Origin: a bacterium
GTDB taxonomy: Bacteria; UBP14; UBA6098; JAFGQG01
Assembly (NCBI GenBank): GCA_016930435.1
Contig: JAFGGQ010000116.1
Location: 1 to 50,763 of the forward strand
Reading direction: 5' to 3'
DNA length: 50,763 nt
Below the pieces are notes generated by a model. It was not told the origin of the DNA. It searched no databases and saw only the letters and a list, made by a program, of their open reading frames with translations. A program made the position numbers and the translations under genes. Of this stretch, positions 1 through 50,763 are shown piece by piece; positions within the stretch are counted from its first letter, which is position 1; every line of letters begins with the position of its first letter.

Positions 1-83
1 CTCCTGAATTTGGATTATTCTTTTATGAAATCAATTTTGAAATATACACCAGGATAAAGATAAGGCAACAAATTAATTCGATA

Positions 84-111
84 TTGACAATATGATTATT
101 TAGAATATTTT
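84..111 (+). promoter_or_regulatory. possible sigma-70 promoter before sppA
   Basis: TTGACA at 84-89 and a weak TATTTT at 106-111 are separated by 16 nt. The -35 is perfect and the -10 poor. It lies about 65 nt before the sppA start, in an AT-rich stretch with no gene. The first 168 bases hold nothing else recognisable. Confidence 0.35.
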
Positions 112-174
112 ACATTTTTACTTTATCTTTAATGATACTGAGTCCGTGCAATTAACATTTTAAGAGGAGTGAAG

Positions 175-2508
175 ATGAAAATAATGACGCTGTTAATGGT
201 CTCTTTTATTTTTGCGATTTTAGGATTTGCTTATGCATTTGAACCCACAACTTCGCCGGCGACCGGAGATGATCCCTGGGCTGCCCTGAGCAATCCGGCT
301 TATTTGGGTAAACCGCATCAGGGTGATCTGCTCTATTTCAGTTCGCTTGATAACGGTTCATATAATAATGAATGGGGGATACTGGGCACTTTCAGCGGTT
401 TAGGAGGGGGTTATTACCGGGTCCAATCCACGGATAACTGGTATGTGGGATTGGGAGCGGGTTTCGCCCGTCGCTTTTACCTGGGTTCAAACTACCTCTG
501 GCAGGAAAATGAGGATGGCTTAAGGTCAGAGGGATGGTCTTTCGGTGTCCTTGCTCAACCCATTAAACAGGTCTCGTTCGGTTGGAAGTACCAGGCTACC
601 GACTGGCTTAAATCCAATCATTTTGGCCTGGGTTTGAGACCTCTGGGATGGCGAGCAACGTTCTTCTGGGAAGGGGTTCTTCCGGAGAACGCGGATTTCA
701 AGGATATAAGCAACTATTTTGGAGCCGAACTTCACCTGATCAACGGGTTTCGTATTTATGGTAAAATGGATGAGGATAAGAATTTCTGGGCAGGTTTAAG
801 ATTCGATCTCCAGAATATCGGGATTGGTGGAGTGGTAGCCGGAAATGAAAATGAGGTTATCCGGGAAACCTATTATGGCCATATATCCACCGAATATTTC
901 AAAACGGTTATCCCGGACCGCAGGAAATTGCTGACCCTGAATCTCAGTGGTCAGTTAAAGGAGCGCTCAAGCGCTTTCTCTATATTTCAGATGAATGATG
1001 GATTAAACCTGGTTGATTTGGTCAATTATCTGGAACAGGCAAGGGAGAACAAGTATGTTGAAGGCCTCGTTCTGAGAATCGATAATTTCAGCGCCAACAT
1101 TGCAATGGCAGAGGAATTGCGAAATGCTCTGCTTGCTTTTAAGGAAAGCGGAAAGAGCATTGATGTTTACGTTGACAGCCCCGGCAACCTCCAGTATTAC
1201 CTGGCTTCGGTAGGTGACCGGATCGTGCTCCCCGAGGCCGGCAGCGTGAATCTTACCGGTTTAATGGCGGAAATGACCTTTTATAAGGGTACTTTCGAGA
1301 AGATAGGGTTGGATGCCGATTTTGAACGCGCCGGTAAATATAAATCCGCAGTAGAGCCGTTTACCCTGGACAGCATGTCAGCGGAAAACCGGGAGGAAAT
1401 GGAAAAGCTGCTCGATGATATTTATGATGATTTCGTAGATAAGATCGCCGCCGGCAGGAATTGGAGTGCGGAAGCGACCAGGGAGATCATCGATAATGGA
1501 CCTTATACCCCTTCAGAAGCGGTGGAAAAGGGTCTGGTTGACTCCCTGATGTATTGGGATGATTTCCGGAAATCGGCAACCGAGGATAAAACTGCCATGT
1601 CCTGGAGTGAATATACCGGCCGCAATCCCCGGGAATATAACTGGGGTCCTATACCCAAGGTCGCCATCGTCTATGCCCAGGGTAATATCACCCGGGGAAG
1701 TTCCCGTTCCCCATTATTGGGAGGCTTGACCCTGGGTTCAGATACTTTTCGAAAGGCTATAGAAGCGGCCAAAAACGACTGGGATGTAAAAGCCATTCTG
1801 GTCAGGGTGGATTCACCGGGGGGCTCCGCTCAAGCCTCAGATGAGATGTGGCATGCTATCCGGCAAGCTGCTGAAAAGAAACCGGTAATTATCTCTATGG
1901 GTAGTTCTGCCGCCTCCGGAGGCTACTATATCGCTGCAGCCGGAGACTATATTTTTGCCGATAATAATACCATTACCGGTTCAATCGGAGTCATCTCCGG
2001 CAAGATCTCCCTGGGAGGCCTGTACGATAAGGTGGGGATCAATAAGCAATACCTCAGGAGGGGTCAGAACTCGGGAATATGGACCTCTTCAAAGGAGTTC
2101 AGCGAATTGGAGAGAGAAAGGATTCAAACCTCTATCATGAGTTTTTATGACCTCTTCAAGAACCGGGTGTTGACTACCCGCGAGCTGACTATGGACTCAC
2201 TGGAAGCGGTCGCCCAGGGCAGGGTATGGACCGGTACCGCAGCAAAAAAAATAGGTTTGGTGGATTCACTGGGAGGCATCCACGAAGCCATCCAATACAC
2301 CAAGCTAAAAGGGGGATTGAAAATTGACAGCGAGTTTCATTTGAAAATGCTCCCTTCATGGCTTAATATGTTTCCTTTCATGGGCGCTTTGGTAAACAAG
2401 CTCAGGATATCTTACCCTTTCAAGGATGAACTGGACAAGCTGCCGGTGTTTCCCTATGAAGATAATGAAGCCCTATATTTATGGCCATATAAACTTTATT
2501 TATATTAA
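175..2508 (+). CDS. sppA: signal peptide peptidase SppA (67K type) with barrel-like N-terminal extension
   Basis: This is a serine-lysine protease of the SppA family, expected to degrade cleaved signal peptides at the envelope. After a signal peptide (about residues 1-22) come some 230 residues rich in aromatic, beta-forming stretches with a DPWAALSNPAYL segment, which recalls outer-membrane barrel proteins. Two tandem SppA domains follow from about residue 255. The general-base lysine is K391 in GKYKSAVEPF and the nucleophile is S581 in SSAASGGYY, matching the split Lys/Ser arrangement of the long-type family. The ATG at 175 is chosen because AGGAG at 165-169 precedes it by 5 nt; a GTG at 169 would overlap that site. 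Family assignment is secure. The extension's fold is inferred from composition only. Confidence 0.93.
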   Translation: MKIMTLLMVSFIFAILGFAYAFEPTTSPATGDDPWAALSNPAYLGKPHQGDLLYFSSLDNGSYNNEWGILGTFSGLGGGYYRVQSTDNWYVGLGAGFARRFYLGSNYLWQENEDGLRSEGWSFGVLAQPIKQVSFGWKYQATDWLKSNHFGLGLRPLGWRATFFWEGVLPENADFKDISNYFGAELHLINGFRIYGKMDEDKNFWAGLRFDLQNIGIGGVVAGNENEVIRETYYGHISTEYFKTVIPDRRKLLTLNLSGQLKERSSAFSIFQMNDGLNLVDLVNYLEQARENKYVEGLVLRIDNFSANIAMAEELRNALLAFKESGKSIDVYVDSPGNLQYYLASVGDRIVLPEAGSVNLTGLMAEMTFYKGTFEKIGLDADFERAGKYKSAVEPFTLDSMSAENREEMEKLLDDIYDDFVDKIAAGRNWSAEATREIIDNGPYTPSEAVEKGLVDSLMYWDDFRKSATEDKTAMSWSEYTGRNPREYNWGPIPKVAIVYAQGNITRGSSRSPLLGGLTLGSDTFRKAIEAAKNDWDVKAILVRVDSPGGSAQASDEMWHAIRQAAEKKPVIISMGSSAASGGYYIAAAGDYIFADNNTITGSIGVISGKISLGGLYDKVGINKQYLRRGQNSGIWTSSKEFSELERERIQTSIMSFYDLFKNRVLTTRELTMDSLEAVAQGRVWTGTAAKKIGLVDSLGGIHEAIQYTKLKGGLKIDSEFHLKMLPSWLNMFPFMGALVNKLRISYPFKDELDKLPVFPYEDNEALYLWPYKLYLY

Positions 2509-2545
2509 AAAGAATGGGGCGTATTTAAAGCTGGAAATAATTGAA

Positions 2546-2574
2546 TTGACATTTATTTTTGAGTTTAATAAATT
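2546..2574 (+). promoter_or_regulatory. probable sigma-70 promoter for the iron-sulfur/flavoprotein operon
   Basis: TTGACA at 2546-2551 is followed after 17 nt by TAAATT at 2569-2574 (4 of 6 to the -10 consensus). It sits 50 nt before the start of the [2Fe-2S] protein gene, in the gap after sppA, so the three-gene set need not depend on sppA transcription. Confidence 0.5.
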
Positions 2575-2623
2575 AGATTTACTTTATTGGAATTACATTG
2601 AATTGAATTTTGAAAGGTAAGAT

Positions 2624-2929
2624 ATGCGTATTAAAGAACATCCTATCTTGAAGTTCGATTTTAGCAAGAAGGTTCAGTTTTATTTTGAGGGTCAGCCTAT
2701 GTATGGCGTAGAGGGTGAACCCATAGCTGCTGCCCTTCATGACAACGGAGTTATGGTTTTACGGGATAGCATAAATTTAAAGCGTCCGCGCGGTTTTTTC
2801 TGCGCTATTGGGCACTGTTCTTCCTGCTTGATGGAGGTAAATGGTGAGCCCAATATTCGGGTATGTATTGTGCCACTGGAGGCGGGTATGAGGGTGAACC
2901 GTCAGAGGGGGAAGGGGGAGTTAAGATGA
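2624..2929 (+). CDS. [2Fe-2S] ferredoxin-like subunit of an amino-acid dehydrogenase-type complex
   Basis: This small electron-transfer protein is of the type related to the N-terminal domain of sarcosine oxidase alpha, HcnA and the ferredoxin-like subunits of dye-linked proline or hydroxyproline dehydrogenases. The cluster cysteines are C60, C65, C68 and C81 (C-x4-C-x2-C-x12-C), following the GEPIAAAL segment typical of this fold. GAAAGG lies about 8 nt before the ATG. Its stop overlaps the start of the next gene (ATGA at 2926-2929), so the two products are translationally coupled and probably form one complex. The cluster type is clear; the substrate of the complex is not. Confidence 0.88.
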   Translation: MRIKEHPILKFDFSKKVQFYFEGQPMYGVEGEPIAAALHDNGVMVLRDSINLKRPRGFFCAIGHCSSCLMEVNGEPNIRVCIVPLEAGMRVNRQRGKGELR

Positions 2930-4017
2930 TACGTGAGTCAGAGATGTTGGTAGTTGGTGGCGGTCCCGCAGGGATGATGGCCGCGTTGCAGGGATTGGAC
3001 AATGGGATCGCGGTCACCCTAATAGATGACGGGATCGAGATAGGCGGTCAACTGATCAAGCAAACCCATAAGTTTTTCGGTTCAGAGATGGAATATGCCG
3101 GCACCAGGGGAATCGAACTCGGCAAAATGCTAAAAGAAAAACTTTTCAATTATGATAATTTTACATATCTGGGAAAAACAACCGCCACCGGTTACTATGA
3201 GGATGGAGTAGTTACTGCGGTCAGGGAAGATAAAGAATATATGAAATTCAGGCCACGGGTGCTTTTAATCGCTACCGGTGCTGCGGAACGGCCACTGGCA
3301 ATTCCCAATTGCGATCTTCCCGGAGTATATGGAGCGGGAGCGGTACAGACCCTGATGAATCTCTATGGAGTGCTGCCCGGGAAAAGGGCCTTGATGATAG
3401 GGGCCGGCAACATCGGATTGATAGTTGCCTATCAGTTATTGCAGGCCGGAACCGGGGTAGCCGCCGTTGTAGAAGCGATGCCCTGCATTGGTGGTTATCT
3501 GGTGCATGCCTCAAAGATCAGGCGTTCTGGAGTACCCATCCTATGCTCCCATACAATCTTGGATATTCAGGGCTCCGACAGGGTAGAAAGGGCCAAAATA
3601 GTGAAGGTGGATGATAACTGGAATCCCCTTCCCGGAACGGAGAAATGGCTGGAAGTGGACCTGATCTGTGTAGCTGTAGGGCTGACTCCTCTGACAGACC
3701 TTTTATGGCAAGCAGGTTGTGAGATGCGATATGTATCCGAGCTGGGAGGGGAAGTACCAGTTCGAAACCGTGAGATGCAGACTTCTGTGCCACATATTTT
3801 TGTGGCCGGTGATGCCGCCGGGATCGAGGAAGCCTCGAGCGCAATACTGGAAGGGGGAATTGCTGGACTTGCAATGGCAAGGTATCTGGGGGCACCCATG
3901 ACCGATAGCGAATACCGCGAAAATTCCGCTAAGTACTGGAACGAACTCGAAAATTTCCGGGGTGGCCCCATAGGCCGCAGGATACTTGAGGGATTAAAGA
4001 AAGTCCTGGAGCATTAA
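2926..4017 (+). CDS. FAD/NAD(P)-dependent oxidoreductase (HcnB / dehydrogenase alpha-like)
   Basis: This is a pyridine nucleotide-disulfide-type flavoprotein. The N-terminal FAD site is GGGPAG (about residues 12-17) followed by GGQL, a second Rossmann motif GAGNIG lies near residue 165 for NAD(P), and a C-terminal VAGDAAG motif completes the FAD site. There is no CxxC redox pair of the thioredoxin reductase kind. The ATG at 2926 overlaps the preceding stop and has GGGGAG 5 nt upstream; an upstream in-frame ATG at 2863 lies inside the previous gene and is rejected. Relatives are the NADH-side subunits of multi-subunit proline, hydroxyproline or glycine dehydrogenases. Here it likely moves electrons between an unseen flavoprotein subunit and NAD or the ferredoxin-like partners. 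Confidence 0.88.
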   Translation: MIRESEMLVVGGGPAGMMAALQGLDNGIAVTLIDDGIEIGGQLIKQTHKFFGSEMEYAGTRGIELGKMLKEKLFNYDNFTYLGKTTATGYYEDGVVTAVREDKEYMKFRPRVLLIATGAAERPLAIPNCDLPGVYGAGAVQTLMNLYGVLPGKRALMIGAGNIGLIVAYQLLQAGTGVAAVVEAMPCIGGYLVHASKIRRSGVPILCSHTILDIQGSDRVERAKIVKVDDNWNPLPGTEKWLEVDLICVAVGLTPLTDLLWQAGCEMRYVSELGGEVPVRNREMQTSVPHIFVAGDAAGIEEASSAILEGGIAGLAMARYLGAPMTDSEYRENSAKYWNELENFRGGPIGRRILEGLKKVLEH

Positions 4018-4042
4018 TATAGATTTGCCAAGGAGAATTCCA

Positions 4043-4522
4043 TTGTTAAAAGAAACCGGAATTATTTCTGAAGAAGAGTTAAACAAGATATTACCTGATG
4101 AGGAACGGAGAAAAAAGGGTCCCTTTGCAGTTGTAGAATGTGTGGAGGAAATCCCTTGCGATCCCTGTACCGCAGCATGTCCGTTCGGGGCAATACCTCC
4201 ATTTGATAATGTTAATGAGGTTCCAAGTGTTGATTTCGATAAATGCAATGGCTGTGGAATCTGTATTGCCCTTTGCCCGGGAGTTGCCATATTTGTGGTA
4301 GATGAAACATATACTGCGGATAAAGCTCTGCTTAAACTGCCCTATGAATTTGTCCCGCTTCCTGGTAAAGGCGAAATGGTAGGATGCCTGGACCGCTCAG
4401 GTGGGGAGATATGCAAAGGCATCGTAGTAAGGGTCCAAAAACACCCTTCAAAAACCAATATTATCTGGCTGGAAATACCGCTGGATTTTTCACAGAAGGT
4501 CAGAAATATTAAACTGAAATAA
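4043..4522 (+). CDS. 4Fe-4S dicluster ferredoxin-like protein, third member of the oxidoreductase operon
   Basis: There are two cysteine groups: C33/C39/C42/C46 (CDPCTAACP) and C68/C71/C74/C78 (CNGCGICIALCP). The second is a canonical 4Fe-4S motif. The first has C-x5-C spacing and is less standard. A hydrophilic helical leader precedes them and a beta-rich tail of about 75 residues follows. TTG at 4043 is the best start because AAGGAG at 4030-4035 lies 7 nt before it; a TTG at 4025 lies before that site. The gene follows the flavoprotein gene by 25 nt. It probably carries electrons for the same complex. A catalytic amine-oxidising subunit (GlyOx/DAO fold) is not encoded nearby. Confidence 0.82.
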   Translation: MLKETGIISEEELNKILPDEERRKKGPFAVVECVEEIPCDPCTAACPFGAIPPFDNVNEVPSVDFDKCNGCGICIALCPGVAIFVVDETYTADKALLKLPYEFVPLPGKGEMVGCLDRSGGEICKGIVVRVQKHPSKTNIIWLEIPLDFSQKVRNIKLK

Positions 4523-4546
4523 TAAGTGATTTTAATCAATCGCTTA
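4523..4546 (+). terminator. weak hairpin after the ferredoxin gene
   Basis: TAAGTGATT and AATCGCTTA pair over 9 positions (one G-T) around a 6-nt loop, immediately after the stop codon. No T-run follows, so intrinsic termination is uncertain. The rest of 4547-4906 holds the repeat element and the fur promoter but no credible gene. Confidence 0.3.
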
Positions 4547-4627
4547 ATGCATTAGAGTCTTGAAGTAAAAAAAATGCCCAATCGAAAAGAAATGATACCC
4601 CAATTATCCAGGCGTTCGTTTATTCAA

Positions 4628-4799
4628 CCAGTTTAATGCATTTGAAATTAACTATAATGCCTGAAATATCGAAAAACAGGTTATTAGAATATAAACTTCG
4701 GAATAAAATTTGCGTTTTTTGTACAATTCGTAATACTCATAAATACATGTTTATCAAATATATAACTTATATTCAACATTATCAACTGCATTTTACGGG
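4628..4799 (+). repeat. MITE-like dispersed repeat, copy 1
   Basis: This 172-bp AT-rich intergenic element matches the reverse complement of 19092-19264 at about 92 percent (hand alignment: roughly 13 substitutions and one 1-nt indel). The ends are imperfect inverted repeats: CCAGTTTAATGCATTTG at the left and the complement of CCCGTAAAATGCAGTTG at the right, 13 of 17 matching. The flanks (TTCAA left, TATCA right) show no clear target duplication. It lies between the ferredoxin gene and fur. Short reading frames inside it are not preserved between copies past a 1-nt indel. Confidence 0.85.
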
Positions 4800-4906
4800 T
4801 ATCAATGGTGACCGGTAGCAGTAATGCTTTAAAAAAACTCAGTTTTATGTTATTAGGCTCCGAAATAACAAAAGACAAATGGCTAAAGATTTATTGAATT
4901 ATAAAC

Positions 4907-4934
4907 TTGACAATTATTCAAAGTGTATTATTAT
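4907..4934 (+). promoter_or_regulatory. sigma-70 promoter of the fur-family gene
   Basis: A perfect TTGACA at 4907-4912 is followed after 16 nt by TATTAT at 4929-4934. Transcription would begin near 4941, inside the palindrome at 4937-4957. This placement also rules out the upstream GTG at 4923 as the translation start. Confidence 0.7.
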
Positions 4935-4936
4935 GT

Positions 4937-4957
4937 TAATGAAAACAGTTTTCATTA
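4937..4957 (+). promoter_or_regulatory. Fur/PerR-type operator, probable autoregulation
   Basis: This is a perfect 10-1-10 palindrome: TAATGAAAAC, a central A, then GTTTTCATTA. Its core TGAAAAC-A-GTTTTCA has the 7-1-7 architecture of Fur-family boxes. It spans the predicted transcription start and ends 13 nt before the Fur-family ATG. Binding would block transcription initiation, so autorepression is inferred. Confidence 0.65.
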
Positions 4958-4970
4958 TGAGGTAAAAGAT

Positions 4971-5444
4971 ATGTACAAAAGACCATGGTGGAGAGGGCAG
5001 TTCAGGCAAAGGGGTTTCCGGGTTACTGTTCCCAGGGAGACTATTATAAAAGTATTAAGCGATCGCAAGAAGCACATGAGCGTGGAGGAGATATTTCACG
5101 AGGTTATCAAGACCAATCCCGGGGTTGGATTGACCACCGTTTACCGGACTCTTGAGTTATTAAGGAATATGGGTTTTGTTTCCAAACTTGATTTTGGAGA
5201 TGGTTTTTCCCGTTATGAGCTCACTATCGGAGATGGTTCTACACACCATCATCATCTTGTTTGCACGGGGTGCGGGAAGGTATTGGACTATTCTGATTTT
5301 GCGGAACAGGAAACAGCATTGATCCAGGAGATTGAAAGGGCTTTGAATAAGAAGTATAATTTCGTTATTAATACACATCAGATACATTTTTTTGGTTTAT
5401 GTAAAGATTGCAGGGGGGAACAGAATGAAATTGGGATTGTTTAA
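4971..5444 (+). CDS. Fur-family metal-responsive transcriptional regulator
   Basis: The N-terminal winged helix (about residues 10-85) carries the family segment GVGLTTVYRTLELL. The dimerisation domain has a histidine run H92-H95, CxxC at C98/C101 and a second CxxC at C144/C147, the usual structural zinc site. The full length is 158 residues. The ATG at 4971 has GAGG 8 nt upstream. Fur, PerR and Zur cannot be separated reliably by eye: the palindrome at its promoter is Fur-like, and the four-histidine run could serve the sensory site. The DUF5320 gene downstream has its own Fur-like palindrome, so the two may share a regulon. Confidence 0.92.
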   Translation: MYKRPWWRGQFRQRGFRVTVPRETIIKVLSDRKKHMSVEEIFHEVIKTNPGVGLTTVYRTLELLRNMGFVSKLDFGDGFSRYELTIGDGSTHHHHLVCTGCGKVLDYSDFAEQETALIQEIERALNKKYNFVINTHQIHFFGLCKDCRGEQNEIGIV

Positions 5445-5524
5445 GTTACTATTTTATTAACGGATTAATTTCCCGGAAAGGAGCAATGCAGGGATTTTGC
5501 GAATTTTTATTAAGCAACTATTAA

Positions 5525-5541
5525 TTGATAAACATTATCAA
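5525..5541 (+). promoter_or_regulatory. second Fur-box-like palindrome, before the DUF5320 gene
   Basis: TTGATAA and TTATCAA are perfectly inverted around ACA. Read as 7-1-7 the core TGATAAA-C-ATTATCA differs at one position from the classic Fur box TGATAAT-N-ATTATCA. It ends just before the ribosome-binding site AAGGAG (5543-5548). Control by the adjacent Fur-family protein is inferred. Confidence 0.55.
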
Positions 5542-5554
5542 AAAGGAGTTAGAG

Positions 5555-5923
5555 ATGCCAGGTGGAAATCAAACAGGTCCTCTCGGAATGGGACCGAGAA
5601 CCGGCCGAGGGGCCGGATATTGTGCGGGTTATGGAATGCCCGGTTATGCCAATCCAGCATTTGGAGGCGGATATTATGGCAACTGGGGTGGCCGAGGTCG
5701 GGGCAATCGAAACTGGTATTATGCAACCGGTTTGACCGGTTGGCAAAGAGGCCAGCAGGGTTGGGGGGTGTACGGAGCAGGGGTACCTGCCACTATGCCT
5801 TACCCGGTTAGTTATGATCCCGCTATGGAGTCCACTTCTCTGAAAAGCAGAGCGGATGCCCTCAAACACGAATTAGAGCAAATTGAAAAAAGACTGGAAG
5901 ATCTTAAGGGTGGGGAGGAATAA
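5555..5923 (+). CDS. DUF5320 family protein
   Basis: The 122-residue protein starts with the family signature GPLGMGPRTGRGAGYC. A Gly/Tyr/Trp/Asn-rich middle follows (about residues 25-85), and the last 30 residues form a charged coiled-coil-like helix. The function is not established; members often sit beside Mrp/NBP35-type ATPases or NifX/NafY-like iron-molybdenum cofactor proteins, neither of which is present here. The ATG at 5555 is 6 nt after AAGGAG; the in-frame TTG at 5525 lies in the palindrome and is rejected. Its 3' end forms the first arm of the terminator. Confidence 0.8.
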   Translation: MPGGNQTGPLGMGPRTGRGAGYCAGYGMPGYANPAFGGGYYGNWGGRGRGNRNWYYATGLTGWQRGQQGWGVYGAGVPATMPYPVSYDPAMESTSLKSRADALKHELEQIEKRLEDLKGGEE

Positions 5924-5937
5924 CCTCCCCACCTTTT
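5906..5937 (+). terminator. Rho-independent terminator after the DUF5320 gene
   Basis: GGTGGGGAGG and CCTCCCCACC pair perfectly over 10 bp around AATAA, followed by TTTT. The stem extends outward by about three weaker pairs. The left arm lies in the last codons and the stop codon is in the loop. It separates this unit from the convergent protease gene. Confidence 0.85.
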
Positions 5938-5964
5938 GCGCTATAAACTGGCTAACGGAAACCG

Positions 5965-8900
5965 CTATTTTAAAATGATCAATTTGGTTATCCTGGAGAA
6001 GCTGGGGTGATCGAATTTGCAGAAGTATAGGCCGGTGGCCAGATCAGATGCTAAAAAAATGCGGCTGTAAAGGCCGGTTTCAAGGTATTCATCTACTGCT
6101 GTTTCAATCCGATTCCCCAGCAGGTTATAAATTGTTACCCTTGTCCGGCCTGGTTGTGGTATTTGAAACAGTATGGTAGCCTTCTGATTGAAGGGATTGG
6201 GGAATATATTTAGGTTAAAGGTGGTAACAGGTGGGATTTCCGGTTCATTGTATTCAAATGCTCCGATATCAAAGCACAGATTCTGTGGCCGCTGGACACC
6301 TGTAATGTCGAAAGAGGGCGCGTAATAGGTTGTTTCACGATCAGGAATGTAAAAGGAATCAATACCGGCCTCCCGGCAGGGGGAAAGGGCATTCAGTGTA
6401 TAATCTTCATTATTGCTATCAGTAAATAAAGGATCCTGGAAGATTACGCTGTTATTGCAAACGGTTCCGGAATCTCTGGTACTGAATAATCCGCTGGAAT
6501 CAAGGCAACAGTAGTAAAAATGTACATTGTTATAGGAATTATTATAGAATTGAGCACCCAGCGCTGAAGAATTTGAGTAGAGTATGGTATTGATAATTAA
6601 AGGTTCCGATAAGTATTCGGAAAAGATCCCGCCCCCGCTTTCAATGGCAATGTTCCCGGAGATTGTGTTATTCATTATTAACGGGTAAGCTTGCCAGGAT
6701 AGGGTCAGACCTCCCCCCCGGCTGGCCTGGTTTCCGGTTATCAAATTATTTTCCAGTAAGGCATTGCTTCTTATAAGGTAGATACCTCCCCCCATCCCTT
6801 CGGCGCCTTCTAATAGATTATTTTGAATGTAGTTATTGCGAATTGAGGGATGGGAATTATCACAGTATATTCCACCACCTTTTGAGTTATAATATGTAAG
6901 CAAATTATCGGTAATATGATTATTTTCAATAGTAGGATCGGAGTTGATCAACCGGATTCCCCCTCCGTTATCCGAGGATTCATTTTTGCATATATGAGAA
7001 TGATTGATGCTTGCGCTGCTGTTGTAACATGATATGCCGCCTTTGTTATTGCTGATAGTGCAATGTTCGATTATAGGACTGGTGTTTTGGCATTCAATAC
7101 CTGCCTCACCGGATTTTGCTCCGCTGATCCTGCAATAATGCAGATTGGATGGCGAAGTTGAATTAAGCATAAGCAAGCCGCTGAAAGAGCCTCCCCCGGT
7201 ATAATCGGAGAATTTAATGGAATCCGTTTCGGTTCCTATAGCCAAAAGAACTCCCTGTACTTCGATACCGGCCCGGTAATGAAAGAGCATTTCGGTTCCG
7301 GCTTCAAGGAAAAGAGTGCAGCCCTCCATAATGACCAGGTCATCAACCACTATATATGGTGAACTTTCCGGGGTGAATGTAGTAGTAATATGAATTTCTC
7401 CCCGGATAAAGTTGTCAGGGAAGTTTTCAGGGGTCATTCCCCCGCCATAAGCTCCCATATCGTTAGGTGTTCCGTCAACATCGAGATTGGAATTGGGGTC
7501 CCCGGCATCTATGCAGGGTGAACCGGGAGCAAGTTGATAGTCGTTGGATTCGGGGTTCTGGAATTGAGGATCCTCGCTGATATTCCCAGCTCCCCAGTCA
7601 ATATCAACATTTTCCACTTCAAAAAAGCAGTATGCAGAGTCAATATTGCAATAGCTGATCCCGATCGATACATCGGAAACATCCATTACCTGGTCAAAGT
7701 GAATATCAGGTGAAACAGGTGCTTCGTTTGCGTAAAAGATGGTATTGGTTATGTTTGATTCCAGATTGCCTTTGAGATAGACCGCTCCCCCGGACAACTC
7801 AGCTTGATTGTATGCAATGGTATTATTGAGCAAGAGGGAGTTAGCGCGTATTAAGTATAGTCCCCCTCCATGTTGGTAGGCATAATTATGAGCAATGATA
7901 TTATTTTTGAAGGCAGGGGAGGAATCCCAGTAGCAGAAAATTCCTCCGCCGTAAAGGAGGGCGGTATTATTAGTAATAATATTCCGGGAGATCTCGGGTG
8001 ATGATTTGCAGCAGAAAATTCCGCCTCCGCTGGCGTTATTGCTATCGGCTACATTAGCGACGATCCGATTATCCTGAATCAGCGGGAAGGAGTGCCAGCA
8101 ATATATACCGCCGCCCTTATTCTTAGCATGGTTATTGGTGATCAGGTTGTTTTTGATCAGTGGGGATGATTCGCAACAGGAGATTCCGCCTCCTTTTCCC
8201 AGCGCGCGGTTATTTTGGATAGTATTGAAAATAATAGCTGGGGATGAGTAGTAGCAATATATGCCGCCCCCGTCCTTGAATTTAAAATATTCCTGATTAG
8301 CATTTCCATACTCGATCCGGCAATAAGCCAGTGAGCAAGCAGGATGAGCATGGTCAAAGCGGATCCCGAACCATCCCCCGTTACTATCGGCGAGATTGGT
8401 ATTCAAGGCGGTAAAGATTATGGAATCGGTGGCTGTTCCGATGGCTTTGAGGGTTGCTTCCGGCTGCACATAAAGGGAATAGTGCCCGGTAAATATGACC
8501 TCTGTTCCGGCTTCGATAACCAGGGTCTGGCCCTCGGGTACATATACATCGCAACCTATGTAATATGGAGACCGGTCCCTTCCCCAGTAACCCCGGATTG
8601 ACCCACATTGAGTAGGTACTTCAGGGCTGTTTTTGAAATAATGCAGGTTGTAACAGCCGGTCTGAAGGGAATCTATGGCCTTCACTGCAAGTAAAAAGCT
8701 ATCGTTTGAACAGGGGGTGAACAGTAAACTGAAATTCCCCCCGGTATCAGCGATCTCGCTTTCTGCAAGTAAAGTAATTTCTTCCCGGTCAAAAATTTCA
8801 ACTTTCAGATCTTCGTAGCCGGACGACCAGAAATAAAAGGTATCGGGTTCTTCACCTCTGAAAATGAAATAATCGTTATCCGCATCCGGAGCGATAGTGT

Positions 8901-10260
8901 GTTTCGATATTTGTTCCTGGTTAGATGGTTCCAGTGAACGAGCTTCCCTATGGTTATTATCGGGTTCATAAGGGTCGGGTTGATGGCAGATATCCTCCCG
9001 AGTTGAATAATACATGAAATGTGCCTGACGTTCGATATCGCATTGGCCCCATTTTATTCTGAAGTAACCGTCTTCTCCCCAATCACCCCAGCTATTCTTT
9101 ATAATCCAGCATGAATCCGTATCGTTCCATCCTGCAAGTGTAACTGCATGACCTGCTTGGTATTCTCCCCAGAGATGTTCATAGACACCCCCTGTATAAT
9201 ATGAGAAGTCTGCATAAACGCTATAGGAAACGTATGATGGATTATGTTCGCAAACACTTTTCATCTGTTCAATAGTGGGTGTATAAACGCTATAATAAGC
9301 ATCCAGCCGGTAGATGTGGTCATGCCAATCGGTACACCTTTCACAGGGTGAGTTGGTTGCCAGGTAGGGGTAACAACCTTCATCAGGGATGCCTGGATTC
9401 AGAAAATAATCACCGGGCCATAGGCCGCCATCGCAGCTTCCTTCAGGGAAGCATTCGGAGACCAGGGTTTGTTCTGAAAGGTCAATTTCCAGATTGGGAT
9501 CACCGGTACCTATTTTAATAGAGGCTTCCATTGCTCCGACTGCTCCGAATGCCCAGCAGCTTCCGCAGGAACGCTGGTTGCGGATGGGGGTCATCCAGTT
9601 TGCGCCGTACCGGTTGCGCCAATCAAGTGTATCAGGCAGTTCTTGAGTGCCAAATAATTCGGGTGGGGCATTATAGCGGTCTGATTGGGCCTGACTATCC
9701 AGGTCGGTAATTGCTCCCAGGAGACTGTATCTCAATGAATCGGGCATAAAGACCAGGTGATTCAACCCGGGTTTCCAGTTCGCTTTATTATTCAGAACAG
9801 CCCATTTAACAGACCGGTAGTCAGTTATTTTTCCGTCCACGAACAGAATCCAATCCTTATATGGAGCTGGGTCCTTTTCCAAAAAAGAAAGGATGGTATC
9901 TGATTGAGAAAGCTTTTCAATAATCAGTTGATACAGAGTAAGGTTTTCGCTTTTCCGTAAATCCTGGATCACCATCGTAAGGGTATCCGTACCGGCGAGG
10001 TATAGGTGGTCATTAACCGGAACTGAATATGGCTTAAAGGCTTCGCATGTCTCCAGCTCTGTCCACCATAAGAAATCCCTTTGATTAAATAAACATAGTA
10101 TTGGTTGGTCAAGGGTTTTAGCGGACTGGATCAGGATAGCAACGGGATCATAGTTCGCAAATTCAATTGATATGTTCACAGAAGAACCAGCAAAGAGAAA
10201 CTGGGGAAGGATAGCCATTAGTAGGCTTAAATACACTAAAAACCTTTTTTGCTTCTTCAT
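5965..10260 (-). CDS. secreted papain-family (C1A) cysteine protease with PPC-like, beta-helix and C-terminal sorting domains
   Basis: The signal peptide covers residues 1-24. After about 180 residues of unknown or propeptide-like sequence, the C1A domain (about 205-415) shows NQRSCGSCWAF with catalytic C235, H371 in QAGHAVTLAGW and N389 in IKNSWGDWG, so the triad is intact. A PPC-like beta domain follows (about 428-540). Two long right-handed beta-helix regions with recurring GGGI(Y/F) turns occupy about 565-930 and 960-1290 and include an anchor-Q-like SPCIDAG segment. The last 85 residues (NIFPNPFNQ ... GLYFCKF) match sorting domains used by type IX secretion. The protein is inferred to be exported and surface-attached. 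No Shine-Dalgarno site is evident before its ATG. Confidence 0.88.
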   Translation of the reverse strand: MKKQKRFLVYLSLLMAILPQFLFAGSSVNISIEFANYDPVAILIQSAKTLDQPILCLFNQRDFLWWTELETCEAFKPYSVPVNDHLYLAGTDTLTMVIQDLRKSENLTLYQLIIEKLSQSDTILSFLEKDPAPYKDWILFVDGKITDYRSVKWAVLNNKANWKPGLNHLVFMPDSLRYSLLGAITDLDSQAQSDRYNAPPELFGTQELPDTLDWRNRYGANWMTPIRNQRSCGSCWAFGAVGAMEASIKIGTGDPNLEIDLSEQTLVSECFPEGSCDGGLWPGDYFLNPGIPDEGCYPYLATNSPCERCTDWHDHIYRLDAYYSVYTPTIEQMKSVCEHNPSYVSYSVYADFSYYTGGVYEHLWGEYQAGHAVTLAGWNDTDSCWIIKNSWGDWGEDGYFRIKWGQCDIERQAHFMYYSTREDICHQPDPYEPDNNHREARSLEPSNQEQISKHTIAPDADNDYFIFRGEEPDTFYFWSSGYEDLKVEIFDREEITLLAESEIADTGGNFSLLFTPCSNDSFLLAVKAIDSLQTGCYNLHYFKNSPEVPTQCGSIRGYWGRDRSPYYIGCDVYVPEGQTLVIEAGTEVIFTGHYSLYVQPEATLKAIGTATDSIIFTALNTNLADSNGGWFGIRFDHAHPACSLAYCRIEYGNANQEYFKFKDGGGIYCYYSSPAIIFNTIQNNRALGKGGGISCCESSPLIKNNLITNNHAKNKGGGIYCWHSFPLIQDNRIVANVADSNNASGGGIFCCKSSPEISRNIITNNTALLYGGGIFCYWDSSPAFKNNIIAHNYAYQHGGGLYLIRANSLLLNNTIAYNQAELSGGAVYLKGNLESNITNTIFYANEAPVSPDIHFDQVMDVSDVSIGISYCNIDSAYCFFEVENVDIDWGAGNISEDPQFQNPESNDYQLAPGSPCIDAGDPNSNLDVDGTPNDMGAYGGGMTPENFPDNFIRGEIHITTTFTPESSPYIVVDDLVIMEGCTLFLEAGTEMLFHYRAGIEVQGVLLAIGTETDSIKFSDYTGGGSFSGLLMLNSTSPSNLHYCRISGAKSGEAGIECQNTSPIIEHCTISNNKGGISCYNSSASINHSHICKNESSDNGGGIRLINSDPTIENNHITDNLLTYYNSKGGGIYCDNSHPSIRNNYIQNNLLEGAEGMGGGIYLIRSNALLENNLITGNQASRGGGLTLSWQAYPLIMNNTISGNIAIESGGGIFSEYLSEPLIINTILYSNSSALGAQFYNNSYNNVHFYYCCLDSSGLFSTRDSGTVCNNSVIFQDPLFTDSNNEDYTLNALSPCREAGIDSFYIPDRETTYYAPSFDITGVQRPQNLCFDIGAFEYNEPEIPPVTTFNLNIFPNPFNQKATILFQIPQPGRTRVTIYNLLGNRIETAVDEYLETGLYSRIFLASDLATGLYFCKFDHPSFSRITKLIILK

Positions 10261-10288
10261 AATAGTACGCGCCGGTTTTATTTTAAAG

Positions 10289-10318
10289 ATAATATATTTT
10301 TTATATTTTGATGTGCAA
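10289..10318 (-). promoter_or_regulatory. possible promoter of the secreted protease gene
   Basis: On the minus strand TTGCAC (10318-10313) and TATTAT (10294-10289) are 18 nt apart. The start codon is about 22 nt from the predicted transcription start. Confidence 0.4.
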
Positions 10319-10396
10319 GGATTTTAAAAAATTGCTGGTTAAAAATAGATCCTAAATTTGAATGCCCGTAAAGTAGCCAAAATGTAACTGTTATCG

Positions 10397-10408
10397 AGTA
10401 TTAATACT
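10397..10408. promoter_or_regulatory. 12-bp palindrome in the 340-nt divergent spacer
   Basis: AGTATTAATACT is a perfect palindrome 14 nt before a candidate -35. The spacer 10261-10600 between the protease gene and the histidine kinase gene holds this, the two candidate promoters, and no gene I can support. An operator role is only a possibility. Confidence 0.25.
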
Positions 10409-10422
10409 ATTGAAAAAATAAC

Positions 10423-10450
10423 TTGACTAATCAAATAGGGGAATTAAATT
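10423..10450 (+). promoter_or_regulatory. possible promoter of the histidine kinase gene
   Basis: TTGACT at 10423-10428 and TAAATT at 10445-10450 are separated by 16 nt. The -10 matches 4 of 6 positions. About 145 nt of leader would precede the coding region. Confidence 0.35.
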
Positions 10451-10600
10451 AATAAATACCTATTTTGAATATATATATAAATCGAGTTAACGGATTGTTA
10501 CAAGGAATTTATTATAGCAGTATTTGGATTTACGGTGTAGCAATTCATCAAGAAATCCAAGTATTCGGATATTTTCATTAATACAGGATCAAGGGTAACC

Positions 10601-13600
10601 ATGAAAACCCCTATGAGTGTGAGTTCTCAGGAACGCATCATTTTCCAAAACAGGCTGCTTAGGGGTATTTTTCATATTCAGAAATTGATGTTTTCAGGGG
10701 CAAACCGTGAATCCTTTCTATCGGAAGCATGTGGTATTTTACTTCAAACAGATGCCTTTTCAAAATCCTGTTTTATCCTCCTGGATGATTCAATGCGGTA
10801 TCAGTTATTTACTGGTGAAGGCTTACATAATGACATGGAGGTAATTCTCCAATCATTTCGGAAGGATGGTTTACCCGATTGTGTGGGAAAGGCGGTCGAA
10901 TCCAAAAGACTTGTAATTATAAAAAATCCTGCTGATGAATGTAAAAATAGTATTTTCACTGAAATTTTAGCAGGATACCAGGTATGTTTGATTCCTTTGA
11001 TTACTAACGGTAAGGTATCTGGTGTTTTTTGTGCAGGAGGGGAAAGAAAAGTAATAATCAGGAAGGATGAGCTTGAACTTCTGGAGCAGCTTGGTGAAGT
11101 GCTTTCCACCGGTTTATTGATGATGGATGAAAAGGGGCAATTAAGTTGTCAGGAAAGTAGTTTAAGGGAAGCAGAGTCACGATTCCAGGCTTTATTCGGG
11201 AATGCTCCGGTAGGCATAGGTATTGCTACTCATGATGGGGATATTATAGCCGCTAATGATAAAGCTTTTGAGCTTTTTGGTTATAGTAGGGAAGACCTTG
11301 ATAAAATCAACTTGAAAAGGCTGTATAAGTTTCCTCAGGATCGTGATAAGTTATTAGCTGTATTATATCACGAGCATTCAGTACATGATTATGAAATTCA
11401 GTTTAAAAGGAAGGATGGCTTTATATTCTGGGCGAGTCTTACAATAATTCCCATACTTTATAATGGTGATGAAGTGTTGCTTACCGCTGTGGTTGATGTT
11501 ACCGAGAAAAAAGAGAAGCTAAAGGAATCCATAATATTCAAGGCAATTGAGGATAATGCTGCTTATGGTTCAGCCATCGGGGATATGGATGGAGTTTTGA
11601 TTTACGTTAATAAAGCATTTGCGAAGATGCATGGTTATTCAGTTGATGAAATGCAGGGAAAAACGTTTTTTGATTTCTATCCCCAGGAAAACCTGCCTCT
11701 GATAAGAAAAAAATTAGCAGTTCTTAAACGGGATGGGGCTCATAGCGGTCTGGAGGTGATGAGTCAAAAAAAGGATGGTACTCCTCTTCCCCTTATCATA
11801 AATACCACAGTTCTTTATGATTCCCAGCAAAAGCCTGCGTATTTTGCGACTTCCTGTGTTGATATTTCAAAAAGAATTGAAATTCATAAAAAGCTTGAAG
11901 AAAAAGAACAAAATTTGAAGGCTTTGCTCGATGCTACTACTGATAGCGTATTTCTGTTGAATAGTGATAAAAAGATCATCGCTTTAAATAAGCAAGCGGC
12001 GGAAAGCCTGGGAAAATCAGAGGATGAATTAATCGGAAAGGACGGCCTGGGATTGATTGACGCAAAGACCGAAAGTGAGCGTTTAAAAAGGATCTCGAAG
12101 GTAATGGAAACAGGTACACCGAGCCGTTTTGAAGATTCCAGGAATGGTGTTCATTATATCATCAATATGTTTCCGGTATTCGATAATAGTGGGAATGTAT
12201 CCGGGGCGGCTATTTATGCCCGTGACATAACTGCGCGGAAGAATCTCGAATTGCAGGTAGAGGAATACGCAAAAACATTAAAAGCCATGCTCGATTCGAT
12301 GCAGGAAACAGCGATCTTATTGGAAAAAGACGGCAAAATTATTATCATTAACAAAATCGGCGCACAAAGAATAGGATATAATGAGGAGGAGCTGATAGGG
12401 CGTAATATCTATGATTGTATCCCGGAAGATGTTGCGGAAACCAGAAAAATTTTTGTTGAAACTGTAATAAGGACCAAAACACCTTCAGGTTTTAAAGATG
12501 AAAGAGAAGATTATTTATTTGAGCATTTTCTCTATCCTGTTTTTGATGAAAACGGTGAAGTCATAAGAATAGCAATCTTCAGCCGTGATATTACACAGAA
12601 AAGTAAATCTGAACTTGCGTTGATAGATAGTGAAAACCGATTCAGTGATACTGCTGATCGGTTGCCTGAGGGTATATATGAAATAAATCTGCTGGGAGAA
12701 TTCACTTACGCAAATAAGAAGGCTTTAGAGCTTATAGGGTATAGTGAAGAGGATATGAAAAAGCGGATCAAATTATCCTACATCTTTGTTCCGGAAGACC
12801 AGAAGCGACTTCAAAAGAACCTTAAGAAAATACATAAGGGTATTGATATTGGTCCCCAGGAATACCATGCTGTAAAAAAGGATGGTTCGATTTTCCCTGT
12901 TCAAGTGCATTCCGCTCCGATATATCAAGGCAATAAACTGATAGGTGTGCGGGGAATAGCCATGGATATTACTGGTCGGAAGGAATATGAAAAGAGTGTC
13001 AACGAGCTTCTTAAGGAATTGGAGATTTCCAATCAGGATCTGGAAAACTTTGCCTACAGTATTTCACACGATCTAAAAGAACCCCTTCGGATGGTACACA
13101 GCTATCTTGGTTTATTAAAAAAGCGTTATCACAGTAAACTCGACCGGGATGCCCGGGATTTTATTGATTTTGCCTGTTCAGGTTCGCAAATGATGACGGA
13201 GATGATCGATAATCTCCTGGATTTTTCCAGGATCGGGACGAATAAAGAGGTTCTTCAACGTGTAGATACCGATAAAGTATTGAAGAGAGCACTGGATAAT
13301 CTCCAAGTTCCCATCCGTGAAAGTAAGGCCAAGATATCTTTTGACAAATTACCAATAGTAATTGCTAATGAGGATCAGATGCTCCGGTTATTCCAGAACC
13401 TGATTGGTAATGCGCTGAAATATCGATCGGATAAACAACCGGCAATCCATATCTCCGCGGTTAGAACAAAGGGAGAGAGTATAAAATTACCGGGCCACCG
13501 TAAGGGGTTTCTGCAAGGATCCTGGTGGCTATTTAGTTTTAAAGACAACGGGATCGGTATTCATCCCAAACATCGGGAAACAATTTTCCAGCTCTTCAGA

Positions 13601-13762
13601 CAACTGCATCCCCGGGATAAATATCCCGGTACGGGAATGGGGCTGGCTATTTGCAAGAGGATAACAGACCGTCACGGGGGTTATATTTGGGTGGATTCCA
13701 AGCCTGGTGATGGTTCAATTTTCCATGTAGCCTTACCGGCAATCAAGAAGACCGAAAAGTAG
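10601..13762 (+). CDS. soluble multi-PAS sensor histidine kinase
   Basis: This is a large signalling kinase without membrane segments. A GAF-like domain (about residues 20-170) is followed by about five PAS modules (about 190-300, 310-425, 432-548, 553-670, 680-797), which carry repeated endings of the VDVTEKK and RDITARK kind. A HisKA helix pair has phospho-acceptor H823 in SISHDLKEP, and the HATPase domain has NLIGNALKY, DNGIGI and GTGMGLAIC. The kinase core resembles phytochrome-type kinases. No response regulator lies on either side, so its partner is encoded elsewhere. The ligand or cofactor of the PAS domains cannot be read from sequence. Confidence 0.93.
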   Translation: MKTPMSVSSQERIIFQNRLLRGIFHIQKLMFSGANRESFLSEACGILLQTDAFSKSCFILLDDSMRYQLFTGEGLHNDMEVILQSFRKDGLPDCVGKAVESKRLVIIKNPADECKNSIFTEILAGYQVCLIPLITNGKVSGVFCAGGERKVIIRKDELELLEQLGEVLSTGLLMMDEKGQLSCQESSLREAESRFQALFGNAPVGIGIATHDGDIIAANDKAFELFGYSREDLDKINLKRLYKFPQDRDKLLAVLYHEHSVHDYEIQFKRKDGFIFWASLTIIPILYNGDEVLLTAVVDVTEKKEKLKESIIFKAIEDNAAYGSAIGDMDGVLIYVNKAFAKMHGYSVDEMQGKTFFDFYPQENLPLIRKKLAVLKRDGAHSGLEVMSQKKDGTPLPLIINTTVLYDSQQKPAYFATSCVDISKRIEIHKKLEEKEQNLKALLDATTDSVFLLNSDKKIIALNKQAAESLGKSEDELIGKDGLGLIDAKTESERLKRISKVMETGTPSRFEDSRNGVHYIINMFPVFDNSGNVSGAAIYARDITARKNLELQVEEYAKTLKAMLDSMQETAILLEKDGKIIIINKIGAQRIGYNEEELIGRNIYDCIPEDVAETRKIFVETVIRTKTPSGFKDEREDYLFEHFLYPVFDENGEVIRIAIFSRDITQKSKSELALIDSENRFSDTADRLPEGIYEINLLGEFTYANKKALELIGYSEEDMKKRIKLSYIFVPEDQKRLQKNLKKIHKGIDIGPQEYHAVKKDGSIFPVQVHSAPIYQGNKLIGVRGIAMDITGRKEYEKSVNELLKELEISNQDLENFAYSISHDLKEPLRMVHSYLGLLKKRYHSKLDRDARDFIDFACSGSQMMTEMIDNLLDFSRIGTNKEVLQRVDTDKVLKRALDNLQVPIRESKAKISFDKLPIVIANEDQMLRLFQNLIGNALKYRSDKQPAIHISAVRTKGESIKLPGHRKGFLQGSWWLFSFKDNGIGIHPKHRETIFQLFRQLHPRDKYPGTGMGLAICKRITDRHGGYIWVDSKPGDGSIFHVALPAIKKTEK

Positions 13763-13855
13763 TCTTAGCGGTCAAACCCAGTTGGAATGTTTACTCGTGT
13801 TGATTCCTAATATTGAATGGATTTATCGGAAGCTTTTAAGGGTATTTAAATGAGC

Positions 13856-13884
13856 TTGACAAACAGGTGAAACCTTACTATTAT
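13856..13884 (+). promoter_or_regulatory. strong sigma-70 promoter of the nfeD operon
   Basis: TTGACA at 13856-13861, an exact 17-nt spacer, and TATTAT at 13879-13884. It lies about 55 nt before the start of the NfeD1-type gene. Confidence 0.75.
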
Positions 13885-13947
13885 TGTCATTTCAAAGAAT
13901 GGTATTCTTCGTTATGAATCTTTTGACCTTTATATTTGAAGATAATG

Positions 13948-15237
13948 ATGAAATTGCCTCTTAAGTTTTTGTTTCCAATTGTTCTGGTTTTATTTGGTTT
14001 TGCCAGAGCAGGTGATATTTACATGCTCAAAATTGAGGGGGCGATAAATCCCATCTCTTCCGAGTACATTCAGGATGGAATTGAGAAAGCCGAAGAGGAG
14101 GGGGCGGAATGTATATTACTAATTATGGATACTCCAGGTGGTCTGATGAATTCGATGAGGGATATTACCAAGGCTTTTATGAACAGCGGGGTTCCCATAG
14201 TAGTTTATGTTCATCCGAGGGGTTCACGGGCGGCTTCCGCAGGTGTCTTTATTACGATGGCCGCGCACATAGCTGTAATGGCTCCTTCTACAAATATCGG
14301 GGCCGCTCACCCGGTCTCAATGGGCCAGCAGGAAAATGATGAAGAGCAGCAGAAGGCTATGATGGAGAAGGTTGAGAATGATGCTGTTGCCCAACTCCGT
14401 TCTATTTCAGAAGAAAGGGGCAGGAATGCTGACTGGGCTGAAGATGCCATTAGGAAATCGGCTTCTATCGGAGCCCAGGAAGCAATGGAATTAAATGTGA
14501 TTGATACCATTGCGGATAATTTAGGAGAATTACTTGATTACCTTGAGGGTAAAATTGTAATGTTGGAAAAAGGGCCTGATACTCTGAAGACCGGCCAATC
14601 TGAAATTATTGAATATAAAATGAAACCCCAGCACAGGGTGCTTTACAAACTTTTGGACCCTACAGTTGCATATTTGCTTATGATGCTGGGCATGCTGGGC
14701 ATTTTTTTAGAGTTGTCGCATCCAGGTTCCATCTTGCCGGGTGTAGTGGGTGGCATTTCGATTCTGGTTGCACTCTATGCCTTTCAGATACTCCCTGTTA
14801 ATTACGTGGGGGTCCTGCTTATTGTATTTGGAATAATTTTATTTATTCTGGAGATCAAGATTCCCAGTTTCGGGATATTGACTATCGGTGGGGTTATCGC
14901 TCTGGGTTTTGGTTCCTTTCTGTTAACCAGTGGTAACGCACAATTCCTGAAAGTTTCCCTTAAAGTAATGCTGCCTACCGTGGTGGGAGTATCCGCTTTT
15001 TTTACTTTTATTATTGCGAAGGGCCTGGCAGGGCAAATCCAAAAGGTGAGTACCGGGAAAGAGGGTCTGATAGGTGAGATCGGAATAGTCCAAAAATCCC
15101 TGAGTCCGGAAGGAAAAATACTTATCCATGGGGAAATTTGGAATGCGCGGTCAAGTGAAAGGTTGAAAAAGGGGACCATGGTGAAGGTGATAAGTATAGA
15201 ACCCATGTTATGGCTTTATGTAGAGAAATACCGTTAA
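13948..15237 (+). CDS. NfeD1-type membrane serine protease (ClpP-like)
   Basis: A signal sequence (about residues 1-20) precedes a ClpP-fold serine-lysine protease domain with S97 in AASAGVF and K170 in RKSASIGAQEA, matching the STOPP/PH1510 catalytic pair. About four membrane helices follow (about 235-345), and a C-terminal NfeD OB-fold domain covers about 360-430 (GLIGEIGIV ... ILIHGEIWNA). The family is linked to membrane quality control and usually pairs with stomatin/flotillin-type SPFH proteins. ATG 13948 is preferred over 13945 for its spacing from a weak GAAG. The next gene encodes a second, short NfeD protein. Confidence 0.92.
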   Translation: MKLPLKFLFPIVLVLFGFARAGDIYMLKIEGAINPISSEYIQDGIEKAEEEGAECILLIMDTPGGLMNSMRDITKAFMNSGVPIVVYVHPRGSRAASAGVFITMAAHIAVMAPSTNIGAAHPVSMGQQENDEEQQKAMMEKVENDAVAQLRSISEERGRNADWAEDAIRKSASIGAQEAMELNVIDTIADNLGELLDYLEGKIVMLEKGPDTLKTGQSEIIEYKMKPQHRVLYKLLDPTVAYLLMMLGMLGIFLELSHPGSILPGVVGGISILVALYAFQILPVNYVGVLLIVFGIILFILEIKIPSFGILTIGGVIALGFGSFLLTSGNAQFLKVSLKVMLPTVVGVSAFFTFIIAKGLAGQIQKVSTGKEGLIGEIGIVQKSLSPEGKILIHGEIWNARSSERLKKGTMVKVISIEPMLWLYVEKYR

Positions 15238-15259
15238 TATTTTCAAGGCGAGGATAATT

Positions 15260-15562
15260 ATGATTAGTGGGACTTTTTTTAGATCATTGGATTTTATAAT
15301 ACCGGTTTCCATAGTAGTTATTGTGCTCTTAGTGATAATCATCTGGAAGGGTATCGTGGGGCACCGTGTAAGGGTAAGTACCGGAATGGAAGGCATAATA
15401 GGCGAGTTCGGTCATGCAGACGGGAAGATCGAGGGGACCGGGCATGTAATCTTGCATGGTGAACGCTGGAGGGCCCGTTCAAAAGAGCTTATCAGTGCTG
15501 GTGCGGAAGTGGAGGTTGTTGGAATTGACCGGAACATGGTGGTAGAAGTAAAGAAGGTATAG
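15260..15562 (+). CDS. short NfeD-like protein (one membrane helix plus OB-fold)
   Basis: This 100-residue protein has one membrane helix (about residues 10-33) and an NfeD OB-fold (GIIGEFGHA ... VILHGERWRARS) paralogous to the C-terminus of the preceding gene. GAGGAT lies about 7 nt before the ATG. It probably works with the NfeD1-type protease. The flotillin-like partner often found after a short NfeD gene is absent here; guaA follows instead. Confidence 0.88.
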   Translation: MISGTFFRSLDFIIPVSIVVIVLLVIIIWKGIVGHRVRVSTGMEGIIGEFGHADGKIEGTGHVILHGERWRARSKELISAGAEVEVVGIDRNMVVEVKKV

Positions 15563-15631
15563 ATAAGAAGAGCGTTTTTTCTTTGTTGGATACCATAATT
15601 GTTCGAAAGGAATGATTCGGGTAAAATAAAA

Positions 15632-17158
15632 ATGGATACTATTGCTGTTTTGGATTTTGGGGGTCAGTATTCTCACTTAATAGCGAGGCGGGTACGGGAT
15701 CTGGGAGTGTATGCAGAAGTGCATCTTCCGGGTATCCTGATCGAAGAATTAAAGAACCTTCCTGGTCTTAAGGGTATCATTCTATCCGGAGGAGCTGCTT
15801 CGGTTTATAATGAGGATTCTCCTAAATGTGATAAGGAGATATTGAAGTTAGGTATTCCTATACTTGGTATCTGTTATGGGCACCAGTTGATCGCCTATTT
15901 CGAGGGCGGTGATATTCAGGCCAGTGATTCCGGAGAATATGGGGTAACCGAACTCAGTATTTTAAGTAAATGTTCTCTGTTAGAAGGGCTTGGGTCAGTT
16001 GAACAGGTTTGGATGAACCATGGTGATCAGGTTCAGGGACTGCCTTCCGGATTCAGTCTTTTAGCAAGTTCTGACAATTCTCCGGTAGCCGCTTTTTCTC
16101 ACCCGGGTCGAAAGATATATGGGGTCCAATTCCACCCGGAGGTCATCCACACCCGAGGGGGAGACCGAATACTAAAGAATTTTGTCATCAATATTTGTAA
16201 GGCGCAAAAGGAATGGGGTACTGATGATATTGTTAACAGGATCTATGAGGATATCGAAGCATCAGTAGCCGGGAGAAAGTGTATTATCGGCCTATCGGGA
16301 GGAGTGGATTCATCCACTGCTGCGGTTCTTGTTGGGAATAAGATCGGTAAGGATCTGGTTGCTGTGTATGTGGATACGGGTTTGATGCGCCACCGTGAGA
16401 CCGAGTTTATGGAGGAAGTATTTTCGAAAATGGATCTGGATTTACGCATTATTCATGCCCGGAACAGGTTTTTTGAAGCTTTGAAGGGAATCACCGAGCC
16501 AGAACATAAGCGCAAGATTATTGGAAAGCTGTTTATCGATATTTTCGATGAAATTGCGAAGCAGGAGCAAGCTGAAGTTTTAATTCAGGGTACTATTTAC
16601 TCCGACCGGATCGAGAGTGGGTTGACTCAACATTCGGATAATATTAAATCACATCATAACGTTGGGGGCTTGCCCGAAGACCTGCCGCTAGAGATATACG
16701 AACCGCTTCGTGATTTATACAAGGATGAGGTGCGGAGGATCGGTGAGAAGATCGGTTTAGCCAATAATATAGTGCATCGTCATGTTTTTCCTGGACCGGG
16801 ATTAGCCATACGAATTATTGGGGAGGTAACCCCGGAACGGGCCGATATTGTACGCCGGGCGGGTCATATAATAGAGGAAGAACTCATGTCAGCCGGCCTC
16901 TACTATAAGGTTTGGATGGGATTTGCGGTGTTGCTGCCGATTAAAACTGTAGGGATACAGGGGGATTCCCGAAGCTATAAATACCCAATAGTGATCCGAA
17001 TAATAGAATCTCGTGACGCTATGACAGCAAACTTTGCCAAGGTTCCCTTCGAGCTGTTGGAAAGGATTTCCACCCGAATCACAAACCAGATACGGGAAGT
17101 GAACCGGGTAGTGTATGACATCTCTAACAAGCCCCCGGCAACTATGGAATGGGAGTAA
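15632..17158 (+). CDS. guaA: GMP synthase (glutamine-hydrolysing)
   Basis: This enzyme converts XMP to GMP with ATP and glutamine, the last step of guanine nucleotide synthesis in the cytoplasm. The N-terminal class I amidotransferase has C81 in GICYGHQ and the VQFHPEV motif. The ATP-pyrophosphatase domain has its P-loop SGGVDSS at 222-228. The C-terminal dimerisation domain with the RIIGEVTPER segment is complete. Length (508 residues) matches the family. ATG 15632 fits the conserved start before VLDFGGQY; an upstream in-frame TTG at 15599 would only add 11 unconserved residues. No strong ribosome-binding site is visible. Confidence 0.97.
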   Translation: MDTIAVLDFGGQYSHLIARRVRDLGVYAEVHLPGILIEELKNLPGLKGIILSGGAASVYNEDSPKCDKEILKLGIPILGICYGHQLIAYFEGGDIQASDSGEYGVTELSILSKCSLLEGLGSVEQVWMNHGDQVQGLPSGFSLLASSDNSPVAAFSHPGRKIYGVQFHPEVIHTRGGDRILKNFVINICKAQKEWGTDDIVNRIYEDIEASVAGRKCIIGLSGGVDSSTAAVLVGNKIGKDLVAVYVDTGLMRHRETEFMEEVFSKMDLDLRIIHARNRFFEALKGITEPEHKRKIIGKLFIDIFDEIAKQEQAEVLIQGTIYSDRIESGLTQHSDNIKSHHNVGGLPEDLPLEIYEPLRDLYKDEVRRIGEKIGLANNIVHRHVFPGPGLAIRIIGEVTPERADIVRRAGHIIEEELMSAGLYYKVWMGFAVLLPIKTVGIQGDSRSYKYPIVIRIIESRDAMTANFAKVPFELLERISTRITNQIREVNRVVYDISNKPPATMEWE

Positions 17159-17243
17159 TTCTTATCTAAAAGGTAAAGTATAATTCAGAAAGAGATTTTT
17201 TAATGATGATATTGTGAATAATTACTAATAAGCTGGAGTGATA

Positions 17244-17549
17244 ATGCCCACCTATGAATACGAATGCAATAAGTGCAAATACAGATTCGAGAGGTTTCAA
17301 AAGATCACTGATCCCCCGGTAAAGGAATGTCCAAAATGTGGGGGAGCGGTCCGCCGCCTGATATCCAAGGGAGTCGGGGTGATCTTTAAGGGTTCGGGCT
17401 TCTATGAGACCGACTATAAGCGTCAAAATAAAGCAAATTATGATGCTCGTATGAAGAAGCCGGTAGAAAAGGCGACTTCATCCCCTGAGAACAAAACCGG
17501 ATCAGATTCCCCAAAGACTGGAGAGATGAAGAATAATAAGAGTGAATAG
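17244..17549 (+). CDS. FmdB-type zinc ribbon protein
   Basis: This small regulatory-type protein of the FmdB family has a zinc ribbon formed by C8/C11 and C29/C32 (MPTYEYECNKC and ECPKCGG). A segment GVIFKGSGFYETDY, conserved in the family, follows. The last 35 residues are a Lys/Ser/Glu-rich tail. CTGGAG lies 5 nt before the ATG. The name comes from a proposed regulator of formamidase genes, but the function in most bacteria is unknown. Confidence 0.92.
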   Translation: MPTYEYECNKCKYRFERFQKITDPPVKECPKCGGAVRRLISKGVGVIFKGSGFYETDYKRQNKANYDARMKKPVEKATSSPENKTGSDSPKTGEMKNNKSE

Positions 17550-17601
17550 AGAGGTATCTGATCATTCCTTCATATAATATATTCAGACTAAAGGGTTACG
17601 G

Positions 17602-19074
17602 ATGTCTCAACTTTCCCTTTCTGAACGCGCCGGGATTATATCCCTGGGAAGGTTCAGCGAAAATCTGGTCAATATTGCCGTTGCGGTTCTTCTTTCCCGG
17701 CTTCTGATTCAGCAGGACTATGGTACTTATCGTCAGGCCATTCTTGTAATTCACACCCTGATCTCAATACTGATGCTGGGTCTCCCCATGAGCATGTATT
17801 ACTTTATTCCAAGGATGAAGAGGGAAGAGCAAAAAGGTTTTGTGATACAGACCTTTCTTCTTCTTTCGGGCATAGGTTTGGTATTTACCCTTCTGGTCTT
17901 CAATTTTGCCCCGCTTATAGCCACTAAATTTAATAATCCGGATCTTACTCCATACCTGAAGATGTTCTCTTTTTACGGCTGGTTAACCCTCCCCGTGCTT
18001 TATGTGGAATCGTTATTAATCGCTATAGACAGGATAAAAAAGGCTTTCATAGCTTCTTTATTTATGAATCTGGGAAGGTTTGCAGCGATATTAGTCGCAG
18101 TGTTATGGAACAGGGATCTTGCAACTATATTCACTGCATATATCGTCTTTGCGGGTGTGAACCTGCTGGTTCTGACCTATTTTTCTGCTTCGGAATTCAA
18201 GACTTCAGCGATAAAGTTTAACCCCCGGCTTCTTCTCGCACAGATAAACTATGCTCTTCCCCTTGGGCTATCAGATGCCATCGGAGTATTAGCCCGTGAA
18301 ATCGACAAGATCTTCATTTCCCTCTTTTTTGTGGCAAGTCAGTATGCAGTTTATGCAAATGGTGCTATTAATATTCCATTTATACGAACCATTCCTGGCG
18401 CGGTGGGAGCGGTTCTGATGCCACGCTTTGTTACCCTGTTCAAGGAGAAAAATAACCGGGAACTTCTGCAAGTATGGCATGAGAGCATACGTTTAGTAGC
18501 TCTGATATTCTTACCGTTGATGTTCTATTCCATTATCTTTGCCAGGGATATTATGGTTCTTCTGTTCTCCCAAAACTATTCCGGAAGCGCCCTGCCTTTT
18601 ATGATATATAACCTGGGGATCGCCGGGATGGTTACCATCTGGGCGAATATGCTGGCGGCGATGGGGCATACCCGGGATATCCTGAAGATTTCCATTTTTG
18701 CGGTGCTTCTGAATATCCTCTTAAACTATATTTTGATACATACAATCGGGTTTTTAGGACCGGCAGTGGCAACCATTATTCAGAAATATGCGATTATTTT
18801 TATCTACCTTGTTATAATACGGAAAAAGCTTGGGGTTACTACCAAGGATGTATTCCCCTGGAAGAACTACGTGAACACTTTTCTGGTGGCTGGAGTCTGC
18901 GCATTACCACTGCTTACCCTCAACAGTATTCCTATGCCGGAAATCCTGCGCCTGGCAGCCGGTGGTTTGGCCTACCTGGTGATATTTGTGATCATTGCCC
19001 GGAACCTCGGTATATTAAAGGATGCTGACCTGACCATGCTTAAGAAATGGCTCAGTAATATCCGCCTACCTTAA
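17602..19074 (+). CDS. oligosaccharide flippase family protein (Wzx/MOP superfamily)
   Basis: This is a polytopic inner-membrane protein with roughly 12-14 hydrophobic helices and an N-terminal segment (LGRFSENLVNIAVAVLLSRLL, then QDYGTYRQ) typical of polysaccharide exporters of the MOP superfamily. It probably flips a lipid-linked glycan to the periplasmic side for surface polysaccharide or lipopolysaccharide assembly. A glycosyltransferase gene lies 3 kb downstream on the other strand, but no complete polysaccharide locus is present. The exact substrate is unknown. Confidence 0.9.
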   Translation: MSQLSLSERAGIISLGRFSENLVNIAVAVLLSRLLIQQDYGTYRQAILVIHTLISILMLGLPMSMYYFIPRMKREEQKGFVIQTFLLLSGIGLVFTLLVFNFAPLIATKFNNPDLTPYLKMFSFYGWLTLPVLYVESLLIAIDRIKKAFIASLFMNLGRFAAILVAVLWNRDLATIFTAYIVFAGVNLLVLTYFSASEFKTSAIKFNPRLLLAQINYALPLGLSDAIGVLAREIDKIFISLFFVASQYAVYANGAINIPFIRTIPGAVGAVLMPRFVTLFKEKNNRELLQVWHESIRLVALIFLPLMFYSIIFARDIMVLLFSQNYSGSALPFMIYNLGIAGMVTIWANMLAAMGHTRDILKISIFAVLLNILLNYILIHTIGFLGPAVATIIQKYAIIFIYLVIIRKKLGVTTKDVFPWKNYVNTFLVAGVCALPLLTLNSIPMPEILRLAAGGLAYLVIFVIIARNLGILKDADLTMLKKWLSNIRLP

Positions 19075-19091
19075 AATTCGAATGATATTAT

Positions 19092-19264
19092 CCCGTAAAA
19101 TGCAGTTGATAATGCTGAATATAAGTTATACATTTGATGAACATGTATTTATGAGTATTACGAATTGTACAAAGAATTGCAAATTTTATTCTGAAGTTTA
19201 TATTCTAATATCCTGTTTTTCGGTGTTTCAGGCATTATAGTTAATTGCAGCTGCATTAAACGGG
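19092..19264 (-). repeat. MITE-like dispersed repeat, copy 2
   Basis: This 173-bp element is inverted relative to copy 1 at 4628-4799. Its ends CCCGTAAAATGCAGTTG and the complement of CCCGTTTAATGCAGCTG form a terminal inverted repeat with 14 of 17 matches. ATTAT stands directly on both sides (19087-19091 and 19265-19269), which looks like a 5-bp target duplication. It begins 18 nt after the flippase stop. No transposase is encoded inside, so movement in trans is inferred. Confidence 0.87.
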
Positions 19265-19329
19265 ATTATTCATTATATTGCATTATGTTTCCGTGAATGT
19301 CAAGTTTTATGGGAATTTTGGGGTGCATT

Positions 19330-19382
19330 GGTTGGCACGCTTTTTGACTGCCGAGTTCCCGGCGACAAAAACCGCGCCAACC
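19330..19382. other. 53-nt GC-rich hairpin, function unknown
   Basis: GGTTGGC pairs with GCCAACC, then after one mismatch CG pairs with CG, TTTTTG with CAAAAA, and GCCG with CGGC around a 6-nt loop, about 20 pairs in all. No T-run follows on either strand. It occupies the 395-nt spacer between the flippase and recG genes, 65 nt from repeat copy 2; the rest of that spacer holds nothing I can name. Confidence 0.6.
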
Positions 19383-19469
19383 CCCCTTACCGAAACACCG
19401 TTAATTAATTCCACCCCACATCGCTTTTTTCGTTTGATTAATTAGGAAAGCATACTAAATTTCATATCT

Positions 19470-21563
19470 ATGGATCAAAATATACTGGACACGCCAATTG
19501 CCGAGGTTAAAGGTATAGGCCCTAAAAGAGCCTGGGCCTTTCAATCCGAAGATATTTTTACCCTTGGACATCTGCTCAATTTCATCCCCAGACGCTACCT
19601 GGATAAAAGGAAACCGACCCCTATCTGCGATCTGGGCCAGAAAGATTTCGCTCTGGTTAAAGGCATCGTTACATCCATAATCACCGTAGGTCTCGGAAAA
19701 GCATCCCGAATGGTGGTTACTATCGCCGATGAGACCAGCTACCTAAACCTGGTCTGGTTTAACTTTAAACATTTTATGCTGAAACAGTTCCGGAAGGGAC
19801 AGAAACTCCTGGCAAGCGGCGAGGTCAGTTACTTCAAGGGATTCCAGATGCTCCATCCCGAGATAGAATTATTGACAATAAAGAAAAATAATGATGATAA
19901 ATTATACTCTTTTCATCCCTGTTATTCGCTGCCCGAATCGCTCAAAAAAAAGGGCATTGGCCAAAAGGTATTGCGGAATATCATTCTCGATGCTTTGCAG
20001 AGAATTGAAAATATTGATGATCCCATACCGGAATCCATTCTGAAGGATCTCGATCTGCCATCTCTCATAACTGCTTACCGGGACCTTCATTTCCCTCAGG
20101 AACTGGAAAGGGCTATAAGAGGCCGGCAGCGCCTGGCTTTTAATGAACTGTTCTTTTTCCAGCTGATGATGGCAAAACGCCGGAGCGACAGTATCCAAAG
20201 TCAGATGGGAATTCAATTCAAACCTACTTGGAAACTGGTAAATTCCCTCATTAAAAGTCTGCCTTTTCAGCTCACCAACGCTCAGAAAAGGGTGCTTGCT
20301 GAGATCAAAGGGGACATGCTATCCGGTGGTCAAATGCACCGGCTTCTTGAAGGTGAAGTGGGTTCGGGTAAGACAATCGTTGCATTAATCGCCATGTTAA
20401 TGGCGGTTGAATCGGGTTTCCAGGCAGCTTTAATGGCCCCGACTGAGATACTGGCCTCCCAGCACTACCAGAAGATCCAGGTTTATCTTGAGCAATTCAA
20501 GGAGCTGAAAGTGGCTTTTTTAACCGGTGGTGTCTCAAAAGTCCAAAAAAACAAACTCAAGGATCAAATCGCCAGCGGCGAGATAAATATTCTGATCGGA
20601 ACCCATGCTCTTCTTCAGGGAGATGTTAAGCCATCTAAATTAGGCATTGTGGTGGTGGATGAGCAGCACCGGTTCGGTGTGATCCAGCGTTCAACATTAA
20701 GTGAAAAGGGTCTGAATCCGGAGATACTTGTGATGACCGCCACCCCTATTCCCCGTTCATTAGCGCTGGCGTATTTTGGAGACATGGATCTTTCCGTTAT
20801 CGATGAGTTGCCCCCGGGGCGCGCAAGTATCGTGACTTTTACCCGGGATGACCGCAAGAGAAGAGAACTATACAATTTCATAAGGAAGCAGGTGGAACAA
20901 GGCCGTCAGGCTTACTTCGTCTATCCACTGGTCGAGGAATCGGAAATCCTGGATTTGAAGGCGGCAACTCAAGCTTACGAGGAGATGACAGAAAGGGTAT
21001 TCCCTGAGCTTCGGGTGGACCTGATCCATGGACGGATGAAGGAGGAGCTTAAAAACGGGGTAATGGAGCGATTCCGGGCCGGCGAGAGTCATATTCTGGT
21101 ATCCACCACGGTAATCGAAGTGGGGATAGATGTTCCTAATGCCAATGTGATGGTTATCGAACATGCAGAACGTTTTGGTTTATCCCAGTTGCATCAGCTT
21201 CGCGGCCGTATCGGCAGGGGGGAGTTTAAGTCCTATTGTATCCTGATGGTGAAGCCTCCACTGTCCGAGAACGCTCAGCGCCGAATCCAGGTGATGTGCA
21301 AAACGGGCGACGGATTCAAGATTGCAGAAGAGGACCTCCGTATCCGTGGCCCCGGCTCGTTTTTCGGCATTCGTCAGCATGGCTTGCCCGACTTTGCCAT
21401 TGCCGATTTCGTGGAAGATAATATATTGATGCGAAAAGCACGGGAAGAAGCATTCGAATTGATAAAAGCAGATCCCGATTTGAACCTGAAGGAACATCAA
21501 TTATTACGGAAAGTATTTATTGGAGAGTATGAAAAGAAATTTCACCTGTATAATATTGGCTAA
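19470..21563 (+). CDS. recG: ATP-dependent DNA helicase RecG
   Basis: This branch-migration helicase acts on stalled replication forks and Holliday junctions. An N-terminal wedge/OB-fold region (about residues 1-230) precedes two helicase lobes. Walker A GEVGSGKT lies near 294-301, the DEQH box near 396-401, and motif VI (QLRGRIGRG) near 569. The C-terminus ends like the family. Length (697 residues) equals that of E. coli RecG, without the N-terminal extension seen in some lineages. No good ribosome-binding site is evident. An FmdE-like gene follows 51 nt downstream. Confidence 0.97.
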   Translation: MDQNILDTPIAEVKGIGPKRAWAFQSEDIFTLGHLLNFIPRRYLDKRKPTPICDLGQKDFALVKGIVTSIITVGLGKASRMVVTIADETSYLNLVWFNFKHFMLKQFRKGQKLLASGEVSYFKGFQMLHPEIELLTIKKNNDDKLYSFHPCYSLPESLKKKGIGQKVLRNIILDALQRIENIDDPIPESILKDLDLPSLITAYRDLHFPQELERAIRGRQRLAFNELFFFQLMMAKRRSDSIQSQMGIQFKPTWKLVNSLIKSLPFQLTNAQKRVLAEIKGDMLSGGQMHRLLEGEVGSGKTIVALIAMLMAVESGFQAALMAPTEILASQHYQKIQVYLEQFKELKVAFLTGGVSKVQKNKLKDQIASGEINILIGTHALLQGDVKPSKLGIVVVDEQHRFGVIQRSTLSEKGLNPEILVMTATPIPRSLALAYFGDMDLSVIDELPPGRASIVTFTRDDRKRRELYNFIRKQVEQGRQAYFVYPLVEESEILDLKAATQAYEEMTERVFPELRVDLIHGRMKEELKNGVMERFRAGESHILVSTTVIEVGIDVPNANVMVIEHAERFGLSQLHQLRGRIGRGEFKSYCILMVKPPLSENAQRRIQVMCKTGDGFKIAEEDLRIRGPGSFFGIRQHGLPDFAIADFVEDNILMRKAREEAFELIKADPDLNLKEHQLLRKVFIGEYEKKFHLYNIG

Positions 21564-21614
21564 CCAGTATAGTTTTTTTGAAATATTAAAATGAACACCA
21601 GAAATGGAGATTAG

Positions 21615-22010
21615 ATGCTTACTTATGAGGAAGCAGTAAAGTTTCATGGTCATAGTGGTCCTTTCCTGGCTATGGGTTACCGGATTGGGCTCCATGTAGT
21701 GAGTGAACTAAAACCGGAGGGCTTCAAGGGCTTGAATTGCAGGGTCAATTTACCCCTGCAGACTCCATACACCTGTGTGGTTGATGGGATACAGTGCTCT
21801 TCATCCTGTACCCTGGGAAAGGTGAATATCGAATTGGAATCCGCTCCCCGGGGTATCCGGATCGTTTTCAAGATACCATCTGGCAAATCGATGGGTTATG
21901 AAATAAGACAAGATTTTATACAGGGCATTTTAAAAAATCGGGATCTGGATGCCTTTGCCCAGGAGATTCTGGAGATGCCCCTAAAGGAATTTATTGACAT
22001 TCAGGTTTAA
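21615..22010 (+). CDS. FmdE-like protein (formylmethanofuran dehydrogenase subunit E family)
   Basis: The N-terminal FHGHSGPFLAMGYRIG motif and the conserved GIQCSSSCTLGK cysteine segment define the FmdE family. The 131-residue protein is the single FmdE domain with no added zinc ribbon. Bacterial members commonly occur without formylmethanofuran dehydrogenase, and their role is unclear; metal or pterin-cofactor binding is a common proposal. TGGAGA lies just before the ATG. Its last 20 bases overlap the convergent glycosyltransferase gene. Confidence 0.85.
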   Translation: MLTYEEAVKFHGHSGPFLAMGYRIGLHVVSELKPEGFKGLNCRVNLPLQTPYTCVVDGIQCSSSCTLGKVNIELESAPRGIRIVFKIPSGKSMGYEIRQDFIQGILKNRDLDAFAQEILEMPLKEFIDIQV

Positions 22011-23238
22011 CAGCCTGGTCGAATATTTGTGCTAATTCTCGGGTTAGGTTTTTTCTCAGGAATTCTGGTCTTTGTTCGCCCTTAAAAATAGCTCCTTTTA
22101 CCTTCAATTGCAGCAGTTCACGGAGCAATGATTTAATACCCTGAACATCATCCGGTGAGATAACCCAGCCTGCCCGGTGTTCACGAATGAGCCTTCCCGC
22201 CTCCCCGAAGCAGGGAACCAGACCGAGGACCGGTTTCCCCAATCCCAAATACTCATATAACTTGCTGGTGGTCTGTTGAACTGAAGAAGATTGAATATAG
22301 AGGAGGAGCAGGTCGCTTGCCATGGCTTCTCCGATCGCCTCATAATGAGAGACAAACCCCCGGCACTTCACCAGTTCTCCTAACTGGTATTGGTGTACCA
22401 GCTTTTGAAAGGATTCTGGGATACGGCCGATAAATTCAAGCTGAATGGGGATCATACCGGATTCTTCATGCATCTCTTTGATTGCCAGCAGTATAGACTG
22501 GGGATACCGGAATCCTTCGTAAACGGTGCCCAGGTACTTTATAGTAAGGAGTTCCTGATTTCGAGTCGGTAAATTTGCGGGTATGTCTGCCGGATCAAAT
22601 CCATTGGGGATCCATTGCGTGGCAGATAAGCCCGGATACACCCCAAGTATATCCTGGATAATGGACTTATTAACGGATATAACTGCTGCGCTTTGCTGGA
22701 GTACCCTTTTCTCAAGATAAATATTCCATTTATAGTGAAAGTATGGAAGCCGGGGCCTTGCCGGGCTGTTATGCCAACTATCCCGGAAATCGATGATCAT
22801 GGGAATCTTGAATCTTTTTGAGAGACGGGAGGCAATTAAACCACCGGTAAAGGGCGGGACAGTGGCAAAGATAAGGTCATAATGCTTGTTCTCCAATATC
22901 TCAAACCCCTTTTTATAGGCTTCCGGTTGCCACCAAAGCTTGTTATCGGGCAAAAACAGGAAGTCTGAACCCGGATAATGACTCCTGCCTCCAGCAGTTT
23001 TCTTATTCTTTAAAAACCAGCTCAGGGGATTCCTGTACTCTGTACGGAGAACATTGACATCTGGCGGGATTTCATTTACAAGGGCATCGTCCTGCCAGAA
23101 ATAATGGGGTAATTCGGTGGAAAGAACCGTAGGTTGCCAGCCAAATTCTGGCAGGTAGCAGGTGAATTTGAGGGTTCGAAATACTCCCGCTCCGCCAGCA
23201 GGCGGAAAATAATAGCTTATAATCAGCACTTTCTTCAT
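21991..23238 (-). CDS. glycosyltransferase, GT4-like
   Basis: This cytoplasmic or membrane-associated sugar transferase has a GT-B fold. The N-terminal acceptor-side domain starts ISYYFPPAGGAGVFR and the C-terminal nucleotide-sugar domain holds YEYLGLGKPVLGLVPC then EAGRLIREHRAGW, the usual family region near residue 345. It lacks a signal peptide. The likely role is cell-surface glycan assembly, in line with the flippase nearby. Its 3' end overlaps the FmdE-like gene by 20 bp in convergent orientation. Confidence 0.9.
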   Translation of the reverse strand: MKKVLIISYYFPPAGGAGVFRTLKFTCYLPEFGWQPTVLSTELPHYFWQDDALVNEIPPDVNVLRTEYRNPLSWFLKNKKTAGGRSHYPGSDFLFLPDNKLWWQPEAYKKGFEILENKHYDLIFATVPPFTGGLIASRLSKRFKIPMIIDFRDSWHNSPARPRLPYFHYKWNIYLEKRVLQQSAAVISVNKSIIQDILGVYPGLSATQWIPNGFDPADIPANLPTRNQELLTIKYLGTVYEGFRYPQSILLAIKEMHEESGMIPIQLEFIGRIPESFQKLVHQYQLGELVKCRGFVSHYEAIGEAMASDLLLLYIQSSSVQQTTSKLYEYLGLGKPVLGLVPCFGEAGRLIREHRAGWVISPDDVQGIKSLLRELLQLKVKGAIFKGEQRPEFLRKNLTRELAQIFDQAVKPECQ

Positions 23239-23435
23239 CAGGGTGAAATATAGTCTTTATATAATTAAGATTTCCGCAGTTCCCTTGTGATTCTGGTTAT
23301 GCTCTAAATTCGTAACTTCATTATATTCGAAAAGTATAAACCACGTTCAGTAATATGCAAGAAAAAAAGATTATCGAATGATACCTTGAAATTCCACTTG
23401 ATTATAAATCCTTTTTTAATAAATTTAGTTTAAAT

Positions 23436-24011
23436 ATGGAAAAAGTACTACTGCATATCTGTTGCGCCCCGTGTGCCTGTTATCCTGTTGCCGAAATGCT
23501 TAAATCAGGCCTGTCTGTTACGGGTTTCTGGTATAACCCAAACATTCATCCCTATTTGGAATACAAGGCCCGAAAAGAATCTTTAGAATTCTATGCAAAC
23601 AAATTGGGACTTGATGTTATTTATGATGATGATTACGGGCTGGTTGATTTTCTCCGGGCGGTAGCAAGCCAACCCGAATTCCAGGTAAGATGCAGATATT
23701 GCTATCGTGAACGCCTTGAAAGAGCCGCCCAGACATCATCCCGTAATGGTTTTGAAGCCTTTACAACTACCTTGCTATATAGTATTTACCAGGATCACGA
23801 ATTTCTAATGGAAATTGGCCATAAACTGGCTGACAAATATGGTGTCCGTTTCTATTACCAGGATTTCAGAAGGGGTTGGCTGGAAGGACAAAAGCTTTCC
23901 AGGGCTTACAATCTCTATCACCAAAAATATTGCGGTTGTATATACAGCGAGAAGGAAAGATATCTGGATAAGCTGAAAGTTAAGCCCTTTAAATATAATT
24001 CAACAGGATAA
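23436..24011 (+). CDS. queH: epoxyqueuosine reductase QueH
   Basis: This enzyme catalyses the last step of queuosine synthesis in tRNA, reducing epoxyqueuosine, and is the non-orthologous alternative to QueG. The metal and cluster cysteines are visible: the N-terminal HICCAPCACYP, CRYCYRERL near residue 90 and YCGCIYSE near 168. Length (191 residues) and motif order fit the family. It stands alone; no other queuosine genes are present. No strong ribosome-binding site is visible before its ATG. Confidence 0.93.
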   Translation: MEKVLLHICCAPCACYPVAEMLKSGLSVTGFWYNPNIHPYLEYKARKESLEFYANKLGLDVIYDDDYGLVDFLRAVASQPEFQVRCRYCYRERLERAAQTSSRNGFEAFTTTLLYSIYQDHEFLMEIGHKLADKYGVRFYYQDFRRGWLEGQKLSRAYNLYHQKYCGCIYSEKERYLDKLKVKPFKYNSTG

Positions 24012-24221
24012 TTACCTTATGGACTTTAAGGGTCATTACAGGGCGATGGCTTTTTAATATCTTGTATAGAATAACCTTTGATCTGATGAAAGTATGAAGC
24101 CATTTGGATTATCAATGTTAATTTTTAGTCAATTTTAAAATTAGAATTGACAGGCCCTTTCCTTTTTGTTAACTTAAATACCTAAATAATTATTATAAAC
24201 GCAAAAAGGTTATAACATATT

Positions 24222-24965
24222 ATGAATAAAATAATCCGATATTTGATGATACTTATTATCCCCGGGATCTTGTGGGGGGGGAAATATGATAAATATATCC
24301 AGTCCGGCGACCTGTTTTTTATGAATGAGAAATATGAGGATGCAGCAGCAGATTACTTAAAAGCCATCGATGAGAACCCAAATGAACCAAAGGCTTATTA
24401 TAAAGCTGGCAGGGCTTACAATCAACTTGGTATGGTCTGGTATGGTGAAAAGCAGCATGAGTATTTCCAGGAGGCTATCAAATACCTGACTGAGGCGGTT
24501 AAGTTAGATTCAAAGATGTGGGAGGCGCACCTTGAGATAGCCCGGGCTATCGGAACGCTTGGACTTTTTAAGCCGGACTGGAAGCAGTACACTCTGGCTA
24601 AAAGGGTCAAGGAGGAGTTGGACATCGTATTCAAATACGAAGATAAAAGCGCAGATGCTTACTATTTATTAGGCATGTGGCACCGCTGGGTTTATCCCCG
24701 TCCGTTACTCTGGAGAAAACCAATCGGGTTGGGCGAAGCCTCCTATGAAGATGCGGTAAACAACCTTCGCAAGGCTGTGGATATGGACCACTCAAACCTC
24801 AGATATAAATTGGAATTAGCCAAATTGCTGGGTGAAAACGGGCATAAGGAACAGGCCCTGGAATTGGTAGCCCAGATCAATAAGAATAAACCCGAGGGGG
24901 ATATGAGCATCAGCCAGGAATATATCTTTAAGGAAGCCAATAATTTAAGCAAAGCCCTCGATTAG
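24222..24965 (+). CDS. TPR-repeat periplasmic protein
   Basis: A short signal peptide (about residues 1-19, ending GILWGG) leads into tetratricopeptide-like helices: a clear TPR pair at about 22-90 (YIQSGDLFFMNEKYEDAAA, then AYYKAGRAYNQLG) and further units toward the end (SYEDAVNNLRKAVDMD, then LRYKLELAKLLGENG). Between them is a Trp-rich segment (MWHRWVYPRPLLWRKP). It is the first gene of a tight run with the EnvC-like and holB genes (9 nt to the next start) and may be a scaffold in envelope or division processes. The specific role is unknown. Confidence 0.8.
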   Translation: MNKIIRYLMILIIPGILWGGKYDKYIQSGDLFFMNEKYEDAAADYLKAIDENPNEPKAYYKAGRAYNQLGMVWYGEKQHEYFQEAIKYLTEAVKLDSKMWEAHLEIARAIGTLGLFKPDWKQYTLAKRVKEELDIVFKYEDKSADAYYLLGMWHRWVYPRPLLWRKPIGLGEASYEDAVNNLRKAVDMDHSNLRYKLELAKLLGENGHKEQALELVAQINKNKPEGDMSISQEYIFKEANNLSKALD

Positions 24966-24974
24966 TGAAGTTTG

Positions 24975-26081
24975 ATGAAGGTTAACCTTCCTATCTCCTT
25001 ATTATTGATATTAGCCTTTAATTTAAGCTATTTAAACAGCAGTATCGATCCCCAGAAGAGTTCCAGTTATCTTGAAAAAAAGGAAATGCTGAAAGAGGCA
25101 GAGCATGAAAAATCCAGCCTGGTAGAGCAATTGGATTACCATGACCGCCAGATTGTCAGCCTTAGAGAAGAGATATCCCGGCTGGAGTTAACGGAGAAGG
25201 GTCTTTTAGCAAGCCAGAAAGAACTCTATCAGGCCAGACAGGAAGCGGAGGAAGCGCTCCGCTTTTCCCAGACAAGGTTAAAGGAAGTACTCGTGGAAAC
25301 TTATAAAAGAGGAAGGTCCACCGAATTACAGTTTTTACTTGGTTCAGAAGATTTTTCGGAGCTCTTTAGCCGCTATAAATTTCTAACCCTGCTGGCCGAA
25401 AAACGGAATCAGAAAGTATCCGAAGCCTTTAAAACACGTTTTCTTTATGACAGTCTAATGGCAGAGTTGGATATTCAGCAGCAGCAGATCACCAGCACAA
25501 AGGCTCGTAAAGAGGGCAAATTAGAGGAGCTTCTTACAAGCAAGACCCAATTTTCCGGTCTTCTGAAGGATATAACCCGGAAAGAGGAAGAATATCGAAA
25601 AGCGCTATTGGCGATCCAGGAGAGTATGGGTGAGCTGGAGGACAGGGCATTTGGCCAGAGTGCTTATCCGGGTGAATTTAGCCGGTTCAAAGGGGAATTA
25701 TCCTGGCCTACAAAGGGGAGGTCATTGATCTATAGTTACGGTAAAATAACTGAAAAAAAATACGGGACTACTTTCGTAAACAGTGGGATAGATATTAAGG
25801 CGACTGCAGACGAGGAGATTTTCGCTGTTGCAGAAGGGGAAGTGGTTTATGTTGGATGGCTAAGGGGTTATGAAAATGTGGTCGTATTGAAACATGGAGA
25901 GGGATATTTCACTCTTTATGGCAATTTAGGAAGGGTCGAGGTAAGTAAGGGGGATACCACGATCCATGGCCGCCGGCTTGGTTATGTATCTTCCCAGGGC
26001 TGGACAGAAGGGCCTAAACTTCATTTTGAAATCCGAAAGGGGAAGGAGAAGGAGAATCCTCTTGAATGGCTCAGAGCATAA
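24975..26081 (+). CDS. EnvC-like murein hydrolase activator (degenerate LytM/M23 domain)
   Basis: A signal peptide (about 1-22) is followed by a long coiled coil (about 30-215) and a C-terminal LytM/M23 fold (about 250-365). Of the zinc ligands of active M23 peptidases only the aspartate D273 and the last histidine H350 remain: the first His is N269 (NSGID), the His after TLY is replaced by N317, and the first His of HxH is K348 (PKLHFEI). This is the pattern of EnvC-type proteins, which switch on amidases at the division septum rather than cutting murein. The amidase partner is not in the window. The gene overlaps the start of holB by 20 nt. Confidence 0.88.
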   Translation: MKVNLPISLLLILAFNLSYLNSSIDPQKSSSYLEKKEMLKEAEHEKSSLVEQLDYHDRQIVSLREEISRLELTEKGLLASQKELYQARQEAEEALRFSQTRLKEVLVETYKRGRSTELQFLLGSEDFSELFSRYKFLTLLAEKRNQKVSEAFKTRFLYDSLMAELDIQQQQITSTKARKEGKLEELLTSKTQFSGLLKDITRKEEEYRKALLAIQESMGELEDRAFGQSAYPGEFSRFKGELSWPTKGRSLIYSYGKITEKKYGTTFVNSGIDIKATADEEIFAVAEGEVVYVGWLRGYENVVVLKHGEGYFTLYGNLGRVEVSKGDTTIHGRRLGYVSSQGWTEGPKLHFEIRKGKEKENPLEWLRA

Positions 26082-27207
26082 CTTAGCTACCCCCGGTTTT
26101 ATCGGGCAGGAGCAGGTAAGTGGATATTTCGACCGGGTTTTCAGCACCGGAAAAGTGGGTTCCGGCTACCTGTTTGAGGGACCTTCGGGGGTGGGAAAAT
26201 TTACCGCCGCCCTTGAATTTACACGCCGTCTTAAATGCTCACGTAAAAAGGAGGATGGAACGCCCTGCAATGAATGCTATAACTGTCGCCTGATCAATAA
26301 TCTTTCCCATCCGGACCTGGAAATTGTTTTTCCCCTACCCGCCAGCCTGGAAAAAGCTGATGATAAATTAGGCCCAAAAGAACTGCAGGAAATAAACGAA
26401 GCCATCAAGACCAAAGCCGCTAATCCCTATTACCAACTAAAATTTTCCCAGGCTGTTTACATTCGCATCGACAAGATCCGGGAGCTGGAGTATAAATTAG
26501 CGCAGACCTCCAGTGAAGCAGGGGGAAAAGTAGCTATTATAGTGGATGCCGATATAATGACTACCGAAGCGGCGAATGCCTTTTTAAAAACCCTCGAAGA
26601 ACCGCCTCCCGAAGTTTACCTGATCCTGACTTCCGCGAGACCTTCCTATCTCCTGCCAACTATTCGCTCCCGTATTCAGCGGGTGCGGTTCAGTAAATTG
26701 CCTAATAATTTGATCCTGGAATATTTGAAAAGCCAGGGTTATGAAGGATCCGAGGCTCAGGTTGCAGCAGCACTCTCCCAGGGCAATCTGGGAAGAGCTT
26801 TCGACCTGCTCTCTCCTCAATTTATCGAGCTCCGAAATAAGGCCTTTCAGATGTTCAACCTGTTCTTTGAAAAAGAAGACCTCAAGATACTGGAATGGGT
26901 TGATGAATTCAACAAAAACAATAAACAGGGTGAACTGGAAGTGTTGATGCAAAACCTCAGCTCCCTTTCCCGTGACCTCTTTCTGATGAAGGAAGCTAAA
27001 GGATACCGGAATCTGGAAAATACCGATCGACTGGATGAACTCGAAAGATTCGTTGCGGCCCTTAGGGATGGCCGGCAGATCAAGGCACTCATCGGGCTTA
27101 TTAACTCCAATCAGAGTGATTTTCATTTAAATCCCAACTTGACCTTGCTGATACTCGATACTATCTTCAGGGGGCGGGAAATATTAAGCTCCCAAAGCAA
27201 TGCTTAA
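26062..27207 (+). CDS. holB: DNA polymerase III delta' subunit
   Basis: This is a clamp-loader subunit of the AAA+ fold. Walker A is GPSGVGK near residue 39, a zinc module has four cysteines (C-x8-C-x2-C-x2-C) just after it, and the sensor segment NAFLKTLEEPP precedes an SRI motif in place of the usual SRC. I choose TTG at 26062, inside the end of the preceding gene, because AAGGAG at 26049-26054 lies 7 nt upstream and the protein then starts close to the conserved GFIGQEQV. A start at 25966 would add 32 unrelated residues encoded within the EnvC-like gene. Confidence 0.93.
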   Translation: MNGSEHNLATPGFIGQEQVSGYFDRVFSTGKVGSGYLFEGPSGVGKFTAALEFTRRLKCSRKKEDGTPCNECYNCRLINNLSHPDLEIVFPLPASLEKADDKLGPKELQEINEAIKTKAANPYYQLKFSQAVYIRIDKIRELEYKLAQTSSEAGGKVAIIVDADIMTTEAANAFLKTLEEPPPEVYLILTSARPSYLLPTIRSRIQRVRFSKLPNNLILEYLKSQGYEGSEAQVAAALSQGNLGRAFDLLSPQFIELRNKAFQMFNLFFEKEDLKILEWVDEFNKNNKQGELEVLMQNLSSLSRDLFLMKEAKGYRNLENTDRLDELERFVAALRDGRQIKALIGLINSNQSDFHLNPNLTLLILDTIFRGREILSSQSNA

Positions 27208-27238
27208 TAGAGTAACCTATTATAATTAAGGATAAAGA

Positions 27239-27664
27239 ATGGGAATTGCACATCCGCCTTACCGATACCTGGAGCATACTGCTGATCAAGGTTTGGAAGC
27301 CTGGGGAAAAAACTTCCAAGAGCTTTTCACTAATGCTGCGTATGGTATGCTGGATATTATACTTAACCGGAGTAAAGCATTCAAAAAGCGTGCCATCAAT
27401 ATCTCCCTCAATGCTGATAACATCGAGTTGCTTCTTGTGAAATGGCTATCCGAAGTGAATTATATTACACACAATTTCATTCCGGTAGAGATCGAGATAA
27501 AATCTATTAGTAATAAATTATTGAATGCGGACCTTTGGGGGGAGGCTTACAATGTTCAAAGGCATCAGATACTCACTGAAATAAAGAACGTAACATACCA
27601 TCAACTGCTTGTGGAGAAGCTTCCGGACAATCATTATCATGCGAAAGTAATTTTCGATTTATAG
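27239..27664 (+). CDS. archease
   Basis: The start YRYLEHTADQGLEAWG, the central VKWLSEVNYI and the end VTYHQLLVE then AKVIFDL match archease, the small metal-binding partner that speeds RtcB-type RNA ligase guanylylation. Length (141 residues) is normal. No rtcB gene lies in the window. It follows holB by 31 nt and likely shares its transcript. Confidence 0.93.
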   Translation: MGIAHPPYRYLEHTADQGLEAWGKNFQELFTNAAYGMLDIILNRSKAFKKRAINISLNADNIELLLVKWLSEVNYITHNFIPVEIEIKSISNKLLNADLWGEAYNVQRHQILTEIKNVTYHQLLVEKLPDNHYHAKVIFDL

Positions 27665-27774
27665 TATTTCCGGCAAGTTTCTGAACCCCCTTTTAACAAT
27701 TTTAAAAATTTTTCCTTGATTATGCTTGCTATCGGGATAAGTTAAAGTTGATCAGTTTATTAGGAGGCAAAATT

Positions 27775-30700
27775 ATGATTCATAGAGTTTATTTGATCTT
27801 AACGATTATGGTATTTCTATTATCTCTGTTCTGTTTGGGGGCGAAGGCAATAGAAATCTCTTTTCACGAGGCTTCCGGTAAACTGAATAAATTTGATAGT
27901 AATACTTCATTTAACAACACAATAGAAATATTAAGCCCTGTTGCTCATATTGTCAGACCGGCAAGGAATACATATACCGCTTGTTTCGATCAGCAAATAG
28001 TGATGTTCTTGGAAAGCCCCGACGGCATTGAACCTTCCAGTATCGAGTTTTCCGTAAACGGGGACAGGTACGATATTTCCACCCTGGAATTGGTCTATTG
28101 GAATGACAGCTTGTTTTTCAATACCCCCTCTTCCTGGATGAACGGCGATACTATTGAGGCTTGCCTACTTGCGGTTGAAGACACACTGGGTAATCCACTT
28201 TCAGGTGAGATCTGCTGGGAATTTATTGTGGACCTGAGCGCGCCGCGATTTTCCAATCAGAATCCATTGCCCGGAGCTGCAATTGATAATCTGACTCCGG
28301 TAATCTCAGTAGATATTACCGATGAATTTGCAGGTGTGAACCCCCTCGATCTGCTCGTCGAATTTGAAGGCAATTACTATTCCGTTGCCTGCTCTTGTGT
28401 AGCCTGGGACGGTACTTCCCTGGAATTCGATTTGGGTTGCATCGAAAGAACCCTGGAAATCGGTGAGAGCGTGGAAGTATGCGTTCATGCTTCAGATACT
28501 GTGAGTTACTGCGAGTCAAATGATACAATCTACTGCTGGGATTTTTATGTTCCTTCAACAGGCCTGGTAGCTTATGCCTGGGAACCACACCCGGGTGCAT
28601 TTTCCGGTTGCGAGGGCCAGCCGGTTATTCTTTACCTGTGGAGTGAAGTGGGCGTGATAAATGAGAGTATCGAACTCTGGATTGGGCGAAGAAGCAGCGC
28701 TGATACATACTATATCACGTCACCTGAGATCGGGTATATAGATTCCTTTCTTATATTCACACCCGAACCCGCATTTACCGATGCCGAAACTATTTATGTT
28801 TCACTAATAGGCGCAGAGGATCACTTGGGAAATACCCTGGAATACCCTGTTTCCTGGGAATTCACTATGGACCTTTCGGAACCGGCAATAGGTTCTCTTC
28901 ATCCCAGCCCGGGCGAAGCTATTTCCAATAGAACCGAAATCATAAGGGTAGAGGTGGAGGATGCCGTCTCGGGACTGGATGAAACTACCCTGATCTTCAA
29001 CATCAATGGGACCGTTTTTAATATATTCAACCCTGCCGTAAGTTATATCGATGGCTATGCCAGTTTCAATCCCAGCTTAATAGGGGCTATCTATCCCCGA
29101 GACACAATTTCTGTGTGTTTGCGGGTAGAAGACCAGGTGGATTATTGTGAACCGCACCTGTTGAATTTCTGCTGGAATTTCAGAATAATATATGGTGGGC
29201 CTGTTGCAGAACTGGATTCTCCGGAAGCGGGTAGTTATCTCTGCACCTCTGATGAGATGATCCGGGTCTCACTAAATGATCCCGACGGGATAGATTCCAA
29301 CACTATCGTACTTTCAGTAAATGAGGATACTTTTGAGATTTATGATTCTGAATTAATGTTTGGAGCTTCACTCCTAATGTTCTTTCCGCCGCCTTTATAT
29401 TTCGATGATGCCGATACCTGCAGGGTTTGTCTGCTCTCTGCTGATGACATGCTGGGCAATCACCTGGAGGGCGCACCGGTTTGCTGGAACCTTTATACCG
29501 ATTTTTCGCCGCCTATGATCTTTCAAATCCCACTGGCCTCTGCACCTGAAGATCCCCTTTTAGGATTTGTTATTATAGATGCTCTAAGCGGCTTGGAAAC
29601 CACTTCCCTGGGTTGCTGGGTGGATAGCGTTTGGTATGGACTTGAGCACGATGCTTTGGAATGGAATATGGATTCAGTATTAGTCCTTCATTTATGGGAT
29701 TTACCGGATATGCCTTATTATGATACCATTAATACCGTCTGCGTTCATGCTGCCGACCTGCCCGGATCATGCGAACCCAATGAAGCGGTATATTGCACAT
29801 CATTGACCGCGGGTGATTCAACTGGCCCGGAAGCCGCTTTTATACAGCCATTACCTTATACCATTTATGCTTGCGAGGATATTAGGGTAATTATGGAAAT
29901 CACAGATGACGACGGTGTCGATCCAACCAGTATTCTATTTGAATATGCCATGATTGGCTGCCGGGATACCATGCTCTTCACGGTCTATGATTCGGAACTC
30001 ACTTTTATAGATGGTATTTTAACACTGAATTTGGATCCCGCTCTATATACCGACACGGTTTGCGTTAGATTACTTGAAGTGGAAGATATTCTGGGTAATG
30101 CACTGGAAGGCGAAGTGTCCACAATATTCTACCAGGATTATGAGTATCCTGAATTGCTCTGGGCATTTCCTGATGCCGGTGAAACTGTGGACAGTTCGCT
30201 TGAAGAGATTAAAATGCTGATCGAAGATAATGTCCTGATAGATACCCTTTCCCTTGCAGTTATCCTGGAAAGGACTCGCTTTGATTGGGGGATTGAACCA
30301 CTATATATGCGGGGAGATACCCTGATATTATTGATACCATCTTCCGGGGTGGATTTGGTACCCGGAGATACTATGGAAATTTGTGTAGAAGCCAGTGATG
30401 TGGCGGATTACTGCGAACCCCACGAACTTATCCGTTGCTGGGAATTCTTTATCTCTGCAACGGGTATTTGTGACCGGCCTGAAATTCCCGGTGAATTTTC
30501 CATAGGGACTAACTATCCCAATCCTTTCAATGCCCGTACTTCTATCCCGGTATTTATCGATGCTTCGCAGCGCTCATCGATTATCGGCCTTTTTATCTAT
30601 GATATATATGGAAGATTAGTGGCTGATTTGACTACGCAATTAGCAGGTTATATAGAATATAAAACGCATAGAAGCGGCGTTTGTGACCAGAATCTGGTAA

Positions 30701-30804
30701 AAACAGTTGTCTGGGAACCCCGGGATTGTCTGTCCGGAGTTTATTTTGCAAAACTAAGGTTGGACCAATGGTCTTTTAACCGAAAGGTGATCTATTTGAA
30801 GTAG
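27775..30804 (+). CDS. secreted protein with alternating Ig-like repeats and C-terminal sorting domain
   Basis: After a signal peptide (about residues 1-25, MIHRVYLILTIMVF start) come eight beta-sandwich-like units of roughly 100 residues in an A-B-A-B order. Type A units end with ED-x-LGN-x-L and a CW-x-F strand; type B units end with D-x2-YCEP and a CW-x-F strand. Conserved Cys pairs suggest disulfides. The last 95 residues (GTNYPNPFNARTSIPV ... GVYFAKL) form a type IX-like sorting domain. The gene has an excellent AGGAGG 7 nt before ATG 27775, in keeping with an abundant product. Adhesion or a structural surface role is plausible; no enzyme domain is seen. Confidence 0.82.
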   Translation: MIHRVYLILTIMVFLLSLFCLGAKAIEISFHEASGKLNKFDSNTSFNNTIEILSPVAHIVRPARNTYTACFDQQIVMFLESPDGIEPSSIEFSVNGDRYDISTLELVYWNDSLFFNTPSSWMNGDTIEACLLAVEDTLGNPLSGEICWEFIVDLSAPRFSNQNPLPGAAIDNLTPVISVDITDEFAGVNPLDLLVEFEGNYYSVACSCVAWDGTSLEFDLGCIERTLEIGESVEVCVHASDTVSYCESNDTIYCWDFYVPSTGLVAYAWEPHPGAFSGCEGQPVILYLWSEVGVINESIELWIGRRSSADTYYITSPEIGYIDSFLIFTPEPAFTDAETIYVSLIGAEDHLGNTLEYPVSWEFTMDLSEPAIGSLHPSPGEAISNRTEIIRVEVEDAVSGLDETTLIFNINGTVFNIFNPAVSYIDGYASFNPSLIGAIYPRDTISVCLRVEDQVDYCEPHLLNFCWNFRIIYGGPVAELDSPEAGSYLCTSDEMIRVSLNDPDGIDSNTIVLSVNEDTFEIYDSELMFGASLLMFFPPPLYFDDADTCRVCLLSADDMLGNHLEGAPVCWNLYTDFSPPMIFQIPLASAPEDPLLGFVIIDALSGLETTSLGCWVDSVWYGLEHDALEWNMDSVLVLHLWDLPDMPYYDTINTVCVHAADLPGSCEPNEAVYCTSLTAGDSTGPEAAFIQPLPYTIYACEDIRVIMEITDDDGVDPTSILFEYAMIGCRDTMLFTVYDSELTFIDGILTLNLDPALYTDTVCVRLLEVEDILGNALEGEVSTIFYQDYEYPELLWAFPDAGETVDSSLEEIKMLIEDNVLIDTLSLAVILERTRFDWGIEPLYMRGDTLILLIPSSGVDLVPGDTMEICVEASDVADYCEPHELIRCWEFFISATGICDRPEIPGEFSIGTNYPNPFNARTSIPVFIDASQRSSIIGLFIYDIYGRLVADLTTQLAGYIEYKTHRSGVCDQNLVKTVVWEPRDCLSGVYFAKLRLDQWSFNRKVIYLK

Positions 30805-31091
30805 TGGGAGAAATTTTTCCTGCTTTAAAACTTTGGTTGATCGAGCTGAATATCAATAAAGCTATAACATCCCGCAGATGGTTATTCTGTAAAATAAATA
30901 ATGATAAGCCAACACTTTGGGGAGGTTATAAGGAATATCCAACGATGTCCGTTAGTCTGATAAACAGAAAGGAAAGATCCAGTTTTTTTAAAAAAAAGTT
31001 GCGTAATTTATGATTGCTATTATTTATATAAGCCTTAATTTGGTAAACAAATGGATTTGCTTAGGGAGTGAAATATTATTCAAAGGCAGCT

Positions 31092-33713
31092 ATGGATTCC
31101 AATGAAATAAGGAAAATATTTTTGGATTATTTTGAAAACAAGGGGCATACAATAGTCCAAAGCGCTTCATTGATCCCCCATGAAGATCCCAGCCTTCTTT
31201 TTACAAATGCCGGAATGAACCAGTTCAAGGATCTATTTTTAGGAAATACCCAACTGCCTTACCGGCGTGCGGCATCTGTGCAAAAGTGCGTCAGGGTTTC
31301 GGGAAAGCATAATGATCTGGAGGAAGTCGGCAAGGATGGTTCTCATCATACTTTTTTCGAGATGCTTGGTAATTGGTCATTCGGTGATTATTTTAAAGAG
31401 GGAGCCATTGAATTTGCCTGGGAGCTTTTAACAAGCGGCTATAAACTCCCGGAGGAGCGATTGTGGATTACCGTCTTCAATGATGATGATGAATCGGAGG
31501 CTATCTGGCACAAAAAGATAGGCTTACCCATGAGCAGGATATTGCGCTTCGGGGAGAAGGATAATTTTTGGGAGATGGGAGCGACCGGGCCCTGCGGACC
31601 CTGCACAGAAATTCACTATGACAGGGGAGCCGAGTTCGGATGCGATAAGATAGACTGCCGCCCAAACTGTTCCTGTGGGCGTTTCGTGGAGATCTGGAAC
31701 CTGGTTTTTATTCAGTTCAACCGTGATAGAGATGGCATCCTTCGCGACCTTCCCCGGAAAAATGTGGATACCGGCCTTGGATTTGAAAGGCTGGTTACCA
31801 TTATCCAGGGAAAGAACACCAATTACGAGACCGACCTTTTTCAACCTATAATAAAGCAGATTGAGGAGATCACTGGCCGGTCATTCTATAATCCCGAATA
31901 CAAGATGGCTTTCCGGGTGCTGGCTGACCATGTTCGGGCCCTTACCTTTGCTATTGCTGACGGGGTTCTGCCCTCCAGCGACGGCCGGGGATACGTGTTG
32001 AGGAGGATATTGAGGAGGGCCGCCCGATATAGCCGCAAACTTGGTTATAAGGATCCTATTCTTTACCGGCTTACAAGTCCCCTGATCGACCTCATGGGAA
32101 ATACTTATCCGGAATTACTGAGCCGTGCAGAACACATTTCTATGGTTATTCATTCGGAGGAAGAACGTTTCGGGGAAACTCTGGATTCAGGATTGGAACT
32201 GTTCGAAGGGATAATTTCTAAAGCAAACAGGGACGGCTCACAGATTATCTGGGGTGAAGATGCCTTTAAGTTGTATGATACCTATGGTTTCCCTATAGAC
32301 CTTACTAATCTCATGGCCGAAGAATCCGGTTTGGTTGTTGATATGAAGGGCTTTGAAAAATTGCTGGAAGAGCAACGGGAACGATCCCGTTCAGCCTCAC
32401 GGTTCGAGGTAAAATCTTCCAACAACCAGTCTAAACAATATGTGCACCTCTCTTCAGGGAGCCATTCCCGGTTCGACGGGTACCAAAAATTAGAGGTAAA
32501 AAGCAGATTGCGAAGGTATTTCCAAAAAGACAACCGCTACTATCTTGTCCTGGAAAATACCCCTTTTTATGCTGAATCCGGCGGTCAGGTGGGTGATTCA
32601 GGGGAGATTTATAATGATCATTTCCGTTTTCAGGTTGAGGACACTCAGAGATATGAGGATGAAATTCTCCATATTGGCAAGCTCAAGGAAGGCGAGTTGA
32701 ATGAGGAGGATGTTACCGCGGTGGTTGATGTTTCGAGACGCCTTGCAATTGCACGAAATCATACCTGTACCCATCTTCTGCAATATGCTCTTCGAAAGGT
32801 ACTGGGAGAACATGTTCAGCAATCAGGTTCAGCTGTATCCGAAGAGCGGTTGAGGTTCGATTACACTCACTTCCAGCAGCCGGATAAGGAAGAGTTATGG
32901 GAGGTTGAAAGGTTGGTGAATGAAGCAATCATGGCAGACTATGAGGTGATAAAATCTAAGGAATGCTATGATACAGCGGTAAAGAGCGGCGCACTTGCTT
33001 TTTTCGGAGACAAGTATGGAGAAGAGGTCCGGGTAATATCTATCGATCCTATATCCAGGGAACTTTGCGGAGGTACACATCTTGACCGTACCGGGCAGAT
33101 AGGTTGTTTTGTTATGTATTCTGAATCAAGTGTAGCTTCAGGAGTGAGGAGGATAGAAGCTTATACCGGGTTTAATGCCTTGAAATATGTTAACCGGTAC
33201 CGAAAAGAGATGGGCAATCTGGTTAGCCTGCTGAAGTGCAAACCAGAGGATGTTTCAGATCGTATTAAGAATTTGCTGGAGGAGAACAAGCGGCTTCTGC
33301 GGGAAAAGGATGATTTGGTGCTTGAAATGGCATCTGCGGGAGTTGATGAGGCGATTATAGGCTCAGCGGAAATTGACGGCAGCCGTCTCGTGGTTTGTGA
33401 TGTACCTGTCGATTCCAGGGATAAACTTCTATCATTTGCAGACGCCATAAAGAGCAAGCTGAAATCTGGAGTTGCGGTGCTGGGAGCCCGGCTGGAAGAC
33501 AACAACGCCGCTTTGGTGATCATTGTAACCCCGGATATTATTGAAAAGAAAGGAATAAACGCTAACCAGCTGATCAAGAAAATCGCGGAGAGAATAAATG
33601 GCAGTGGTGGTGGAAGGGCTGCTTTTGCCCAGGCGGGAGGAAGTGAAGGCCAAAATTTAAGCGATGCTCTGGATTATGCAAAAAAACACCTTGCCCATGA
33701 AATGGCAAAGTAG
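31092..33713 (+). CDS. alaS: alanyl-tRNA synthetase
   Basis: This class II synthetase charges tRNA-Ala. The catalytic domain begins EIRKIFLDYFENKGH and carries SLIPHEDPSLLFTNAGMNQF; the editing domain has the zinc site H557/H561 (HTCTH) and C659/H663 (CGGTH); the C-terminal DHHA1 domain ends GGGRAAFAQAGG. A cysteine-rich insert (CDKIDCRPNCSCG) near residue 185 is of the kind present in many bacterial AlaS. ATG 31092 with AAAGG 5 nt upstream fits the usual family start; GTG 31068 overlaps its own AGGGA. The 263-nt spacer before it holds no gene I can support. Confidence 0.97.
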   Translation: MDSNEIRKIFLDYFENKGHTIVQSASLIPHEDPSLLFTNAGMNQFKDLFLGNTQLPYRRAASVQKCVRVSGKHNDLEEVGKDGSHHTFFEMLGNWSFGDYFKEGAIEFAWELLTSGYKLPEERLWITVFNDDDESEAIWHKKIGLPMSRILRFGEKDNFWEMGATGPCGPCTEIHYDRGAEFGCDKIDCRPNCSCGRFVEIWNLVFIQFNRDRDGILRDLPRKNVDTGLGFERLVTIIQGKNTNYETDLFQPIIKQIEEITGRSFYNPEYKMAFRVLADHVRALTFAIADGVLPSSDGRGYVLRRILRRAARYSRKLGYKDPILYRLTSPLIDLMGNTYPELLSRAEHISMVIHSEEERFGETLDSGLELFEGIISKANRDGSQIIWGEDAFKLYDTYGFPIDLTNLMAEESGLVVDMKGFEKLLEEQRERSRSASRFEVKSSNNQSKQYVHLSSGSHSRFDGYQKLEVKSRLRRYFQKDNRYYLVLENTPFYAESGGQVGDSGEIYNDHFRFQVEDTQRYEDEILHIGKLKEGELNEEDVTAVVDVSRRLAIARNHTCTHLLQYALRKVLGEHVQQSGSAVSEERLRFDYTHFQQPDKEELWEVERLVNEAIMADYEVIKSKECYDTAVKSGALAFFGDKYGEEVRVISIDPISRELCGGTHLDRTGQIGCFVMYSESSVASGVRRIEAYTGFNALKYVNRYRKEMGNLVSLLKCKPEDVSDRIKNLLEENKRLLREKDDLVLEMASAGVDEAIIGSAEIDGSRLVVCDVPVDSRDKLLSFADAIKSKLKSGVAVLGARLEDNNAALVIIVTPDIIEKKGINANQLIKKIAERINGSGGGRAAFAQAGGSEGQNLSDALDYAKKHLAHEMAK

Positions 33714-33728
33714 TATTATATTATCATT

Positions 33729-34328
33729 ATGAATGAAAAAGAACTAAGTAAACTGAATTACACCATATTTGACCTTGAGACCACCGGCATGCATCCCAAA
33801 GAAGGGGATGAGATCATCGAGATAGGGGCGGTTCGAATGAATAGCGGCAAGCTGTCCGCGTCAAAGACCTTTTCCAGTCTGGTCAATCCCCAGAAGCCCG
33901 TATCATATAAGGTATGTTTAAAGAACGGGATCGATTCCAGGATGGTTCAGGAAGCCCCTACAATTGAAGATATTCTTCCTGAATTTATAAAGTTTATAGG
34001 AGACTCCGTACTTGTAGCCCAGAATATCGCCTTTGACCTCTCTTTTCTCCGTTATAAAATGGATGAATTCGAATTGGAAAAATTGTGTAATCCCAATTTG
34101 GATACTTATCAGATCAGCCGTTATCTCTATCCGGACAAGAAATTTCTCAACCTTGAAGCCCTTGCGGAATTAACGCGGATTAATCTTGAGAAGGGTAACT
34201 CCATGCGCCGAATGGTAGCTGAGTTAATTAATACAGCGAGGGTTTTTGAAAGGTTTATCGAACTTCTGGCTGACCGGCAGGTGTTGACCCTGAAGGATGC
34301 CACTGATCTGGGTATGGGTAATTTTTAG
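33729..34328 (+). CDS. DnaQ-like 3'-5' exonuclease, DEDDh type with altered motif III
   Basis: This RNase T/DnaQ-fold nuclease starts directly with motif I, D15 and E17 in FDLETTG. Motif II is D103 in NIAFDLSFL. Where the family has H-x4-D, the aligned positions are R160 and E165 (RRMVAE). Loss of the general-base histidine suggests weak or altered activity. The 199-residue protein has no polymerase or other domain. It lies 15 nt after alaS and 4 nt before the GGGP synthase gene. It may be a proofreading or RNA-trimming relative; the polymerase partner is unclear. Confidence 0.82.
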   Translation: MNEKELSKLNYTIFDLETTGMHPKEGDEIIEIGAVRMNSGKLSASKTFSSLVNPQKPVSYKVCLKNGIDSRMVQEAPTIEDILPEFIKFIGDSVLVAQNIAFDLSFLRYKMDEFELEKLCNPNLDTYQISRYLYPDKKFLNLEALAELTRINLEKGNSMRRMVAELINTARVFERFIELLADRQVLTLKDATDLGMGNF

Positions 34329-34332
34329 GGAA

Positions 34333-35076
34333 ATGGTTACTGTACTTTCCAGAATACACCAAGGACTGAAGCGCTTTCCGGCGCTATTTTTTTTACTGAT
34401 CGATCCGGACCGGCAGGATACCAATACGCTTTCGGTCATTGGGAGGATGGCAGAACGGGCCGGTGTGGACTCTATCCTGATAGGTTCCAGCTTTATGATG
34501 TCTTCCAATGATAGCAACAATATCCGTGCCTTGAAGGAGGTCACCAGCATTCCCTTACTCCTCTTTCCGGGTAGTGCCTTACAGCTTGATCCTGCTGCTG
34601 ATGCCCTGCTGTTTCTTTCACTGATCTCCGGCCGTAATCCCCGGTGGCTTATAGAGGAACATGTCCAGGCTGCCCCCCTGATAAAAAAGTATGCTCTGGA
34701 AAGCATTCCTACTGCTTATCTGCTGATCGAATCGGGAGCCTTCACCGCGGTGAATTTTATCAGCAACACATTGCCTATGCCCGCCGATAAACCCGACCTT
34801 GTGGTTGCGCATTGCCTCGCTGCAAAGTACCTGGGAAAATTATTGATCTATCTGGATGCCGGAAGCGGCGCTAAGAACCCCGTACCCGACAATATTATCG
34901 CTGCAGTTAAGCAAAATGTTGATTTGCCCATAATCGTGGGTGGTGGTTTAAATTCCCCAAACATGGTTCGCCGGAAAGTAGAAGCCGGAGCTCATATAGT
35001 TGTTGTGGGCAATCAATTCGAAAACGAGGGCTATGATCACCTCGAAGATTTCGTCAACGCTGCTCACCAGCATTAA
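34333..35076 (+). CDS. geranylgeranylglyceryl phosphate synthase family protein
   Basis: This TIM-barrel prenyltransferase family joins a polyprenyl diphosphate to glycerol-1-phosphate, the first ether bond of archaeal-type lipids; bacterial members exist, notably in the FCB group. The family motifs are LLIDPDR near residue 22, ISGRNPRWLIEEH near 97, YLDAGSGAKNPV near 175 and IVGGGLNSP near 203. The chain length used and whether glycerol-1-phosphate is the natural acceptor cannot be read from sequence. The ATG at 34333 follows the exonuclease stop by 4 nt. No glycerol-1-phosphate dehydrogenase or second prenyltransferase is present. Confidence 0.92.
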   Translation: MVTVLSRIHQGLKRFPALFFLLIDPDRQDTNTLSVIGRMAERAGVDSILIGSSFMMSSNDSNNIRALKEVTSIPLLLFPGSALQLDPAADALLFLSLISGRNPRWLIEEHVQAAPLIKKYALESIPTAYLLIESGAFTAVNFISNTLPMPADKPDLVVAHCLAAKYLGKLLIYLDAGSGAKNPVPDNIIAAVKQNVDLPIIVGGGLNSPNMVRRKVEAGAHIVVVGNQFENEGYDHLEDFVNAAHQH

Positions 35077-35141
35077 GTAAATACTGGTAAAACGAATAAT
35101 TTTGAAAATTTATAATAATATCAAGCCAGGGAGCTGAAAAT

Positions 35142-35240
35142 ATGGGACTACCATTTTTAACCTTTTTGGGCTTTATCGTTGCCGGATTATGCGTGATTGG
35201 GGCAGTCATCTGGGCTATTATTGCAAGCCCGATCAGATAA
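35142..35240 (+). CDS. 32-residue single-span membrane peptide, symporter small accessory protein
   Basis: This short frame encodes a peptide with one hydrophobic helix covering most of it (start MGLPFLTFLGFIVAGL). AGGGAG lies 8 nt before the ATG, and the stop overlaps the AAGGAG site of the symporter gene that begins 9 nt later. Small proteins of this kind are known directly upstream of sodium:solute symporters in other prokaryotes. A role in symporter assembly or stability is inferred from position and size. Confidence 0.78.
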   Translation: MGLPFLTFLGFIVAGLCVIGAVIWAIIASPIR

Positions 35241-35249
35241 GGAGTCAGG

Positions 35250-36704
35250 ATGACCGATACCGCTATTTATTCGATTGTAATGGGGATATATCTGGTGGTA
35301 CTGATGCTGGCAGGTTATCTGACCGGCCGGAAAACCCGCAGCGCTTCCGACTTCTACCTGGGTGGCCGCCAAATCGGGCCCTGGGTAACAGCGCTCTCCT
35401 TTATCGCCGCTTATTTTTCATCCGTGGTTATTGTTGGGGGAGGCGGGTTCGGCTATAAATACGGAATGGCGACAATCTGGATCGGAACAATCAATGTACT
35501 GCTGGGGTGCACTTTATGCTGGATAATCTTCGGGAAGAGGATCAGGGAGTTCACTACCCGTCTGAAAACCATGACAATCCCCGGGTTCCTGCACAAACGA
35601 TATAATTCTCCGGAAGCGCAGATCATTGCAGCAGTAGTTATCCTAATTTTTATGATAGTATATAACGTCAGCGTTCTCCAGGGTATGGGACGTATCTTCG
35701 AGGTGCTGATGCAGATACCATATCTGTGGGCTGTGATCATATCTGTGATCATCATCATCTTTTATGTTGCCATTGGGGGCTACCTGGCTGTGGTCTGGAC
35801 CAGTTTTATCCAGGCCTGGATAATGTTTTTTGGTTTAATCCTGCTCACCGTAGTAACCCTTCAGAAGGTTGGGGGATTAAGGGTTGCAGCCCAGCAATTG
35901 AGTGCACTCGATCCCGGATTAGTGGAAACTCCTGGATTGTGGGGTTGGTCAGGGTTAATATCGTATGCCCTGATAGTCTCATTCGGAGTATGGGGGATGC
36001 CCCAGTTGATAGTACGATTCTACTCTATTAAGAATACCAAAGTACTCCGTTTAGGGACCGTAGTGGTGACTATTGGGGGTTGTCTGGCGATATTGCCTTA
36101 TATGAACGGGGCACTTTCAAGACTGCTCTATCCGGCCCTTTCAAATCCCGATCTGGCCATTCCGACCCTGACCAAAGGTGTACTTTCTCCGATAGGAGGG
36201 GCTATACTTTTAGCCGGGGTGGTAGCTGCAGGTATGTCCACTTTTGCAGCAGTTCTGATAATTATCAGCAGCGCGCTGGTGGAGGATATTTTTCAGGAAG
36301 GCCTGAAGATTAAACTGGACAGTAAAAAGGCTATGCGCTATGGCCGGATTACCAGTATTATCGTGGGATTACTATCACTTGTAATTGCCTTTGATCCTCC
36401 CTCCCTAATCCTGGTGCTGACCGCCTTTGCCTGGGCTGTGATCGCCTCAACCTGCCTGTGGCCAATGCTCTTCGGTATATACTGGAAAGGCACTACAAGA
36501 GCCGGAGTGGTAGCTTCCATGATCGGAGGCTGCGCTATCTCACTGATCTGGATGGTACTTGGAAAACCCTATGGGATTCATGGTTTCATCCCTGGTATCC
36601 TTGTTGGACTGATCCTGATTATTGTGGTCAGTTTAATTACCCCCCGTTTCTCCGAACAACATATCGCCCGGATATGGGGTGAAGAAGCTAAAAAGGATGC
36701 CTGA
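35250..36704 (+). CDS. sodium:solute symporter (SSS family)
   Basis: This is a polytopic inner-membrane transporter with about 13 hydrophobic helices. The N-terminal DFYLGGRQIGPWVTALSFIA segment and the later RLGTVVVTIGG and GMSTFAAVLIIISSALVEDI segments match the SSS family, which uses sodium gradients to import sugars, amino acids or organic acids. The substrate is not identifiable; no catabolic genes adjoin it. AAGGAG lies 5 nt before the ATG. It is almost certainly coexpressed with the 32-residue peptide. It converges with the next gene with only 6 nt between stops. Confidence 0.93.
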   Translation: MTDTAIYSIVMGIYLVVLMLAGYLTGRKTRSASDFYLGGRQIGPWVTALSFIAAYFSSVVIVGGGGFGYKYGMATIWIGTINVLLGCTLCWIIFGKRIREFTTRLKTMTIPGFLHKRYNSPEAQIIAAVVILIFMIVYNVSVLQGMGRIFEVLMQIPYLWAVIISVIIIIFYVAIGGYLAVVWTSFIQAWIMFFGLILLTVVTLQKVGGLRVAAQQLSALDPGLVETPGLWGWSGLISYALIVSFGVWGMPQLIVRFYSIKNTKVLRLGTVVVTIGGCLAILPYMNGALSRLLYPALSNPDLAIPTLTKGVLSPIGGAILLAGVVAAGMSTFAAVLIIISSALVEDIFQEGLKIKLDSKKAMRYGRITSIIVGLLSLVIAFDPPSLILVLTAFAWAVIASTCLWPMLFGIYWKGTTRAGVVASMIGGCAISLIWMVLGKPYGIHGFIPGILVGLILIIVVSLITPRFSEQHIARIWGEEAKKDA

Positions 36705-36710
36705 TTTGAA

Positions 36711-37766
36711 TTAACTATCCCGGCGGATCACCAGGATGCCCTTGTCCCGGTCGCAAAGGTAAACATAATCACCTGATGTGGTTACCCCATAAGCATAAGT
36801 GGTTACGATCTGGCCGATCAACAGGGGTTGACCGGGATCCGCTATATTGAAAATATAGAGGCCTCCGGATCCGGCAGCCAGATATAAATAGTGATCGTTG
36901 ACTGCAATTCCCTGGGCATAACCAATGCCCGGATCAAGTGAATTTACCAATTGTGGGGATGATGGATTGCTGAAATCGACGACCGCCAGTCCTTTGTAAC
37001 CATCAGCTACATAACAGTAGTGGTCTTTTAAAACCAGTTTTTGGGCTTCTCCGGGGGTGTCCGCTTCACCAATAATTGCGGTTCTGCTAAGATCAGAGAG
37101 GTCCACAAGTAGTACTCCCACCTGACCGCATGCAAGAAAGGCAAGTTGTTCATTTCCGGCTACACCATAGAGGGGAGAAGGGGGATGAACTTCCGGGCCG
37201 ATCTGATTGATAAAGATATAAGTGTAAGCTTCGGTTACTTCGAATGTCGGAGATGCAATAATTAAACCATCATCATTATCGGCAATAAGTAGCAGCAATG
37301 AATCGTTTCGGTGGACAACATCGATCTCCTCGCAGCGGTTAGCCCAGAAGGTCGAAGGTTCAAATTGGGGAAGGCCATTATGGTCTAAAAGAAGCATTAT
37401 CATTGGGAAATTGGAACGCCAATCTGCCAGGAACAACACCGGTTTCAAGGTCTCCTCACCCATATAGAGACCAAGGACGGAATCGGCGTAAACTGCACGG
37501 GCATCATCCTGTTCAAGATAATCCAGATTGGCCATGAATAGGGGCTCTTCAGGATCAGAAATATCGATAGTGGTTACTCCGGCCTGACCATCAGCGACAT
37601 AAAGGATATCCTCGAACGGAAAGGCATCCTGAGCACGGCCTCGTGTTGATATTTCCGCGATCACCGTATGCCCTATATCGCTGCTTGGCGGAAGGGGGAG
37701 TTTACCGCAACCGGAAACCCAAAATAATAAGCCGGCAGTTATAAGAATTATGACCAGGTATTTCAT
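36711..37766 (-). CDS. LVIVD-repeat beta-propeller lipoprotein
   Basis: The signal peptide ends in a lipobox VSGC (Cys about residue 21), so the mature protein should be lipid-anchored. The remainder has recurrent VADG-x-AGV-x-T-x-DISDPE and LAVVDFSNPSSPQ units typical of LVIVD repeats, forming a beta-propeller of probably six or seven blades. ATG 37766 is preferred: AAAGGA is correctly spaced from it and overlaps the stop of the upstream barrel gene. The two are one operon. Function is unknown; such propellers usually mediate binding. Confidence 0.85.
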   Translation of the reverse strand: MKYLVIILITAGLLFWVSGCGKLPLPPSSDIGHTVIAEISTRGRAQDAFPFEDILYVADGQAGVTTIDISDPEEPLFMANLDYLEQDDARAVYADSVLGLYMGEETLKPVLFLADWRSNFPMIMLLLDHNGLPQFEPSTFWANRCEEIDVVHRNDSLLLLIADNDDGLIIASPTFEVTEAYTYIFINQIGPEVHPPSPLYGVAGNEQLAFLACGQVGVLLVDLSDLSRTAIIGEADTPGEAQKLVLKDHYCYVADGYKGLAVVDFSNPSSPQLVNSLDPGIGYAQGIAVNDHYLYLAAGSGGLYIFNIADPGQPLLIGQIVTTYAYGVTTSGDYVYLCDRDKGILVIRRDS

Positions 37767-37778
37767 AAGCAATATCCT

Positions 37779-38834
37779 TTAAAAAGTGTCCAAATCATAA
37801 AGAACGGTTATCTTGATCCCGTTTCGCTGATAGTCCTTGATCTCGCTTATCTCGGGATAGACCAGGGATTCTGCTTTTCGGAAAGTATAATCATAGGCCA
37901 ATTCAAGGGAGAGATTATAATTAAGGGCAAGGTTTATGAAATTGTTAAAACTGGATTTAGTCTCTTCCCGGGTCGAATGGTAAGGATCGTGTAAGCCTGT
38001 TTTTTCGGTAGTATATTCACGTGATGCATAAGTAAATTTGAAACCCACTCCGAACGTTTTCCCAAAAAGCCTTATTTTGTTGTATTCAGCTGAAACATAG
38101 TATTGAGTTTCAGAATAGGAAATATCGGAATCATCGGAGGTAAGAGGTTGCTCCCCTTGCTCATCTATTCCCTGAGCATCGGAAAGGCGGTAGGAGTATC
38201 CAAGCCATAGTTTTAGCGGTGTATTCAAGCCCAGGGCAGGTTCGATCTCATAAGACCGGGAGTCATACTCCAGAAAATTTTCGTTATAGAACATCAGTTC
38301 ATAATCGAACCTGAAACTTCCATCCAGCTTTTTCCAGAGTGGTCCATTGATCTGACCGGTGAAACGATTCAGGGTATAACTGCACCAGGGGTAATGATCC
38401 TGTCCATAGGGCTGATCATCATCATAAAAGGTGCGGAGTGTATATTCCGGAATAAAGGTATAAGCCAGGGTGAGGGTAGTATAAAATTTAGTCAACTTTA
38501 ACCTTGGCCTAATATAGAGGTAGTTTTTGTACGGGTTTTGTGAATAAAGATTGTAGTTTAGTGTAATTCCCAGGGATGTAGTCACGCCCCACAGCCGCTC
38601 TTTAACCTTTACGAAGATGTGGGGGGTATATACGAAATCGTCCGCCGTTTCCAATTTCAACTTATCATTATTTAAACCAACCGATTCTTTGTCCAGGGGG
38701 GCTAAATTGCAGATATTATCGTCATATTCGAGGGCTAATGAAAGATCCCCGGAAAATTCCCAGGCTATCAGGCAGGTGGGAAAATACAACATCATATAAA
38801 GTATGATAATTATGCTGAGTTTATTATTGAACAT
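37779..38834 (-). CDS. outer-membrane beta-barrel-like protein, uncharacterised
   Basis: The signal peptide covers residues 1-24. The rest consists of alternating, aromatic-rich strands (TLTLAYTFIPEYTL, LKLWLGYSYRLS, INLALNYNLSLELAYDYTF) and ends in phenylalanine, as barrel proteins often do. I do not recognise a named family. It is the first gene of a two-gene operon with the LVIVD lipoprotein, so the two may form an outer-membrane pair. A promoter is likely at 38862-38890. Confidence 0.72.
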   Translation of the reverse strand: MFNNKLSIIIILYMMLYFPTCLIAWEFSGDLSLALEYDDNICNLAPLDKESVGLNNDKLKLETADDFVYTPHIFVKVKERLWGVTTSLGITLNYNLYSQNPYKNYLYIRPRLKLTKFYTTLTLAYTFIPEYTLRTFYDDDQPYGQDHYPWCSYTLNRFTGQINGPLWKKLDGSFRFDYELMFYNENFLEYDSRSYEIEPALGLNTPLKLWLGYSYRLSDAQGIDEQGEQPLTSDDSDISYSETQYYVSAEYNKIRLFGKTFGVGFKFTYASREYTTEKTGLHDPYHSTREETKSSFNNFINLALNYNLSLELAYDYTFRKAESLVYPEISEIKDYQRNGIKITVLYDLDTF

Positions 38835-38861
38835 ATTGTTTCCAGTTGCTTTTACTGAAAA

Positions 38862-38890
38862 TAAATAAGCTTAAGGGCGAACAAAGTCAA
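38862..38890 (-). promoter_or_regulatory. possible promoter of the barrel/LVIVD operon
   Basis: On the minus strand TTGACT (38890-38885) is followed after 17 nt by TATTTA (38867-38862). The -35 is good and the -10 weak. It is 28 nt from the barrel start. Confidence 0.4.
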
Positions 38891-38954
38891 GTTTTTTTCT
38901 TGTATCATTTAGGATGATAAAATAAATTAGATGCAAGATAATTAAAATACTTAA

Positions 38955-39740
38955 ATGTTATTTAAGATGAAAATGGAAAACTCAAAGTATGTTCAGGGTA
39001 TTTATGATTATTGTGATCGTTGGTGTGAAAATTGCCGGTTCAGCGACCGCTGTTTGCTTTATAAGCACTATCAGCAGATTGTTCAGGAGCATTTGAGTAG
39101 GGGTGATGATCCCGGTGATCCGGAGTCAATTAAGAAGGACCTGTCCTATAATTTTCAGGAGACCATTAATTTAATAAAGCAAAATGCCCGTGACCAGGGA
39201 ATCAATCTGGATGATATTCCGGAAACCAAGTTTGATAAGCCCGGATTATACAGACATCCGCTTTTTCAAATGGCTTACCGTTATTACAACAGGGCTCGGA
39301 AGTTTCTATCCAATTACCGATCCCAGCTTGAGAACTATGGTTTGAAGCTTACCGAATATGAAGGATTAGTTCCCCTTCCCGAAGATGAATACCGTGATTA
39401 TGATGAGTTGGTTAAAGCATTCCGGACTGTATCCTGGTATCATACCTTAATTTCTGTCAAGCTTTACAGGGCTCTGTGTAACGACTTTGGGGATTTCCCC
39501 GATGATAATTCTACTTCCCGGCATGATGATGCGTTGGGCAGCGCAAAAGTAGCATTTATTTCGGCAGAGAAGTCTTTTCAGGCCCTTAATAAGATTTATC
39601 ATTGGGCAGAGGGGATGGCGCTTATTCATCTGAAGCAGGAAACCCTTCTATTGATGGGTGAGTTGGAGTCACTGACTGACATGATCGACCAGGTTTTCCC
39701 CGGTCACAAAGATTTTAAAAGGCCGGGTTTAGACGATTGA
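38955..39740 (+). CDS. uncharacterised protein with N-terminal four-cysteine motif
   Basis: No known family is recognised. Near the start are four cysteines spaced C-x3-C-x2-C-x5-C (YDYCDRWCENCRFSDRC), a pattern able to bind zinc or an iron-sulfur cluster. The other 230 residues are charged, mostly helical, with aromatic-rich stretches (FQMAYRYYNRARKFL, FRTVSWYHTLISVKLYRAL) suggesting a helical bundle. It has no signal peptide or membrane helix, so it is likely cytoplasmic. ATGs at 38955, 38967 and 38973 are all possible and none has a clear ribosome-binding site; I list the longest. The FG-GAP protein gene follows by 29 nt. Confidence 0.75.
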   Translation: MLFKMKMENSKYVQGIYDYCDRWCENCRFSDRCLLYKHYQQIVQEHLSRGDDPGDPESIKKDLSYNFQETINLIKQNARDQGINLDDIPETKFDKPGLYRHPLFQMAYRYYNRARKFLSNYRSQLENYGLKLTEYEGLVPLPEDEYRDYDELVKAFRTVSWYHTLISVKLYRALCNDFGDFPDDNSTSRHDDALGSAKVAFISAEKSFQALNKIYHWAEGMALIHLKQETLLLMGELESLTDMIDQVFPGHKDFKRPGLDD

Positions 39741-39769
39741 TATTTAACGTATCTTAAAAAGGGTGAAAT

Positions 39770-42088
39770 ATGGCAAGAATAATTGCAGTTTTTTTGTTTG
39801 TCATAGCTCTATGGGGTACTTTTGCAGTTCTTGCGGGTGCCCCTTCCGGCGATTATGTTATTTGTGCACCCGAATCTACGGTGGTTGTGGAATTCGGTTT
39901 CGATGACGGTTCTTCCGATGGCTATCTGAGTGATTTGGCTCCCGGTGATGCTGAGGCAATGAGGTTCTGCGCCGATCATCCCTGCAGTATTTTCACTATC
40001 TGGTTCTATACAAGCGGTACGGGTGATATGGAAGTCCATGTGTGGGGGGATATGTCCGGGATGCCTGATTTCAGTCTAAACTGCATCGATCCCTTCATTT
40101 TCCATTGCTCCGGTACCGGGTGGAAGGAGATGGAACTGGAAGAACCCCTGGTGCTGGAAGGCCTGGAAGTCTTTCATATAGGATATTTTAAATTTGATGC
40201 TCCCGCTCCCTACCTGCATTACTCCAATAATCCTATTGCCGAGCCGCGCAGTCACCTCTATGACGTTTCTGAGAATGCCTGGTATTACATTGGTTCAGGG
40301 GAAAGTTATTATCCGTATATGATAAGGGCAAACGGCAAGTATTTCAATATACTTACAGAATTTGAATTTTCGGAGGTCTCTGAACACTCTGGTATTAGTG
40401 GCGGCAGCGTGATCGCCTGGGGGGATTATGATAACGATGGTGATGATGACCTGCTTGCTGGCGGGATTTTATTCCGGAACGACGGAGATCATTTTACCAA
40501 TGTCACCGGCAGCGCAGGTATCTCCGGCGGGGGAAACTGCACCTGGGGGGATTATGATAATGATGGATTCCTGGATTTCTATATGTGTGCCGGTGTAAAC
40601 GCCGATAAGCTCTACCGGAACATCGGTGGTACCACCTTCCAGGATGTGACCATCTCTGCCGGCGGATTGCAGGATACCTTCCCAACCGCCGCTGCCGGAT
40701 GGGGAGATGCCGATAATGATGGGTATCTGGACCTTTATGTGGCTAACGCGGAGAATTGGTACGACACCTATTATGTCCATTATCCCGATATTTTCTACCA
40801 CAATAATGGTGACGGTACTTTTTCAAGGGCTACTCATGAGGTTGGTATGGGAGGGGTTGATGATCCCCCCCTCTATGGCCGCGGTGTTTCCTGGTGCGAC
40901 TTCGATTGGGATGGCGACCAGGATGTTTACGTCTCTAATTACCGGCTGTGTCCAAATTATCTCTGGGTTAATGATGGGGAAGGGTCTTTCAATGATGAAG
41001 CCGCCATCCGGGGAGTAAGGGGGATCAATATATCAGGGTATTATGGCCATACTATAGGAAGCAGCTGGGGCGATATCAACAATGACGGATATTTTGACTT
41101 ATTCGTATCTAATCTAGCCCATCCCCGATTTATCGACTTTTCAGACAAGAGCATGATGTACCTCAACCAGGGTCCGCCATTTTATAATTTCGAGGATATT
41201 CGGGAATACGCTGGCATAACTTATTACGAAACACACTCCAGTTGCGCTTTTGGTGATTATAATAATGACTGTTTTTTAGACCTCTTTATCTCATGTGTTT
41301 ATGAGGGATATTATTCCTTTCTGTACCGCAACAATGGAGACCTCTCTTTCACCAATGTTAATTATACTTCCGGAGTCTATTGCGATAACGGCTGGGGATG
41401 CGCCTGGTCCGACTATGATAATGACGGGGATCTGGACCTTGCAGTCAGGGGAAATGGATCCCTTCTTCTGTACAGAAATAATGGGAATAGAAGAAATTGG
41501 ATTAAATTTAAATTAGAGGGTGCCGAAAGCAACCGGTCAGCCTTTGGGGCGATTATAAAAATAGTAACAAGCGAGGCGGTTCAGATTCAGCAAGTGGAAG
41601 GGGGCACCGGCACCTGTGGCTGCCAGAATTCAATAGTGCAGCATTTTGGCCTGAATGAACTGGTTATGGTGGACACAGTTTTTTTCTACTGGCCCTCAGG
41701 CATTGTGGATACAGCATACGCCCTTCCTGCTAATGACATTTACCTGGTTACCGAAGGGGATGAAGTGGTCAGCGGGATAGACCGGGAAAAAAGCCGGCAG
41801 GAACCTATTTCAGGATTCCTTATGAACTGCTATCCCAATCCGTTTAATGCGATTGTAAAAATAGAGCTGAATATCCCGGCTAAATCTACTCTGAAAGTTG
41901 CAGTGTATGACCTTAAGGGAAGATTGATAGAAAAATTGTATGACGGTATCGCAGAAAAAGGAAAGGCCCTAATTTCCTGGGATACCAGGGAATACCGGGG
42001 AGATAAACCGGCTTCAGGTCTGTATTTGGTCAAATCGGTCATCAACGATTATACTGAATTAAAAACAAACATCATCCTGCTTAAATGA
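39770..42088 (+). CDS. secreted FG-GAP/VCBS repeat protein with ASPIC/UnbV domain and sorting domain
   Basis: The signal peptide covers residues 1-25. A beta-rich N-terminal domain (about 40-200) precedes an integrin-alpha-like propeller with seven Ca-binding DxDxDG-type loops (DYDNDGDDD, DYDNDGFLD, DADNDGYLD, DFDWDGDQD, DINNDGYFD, DYNNDCFLD, DYDNDGDLD). An ASPIC/UnbV-type domain follows (about 575-660, NRSAFGAIIKI ... FYWPSGIVDT), then a type IX-like sorting domain (about 680-772, CYPNPFNA ... ASGLYLVKS). The product is an exported, calcium-stabilised surface protein, probably for binding. AAAAGGG gives a good start at 39770. Confidence 0.87.
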   Translation: MARIIAVFLFVIALWGTFAVLAGAPSGDYVICAPESTVVVEFGFDDGSSDGYLSDLAPGDAEAMRFCADHPCSIFTIWFYTSGTGDMEVHVWGDMSGMPDFSLNCIDPFIFHCSGTGWKEMELEEPLVLEGLEVFHIGYFKFDAPAPYLHYSNNPIAEPRSHLYDVSENAWYYIGSGESYYPYMIRANGKYFNILTEFEFSEVSEHSGISGGSVIAWGDYDNDGDDDLLAGGILFRNDGDHFTNVTGSAGISGGGNCTWGDYDNDGFLDFYMCAGVNADKLYRNIGGTTFQDVTISAGGLQDTFPTAAAGWGDADNDGYLDLYVANAENWYDTYYVHYPDIFYHNNGDGTFSRATHEVGMGGVDDPPLYGRGVSWCDFDWDGDQDVYVSNYRLCPNYLWVNDGEGSFNDEAAIRGVRGINISGYYGHTIGSSWGDINNDGYFDLFVSNLAHPRFIDFSDKSMMYLNQGPPFYNFEDIREYAGITYYETHSSCAFGDYNNDCFLDLFISCVYEGYYSFLYRNNGDLSFTNVNYTSGVYCDNGWGCAWSDYDNDGDLDLAVRGNGSLLLYRNNGNRRNWIKFKLEGAESNRSAFGAIIKIVTSEAVQIQQVEGGTGTCGCQNSIVQHFGLNELVMVDTVFFYWPSGIVDTAYALPANDIYLVTEGDEVVSGIDREKSRQEPISGFLMNCYPNPFNAIVKIELNIPAKSTLKVAVYDLKGRLIEKLYDGIAEKGKALISWDTREYRGDKPASGLYLVKSVINDYTELKTNIILLK

Positions 42089-42090
42089 AC

Positions 42091-42119
42091 TTGACCCGAA
42101 GACCATACACTTTTATACT
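42091..42119 (+). promoter_or_regulatory. sigma-70 promoter of the transglutaminase-like gene
   Basis: TTGACC at 42091-42096, a 17-nt spacer and TATACT at 42114-42119, each one base from consensus. It starts three nt after the stop of the FG-GAP gene and gives an approximately 50-nt leader. Confidence 0.65.
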
Positions 42120-42177
42120 CAGGAGGGATAGCAATTCTTTTTCCGATTATTAACATTATATAATTTAAGGGATGGAT

Positions 42178-43752
42178 ATGAGAACAATTATTTTAATTTG
42201 GATTATTCTTAGCGTAGCTGTAACTATATCAGCAGCCCGGATCGGTGAGCCCTTTGACTCCCTGACTGCATCAGAATATCTGACTTTTTCTCCCGATTCT
42301 CTGGATTCGGTGTTTTTTGAAGCCCTTAAGGATGCCGGAAGCAACTGGAGAGAATTAGCAGAATTTGTTAAAGTGCAGGAGGATGAAAGGGTGGCGGCAG
42401 CCCTATTAATTGTTAATACTATGCCCCATTTAGACAGGCTGGTAGCTACTGAAGAAATTTTAAGCGAACATTTTCAGTATGCTTACATGATAAAAAAGAG
42501 CGCGCCCTATGATGTTCCGGATTCTCTATTCCGGGACTATATCCTGACATATCGCATTGCCTCGGAACCCTTGGAAGCTTACCGGAAAACATTATATGAG
42601 CGTTTCTACCCGATAGTAGGGAACATAACCGGGGTCAAGAAGGTTTGCCTGGAGCTGAATAAATGGATAGCAGAGAATATCACGGTAGGAGAATATGAGT
42701 TTTTCGGAGAAATCCAAACCCCTACCCTCACTTTAAAAAGGAAAGAAGGCACAGAACGGGAGATCGCAATTCTCACCACGGCGATCCTGAAGACCTTTGG
42801 TATTCCCAGCCGAAATGCCTATGTGCCGAGTTTGCTAAATGAGAATGAAGGGGCCAGTTGGGTTGAGTATTTTGCAGGAGATGGCTGGTATCCCCTATAC
42901 CCCAGGGAACCGGAGCACCTTAATAATTTTAAAAAATTTGAAGATAAATATGAGCAGAATATAACATTGGTGGTTACTCAAGGAGGCTTTGAAACCAATT
43001 TCGCCACGGCTTCCTACTCAAAAATCGGGTTTTTGATGATAAGGTTTTCCCGGGATGGCTCCCCTGCAAAAGAGTTTGAGCATTTCTCGGTCTGCTTATT
43101 CAGTGACGGCACCTATATCCCCCTGGATGCAATTGGGGCTGAAGCCGACAGTAACGGGGAATTTATAGCCGAACTTGGTGATGGGGCTTATTGGGTTCAA
43201 ACCGGTGTAAGGGATCGGACAGGGAGTGTTTTCGTTCAGACCTATCCATTCGAGATCACAGCAAGTGAAACGCTTTTTCTGGACCTCGATGTTTCTCCTC
43301 AGGATTATGTTGACGAGGCAAATTATAGATCAGGTCAAATACCCGCTTTCAATCTCCCATCCGGCGATGGTGAATATTACTCCTATAATCAGTTTTTAAA
43401 TAAGCCGACGATATGGGTTCTATTTTCAGCTTACGGAGAGCCCTCAATAAGGATGCTTCCCGTTATCAATAATCTATTTACAGAATACAGGGATGCCGTA
43501 AATTTTGTGGGGATTTGCCAGGGTGATCCCGGGGATAATATAGAGCGTCTGGTTGATTATACCTTGTTGATAGACCTTTCTTCTGCGCTGGGGTTACAGA
43601 TCTCCCGGAAGGGCTCCCTGGAACGTTTAGGGAATGTATTGCCTATTGTGTTATTTACTCCGTTAAAATCGGAAAAGTTTGATGTCTTGGTTGAGGGATA
43701 TGATCTTAATATCGAGGAATTGGTCCGGGCCAAATTGAATTCACTGAGATAG
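42178..43752 (+). CDS. secreted transglutaminase-like/thioredoxin-fold protein, both sites apparently inactive
   Basis: After a signal peptide (about 1-20) and a helical region, residues about 150-260 resemble a transglutaminase/protease fold (ILTTAILKTFGIPSRNAYVP ... GASWVEYFAGDGWYPL). The usual Cys is replaced within GTEREIA, and the usual His of HAWVE is Ser (GASWVE). A beta domain follows (about 280-380), then a TlpA/peroxiredoxin-like thioredoxin fold (about 385-520) whose CxxC position reads AYGEPS. Neither catalytic site is intact, so a binding or structural role is inferred. ATG 42178 has AAGGG 6 nt upstream; ATG 42172 would abut it. Confidence 0.75.
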   Translation: MRTIILIWIILSVAVTISAARIGEPFDSLTASEYLTFSPDSLDSVFFEALKDAGSNWRELAEFVKVQEDERVAAALLIVNTMPHLDRLVATEEILSEHFQYAYMIKKSAPYDVPDSLFRDYILTYRIASEPLEAYRKTLYERFYPIVGNITGVKKVCLELNKWIAENITVGEYEFFGEIQTPTLTLKRKEGTEREIAILTTAILKTFGIPSRNAYVPSLLNENEGASWVEYFAGDGWYPLYPREPEHLNNFKKFEDKYEQNITLVVTQGGFETNFATASYSKIGFLMIRFSRDGSPAKEFEHFSVCLFSDGTYIPLDAIGAEADSNGEFIAELGDGAYWVQTGVRDRTGSVFVQTYPFEITASETLFLDLDVSPQDYVDEANYRSGQIPAFNLPSGDGEYYSYNQFLNKPTIWVLFSAYGEPSIRMLPVINNLFTEYRDAVNFVGICQGDPGDNIERLVDYTLLIDLSSALGLQISRKGSLERLGNVLPIVLFTPLKSEKFDVLVEGYDLNIEELVRAKLNSLR

Positions 43753-43758
43753 AGGGAG

Positions 43759-46563
43759 TTATTTTCCGATGAAATTTACTTCAACCCGCCGGTTGATGAT
43801 CCTGCCCTCAGGGTGAGCATTATCTCCAACCAGGATTCTTTCAGTTTTGGCTTCCTCTTCACGGGTGATGGTGTAGGGTTGAGAATCGCCGAATCCTCTG
43901 GTAATCAACTTGACCTTTTTATCGTTCAGCCAATGATCCAGCTCGGACTGGCTGTTTAGGCCCAGGAGTACCATCATATATTTCCTGAGATTGACCATCT
44001 GTGATTCTGCGCGCTCTTCGGAGAGCCGGTAGTTGCTCCGCCGCACCCCTACATTGTCAGTATGCCCACCGATAACGATATCCAGACCTTCCTGCCCTTC
44101 AATACGGTCGATCATCCGCCGGGCAATATATTCCAGCCGGGCTTCAGCATAACCTGCTTCGGATTCCTTGCCTGCAAAGGCGAACTGAACCAGGATCAGG
44201 CGCTCTGAGATCTGCTCCTCGTTGGTTAACTCGACCCATAATGAGCCTGTCAGGCATTCAGCCTTTTGCCCCATGGTATCAGCATACTGTAATTTAGCCA
44301 GGTAATAGTCTTCCGGATCGACCAACTGGCCAAGATCATTCTTCCATTCCCAGATGATCTCTGCTGGAATCCTGCTTTCATTGAATACACTGGCGATTGT
44401 GTCCTGCTCACTATTTAAGATTATGCATTGCAGCACTTCAACGCCAGCCTGAGAGCGTACTTCCGGGATTATCCGGGCTGCCTTGTGAGCGGGGTCGATA
44501 ACGTAATCGTCGAATACTTGCTGTTTGCGATTGGGTTTGTAGGTAATAGCTGCCGGTGACAGGATAAATTTAACCCGTAACTCTGGGTCAGCGGTCTCCC
44601 GGGAGTGAATAAAAACCCTATCCCTGGTCAGCACGTGATAATTTTCGATGAATAACCGCCGCAAGCTGTCTGCCTTAGAAAGTAATAAACCTGTGCTTCG
44701 ACGGGGATCCCCTTCAACTGAAATTATCAGGTACAGGTCCTTGTTATCCCGGCAGACCGTGTTGATCTCATCCAATTCGGCCCGAATTGAAGGAGCATTA
44801 TTCTGGATATCCACGGGATCAAAAGTAAATATATTATTATTTCTCAGTTGCGCAGAAATTTCGACCCGTCTGTTTTCTTCGGCTATTAACACAGGGCCCT
44901 TTGTCGTACCCTGAAACTGCTCTTTTTGAGCTCTTGTTTCAGTAAAATCATAACCCGAATCCCGGACTATTATCCTTTTTTCGGTGCTGGGTTCCATGGC
45001 AATGATCTTATTTTTTACCGCATTCGCCCGTGCAATAGCAAGTTCCTTCCCGCTTGAAGGTGAAGCCAAACATTCACTGCCGGGATTCCAATAACCCTCC
45101 AGCACAATATCAATATCCGGATTGAAAAGCATCCGTTTGCTAACCAGGTAAATCACTTTGTTGAACCGATTATCGATCAGGGTATCGTCAACCTGGAAGA
45201 ATACTATGGGGACAATGGGTTCATCCTCCACAATGGATGTTATCTGTTTGACCTTAAGGATATTATTCTGGACATTGCAGTCGAATTCCGGGGGAGGGAG
45301 AATTTCGATCTGGGAACTCACCTGGTTATTATCCTCGTTAATTTCTAAAATATCATCTTTAAAGGAGGGCAGATTTCTGGCATCATCATCAGCTCTGGCA
45401 GTAAACTGGTGTTTGCCTGCAATTTCGGGCACCCAACTAAAGCTTACCGGAAAACTTTCCCCCGGCTCTATTTTATCCACTTTTTGAGGTTTCAGGGATT
45501 TGTTGTCTGTGACCGCACTTACCCAGAAGCCCTTGGCCGGCCGCCTGCCCTGGTTCTCTATTAGACAGGTGACAGTAGTGCCGGCGCCTATTATCGGATA
45601 ACCTTCTGATAAGTATAGAGGTTCTTTAATCAACAGATCGGGATAAAGTGGAGGGGGGGGCTTGAATCTGAAATTAAGATAAACATGATGAGTGGTGGAG
45701 AGATTACTGTAAGGATAGAAGAAATTGTATCCGAATTCAAAACCCATTGATGGTTCGAAACGATAATTAAAACCCAGGCTCAAGGTATAGAGATTAACCT
45801 CAGCATTGAGATTGAATTTATTCTCCAGTATCCAGTAATCAACATTCAGAATGGTATTTATCCTGTCGGTTAAATCCAGGTCCTCATTGGCATAGATGAT
45901 GGTTCCCCGAAAATTAAGATTGTACATCGGGCTTATTCCCGCTTCCAGACCAGCCTGCAGTGGTAAGGGATCCTTGACTCCATCCTCGAGGGCAAGGTTA
46001 GGCTGGTTTAGGTCTTTCAAGAAAAGCCCCAGGTATGACCTTCGCATATTATAAACCAGACCCAATCCTAATCCCAAACCCCACTTTGAATAGCCATATT
46101 CATCAAAAAGGGGATCAGGTTCTCCCAGTTGAAAATTTTCTTCCCGGAACCTTCGGTTGATTATGTTCAAATTTACTCCCCCAAATAATCCAATACGTTC
46201 CATTTCTTCCTGGATAGAGGCAGGCTTGGTAAGTCGTTTTCCGTAAGCTAACCAGAACTCCTGCTGGCTGTACATAGGGGAGAAGAAGCTGAGCGCCGAT
46301 AACCCTAAACCGCTATTCTCGAAGATGTGCCCATAGCGCAACCCGCCCTTCTGAATATTATCGCCGATACCCCAGTAAAATTTGTAGTAATCCAGCACGA
46401 TAAGGTTCTGCTTTAGACAGGAGAGTTGCGCCGGGTTAATAAAGGTTTGAAAAGCACTGCCCTTAGGATTTTCATAGACAAATGCCCGGAGATCATTGAA
46501 ACTAAATACAAAAATTAAAACAAGGATTATAACAACCGTTACGGTTTTTGGAGTATTATCCAT
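43759..46563 (-). CDS. barrel-CARDB-OmpA multidomain outer-membrane protein
   Basis: A signal peptide or anchor (about 1-27) leads to a roughly 280-residue barrel-like region beginning with FINPAQL, similar to PorV/PorP-type barrels. A CARDB Ig-like domain follows (about 310-420), then at least two and perhaps three OmpA-like modules: about 440-560, a weaker one at about 575-670, and a clear C-terminal one at about 800-932 (VIGGHTDNVGVRRSNYRLSEER ... NRRVEVNF) expected to bind peptidoglycan. It is the last gene of the pilus-like operon, 13 nt after the PilN/PilO-like gene, where a secretin gene would be expected. Confidence 0.82.
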   Translation of the reverse strand: MDNTPKTVTVVIILVLIFVFSFNDLRAFVYENPKGSAFQTFINPAQLSCLKQNLIVLDYYKFYWGIGDNIQKGGLRYGHIFENSGLGLSALSFFSPMYSQQEFWLAYGKRLTKPASIQEEMERIGLFGGVNLNIINRRFREENFQLGEPDPLFDEYGYSKWGLGLGLGLVYNMRRSYLGLFLKDLNQPNLALEDGVKDPLPLQAGLEAGISPMYNLNFRGTIIYANEDLDLTDRINTILNVDYWILENKFNLNAEVNLYTLSLGFNYRFEPSMGFEFGYNFFYPYSNLSTTHHVYLNFRFKPPPPLYPDLLIKEPLYLSEGYPIIGAGTTVTCLIENQGRRPAKGFWVSAVTDNKSLKPQKVDKIEPGESFPVSFSWVPEIAGKHQFTARADDDARNLPSFKDDILEINEDNNQVSSQIEILPPPEFDCNVQNNILKVKQITSIVEDEPIVPIVFFQVDDTLIDNRFNKVIYLVSKRMLFNPDIDIVLEGYWNPGSECLASPSSGKELAIARANAVKNKIIAMEPSTEKRIIVRDSGYDFTETRAQKEQFQGTTKGPVLIAEENRRVEISAQLRNNNIFTFDPVDIQNNAPSIRAELDEINTVCRDNKDLYLIISVEGDPRRSTGLLLSKADSLRRLFIENYHVLTRDRVFIHSRETADPELRVKFILSPAAITYKPNRKQQVFDDYVIDPAHKAARIIPEVRSQAGVEVLQCIILNSEQDTIASVFNESRIPAEIIWEWKNDLGQLVDPEDYYLAKLQYADTMGQKAECLTGSLWVELTNEEQISERLILVQFAFAGKESEAGYAEARLEYIARRMIDRIEGQEGLDIVIGGHTDNVGVRRSNYRLSEERAESQMVNLRKYMMVLLGLNSQSELDHWLNDKKVKLITRGFGDSQPYTITREEEAKTERILVGDNAHPEGRIINRRVEVNFIGK

Positions 46564-46576
46564 AAATTTATCGGGT

Positions 46577-47449
46577 TTATATAGGTTGAAAGTAATGCAG
46601 TCCCAAGACTACTTTAGCATCTAAGGCTTTGCCAGGGGACCTACCCGGGGAATCATAAGTGATACCTAACGATACGATTTCAACGAGTACAGGCAATTTG
46701 TTTATCTCCTCAAGAAAAACCCTTAAACTCGCTAATGACCCGTTGCCCTCGAAGACGATCAGAAACCTTTTACCGGTTACTATTGTCTGATCTTCCAGGG
46801 GTTTAACGTTATGGGTGGTCATTTTGGCAATAACTGCGAGGGAATCAACGGTACGAATGGTTTTTGCCCGGAAATAAGGGGGTATGGAATAGCTTTCAGG
46901 CTGGCTGATTTCATTCTCTATTTGAGGAATGGTTATTCTGCTCTGAGTATAGTAGAGTGTATTTTCACCGGCTTTTTCTGTAAATAAGATTGTTATACTT
47001 TCCAGGCCGTCACTAAGTCCGAGGTCTTTGTTGATTAGAACAACTGCACTATCATTATCGGCATATCCTTCAATAAAAAGCAGCCCCTCTTCGTTTTTCA
47101 TAAGGCTTTTAAGGTTCAGGTCCATGTTTTCCAATACAGAGAGTAGCTTGATGACACCCCCATTCTTCTGGAATACATTTACAACGATGGAGCGGGGGTC
47201 GATGGTTATTTCGGTTGGTTTAACAGGGATATCCGGGGATTCGGTTACAGCCGGTATTTTTTCCTTTTTCAGAAAACCCTGGAGGCTTAGTGAGCCCTTA
47301 GCCAGGTAGTTATAACCGACCACTCCCAGGGCCATAATGATAACAGCCACAAGTACATACACCAGGAAAGGGCTGGTCTTTCGCCTCTCTTCGGGTTGAA
47401 TAACTTCTTCCCGTGGCTTGTATAGTTTTAATCGAATAATATCACTCAT
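46577..47449 (-). CDS. PilN/PilO-like inner-membrane protein of a pilus-type machine
   Basis: A cytoplasmic N-terminal stretch of about 27 residues (IIRLKLYKPREE) precedes one membrane helix (about 28-50). A periplasmic region follows with two alpha-beta-like parts, the last (SLASLRVFLEEINKLPVLVEIVSLGITY) resembling the ferredoxin-like domain of PilO/GspM. The assignment is structural by order, not by strong motif: it overlaps the PilM-like gene by 8 bp, as PilN normally follows PilM. At 290 residues it may combine PilN and PilO roles. Confidence 0.62.
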   Translation of the reverse strand: MSDIIRLKLYKPREEVIQPEERRKTSPFLVYVLVAVIIMALGVVGYNYLAKGSLSLQGFLKKEKIPAVTESPDIPVKPTEITIDPRSIVVNVFQKNGGVIKLLSVLENMDLNLKSLMKNEEGLLFIEGYADNDSAVVLINKDLGLSDGLESITILFTEKAGENTLYYTQSRITIPQIENEISQPESYSIPPYFRAKTIRTVDSLAVIAKMTTHNVKPLEDQTIVTGKRFLIVFEGNGSLASLRVFLEEINKLPVLVEIVSLGITYDSPGRSPGKALDAKVVLGLHYFQPI

Positions 47450-48413
47450 GAATATTTCTCAGGGCTAAGCCAACCGGAAGAAAGAGCCGATACCATAGCG
47501 CATCCGGTTTTTTCTTAAAAGAGATCCCGAAATTCTTTTCATTAAAGGGATCGCGGGTCTCATATTCTATCCCCAGCAAGTTGGATATTTTTCCGCATAA
47601 TTCATTGGTACAGAGGTGTCCGGTAAAGAAAAGCCGGTTAGGTTTCTTTTGGGGTATATTGAGACCTGTTAACTTGAAATACTGATTAAAATTCTCGATA
47701 AGGTTTTTTATAAAACCCGATAATATTTCATTAGCAGGGGAATATCCCGTCCTTGCCTGGGAAATAAAACCTTCTCCGGAAGGAAAATTTCCTCCAAAGA
47801 TAAACCTGCCCTCGTTGACCAGGAAGAGGGTGGTATAAGGAATGCTAATATCCATAAAGAGGGTTTTGCCGGGAGGAATATCTTCTTCTCCAAAGCTATA
47901 GCAGTTATAGACAGCTACCGGATCGGGTTCTGCGGTAACAGGGATCAGGCCCAGCGTCTCCAGGAAATTGATCCTTTCATCAATGATCTGCTTGGGGACT
48001 GCAACGATAGCATAGAGACTGGAATCCGGGTTAAAGGAGACCTGCATATCGAAGGCGCTTATCGAATAGTTTTCGATGGGTTCCAGAAGGAAATTTTGTA
48101 TTTCCCATTTATACCAATCCGGGAACTCAAGTGTTACATTGCGATTTATTTCAATGATCTTTATGGTATTGAATTGTGAAGGCAGATTGATGGTAGCAAA
48201 ATCGGTTTGAACCTTGAGTTGGCTTATCAGGTCCAGGGCTTTATCCGCCAGGCTGCTGATATTCAGGATCCTTCCCTCTTTTACCAGTTGCCGGTCCAGT
48301 TCCAACTGGCCCCACTTATCGATAACTGCCTTCGATTTTGCAACCAGGGACTGAACGATTAAAAGCTCCTCATCATTCAGAGAAATACCAAGATTTGTGA
48401 GTTTTTTCCCCAT
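47442..48413 (-). CDS. PilM-like actin-fold pilus assembly protein
   Basis: This cytoplasmic protein has an actin/FtsA-like organisation: the middle ILPV-type segment LGLIPVTAEPDPVAVYNCY and the phosphate-site-like FMDISIPYTTLFLVNEGRFIFGGNF match PilM/GspL-type subunits. There is no signal peptide or membrane helix. In type IV pili PilM binds the cytoplasmic tail of PilN, here probably the product of the next, overlapping gene. A pseudopilin gene precedes it by 6 nt. Motor ATPases are not in this window. Confidence 0.72.
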   Translation of the reverse strand: MGKKLTNLGISLNDEELLIVQSLVAKSKAVIDKWGQLELDRQLVKEGRILNISSLADKALDLISQLKVQTDFATINLPSQFNTIKIIEINRNVTLEFPDWYKWEIQNFLLEPIENYSISAFDMQVSFNPDSSLYAIVAVPKQIIDERINFLETLGLIPVTAEPDPVAVYNCYSFGEEDIPPGKTLFMDISIPYTTLFLVNEGRFIFGGNFPSGEGFISQARTGYSPANEILSGFIKNLIENFNQYFKLTGLNIPQKKPNRLFFTGHLCTNELCGKISNLLGIEYETRDPFNEKNFGISFKKKPDALWYRLFLPVGLALRNIHE

Positions 48414-48419
48414 TACAGA

Positions 48420-48908
48420 CTATTTTGTCTCCCAGGAGAAATTTCCCTTTATAACATGCCCGTGTCCATTAGGACAACTTATTGAATAGAATAGAGAATC
48501 CTCAACAATAAAGATAAACTCCTGGTTGTCTAAAGGACAAACAAAACTGATCGTGTCCAGGGAAACCGGAATCCCACCGGCATTATCAGACATAAAGGGT
48601 TTAAGCTTTTCAATATCATCGGTATAGAGATGAATTAGCTCGATTTCTTCCTCCTTATCGACAATGATCTCTTTTGAATCATCAAGTGTTGAATCCGGAA
48701 TAGAATCTGCTATTTCGGGGAGTAAACCTCCACTGAGGTAGTAGGTAAGCTCTGCATCAGCCAGGATTCTCATCCGTAAACGGCACATTTGTTCCAACCT
48801 TTCTGTTTCCGCTTTGCGTATATGGGGAAGGATCAAGGCTGCAGCAACACCTACGATCAAAATCAGGATTACAACATCCAGTAGGGTTATTCCTTTTCTT
48901 TGCAACAT
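48420..48908 (-). CDS. type IV pilin-like (pseudopilin) protein
   Basis: The prepilin start KGITLLDVVILILIVGVAAALIL provides the cleavage glycine, N-methylation site and hydrophobic helix; position 5 of the mature form is Asp rather than the common Glu. A globular domain of about 125 residues follows, with four cysteines including CPNGHGHVIKG at the end and CPLD earlier. Size and acidic middle resemble minor or pseudopilins. The gene is in an operon with PilM-like and PilN/PilO-like genes, which supports a pseudopilus or short pilus. Confidence 0.85.
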   Translation of the reverse strand: MLQRKGITLLDVVILILIVGVAAALILPHIRKAETERLEQMCRLRMRILADAELTYYLSGGLLPEIADSIPDSTLDDSKEIIVDKEEEIELIHLYTDDIEKLKPFMSDNAGGIPVSLDTISFVCPLDNQEFIFIVEDSLFYSISCPNGHGHVIKGNFSWETK

Positions 48909-48976
48909 TACTTACTCCTTAATTTTATTGTTTATTACTGATATTCCAAATTCTGATTATTTTCACCTTATAGCCA

Positions 48977-49759
48977 TTATTTTGGGGGATTGCTTACGGT
49001 AACTTTATCATGAATCTTTTCGAAAATACTTTCGGAGATGCCCTTCACTTCTTTGATCTGTTCGATGTTCTGAAAATTTCCATGTTCTTTACGGTATTCA
49101 ATTATTCTGTTTGCATTAGTGGAGTTGATACCGGGCAGGGTTTCAAGTTCTTCTTTGGTGGCTATATTGAGGTCTATAAGCTGTACCTGGCCGATCAGAG
49201 GTGCAGGCATCAGCTTGATGGCTTCCCCGGTAACCGTAGTGGAGCCTTTTACATTTTCTCCTATTGTGATTTGCCCTTCAATACTCTGAAAGGTTTCCTC
49301 ATCCATACCCTCGACCTCCATAAGCTGTCTAATATCCTGAAAGCACTGGTTGTTTTCCCGCCAAGCGATAATGTTCTTGACCAGTTCCACATTTAAATTT
49401 AGATATTTTTGGAAATCCTCCGGTGAAGCCTTATTTATATTGAGCTTAATGGGGATTTGGGGATTGGGGAGTGGATCACTAATGGTAATCAGGGCGGCTA
49501 TTTTCTGAAATAGTTTTGGTCCGATACCCTTAATCTCCATAATCTCTTCTTTGGATTGAAATCCCTGATACTTTTCCCGGTATTCAATTATCCTGGAGGC
49601 AATTTGATGGTTGATCTCCGGAAGCCCTTCAAGCTCCTCCTGGGAAGCCGTATTAATATTAACCAGTGCTATTTCCTCAGCGATTAACCTGGGGCAGCCC
49701 AAAATCATTGGAAATAATGCTGAAATTATAAATATTACCTTTGTAAAGTTGGTTTTCAT
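48977..49759 (-). CDS. secreted protein with three ComEA-type helix-hairpin-helix modules
   Basis: The signal peptide ends near MILGC, possibly a lipobox. Three modules of about 60 residues follow, each starting with an N-I-x-A segment (VNINTAS, LNINKAS, IDLNIAT) and ending with an I-T-I/V-T-V strand. Module 1 keeps KGIGP; module 3 is partly conserved (PGI, KGIS); module 2 has lost both hairpin motifs (NLN, GMD). ComEA binds incoming DNA in the periplasm. ATG 49759 with AAGGAAG before it is preferred over 49792, which overlaps the upstream gene. It lies 19 nt after a second ComEA-like gene. Confidence 0.85.
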   Translation of the reverse strand: MKTNFTKVIFIISALFPMILGCPRLIAEEIALVNINTASQEELEGLPEINHQIASRIIEYREKYQGFQSKEEIMEIKGIGPKLFQKIAALITISDPLPNPQIPIKLNINKASPEDFQKYLNLNVELVKNIIAWRENNQCFQDIRQLMEVEGMDEETFQSIEGQITIGENVKGSTTVTGEAIKLMPAPLIGQVQLIDLNIATKEELETLPGINSTNANRIIEYRKEHGNFQNIEQIKEVKGISESIFEKIHDKVTVSNPPK

Positions 49760-49778
49760 GATGCTTCCTTTTTCCGGA

Positions 49779-50234
49779 TTATGGATTTTCAACGGTTAAA
49801 TTATCTTTCATATCCTGAAAAGTTTTTGGTCCGATACCCTTTACCTTCATTATATCTTCAATAGACCTGAACGGTCCCTGTTGTTCCCGGTATTCGATTA
49901 TTTTCTGGGCGGTAGCAGGACCTACCCGGGGGAGAAATTCCAATTCCTGGGCGGATGCAGTATTGATATTTATCCTAACTCCCGGCGGTAATCCTTTACG
50001 CGGTTTAAACTTATTTTCAAGGCTTATGCCGGTATCGGATAACTCCTGGTCCATTCCCTGGTTTACCTCCTGAGTCACAAATTCAGATGGGTACTCCTCA
50101 TCGCTCGACAAGAGAAGTTCTGCGGCAAAATCAGCCCTTTGATTCCTGATAAACAAAACTATACTCCCTACTAAAACAACCACCACCAGAAAAATTATTA
50201 CCCGTTGCTCTTCTTTTGTAAATAAGGCGTTCAT
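49779..50234 (-). CDS. ComEA-like membrane-anchored helix-hairpin-helix protein
   Basis: The best start, ATG 50234, gives a 151-residue protein: a charged start, one membrane helix (about 13-31), an acidic linker, and a C-terminal HhH module with canonical hairpins (ININTASAQELEFLPRVGP then KGIGPKTF). This matches ComEA, the DNA receptor of natural transformation. The frame is open further upstream to 50444 but that part is AT-rich, and would overlap the divergent gene. No ribosome-binding site is obvious. It heads the minus-strand operon with the triple-HhH and pilus-like genes. Confidence 0.82.
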   Translation of the reverse strand: MNALFTKEEQRVIIFLVVVVLVGSIVLFIRNQRADFAAELLLSSDEEYPSEFVTQEVNQGMDQELSDTGISLENKFKPRKGLPPGVRININTASAQELEFLPRVGPATAQKIIEYREQQGPFRSIEDIMKVKGIGPKTFQDMKDNLTVENP

Positions 50235-50361
50235 ATCAAATAATAAACTTAATATAAGTTCTTTTAGAAAAAATATAGAAGATATATAACAAATTATCAA
50301 TAATAATCTTGAGTTTTTAAACTTTTTTTTTAAATTTCCTAACCAAGACAGGTAAATACTC

Positions 50362-50763
50362 ATGAAAATAATTAACAGATACATTGTCGAAAAACTGATT
50401 TTTACCCTCCTGGCAAGTTTTTTAGCATTTATAATCATCTTCATTGTGGTTGATATTATTGAGCATATCGATAATTATATTGATGCAAAAGCCACCATTG
50501 GAGAGGTACTCCTATACTATTTATACTATATACCCTATATAATTGTATTAGTAGCTCCGGTAACAACACTTTTAGGTGCTACTATAACCTGTATAATATT
50601 TTCCCGGCACAATGAGATCGTGGCGATGAGGGCTTCTGGTTTGAGTACGCTGAAAATAGCCTCCCCTATCCTTACCGTTGCACTTATACTGAGTTTCTTT
50701 TTCCTGGTTTTCGGAGAGCTTGTAGTACCCCGGGCAAATGCTCTTAAAAATGAGATCAAAAAC
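50362..50763 (+). CDS. LptF/LptG-family permease, partial (runs off the window)
   Basis: The frame from ATG 50362 stays open to the last base, giving 134 residues. It begins MKIINRYIVEKLIFTLLASF, then two more hydrophobic helices and RHNEIVAMRASGLSTLKIA, the cytoplasmic loop typical of YjgP/YjgQ (LptF/LptG) permeases that extract lipopolysaccharide for the Lpt bridge. The C-terminal half is outside the window. It is divergent from the ComEA-like gene with a short AT-rich spacer. Whether it is LptF or LptG cannot be told. Confidence 0.93.
   Translation, partial: MKIINRYIVEKLIFTLLASFLAFIIIFIVVDIIEHIDNYIDAKATIGEVLLYYLYYIPYIIVLVAPVTTLLGATITCIIFSRHNEIVAMRASGLSTLKIASPILTVALILSFFFLVFGELVVPRANALKNEIKN

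Follow-up and report, generated by a model that had tools for sequence, protein, structure and literature searches.

The window, by which we mean the whole stretch of 50,763 nucleotides analysed here, is contig 155 (C155) of a 2.85-Mb draft genome that comprises 180 contigs and is 90% complete. It carries two full-length copies of a short repeat in opposite orientations, the first flanked by genes for a 4Fe-4S protein and a FUR-family regulator, the second by a flippase-like gene and recG (Table 1). The preliminary description had reported two inverted copies, about 92 percent alike, with imperfect inverted ends and with ATTAT repeats on either side of the second. Its coordinates are correct and each of these features is present: blastn aligns 4628–4799 to the complement of 19092–19264 over the full length at 91.9% identity (173 columns, one 1-base indel, E = 5e-68), while the second-best match within the window has E = 0.02 and nothing comparable occurs elsewhere in it. 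The G+C content of the element is 26% versus 44% for the window. Copy 1 has decayed ends, and its target duplication is likewise decayed, with TTCAA on the left and TATCA on the right; copy 2 is the better specimen.

Table 1. Positions of the two MITE copies, their ends and flanks, and the neighbouring genes in the window
Feature	Position	Strand	Remarks
MITE copy 1, 172 bp, full length	4628..4799	+	Between 4Fe-4S protein gene (4025-4522) and FUR-family regulator gene
Copy 1 left flank	4623..4627	.	TTCAA, WTNAW target
Copy 1 left terminal inverted repeat	4628..4644	+	CCAGTTTAATGCATTTG, two changes vs consensus CCCGTTTAATGCAGTTG
Copy 1 right terminal inverted repeat	4783..4799	-	Reverse complement CCCGTAAAATGCAGTTG
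Copy 1 right flank	4800-4804		TATCA, mismatching left flank TTCAA
FUR-family regulator gene	ORF 4923-5444		Likely ATG at 4971
Flippase-like gene	17602-19074		
MITE copy 2, 173 bp, full length	19092..19264	-	17 bp after flippase-like gene, ~205 bp before recG
Copy 2 target site duplication	19087..19091	.	ATTAT
Copy 2 right terminal inverted repeat	19092..19108	+	CCCGTAAAATGCAGTTG
Copy 2 left terminal inverted repeat	19248..19264	-	CCCGTTTAATGCAGCTG
Copy 2 target site duplication	19265..19269	.	ATTAT
recG	19470-21563		

A dispersed family with conserved ends and a palindromic target

A search of the element's own genome returned at least 40 matches at E ≤ 1e-27, among 73 candidates. We also derived a profile from the full-length copies; run on fetched loci, a sample of the genome, it found 55 distinct pieces, corresponding to at least 47 elements once halves at contig ends are allowed for. 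Contig ends interrupt eight left and nine right pieces, and the copy number in the sampled loci is therefore given as 47 to 55, not the 2 of the preliminary description. With up to 3 mismatches allowed, the end pattern occurs in the same genome 43 times in forward and 41 times in reverse orientation, whereas the reversed control pattern gave 0 and 3. Nineteen copies have both ends and lie inside contigs in unrelated flanks, with lengths of 164–174 bp. Their divergence from the consensus is mostly 3.5–6.4%, with one copy at 8.7% and two outliers at 18–20%, and copies differ pairwise by a median of 9%, the closest pair by 4.7%. The burst that produced them is therefore old enough to have allowed divergence, and the assembled copies include no recent identical ones. 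Many contigs end inside the element, and the assembly probably breaks there because the middle of the element is nearly identical between copies.

On a simple assignment of genes by ORF, almost every copy is intergenic, and all three gene arrangements are represented. The family thus combines the features of a MITE: it is shorter than 500 bp, has conserved terminal inverted repeats, is dispersed in unrelated flanks and is accompanied by a target duplication. At 172 bp the element is too short to house a transposase gene, and neither the preliminary description nor a reading of the alignment finds a reading frame common to the copies.

The ends of the 19 two-ended copies are CCCGTTTAATGCAGTTG...CAACTGCATTTTACGGG. 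Read inward, the left end is CCCGTTTAATGCAGTTG and the right end CCCGTAAAATGCAGTTG, with the TT/AA difference between them repeated in most copies; since some left ends (C94, C113 and C140) carry the right-type AAA, the two ends seem interchangeable. Perfect 5-bp target duplications flank 10 of these 19 copies, and in none of the 19 do the flanks match at exactly 3, 4 or 6–9 bp. When left and right flanks were paired at random, a mean of 2.4 perfect 5-bp matches was obtained, and 10 was never reached in 20,000 shuffles. Flank matches of length 2 number 11, as a consequence of the target being palindromic: WTNAW occurs at 59 of 73 junctions versus 3.4% of background positions, and the information content of those 73 junctions is restricted to the 5 bp adjoining the element. 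The middle base of the target is the same on both sides in most pairs, which indicates a direct duplication as opposed to an extended inverted repeat. A worry raised beforehand, that the ends might vary between copies, is thereby settled, as both the ends and the 5-bp duplication are conserved.

Five copies (C94, C97, C106, C122 and C156) lie a single base downstream of a gene's stop, which falls within the WTNAW target. Since the stop codon is part of the duplicated target, the gene is left intact in each case. Targeting of stop codons was considered and rejected: between 3.5 and 6.8% of intergenic WTNAW sites overlap a stop, so that 2–3 such copies are expected of about 50, and five is no clear excess.

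An empty site, which the preliminary description had named as a check, has a counterpart in G001, which belongs to another genus and is the one further genome in this taxonomic family. Reductase, 4Fe-4S protein and FUR genes follow one another in G001 as they do here, with 62% identity for the FUR-family gene and 76% and 63% for the two genes upstream. The gap between the 4Fe-4S and FUR genes is 148 bp in G001 and holds no element, versus 448 bp with copy 1 here. The alignment before FUR starts at about window position 4903, with the element upstream of this conserved region and the rest of the spacer weakly alignable. The orthologous interval supports an insertion of copy 1, as a comparison between genera whose reach stops short of the precise pre-insertion sequence.

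Other elements with the same ends and shortened copies

At C28:871-1045 lies a single-copy element of 175 bp whose interior differs from that of the MITE family; only the outer 35–57 bp, which include the ends, are shared, and TTTAA is perfectly duplicated on either side. The same transposase probably moved this element too; conservation of the ends alone is what would be expected if these were the recognition sites of the enzyme.

Eleven copies inside contigs are truncated on the right, and six or seven of them break at about positions 88–95. At the break, an internal TGCATTTT (consensus positions 84–91) repeats the TGCATTTT of the right end (positions 161–168). Truncation at the internal repeat recurs at C5:10327, C97:7965, C101:3088, C109, C137 and C169, and the copy at C97:7965 is the exact joining product of both repeats (...TTTGCATTTTACGGG), with its ATAAT duplication kept. 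We infer from these junctions that the short derivatives arose by deletion through the short repeat TGCATTTT, and some of them may then have transposed as a form of about 100 bp, with subsequent loss of the right end.

Two further observations concern the surroundings of such pieces. Two truncated copies, near C169 8056 and C25 9726, run into AAGGCTATATCATA or AGGCTATATCATA, which may represent another short repeat family of the same genome; in C169 the sequence after the truncated copy forms the palindrome AGGCTATATCATAGCCT. Separately, an almost perfect left end flanked by ATTAT, with no MITE interior, lies at C14:25142-25161 upstream of a gene for a secreted-type protein, with promoter-like sequence between the two, and is a candidate end remnant or a chance match.

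Proposed mobilisation in trans and the search for the partner transposase

We take 4628–4799 to be a copy of a non-autonomous MITE family that was moved in trans by a DDE transposase through its CCCGTWWAATGCAGTTG ends and a 5-bp WTNAW target, and whose interior has decayed, with a probability of about 0.96. A non-autonomous transposon was already among the readings of the preliminary description, and it is supported by what was observed directly: about 50 copies, conserved ends, 5-bp duplications with a defined target motif, the element-free interval in the related genus, and the C28 element, which has these ends around a different interior. Mechanistically, a DDE-type transposase encoded elsewhere would have recognised the ends of about 17 bp, CCCGTWWAATGCAGTTG, excised or copied the element, and inserted it at staggered breaks in the palindromic WTNAW target, which would leave the 5-bp duplication. 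The class of the enzyme (DDE) and its action in trans are the parts of this scheme that we infer. The interior, at 74% A+T, most likely derives from an insertion sequence whose inside has decayed, and it shows no visible function of its own. The family would now be inactive, its transposase lost or missing from the draft. Three points stand against this reading as a whole: the assembly contains no transposase with these ends, the element-free interval comes from another genus and falls short of a precise pre-insertion sequence, and copy 1 is without a perfect duplication.

The preliminary description had likewise seen no transposase and had pointed to a search for one with the same ends; none was found in the draft assembly. 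MITEs usually, though not necessarily, have an autonomous partner of this kind. With the end pattern at up to 3 mismatches, no gene flanked by an inward-facing end pair was found in the assembly, a draft 90% complete and broken at repeats, and the 84 matches in this genome are MITE copies, truncated copies and end remnants of about 20 bp only. The sites at C14:25161 and C156:17484 were considered as ends preceding transposase genes and rejected, as the adjoining frames, from translations judged by eye, encode a secreted-type protein and a papain-like protease. Five transposase Pfam families (PF01609, PF13701, PF00665, PF01526 and PF13751), which include IS4/IS5-type, IS1380, rve-type and Tn3 transposases, are absent from the assembly. 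The ends CCCGTWWAATGCAGTTG are absent, at up to 2 mismatches, from 16 relatives of the phylum, G001 included. The exact end pattern had no match in GTDB r220 and IMG/VR, where records of the genome itself may be left out, and the whole element had none in plasmids and phages.

A tentative refinement of the MITE reading is that the mobilising enzyme was an IS1380-family transposase that the genome has since lost. Members of that family are reported to have short imperfect ends and 5-bp duplications, and the tips of their ends start with CC, as do those of the MITE. A link has been drawn between IS1380 and piggyBac, whose target is a palindromic AT sequence adjacent to CCC ends. The likeness to IS1380 elements (IS1247, ISEcp1) lies otherwise in the 5-bp duplication and the length of the ends: IS1247 has ends of 16 bp with 13 matches and a 5-bp duplication (PMC3281130 Table 2). 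A PF13701 transposase gene is also present in G001 (C117, locus positions 236–1465), interrupted by one stop codon and without MITE ends in its surroundings. However, the genome of the MITE itself has no PF13701 match, the ends CCCGTWWAATGCAGTTG are missing from G001 as a whole at up to 2 mismatches, and 5-bp AT-rich duplications occur in other groups too, e.g. Tn3. The MITE differs further from the IS1380 family in that no autonomous element with its ends was found in the databases and genomes searched. As a search for the defining transposase gave no match in this genome, IS1380 stays a possible lead, on balance unlikely, and membership is not claimed.

Among prokaryotic MITEs, Chunjie of Geobacter uraniireducens, with 38 copies of 178–235 bp and 57 partial ones, and QMITE1/QMITE2 of Coxiella burnetii are similar in being shorter than 500 bp and AT-rich, with terminal inverted repeats that are imperfect and target duplications that erode with age; they too lie mostly between genes, as tens of full along with many truncated copies (reviewed in PMC10969869, PMC5896051). 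In contrast to the family described here, they have other end sequences and targets: QMITE duplications are 2–3 or 7–11 bp long and of variable sequence rather than a 5-bp palindromic motif, and QMITEs give rise to small RNAs (PMC10969869, PMC5896051), of which we see no sign for this MITE. Tn3-derived inverted-repeat miniature elements (TIMEs, PMC4133298) are also non-autonomous and miniature, with 5-bp AT-rich duplications, but a TIME-type element described there has ends of 40 bp (PMC4133298) versus about 17 bp starting with CCCG here, and the target of the MITE is a fixed palindrome. A TIME or other Tn3-derived miniature element was rejected, as the expected Tn3-type ends of about 38–40 bp are not seen and PF01526 is absent from the genome. 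What we describe is thus a new MITE family, lineage-specific, well delimited and of a known kind, with a partner not found in the assembly. That it is the first known trace of an undescribed group of DDE transposases with a strict palindromic 5-bp WTNAW target, in a poorly sampled phylum (17 genomes), is conceivable, though improbable.

Readings of the repeat as RNA or as a duplication

The preliminary description had offered, as an alternative, a repeat with an RNA role given its placement after genes. A structured RNA or terminator, with a copy number that reflects function, could account for most copies being intergenic and several lying directly after stop codons, and whole copies fold somewhat better than shuffles. 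The better folding arises because the ends pair, however: for either strand, copies trimmed of their 20-bp ends give folding z-scores near 0 (−1.3 to +2.1), so that the interior folds at shuffle level. The consensus folds at −6.2 kcal/mol and shows no net covariation (a compensatory change occurs at 1 of 26 pairs, in one sequence), window positions 4400–5000 around copy 1 match no Rfam family at E ≤ 1, no terminator-like site lies near that copy, promoter-like sites are at the level of shuffles, and the orientation of copies relative to genes is mixed. We therefore consider an RNA role very improbable. A segmental duplication or an assembly artefact behind the two copies has next to no plausibility, for although the draft is in many contigs and many end inside the element, the 19 complete copies lie inside contigs in unrelated flanks, 10 with perfect target duplications, and copies that differ by a median of 9%, and by no less than 4.7%, are not one misassembled sequence.

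The repeat at 4628–4799 and its relatives add, from a bacterial phylum of which few genomes have been sampled, a well-documented MITE family whose 5-bp target is cleanly palindromic. The family seems confined to one species, with no enzyme detected in the assembly, and its copies break the draft at many places. Together, the ends and the target allow the missing transposase to be probed for precisely. In broader terms the case is ordinary: a lineage-specific burst of a non-autonomous element that is now decaying.
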